Positions 1 to 6,592 of a DNA stretch of 6,592 nt are shown piece by piece; positions within the stretch are counted from its first letter, which is position 1, and every line of letters begins with the position of its first letter. Source of the stretch: Fusobacteriota bacterium (GTDB lineage Bacteria; Fusobacteriota; Fusobacteriia; Fusobacteriales; Fusobacteriaceae); assembly GCA_003973585.1 (NCBI GenBank), contig QNYN01000044.1, positions 1-6,592 on the forward strand, in the 5' to 3' direction. The position numbers and the translations under genes were made by a program. The notes under the pieces were generated by a model. It was not told the origin of the DNA, searched no databases, and saw nothing but the letters and a program-made list of their open reading frames with translations.

Positions 1-487
1 TCCTAAAGATATAAAAATCTTAGAAGTAGAGGAAGTTGATTTAGAATTTCATTCTAGATTTTCTGCTAAAACAAGAGCGTATAAATTTATACTAACTCCT
101 AATAGAAGTGTTTTTGAAACAAGATATATAACAGAAATAAAAGATGAAATTAATGTAGAAAAATTATATGAAATAATGAAAGATTTTATAGGAGTTCATA
201 ATTTTGATAGTTTTAGGATGACAGATTGTGGTGGAAAAAATCCAGTAAGAGAAATATTAGAAATAAAATGTTCCCAAATAAAAGATGAGAAAATAGAGAT
301 TTATATAAAGGGGAATGCTTTTTTAAAAACACAAATAAGAATAATGGTTGGAAGCTCATTAGCAGTTTATTTTGGTGAAAAAGATAAAAATTATATAAAA
401 CAAAAATTAAAAGAACCAGATTCTAAAGGGGAAAAAATTATAATTGAAGGATCTGGATTGTATTTAGCTGAAATAGATTATGAGTAA
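1..487 (+). CDS. truA: tRNA pseudouridine synthase A, 5'-truncated by the window edge
   Basis: This is the C-terminal part of TruA, which converts uridines 38-40 in the tRNA anticodon stem-loop to pseudouridine in the cytoplasm. The frame is open from base 2 with no start, giving 161 visible residues against roughly 245-270 for the family, so about 60% is present. Family signatures seen are FHSRFSAKTRAYKF near the left edge (the F-H-x-R-F-S-A, R-x-Y block), MKDFIGVHNFDSF (the F-x-G-x-H-x-F block) and the C-terminal RIMVGS. The catalytic aspartate (G-R-T-D-A-G block) should lie upstream of the window. The internal ATG at 176 is not a real start, because homology continues upstream of it. The stop overlaps the first ATG of the downstream frame, and the GNAT gene follows closely, so the two are probably co-transcribed. 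The identification is firm. Confidence 0.93.
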   Translation, partial: PKDIKILEVEEVDLEFHSRFSAKTRAYKFILTPNRSVFETRYITEIKDEINVEKLYEIMKDFIGVHNFDSFRMTDCGGKNPVREILEIKCSQIKDEKIEIYIKGNAFLKTQIRIMVGSSLAVYFGEKDKNYIKQKLKEPDSKGEKIIIEGSGLYLAEIDYE

Positions 488-497
488 ATTATATTTT

Positions 498-502
498 AGG
501 AG
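498..502 (+). promoter_or_regulatory. Shine-Dalgarno site fixing the GNAT start at 510
   Basis: AGGAG lies 7 bases before the ATG at 510. The earlier in-frame ATG at 480 overlaps the end of truA and has no purine-rich site before it, so 510 is the better start. Confidence 0.75.
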
Positions 503-509
503 TTTAAAG

Positions 510-956
510 ATGAAATTTTTAGAGATAGGTCCAACAGATAAAAAATATATAAAACAAATTATTGAAATTGAAAAAGAAGCTTTTGGAGAAAATGGTGGGG
601 TAGATGAATGGATTTTAAAACCTATTATTAGGTATGGTAAAACTTATATATTACTTTTAGATGAAGAAGTAATAGGAGTAGCTGAATATATTAGAAAATT
701 TACTGGAGAAGAAGTTTTTTTATATGGGATATCAATAAAAAAAGGTTATAGAAAACATGGCTATGGAAAAAAAATCCTAAAAAAATCCATAGAAGAATTT
801 AGAAAATATAATATAAAAAAAATAACCTTAACAGTATCAGAAGAAAATTTAGAAGCTATAGAATTATATAAAAAATTAGGTTTTAAAAATCAAGAATATT
901 TAAAAGATGAATATGGAGAAGGGATAGATAGATTATTTTTTGTATTAGAGGTATAG
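510..956 (+). CDS. GNAT family N-acetyltransferase (RimI-like)
   Basis: This encodes a 148-aa protein, the usual size of a single-domain GNAT enzyme that transfers acetyl from acetyl-CoA to an amine. The acetyl-CoA pyrophosphate-binding motif A (R/Q-x-x-G-x-G/A) is visible as YRKHGYGKKIL around residues 85-95, preceded by the beta-4 strand FLYGISIKKG. Motif B follows as LTVSEENLEAIELYKKLGF, the typical N-x-x-A-x-x-L-Y-x-x-x-G-F arrangement. There is no signal peptide or membrane segment, so it should be cytosolic. The substrate cannot be read from sequence. It could be ribosomal-protein acetylation as in RimI, or a small molecule. It follows truA by 22 bases, with no terminator seen between them, which suggests shared transcription. 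The start at 510 is preferred over 480 on ribosome-site grounds. Confidence 0.85.
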   Translation: MKFLEIGPTDKKYIKQIIEIEKEAFGENGGVDEWILKPIIRYGKTYILLLDEEVIGVAEYIRKFTGEEVFLYGISIKKGYRKHGYGKKILKKSIEEFRKYNIKKITLTVSEENLEAIELYKKLGFKNQEYLKDEYGEGIDRLFFVLEV

Positions 957-969
957 TTGTATTAAAAAT

Positions 970-998
970 TTGACAAAAAAACAAAAATAATATAAAAT
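970..998 (+). promoter_or_regulatory. Sigma70-type promoter of perR
   Basis: A perfect -35 hexamer TTGACA (970-975) is followed after 17 bases by TAAAAT (993-998), a 5/6 match to the -10 consensus. Transcription would start near 1005, within the operator-like palindrome at 1004-1018. The position fits a promoter for perR and possibly the ferritin, rubrerythrin and rubredoxin genes behind it. Confidence 0.75.
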
Positions 999-1003
999 TA
1001 TAT

Positions 1004-1018
1004 TTATAATGAATACAA
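1004..1018 (+). promoter_or_regulatory. PerR-box-like operator overlapping the perR transcription start
   Basis: TTATAATGAATACAA matches the published PerR box consensus TTATAATNATTATAA at 12 of 14 specified positions, with mismatches at positions 10 and 13. It lies just downstream of the -10 element, where a bound repressor would block initiation. The next gene encodes a PerR-type protein, so negative autoregulation released by peroxide is the natural reading. In such AT-rich DNA some matches arise by chance, but the location makes this one credible. Confidence 0.65.
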
Positions 1019-1041
1019 AATTAAAAAAAGGAGCGTGAATA

Positions 1042-1464
1042 ATGGAATTAAATATAGAGAAAATGAGTTCTTTTCTAAAGAGTCATGATATAAGACCCTC
1101 TTATCAAAGGATGAAAATTTTTGAATATCTAGTAGTTAATAAAAATCATCCTACTATAGATATGATTTATAAAAGTCTTGCTCCAAAAATCCCTACATTG
1201 TCTAAAACAACAGTTTATAATACATTAAATTTATTTATAGAGAAAAAAATAGCTATAGTAATCCTAGTAGAAGAAAATGAAACTAGATACGATGCTGATA
1301 CGAGTATCCATGGGCATTTTAAATGTGAGGAATGTGGGACAGTAAAAGATCTTAATTTAGGGATGGAAAAAATAGATATACCTGAATTAACCGAATTTCA
1401 AATAAATGAACACCACCTTTACTTTAAAGGGGTATGTAAAGAATGTTTAGAATCAAATAAATAA
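1042..1464 (+). CDS. perR: PerR-type peroxide-sensing Fur family repressor
   Basis: This is a 140-aa Fur-family regulator of full length. The N-terminal winged helix (about residues 1-80) includes R-P-S-Y-Q-R-M-K and the recognition segment SKTTVYNTLNLF, and is followed by a dimerisation domain. The structural zinc site is complete: C95-x-x-C98 and C132-x-x-C135. The regulatory Fe/Mn site of Bacillus PerR (H37, D85, H91, H93, D104) aligns with H36, D84, H90, H92 and D103. Aspartate at the last position, where Fur has glutamate, is the accepted marker for PerR over Fur. The start is set by AAGGAG (1028-1033) 8 bases upstream. The protein would repress its targets in the metal-bound form and be inactivated by iron-catalysed histidine oxidation. 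A PerR-like box sits in its own promoter, and oxidative-stress genes follow directly. Confidence 0.92.
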   Translation: MELNIEKMSSFLKSHDIRPSYQRMKIFEYLVVNKNHPTIDMIYKSLAPKIPTLSKTTVYNTLNLFIEKKIAIVILVEENETRYDADTSIHGHFKCEECGTVKDLNLGMEKIDIPELTEFQINEHHLYFKGVCKECLESNK

Positions 1465-1469
1465 AAACT

Positions 1470-1496
1470 AAAAGTCTCTGAAAAGGGGCTTTTTTT
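1470..1496 (+). terminator. Rho-independent terminator or attenuator between perR and ferritin
   Basis: A 9-bp stem (1470-1478 with 1485-1493, including two G-U pairs) closes a 6-base loop and runs into seven Ts (1490-1496). The stem is only moderately stable, so partial read-through into the ferritin gene is plausible. It could lower ferritin, rubrerythrin and rubredoxin transcript relative to perR, or separate the two units. Confidence 0.75.
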
Positions 1497-1565
1497 AAAG
1501 GAAAAAATAAATAAATAAGTATACTCAATATAGGAAGATTTTTTTAATGAAGGAGGTAGTAAAAA
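1497..1565 (+). promoter_or_regulatory. Ferritin leader: weak -10 candidate and strong ribosome site
   Basis: This stretch holds short AAAT tandem units (about 1506-1518), a -10-like TATACT at 1520-1525 without a recognisable -35 at 17 bases, and a full AAGGAGGT Shine-Dalgarno site (1550-1557) 8 bases before the ferritin ATG. No second PerR box is evident. The ferritin cluster is transcribed either from this weak promoter or by read-through from perR. The ribosome site is certain and the promoter is not. Confidence 0.4.
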
Positions 1566-2081
1566 ATGGCTATGAATCAAAAAATGTTAGACACTCTAAA
1601 TGAACAAATAAACAAGGAATTATATTCAGCATATCTTTATTTATCTATGAGTGCTTATTTTACTTCTAAAAACTTACCAGGGTTTGCTAATTATATGAGA
1701 GTTCAATATCAAGAGGAAATGTCTCATGCTTTAAAGTTATTTGATTATATTGCAGAAAGAGGAGAAAGAGCAATACTTAAAGAAATAGCACAAGTGAAAA
1801 CTGAATGGGAAGGACCTATAGATGTATTTGAAGATACTTATAAACATGAGCAATTTATAACAAACTCAATTAATGAAGTTGTTGGAATAGCACATGAAGT
1901 GAAAGATTATGCAACTGTAAATATGCTACAGTGGTATATCAATGAGCAAGTAGAAGAAGAATCTCATGTGTCTGCAGTATTAGAGCAATTAAAAATGATT
2001 GATGGAAAAGGATCAGGGTTATTCATGTTAGATAGAGAAATGCAAACTAGAGTATTTGTAGATTCAACACAACAAGCATAG
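1566..2081 (+). CDS. ftnA: Bacterial non-haem ferritin
   Basis: This encodes a 171-aa ferritin of full family length that assembles into a 24-subunit cytoplasmic shell, oxidises Fe(II) and stores the ferric mineral. The ferroxidase ligands known from E. coli FtnA are present with an offset of one residue: E18, E51, H54, E95 and Q128 at the dinuclear centre, and E50, E127, E130 and E131 for the third iron site. The LQWYINEQVEEE block is diagnostic of prokaryotic FtnA. There is no haem-ligand methionine arrangement typical of bacterioferritin, and the protein is too long for Dps. The start at 1566 has a near-perfect Shine-Dalgarno site. With PerR upstream and rubrerythrin downstream, its role is limiting free iron that would otherwise drive Fenton chemistry. 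Confidence 0.94.
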   Translation: MAMNQKMLDTLNEQINKELYSAYLYLSMSAYFTSKNLPGFANYMRVQYQEEMSHALKLFDYIAERGERAILKEIAQVKTEWEGPIDVFEDTYKHEQFITNSINEVVGIAHEVKDYATVNMLQWYINEQVEEESHVSAVLEQLKMIDGKGSGLFMLDREMQTRVFVDSTQQA

Positions 2082-2119
2082 TTTGTTAATAAAAATAAAA
2101 TTTAATATGAGGAGAGATT

Positions 2120-2692
2120 ATGACTATAAAGGGAACAGAAACAGAGAAAAATTTATTGAAGTCATTTGCAGGAGAATCGCAAGCTACTAATAGATATAAA
2201 TTATATGCTAAACAAGCCAAAAAAGAGGGATTTATTCAAATCTCTGAATTCTTTTTAGAAACAGCAGATAATGAAATTCAACATGCTAAAAGATTCTTTA
2301 GATTTTTAGAAGGTGGAGATGTAGAAATTACAGCAATATATCCTACTAATCAAGTAGGAACTACTATTGAAAATTTAAAAAATGCTGCAGGTGGAGAAAA
2401 TGAGGAATGGACAGAACTATACCCTCAATTTGCAGAAACAGCTGAAAAAGAAGGATTTCCTGAAATAGCAGCAGCATATAAACTTATTGCAACAATAGAA
2501 AAAGAACATGAAGATAGATATTTAAAATTATTAAAAAATATAGAAAATGAAAAAGTTTTTGAAAAAGATGATGTTGTAAGATGGAAATGTAGAAACTGTG
2601 GATTTGTACATGAAGGAGAAAAAGCTTTAGATAAATGTCCTGCTTGTTTACATCCACAAGGATATTTTGAAGTTAAAGAAAAAAATTATTAA
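2120..2692 (+). CDS. rbr: Rubrerythrin (peroxide reductase)
   Basis: This is a 190-aa classical rubrerythrin, an NADH-linked (via rubredoxin) reductase of hydrogen peroxide in anaerobes. The N-terminal four-helix ferritin-like domain (about residues 1-145) carries the di-iron ligands: E19 in F-A-G-E-S, the first ExxH (E52, H55), E93 and E96 in the G-E-N-E-E-W loop, and a second ExxH (E127, H130). The C-terminal rubredoxin-like domain has C157-x-x-C160 and C173-x-x-C176 for a mononuclear Fe(Cys)4 site. The loop glutamate pair is a feature of peroxidase-active rubrerythrins. It begins 38 bases after ferritin with GAGGAG at 2109-2114, and no terminator intervenes, so the two are co-transcribed. 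Rubrerythrins are known PerR targets in clostridia, consistent with this context. It is cytoplasmic. Confidence 0.95.
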
Positions 2693-2721
2693 TAGCTTAT
2701 TAAAATTATGGAGGGATATTT

Positions 2722-2880
2722 ATGGAAAAATGGTTATGTGTAGTATGTGGATATGTTTATGATCCAGAAGTAGGAGATCCTGATTCAGGAGTAGCACCAG
2801 GAACAAAATGGGAAGATGTACCAGAAGATTGGATTTGTCCATTATGTGCAGTTGGAAAAGATCAATTTGAAAAAATGTAA
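2722..2880 (+). CDS. Rubredoxin, 52 aa
   Basis: This small gene encodes a canonical 52-residue rubredoxin, a one-electron carrier with one iron held by four cysteines. The cysteines are C6-x-x-C9-G-Y and C39-P-L-C42. The conserved aromatic and loop residues are present: W4, Y11, Y13-D-P, G18-D-P, G24, P27-G and W37. The ATG is preceded by GGAGGG six bases upstream. It lies 29 bases after rubrerythrin, its usual physiological electron acceptor, so together they form a complete peroxide-reducing branch, lacking only an NADH:rubredoxin reductase, which is not encoded here. The length and spacing are exactly those of free-standing rubredoxins. Confidence 0.96.
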
Positions 2881-2888
2881 AAAATAAA

Positions 2889-2919
2889 AAAAGGAGAATT
2901 TCACTGAGATTCTCCTTTT
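2889..2919 (+). terminator. Bidirectional terminator between convergent operons
   Basis: A perfect 11-bp stem (2889-2899 with 2909-2919) has a 9-base loop. The stem ends in a T-run on the plus strand, and the complementary A-rich stretch upstream (2881-2892) supplies the U-tract for the minus strand. It lies 8 bases after the rubredoxin stop and 14 bases beyond the stop of the minus-strand zinc-ribbon gene, so it can end both operons. Confidence 0.9.
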
Positions 2920-2933
2920 CTATTGGTTTAGTT

Positions 2934-3176
2934 TTAGTAATCTATTCCTGCTGCCATGATATTATTTATATCAAAGGCATGGCAAGGAGTAACTCCATAT
3001 ACCATTCCACAATGAGGACATTTATATTCCATAGTAACCATTGTAATTTGCTCACCACAGTTGTGACACTCAAATACAGCAGGTACTGGCATAGGTTGAA
3101 CATTAAACCCCATCATTCTTACTTTATCTACTACTTGCTTTCCATCTTCAAAACTTCCGTTACATCCATCGTGCAT
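2934..3176 (-). CDS. 80-aa zinc-ribbon-like protein, last gene of the minus-strand operon
   Basis: I do not recognise a named family. The protein has two CxxC knuckles, C37-H-N-C40-G and C53-P-H-C56-G, spaced 12 residues apart. This is the signature of a zinc ribbon or rubredoxin-like metal site. Two further cysteines flank them, C5 in M-H-D-G-C and C65 in P-C-H, with histidines at H2, H38, H55 and H66. There is no signal peptide or membrane segment. It begins 12 bases after the ABC-ATPase stop, with GGAGG immediately after that stop codon and 7 bases before the ATG, so translation is linked to the operon. In context it may be a metal-binding adaptor, metallochaperone or small electron carrier for the three upstream proteins. 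The gene call is firm. The function is inference only. Confidence 0.8.
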   Translation of the reverse strand: MHDGCNGSFEDGKQVVDKVRMMGFNVQPMPVPAVFECHNCGEQITMVTMEYKCPHCGMVYGVTPCHAFDINNIMAAGIDY

Positions 3177-3188
3177 ATTTTTTCCTCC

Positions 3189-4220
3189 TTAATTATGTGT
3201 AATTGTAAAATTTGCTTCTAATTTATGACCATATCTTAATTTTGTTCTCATTCCTAGTATTACATTATCTAAAGCTTCTAATTTACTTAAAATAGATTTT
3301 TCTTCAGCTGAAACTTCCATTACCTTATCTATTCCACCATTACTAATGATGATTCTTTTATCTCCCATAAGGGCAAGAATAGGATCGTGAGTAGCCATAA
3401 GAACTATTTTCTCTTCTCCTACTAATAAATCTAAAGCTTTTTTTCTATCAATTCCAGCATTTTCTATTTCATCAATAAGAACAATTGGAGATTTACTAAG
3501 AATTGCTACATCGGCAATCATAAGAGCTCTCGATTGTCCTCCACTAAGACTAGTAATAGGAGTAGTTAATTTAAATTTTTCTCCTGCTAATTCATTTGCT
3601 TTATTAAAAATATTTTCTATAACTTCAGCTTCATTTTCTACCATTCTACTTTTTGCATGAAGTTCGATAAATTCTTCTACACTAAGGTCCATTACAAAGT
3701 TCATATTTTGAGATAATTGAGCTACTAATTTATTTCCACTAGAAAATCTAGTTTCGATATCAAGAGGTTTACCGTCGATTAAAATAACTCTTTCAGTAGG
3801 AGTATCAGCATTAGCTCCCCACTCGATGTCTGCTAAAAGTCTACTTTTTCCACTACCAGTAGGACCTACAATAGCAATAATTTCCCCTTTATGAATAGTT
3901 AATTCTTCAAAAGTTTCTCTTTCTTTAAACTTATTAAATCCAGGTTTTATAGTAATACTTTGAACTCCTTTATCTTCTGTTACTCCTAAAAAATCTATCA
4001 TTTGATTAGTATAAACAATAAATGATTCTATTAATTCTTCAGGAATAATAGCCTTTTCCTCAAGAGTTTCTTCATCTAAAAGATTTAAGTGGGCAATAAG
4101 TGTTGTATCTTTTGCATCTTCAATATCTATAAGGTGATCAGTTAAAAAATCCTCAATAAAAGGATAAAGTTCTATAAGTTCAGCAACTTTTTTTTCTTCT
4201 ACTATTTTAATATCTATCAT
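3189..4220 (-). CDS. Soluble ABC-type ATPase with N-terminal DUF1858-like domain
   Basis: This 343-aa protein has a complete ATP-binding cassette: Walker A GPTGSGKS (residues 119-126), a Q-loop region around 168-171, signature LSGGQ (225-229), Walker B IVLIDE (246-251) and H-loop histidine H278 in ATHD. The first about 75 residues form a separate helical domain (V-A-E-L-I-E-L-Y-P and onward) resembling the DUF1858-like N-terminus of the substrate-binding-type protein in the same operon. A tail after about residue 300 includes RTKLRYGHKLE. No membrane segment is present and no permease gene is adjacent, so it may not be a transporter subunit. Non-transport ABC ATPases are known, for example AtwA for methyl-coenzyme M reductase activation and SufC for Fe-S assembly. 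The start codon overlaps the upstream stop by one base (TAATG), with GGAGG 7 bases before it. Annotation as an import ATPase would be the standard alternative. Confidence 0.85.
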   Translation of the reverse strand: MIDIKIVEEKKVAELIELYPFIEDFLTDHLIDIEDAKDTTLIAHLNLLDEETLEEKAIIPEELIESFIVYTNQMIDFLGVTEDKGVQSITIKPGFNKFKERETFEELTIHKGEIIAIVGPTGSGKSRLLADIEWGANADTPTERVILIDGKPLDIETRFSSGNKLVAQLSQNMNFVMDLSVEEFIELHAKSRMVENEAEVIENIFNKANELAGEKFKLTTPITSLSGGQSRALMIADVAILSKSPIVLIDEIENAGIDRKKALDLLVGEEKIVLMATHDPILALMGDKRIIISNGGIDKVMEVSAEEKSILSKLEALDNVILGMRTKLRYGHKLEANFTITHN

Positions 4221-4915
4221 TATTTATCCTCCAAATCTATTTTTCTCACATTTCCCATTTGATGTTCTTCACCAATTCTAGTTTCTCCTAAACAATAAGA
4301 ACATAAAGCTGAAGGCATAGAAAATCTTAATTTTTTCCCTTTTAAAGTTGTTAATTCTTCGTTTTTACCATAAATAAGTGTTGAAAATTCATAAGCTCCT
4401 TGACCTGTTAATCCATTAACATGCATAGTGATAGCACGAGGATTTACCGAAGTAACCCTTGACATAAATACTTCCCTTTCAGCTTGAGAGACGATATCTC
4501 CCTTTGTAATAACTACTATATCAGCAGTTTTCAACATAGGACCGATTTTTTTAGGAGTATTAATTCCACTTAAATTATCAATTACACAGATAGCCTTTAT
4601 ATCTTGGATATAAGGTGAACATCTATTACATAATCCAGCACTTTCTGTAATAAGTAAATCTAACCCTTGTTTTATTCCCCATTGAGTTACTTCTTCTATA
4701 TTACTTACGAAATAATGATCGGGACAAAGTGATGCAGAGAGTCCTTTTTTTACAGGAACCCCTATTTTCTCATATAAAATATCATCGTCTGTATATAGAC
4801 AGTCAAATTTTACAACTCCTACTTTTACCCCTCTAGATTTTAAATTTTCTATTGTTTTTAATATTAATGCAGTCTTCCCTGATGAGGGAGGACCAGATAC
4901 AGTTATTAAATTCAT
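4220..4915 (-). CDS. HypB/UreG-like P-loop NTPase with cysteine motifs, putative metallochaperone
   Basis: This 231-aa protein resembles the SIMIBI-class G3E GTPases (HypB, UreG, CobW) that power metal insertion into enzymes. Seen are Walker A GPPSSGKT (residues 8-15), a D38-C-L-Y-T-D-D switch-like stretch, a Walker B-like LLITESAG (87-94) followed directly by C96-x-x-C99, then CVIDNLSG and TKGD (137-140) in place of the canonical N/T-K-x-D. Extra cysteines are C64-P-D-H, and a C-terminal C205-S-Y-C208-L-G followed by H218-Q-M-G. The cysteines beside the nucleotide site recall the metal-binding CPH/CxxC motifs of UreG, HypB and CobW. The start at 4915 is chosen because GAGGAGG lies 9 bases upstream and no homology precedes it. 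It begins one base after the stop of the upstream gene. GTP versus ATP specificity and the metal are not determinable here. Confidence 0.82.
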   Translation of the reverse strand: MNLITVSGPPSSGKTALILKTIENLKSRGVKVGVVKFDCLYTDDDILYEKIGVPVKKGLSASLCPDHYFVSNIEEVTQWGIKQGLDLLITESAGLCNRCSPYIQDIKAICVIDNLSGINTPKKIGPMLKTADIVVITKGDIVSQAEREVFMSRVTSVNPRAITMHVNGLTGQGAYEFSTLIYGKNEELTTLKGKKLRFSMPSALCSYCLGETRIGEEHQMGNVRKIDLEDK

Positions 4916-4916
4916 C

Positions 4917-6125
4917 TTACTTTGCCTCCTCAAAAAATAATTTTTCACAGTGTTTTAATATTTTACCAATATCGTTATTTTTTATATAATCCCATCCTAC
5001 CCACATAAATGTTTTATCTCCTAAATTATTGTCAACATTAGGATTTACAGTAGGGAATAATCCTTGATGAGATAAAATTTTTCCAATTTCTTCTCCAGCA
5101 AAAAAGTCTACTAAAGGTTTTAAAGCTTTTTCTTTTGACTTTTTAGTAAGCATAAAGATTGGAGATAAAGCTGCTCCATCTTCAGGCCATTGTGCTACCA
5201 TTGGTCCACCTTGTCCTGTCATCTTTGTAAAGAAATACGGCATAATAGTAACTGCAGGTACATTTACTTTTAATTTATCAGATTTTACCATTTGTGAAGG
5301 ATGCATATTTTGTAGTAGAGTTTTTCCTAATTTTCTTACACCATCTTCACCATAATTCTTATAAATACTAATTAATATAGCGTTAAATAAGTCAAAATCA
5401 GAAATAGGTAAACTAACTGAATTTTCAAATTCAGGTTTTAATAAATCAGCCCACGATTTTGGAAATGGACGATCTCCTAAAGCATCTGTATTTACTAAAA
5501 ATACTGCTGGAACTACTGCTAACATAGAATAATCACCATCTGGATCTTGAAGTGAAATATTTTCATTGTTAAAGTCTTTATTATATTCAGTCATTCCTGT
5601 AATATCTTTAAAAATTCCCTCTTGTTTAAATTTCCCCATAAGTTCATCTTCGAAAAATAAATCAAATCCAGCTGAAATAAACATATCTGCTAATTTTTCT
5701 GGATGGTTAGCTTTTATAACATCTTCTTTTAGCCAGTCTAGACCACTAGAAGCAGCTTTTAATTCATGATTTATTTTCATTCCTGTTTCAGCTTGGAATT
5801 TTTTTAATCCTTCTAATAATGGATTTTTAACTGGACAAGGTAAAAGCCCCATTACAGATACAGCATCTTCATTTTTAATATTTTTATTAAGATTAACATC
5901 TTCAGAATTTCTATCTTGATCAACCATATCATTTAATAATTCTACAAATGTATCTACATTTATTTTTTTTGTTTCAAGAGCTTTTTGTAGAGTTATTTTT
6001 CCAATTGTATTAAGTAATGTTTTGTTATCTAAACCTTTAAACCCTTTTGAATTGAAAAAATCAATTGTTTCAGGATAAGTTGTAACAATTTCTTTTAGAG
6101 TCATTTCTTTGTTAATATATTTCAT
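4917..6125 (-). CDS. Cytoplasmic-looking ABC substrate-binding-fold protein with N-terminal DUF1858-like domain
   Basis: This is a 402-aa, two-part protein. Residues 1-70 form a helical domain that reads like DUF1858 (M-T-L-K-E-I-V-x-x-Y-P-E near the start, and I-T-L-Q-K-A-L then I-N-V-D-T-F-V-E-L-L-N at its end). A polar linker (about 70-88) leads to a region (89-402) resembling iron(III)/AfuA-type solute-binding proteins, including VPAVFLVNTDALGDRPFPKS, W225-A-D-L-L-K-P-E-F and late L-F-P-T-V-N-P. The usual signal peptide or lipobox is absent: the N-terminus is charged and the binding domain starts inside the chain at GLLPCPVKNPL, with a conserved-looking C97. It should therefore stay in the cytoplasm. 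It is the first gene of the operon. GAGGTG 7 bases upstream selects ATG 6125. The in-frame TTG at 6140 overlaps that site and is rejected. The ligand is unknown. An iron, other metal or oxyanion binder is an inference from the fold. Confidence 0.82.
   Translation of the reverse strand: MKYINKEMTLKEIVTTYPETIDFFNSKGFKGLDNKTLLNTIGKITLQKALETKKINVDTFVELLNDMVDQDRNSEDVNLNKNIKNEDAVSVMGLLPCPVKNPLLEGLKKFQAETGMKINHELKAASSGLDWLKEDVIKANHPEKLADMFISAGFDLFFEDELMGKFKQEGIFKDITGMTEYNKDFNNENISLQDPDGDYSMLAVVPAVFLVNTDALGDRPFPKSWADLLKPEFENSVSLPISDFDLFNAILISIYKNYGEDGVRKLGKTLLQNMHPSQMVKSDKLKVNVPAVTIMPYFFTKMTGQGGPMVAQWPEDGAALSPIFMLTKKSKEKALKPLVDFFAGEEIGKILSHQGLFPTVNPNVDNNLGDKTFMWVGWDYIKNNDIGKILKHCEKLFFEEAK
4925..4931 (-). 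promoter_or_regulatory. Shine-Dalgarno site fixing the NTPase start at 4915
   Basis: GAGGAGG lies inside the last codons of the upstream gene, 9 bases before the ATG at 4915-4913. The longer alternative beginning at a GTG at 4948 would add 11 residues that precede the family's usual start and would overlap the upstream gene by 32 bases. Confidence 0.8.
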
Positions 6126-6132
6126 TAGTTCC

Positions 6133-6138
6133 CACCTC
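6133..6138 (-). promoter_or_regulatory. Shine-Dalgarno site fixing the start at 6125
   Basis: GAGGTG lies 7 bases upstream of ATG 6125-6123. The TTG alternative at 6140-6138 overlaps this site and has no ribosome site of its own, so it cannot be the main start. Confidence 0.75.
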
Positions 6139-6157
6139 AACTTTTATTTTATGATTT

Positions 6158-6163
6158 ATTATA
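6158..6163 (-). promoter_or_regulatory. -10 element of the four-gene minus-strand operon
   Basis: A perfect TATAAT reads on the minus strand from 6163 to 6158, 32 bases upstream of the first start codon. With 17-base spacing the -35 position (6186-6181) reads AAACAA, which is not a sigma70 hexamer, and no TGn extension is present. The promoter therefore looks activator-dependent. Transcription should begin near 6152. Confidence 0.65.
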
Positions 6164-6183
6164 CTATAAAAGACTTAAATTTG

Positions 6184-6203
6184 TTTGTAACCTATGTTAC
6201 CAA
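6184..6203 (-). promoter_or_regulatory. Palindromic operator GTAAC-N4-GTTAC, class II activator position
   Basis: A dyad with perfect 5-base arms (6187-6191 and 6196-6200) around a 4-base spacer extends with partial symmetry to TT-x-GTAAC on each side. Its centre (6193.5) is about 41.5 bases upstream of the transcription start predicted from the -10 element. That is the hallmark position of CRP/FNR-family activators overlapping the -35 region. HcpR-type nitrosative-stress regulators of this family are a candidate, by inference only. Confidence 0.6.
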
Positions 6204-6240
6204 AAAAACAAAAAACACCGAAATTTAAATTTCGATGTTT
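6204..6240 (-). terminator. Rho-independent terminator of the upstream minus-strand gene
   Basis: The stem pairs 6213-6224 with 6229-6240 around an AT-rich centre. The 6218/6235 position forms a G-U pair only in minus-strand RNA and is a C-A mismatch on the plus strand. The minus-strand transcript then runs into T-runs (from 6215 down to 6202, broken by one G). Polarity and position, about 30 bases after the stop of the permease fragment, indicate it ends that gene. Confidence 0.85.
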
Positions 6241-6261
6241 ATATTCTTATGTTTATATTTT

Positions 6262-6282
6262 TTTATTCTTTATTCTTTATTC
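6262..6282 (-). repeat. Three perfect 7-bp tandem repeats across a stop codon
   Basis: The unit TTTATTC (GAATAAA on the coding minus strand) occurs three times head to tail. The permease frame enters at the first unit and stops at TAA (6272-6270) in the second. Slippage here could alter the extreme C-terminus, but units in other frames contain stops soon after. Confidence 0.7.
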
Positions 6283-6371
6283 TCAAGTTTTAAGAGGTAT
6301 AGTTCTTTTACAAGGGCAAATCCTGGAATTGCTATAATTATACCAATAGCTCCAAAAAGTCCACCACCTCC
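6270..6371 (-). CDS. C-terminal end of an AI-2E family (PerM/YhhT-like) transporter, truncated at a chimeric junction
   Basis: Only about 31-33 codons of the AT-rich gene remain, ending at the TAA at 6272-6270. The readable end, GLFGAIGIIIAIPGFALVKE plus a short charged tail, is the last transmembrane segment and tail typical of AI-2E exporter/PerM proteins (G-x-x-G-x-x-G-x-x-x-A-x-P pattern before a cytoplasmic K/E-rich end). This is an integral inner-membrane protein family. The upstream part is replaced by unrelated GC-rich DNA near 6352-6371, so the true gene continues elsewhere. The family call rests on a short stretch and is moderate. The adjacent terminator supports a genuine 3' end. 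Confidence 0.6.
   Translation of the reverse strand, partial: GGGGLFGAIGIIIAIPGFALVKELYLLKLENKE
6350..6371. other. Chimeric junction between AT-rich genome and GC-rich fragment
   Basis: Base composition changes abruptly here. The bases across the boundary read sensibly in both flanking genes: in one frame as the glycine-rich turn of the AI-2E permease (G-G-G-L-F-G), in another as the E-V-V-D-F-L-E stretch of phosphofructokinase. About 20 shared bases at a point where two unrelated conserved genes meet mid-frame is what an assembler misjoin or chimeric read produces. Confidence 0.75.
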
Positions 6372-6592
6372 TCCGGCGGCTGGGGGCCTCGGGAAGAGCC
6401 CAGAATGGTGCCGCCGAACTGGTGTACCTGGGAGACCTTGTCCGGGGTCAAATCCATCACCTCATGACCATACCCGGGAATAAACCCTTCCAGGCCGAAG
6501 CGCACACCCAGGATCGATTCCACGCGGTAATGGTGGTGTGCTTCCATGACGATGGCCCGGATCACGTCGTTCACTCCCGGGCACAGGCCGCC
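6350..6592 (-). CDS. pfkA: Fragment of 6-phosphofructokinase in foreign GC-rich DNA, open at both ends
   Basis: The minus-strand frame entering at 6592 reads G-G-L-C-P-G-V-N-D-V-I-R, the nucleotide-site motif of 6-phosphofructokinases. It continues through ILGVRFGLEGFIP and the V-x-x-x-H-x-x-G-G-T-I-L-G-S-S-R-G block, in which the GGT-x-LG(S/T)SR motif is diagnostic. This is the glycolytic enzyme phosphorylating fructose 6-phosphate, of the longer group common in GC-rich proteobacteria and plants. About 80 codons are present and both ends are missing. The frame runs into AT-rich DNA and meets a stop at 6338, with recognisable homology ending around the E-E-V-V-D-F-L-E codons (6373-6350). G/C-ending codons contrast sharply with every other gene here. 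It is not part of the resident genome. Confidence 0.85.

Follow-up and report, generated by a model that had tools for sequence, protein, structure and literature searches.

SufC and AtwA are soluble ABC ATPases of metallocentre assembly, and the motif of HypA consists of an N-terminal MHE and two CxxC. How metal centres hit by nitric oxide (NO) are rebuilt in strict anaerobes and how Hcp acquires its hybrid cluster are, to our knowledge, open questions. In the parts of the published account on which we draw, the HcpR2 consensus GTAACnnnnGTTAC identifies the nitric-oxide regulon to which hcp (hybrid cluster protein) belongs, and this regulon comprises hcp, frdX and some redox genes; the gene set described here is not among them. 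Searches of the open-access PMC literature showed no paper on this operon.

A permease-less operon and its relatives

The window analysed here is a stretch of 6,592 nucleotides from a Psychrilyobacter-like Fusobacteriota genome. From the ORF list and strand reading, four minus-strand ORFs, A-B-C-D, form one permease-less transcription unit (Table 1), with junctions of +1, -1 and +12 bases, exactly as had been proposed from the sequence. The gene types of that original prediction (a solute-binding fold, a HypB/UreG-like NTPase, a soluble ABC ATPase and a double-CxxC protein) are likewise upheld by Pfam matches and by reading of the CxxC motifs. Gene A has an alternative in-frame TTG at 6140. 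Ferritin and Fur/PerR-family genes (Pfam scan) converge on the operon, and four terminator-like hairpins were observed in the window versus 1.4 in shuffles.

Table 1. Features of the operon and its flanks (window coordinates)
Feature	Position	Strand	Details
Terminator-like hairpin	2889..2919	.	In the gap between D and the rubredoxin gene that converges on it; consensus match only
Gene D (accessory)	2934..3176	-	80 aa, HypA-like
Gene C	3189..4220	-	343 aa, soluble ABC ATPase
C, Walker A GPTGSGKS	3843..3866	-	Signature LSGGQSR and H278 likewise conserved
Gene B	4220..4915	-	231 aa, G3E-type (UreG/HypB fold) P-loop GTPase
B, C205-S-Y-C208	4292..4303	-	Invariant (19 sequences, several operon types, C-B-c2 type left out); near C-terminus
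B, C96-x-R-C99	4619..4630	-	Invariant (same set); C99 aligned with Cys of HypB 'NLICPA'
B, C64-P-D-H67	4715..4726	-	Invariant (same set); C64 aligned with Cys of HypB 'KECH'
Gene A	4917..6125	-	402 aa; ATG at 6125, preceded by a Shine-Dalgarno sequence
A, SBP_bac_6 solute-binding fold	about 4974-5696	-	271.9 bits
A, DUF1858 domain	about 5943-6116	-	58.6 bits, cut-off 32.2
TATAAT -10 box	6158..6163	-	30 nt after operator centre; consensus match only
HcpR2-type palindromic operator GTAACCTATGTTAC	6187..6200	.	62 nt upstream of the ATG of A; exact consensus match
Terminator-like hairpin	6213..6240	-	Upstream of the operon promoter

Whether the four genes occur together outside this strain had been left to a neighbourhood search. 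The three-gene core does so across phyla: A is followed by B and C in 77 of 80 A-bearing sources, from at least seven phyla. The full four-gene set, in contrast, is found only in closer relatives of the window, with D present at 65 of the 77 loci of the A scan, missing at 6 of them with enough sequence, and present at 1 of the 18 loci fetched through B (six-frame search). D as a constant operon part is ruled out by the other 17 of these 18; the HypA-like part is not general, and D is an accessory whose frequent occurrence is confined to closer relatives of the window.

The original prediction of an intracellular, non-importer module is supported, since the operon has no permease inside it and no secreted binding protein. 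At none of the 77 loci does a permease-like gene lie between A and C, and a multi-TM gene occurs within the same-strand run at three. Homologous operons that include a permease and a secreted binding protein had been named as evidence that would speak against the prediction. They were not found for the core; distant relatives of B and C, however, adjoin complete importers in other operons, and distant variants carry their own secreted solute-binding protein and permease besides A-B-C. The importers beside relatives of the module have a Peripla_BP_2-type binding protein (one was scanned). Two loci were not assigned to this operon type: L128, where a full-length but divergent A adjoins an importer, and L099, which has B and C without A.

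In a distant variant that brings a CRP gene of its own (c16), Fur-box-like sites are present in 4/4 loci, and at one Fur-box-bearing distant-variant locus NifH/NifDK-like genes follow. The gene for an Nfu Fe-S carrier overlaps or just precedes A in all five Mycoplasmatota-type operons. On clustering, the ferritin and rubrerythrin of the window had no counterpart among the ORFs of the other loci; a gene judged by eye to be rubrerythrin-like is near L117-L119.

Promoter, operator and regulator

The window holds a single copy of GTAACnnnnGTTAC, and none of 200 shuffles contains any. Near the start of A an exact site is found in 47 of the 80 sources. With 15 Marinifilaceae near-duplicates taken out, it precedes A in 32 of 65 non-redundant sources, whereas exact dinucleotide shuffles average 0.01 and never exceed 1. 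In the remaining 33 of the 80 sources the exact site is absent before A, and 3 of these have it before rrf2. A total of 70 exact sites occur in about 1.09 Mb: 47 stand before A, 17 before hcp, 3 before an operon-heading rrf2 and 3 elsewhere. The flanking DNA, about 1.06 Mb, thus holds 23 copies other than those of A, and 17 of them stand before hcp. The control has the exact site at 55/1015, a background that is overstated because it includes hcp genes and genes sharing the spacer of A.

The distance between operator and -10 box is of the kind predicted for an activator bound near -41.5. A -10-like hexamer (at least 5/6 matches) starts 29 nt past the operator centre in 24 of the 47 sources, whereas any other offset from 10 to 69 has one in at most 5/47.

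The operator also follows the regulator encoded nearby. Where a neighbouring CRP/FNR regulator has R-P in its recognition helix, the exact site is present at 18 loci and a site with one mismatch at 2. The 3 loci whose neighbouring regulators have R-S contain no GTAAC site and show the palindromes CCGTTGTnnnnACAACGG or ATGTTGTnnnnACAACAT instead. This co-variation agrees with the residue-motif rule for HcpR as given in the part of the published work that we used. R-S or R-E regulators are found at 4 loci, one of which, L023 (R-E), fits neither motif. The recognition helix is A/T-R-P-S in the fusobacterial and Marinifilaceae neighbouring regulators; the regulator gene lies outside the window.

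Other regulators accompany part of the family. An Rrf2 regulator with C-x6-C-x4-C is nearby in 12 loci, 7 of which have the palindrome GGTATTnnnRTACC, and the two Rrf2 regulators scanned resemble SUF-regulator and IscR models. Fur control of the window's subfamily was rejected, as no site with at least 15/19 matches is present in the 80 upstream regions (6 of 616 control upstream regions reach 15 matches).

These promoter observations strongly support placing the operon in the nitric-oxide regulon that HcpR governs in anaerobic bacteria, the control itself being predicted. Its membership is a new result, absent from the earlier reading of this DNA.

The encoded proteins and the link to Hcp

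A has no start resembling a signal peptide. Within the first 60 residues, the hydropathy of 80 A proteins peaks at no more than 1.22 (median 0.43), whereas 12 secreted controls all reach 1.88 or higher (median 2.22). A hydrophobic stretch anywhere in the protein is seen in 2/80 A, 1/77 B and 2/77 C proteins. That the A-B-C module is cytoplasmic is strongly supported. The best single-sequence PDB match of A is the iron-binding periplasmic protein 1y4t (E 3.4e-6), and a profile of A run against solved solute-binding proteins gave none below E 0.001. The N-terminal domain of A weakly matches ScdA (E 2.5e-4). In 43 aligned A sequences LPC97P is invariant. In Bradyrhizobium, NnrR targets a DUF1858 protein, and a further protein with this domain is part of a Thermus nitrate-respiration locus.

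B matches the Pfam family cobW/HypB/UreG (PF02492) with 44.3 bits (cut-off 20.7) and has a conserved GPPSSGKT P-loop and TKGD; its closest folds, among the matches listed, are nickel-bound UreG and HypB. It falls below the curated cut-offs for HypB (TIGR00073; 49.3 vs 121.2 bits) and UreG (TIGR00101; 33.8 vs 204.2 bits). C scores 65 bits with ABC_tran and has an unassigned N-terminal extension of ~90 residues; a DUF1858 domain in this extension was rejected on a single weak match (E 0.02) among four C proteins. D combines an MHDGC N-terminus with CxxC...CxxC and C65, and these residues are conserved in every sequence counted (H2 and C5 in 65/65, C37 and C40 in 64/64, C53 and C56 in 61/61, C65 in 61/61). 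Among the matches listed, 96 of 120 D homologues start with MHD or MHE. D, too, is below the HypA cut-offs (PF01155, 24.5 vs 28.9 bits; TIGR00100, 19.2 vs 88.1). In these features both B and D resemble metal chaperones.

Each of the 20 genomes reached by way of B encodes Hcp (11 have it within 7 kb), as do 41 of 49 cassette genomes. In the class sample the Hcp figures are 11/11 versus 106/234 and those of the control enzyme CODH 3/11 versus 44/234, the Hcp statistics ignoring shared ancestry; CODH was accordingly discarded as a linked client. No Hcp was detected in the other 8 of the 49 cassette genomes, all metagenome assemblies, 3 of which keep the HcpR2 site at the locus, so Hcp is not the sole client unless these eight assemblies are incomplete. 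RIC was rejected as a constant companion, a match being found in 20/49 cassette genomes and exceeding the cut-off in only 4. We recognised no nickel enzyme among the recurring neighbours.

Function and comparison with known systems

We consider it probable that the operon encodes a cytoplasmic, nucleotide-driven machine of the NO regulon, which assembles or repairs metallocentres and may count Hcp among its targets. The computed support is the A-B-C core, the absence of a permease and a signal peptide, the HcpR2 operators, the co-variation of regulator and operator, the physical and genomic link to hcp, and the metal-chaperone-like residues. In the proposed mechanism, NO would bind HcpR, which would activate the operon together with hcp from sites of the same type. 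A, kept in the cytoplasm behind DUF1858, would hold a metal or metal-ligand cargo, and C would drive its loading or release in place of a permease. B, aided by D in D-bearing lineages, would pass the metal to NO-damaged or new Fe-S enzymes, Hcp probably among the recipients. We infer the cargo (iron is favoured, nickel possible), the order of transfer and the target. More tentatively, the family might be a new kind of ABC machine, whose ATPase has as partners, in place of a membrane permease, a solute-binding protein of the cytoplasm and a G3E GTPase, and which shuttles iron or another metal between cytosolic proteins; its HcpR branch would repair or load Fe-S and hybrid-cluster enzymes under NO, and its sister branches would serve iron-chelate import and nitrogenase-like enzymes.

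Other explanations share parts of this evidence. The operator type common to cassette and hcp, the frequent adjacency of the two and the presence of Hcp in 41/49 and 20/20 cassette genomes would also suit an Hcp-specific maturase that (re)builds only the hybrid 4Fe-2S-2O cluster, as HypAB does for NiFe hydrogenase and CooCTJ for Ni-CODH. We regard this as unlikely, given the eight cassette genomes without detectable hcp, three with the HcpR2 site retained, and because 103 of 231 class-sample genomes lacking B have Hcp, which is thus generally independent of the cassette. A could instead bind free iron or a dinitrosyl-iron complex from damaged clusters, which B and C, with D where present, would clear or store. 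Such scavenging draws on the 1y4t match, on the Peripla_BP_2-type importers beside module relatives and the one variant with Fur-box-like sites, and on the ferritin and Fur/PerR-family genes convergent with the operon. It appears rather improbable, however, as clustering paired neither the ferritin nor the rubrerythrin of the window with an ORF of other loci (the rubrerythrin-like gene near L117-L119 aside) and no solute-binding protein came below E 0.001 with the profile of A.

There is little reason to favour nickel delivery to a nickel enzyme after the manner of HypA/HypB or UreG. Although nickel-bound UreG and HypB are the folds nearest to B among the matches listed, and D shares an MH(D/E) start and a zinc ribbon with HypA, the 17 of 18 B-fetched loci without D lowered this reading, recurring neighbours include no nickel enzyme, CODH is not enriched, and control by the NO regulon offers no reason for nickel. 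Least credible is an ordinary ABC importer with its permease elsewhere and its binding protein exported by an unrecognised route. The SBP_bac_6 and ABC_tran folds and the complete importers adjoining distant relatives speak for it; the N-terminal hydropathy of A, below that of every secreted control, and the 0/77 permease-like genes between A and C speak against it, and these two findings also led us to reject an importer that lost its permease. Moreover, the solute-binding protein and permease of the distant variants come in addition to A-B-C.

Widespread, predicted to be controlled by HcpR and built from parts that resemble metal chaperones, the operon makes both the rebuilding of NO-hit centres and the making of the hybrid cluster approachable with three or four soluble proteins. 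It suggests a soluble, non-transport use of the ABC-ATPase/binding-protein pair, and a testable role for proteins whose current source annotations are hypothetical, HypA, rubrerythrin or Ni2+-binding GTPase.

Compared with HypA/HypB and UreG, B and D score far under the curated cut-offs and D is often absent; those systems are without the ABC ATPase and the solute-binding fold that partner B here, where, in addition, control is predicted to be by HcpR. C resembles SufC and AtwA in being an ABC ATPase that has no membrane partner and presumably works in cofactor assembly; its operon holds no SufB/SufD-type partner, but a solute-binding fold and a G3E GTPase. With RIC/YtfE/ScdA the operon shares the NO-stress setting and a weak likeness of the N-terminus of A to ScdA, whereas A-D lack a di-iron hemerythrin-like Pfam match. 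A solute-binding fold and an ABC ATPase are common to FbpA/PotD-type importers (SBP_bac_6) and to this operon, which is instead cytoplasmic and permease-less, with an extra GTPase that is joined in close relatives by a zinc-ribbon protein. With the HcpR regulon it has in common GTAACnnnnGTTAC, often a divergent R-P CRP/FNR regulator and often the neighbourhood of hcp.

Gene layout and the permease-less core

The original prediction described four minus-strand genes with junctions of +1, -1 and +12 bases, and an ORF listing and strand reading bore this out for A/B, B/C and C/D, respectively: A (DUF1858 plus a solute-binding fold), B (a G3E-type GTPase), C (a soluble ABC ATPase) and D (a small HypA-like protein). 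The best relatives of B among the matches listed (P0002 to P0027) share 94 to 98 percent identity with it; their sources, where named, are Psychrilyobacter or a Fusobacteria bacterium. Convergent with the operon, Fur/PerR-family regulator, ferritin, rubrerythrin and rubredoxin genes occupy the plus strand at 1042-2883 (rubredoxin, named by eye, at 2722-2880). At about 6345, DNA with a GC content of 12-33 percent meets a phosphofructokinase fragment (6338-6592) in which GC is about 55-68 percent. The junction suggests that the contig is chimeric there; the homology shared with the Psychrilyobacter-like loci L001 and L002 stops near 6205.

Features of the operon in the window and arrangements of its sister modules (A', B' and C', sister versions of A, B and C)
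Feature	Coordinates	Strand	Assignment or content
Gene A	6125-4917	minus	Pfam: DUF1858 + SBP_bac_6
Gene B	4915-4220	minus	Pfam: cobW/HypB/UreG
Gene C	4220-3189	minus	Pfam: ABC ATPase
Gene D	3176-2934	minus	short, zinc-ribbon-like; HypA match sub-threshold (Pfam)
Terminator-like hairpin	2889-2919		behind D
Terminator-like hairpin	6213-6240		upstream of operon
Sister arrangement			A'-B-C, Peripla_BP_2/FecCD-type importer, SAM methyltransferase
Sister arrangement			B-C, DUF364/DUF4213 'heavy-metal chelation'
Sister arrangement			B-C-A', divergent CRP
Sister arrangement			C-B, PF04060 Fe-S protein
Sister arrangement, Tissierella praeacuta	L086:8112-16553		B'-C'-A', then NifH/CfbC-like, two nitrogenase-component-1-like genes, Peripla_BP_2/FecCD-type importer

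A search with A against a species-genome collection returned 178 relatives; 80 loci were retained, which together with the window makes 81 sources. ORF calling recovered A in 80/81, and B and C follow it in 77/80. By record title, the loci come from Fusobacteriota, Bacteroidota, Bacillota, Mycoplasmatota, Spirochaetota, Cloacimonadota and Aminicenantes or Acidobacteria, among other groups. The A-B-C core is old and spans phyla. In a midpoint-rooted B tree of 80 rows, 43 form one group (support 94/94, just under the tool's star): 37 A-scan rows, loci L117-L121, which share this operon type, and L099, where B and C stand without A. Six-frame searches found D in 65/77 loci of the A scan that have C; in 6 of the 12 others, fewer than 150 bases lie past C. 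Where loci of this type had been obtained by way of B, D was found in 1/18, namely L093. D is therefore accessory and A-B-C the general core; the four-gene set originally proposed is typical of the window's closer relatives only.

The prediction of an intracellular, permease-less module held. Peak hydropathy of the first 60 residues of A was at most 1.22 (median 0.43; 80 proteins), unlike the 12 secreted controls (at least 1.88, median 2.22), and a permease-like gene lay between A and C in 0/77 loci. We reject an importer role for A-B-C on these two grounds. A multi-TM gene lies within the same-strand run in 3/77 loci.

The control region

The main new result of the analysis is the control region, which carries a predicted operator of HcpR, a CRP/FNR regulator of the nitric-oxide regulon of hcp (hybrid cluster protein). 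The sequence GTAACnnnnGTTAC occurs once in the window, at 6187-6200, and in none of 200 shuffles. Rodionov et al. 2005 (PMC1274295) described it as the site through which HcpR2 acts on hcp, and linked it to proline at regulator position 181. Within a region reaching from 300 nt upstream of A's called start to 90 nt downstream of it, the exact site is found in 47/80 sources, and with at most one mismatch in 54/80; it is also near the start of 55/1015 other genes of the same loci, where hcp and genes with the same spacer as A are counted too. When 15 Marinifilaceae near-duplicates are left out, 32/65 have the exact site; in 200 exact dinucleotide shuffles the mean was 0.01 and the maximum 1. The roughly 1.09 Mb searched holds 70 exact sites: 47 before A, 17 before hcp, 3 before rrf2 (L044, L067, L069) and 3 elsewhere. 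As rrf2 ends at most 12 bases from A in those three loci, it heads the operon there.

A -10 hexamer (at least 5/6 matches) starts 29 nt past the site centre in 24/47 cases, and in at most 5/47 at any other tested offset; in the window, TATAAT starts 30 nt past it. Class II activators have this spacing. Nitric oxide, acting through HcpR, would switch the operon on.

In 24 sources a CRP/FNR gene belonging to a single cluster is found near A. The recognition helix of the encoded regulator reads R-P in 20; the GTAAC site is exact in 18 of these and has one mismatch in two (L047, L049). In three Lachnospiraceae-type loci (L015, L018, L037) it reads R-S; there the GTAAC site is absent and the spacer holds perfect CCGTTGTGAAAACAACGG or ATGTTGTAAAAACAACAT palindromes. 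The R-E regulator of L023 is accompanied by no site of the GTAAC, CCGTTGTGAAAACAACGG or ATGTTGTAAAAACAACAT type. Judged from these sequences, regulator and operator co-vary; Rodionov et al. 2005 (PMC1274295) likewise describe a different motif for Ser-181 regulators.

Linkage to Hcp and proposed role

The operon is linked to Hcp physically and genomically. hcp lies within the fetched stretch of 24/65 non-redundant loci, and Hcp (TIGR01703) is encoded in 41/49 cassette genomes. In a class sample of 245 genomes, 11 with this operon type (by context or already in the A-scan set), Hcp was present in 11/11 operon genomes versus 106/234 others (p = 2e-4, without correction for kinship); the related enzyme CODH, a control, was present in 3/11 (one a fragment) versus 44/234. 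In a phylum sample of 398 genomes, 10 with the operon, Hcp was found in 10/10 versus 269/388. Pooled, the samples, which share G024, give 20 distinct genomes found through B, with Hcp in 20/20 and at most 7 kb away in 11/20.

Such linkage might suggest a strict maturase serving Hcp alone, which we regard as unlikely: hcp was not detected in 8/49 cassette genomes, and three of these loci (L006, L030, L068) keep the exact HcpR2 site. All eight are titled MAG and may thus be incomplete. A-B-C, in which metal-chaperone-like residues are conserved, probably works in the cytoplasm as a machine that uses ATP and GTP to deliver metal or Fe-S; its cargo, direction of transfer and client we infer. The original idea that the module acts on a metal or cofactor inside the cell stands; the analysis adds a concrete stimulus and makes D an accessory. 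An open-access PMC literature search found no publication on this operon.

Sister modules and neighbouring genes

B-superfamily genes occur in 51/398 genomes of the phylum sample, partly in sister modules, whose genes were named from few scanned members, the rest by clustering and eye. The common denominator of these modules is metal, iron where hinted. Fur-box-like sites (15 to 17 of 19) precede B in 4/4 loci with a CRP gene of cluster c16 (L086, L097, L098, L136), the one heading the L086 cluster matching 17 of 19. To our knowledge, this nitrogenase-like cluster is undescribed. DUF364/DUF4213-type proteins lie near B and C in L083 (scanned), L123, L124 and L131, or near C-B-c2 in L111 (assigned by cluster, as are L123, L124 and L131); L083, L123 and L124 also have a methyltransferase-like gene and a small NTPase, and L083 two ThiC-like genes (by eye) on the opposite strand. 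Clostridial operons (L101-L104, L108-L116) combine C and B with an additional gene, c2, whose one scanned member contains a PF04060 Fe-S domain; in the B tree, the B proteins of these operons fall into a clade of their own with full support. At L128:7000-10112 a full-length divergent A (163 bits, profile 5-410), B and C follow a secreted-SBP-like gene; this locus may connect the HcpR type with the importer types.

Several genes neighbouring the operon point to Fe-S biology. Rrf2 regulators, all with C-x6-C-x4-C, occur in 12 loci (Cloacimonadota, Spirochaetes, one Neomarinimicrobiota record); for the two scanned, the closest models were SUF-regulator and IscR, under cut-off. In 5/5 Mycoplasmatota-type operons (one titled Bacillales), an Nfu-like gene encoding a CxxC motif lies just before A or overlaps it, and the one protein scanned has a NifU domain. 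A GGTATTnnnRTACC palindrome, a candidate Rrf2 operator, precedes rrf2 or a cupin gene near the operon in L039, L040, L063, L064, L066, L067 and L074. By eye, a small cupin gene stands just before A in Cloacimonadota-type operons (L039, L040, L056, L060, L064, L066, L073), and an OsmC-like gene follows the operon in L056 and L064. Marinifilum-type loci carry a flavodiiron protein, the one scanned being related to NO-reducing flavorubredoxin. Elsewhere, NnrR targets in Bradyrhizobium include a DUF1858 protein, and a second DUF1858 protein, DrpB, is part of a Thermus nitrate-respiration locus.
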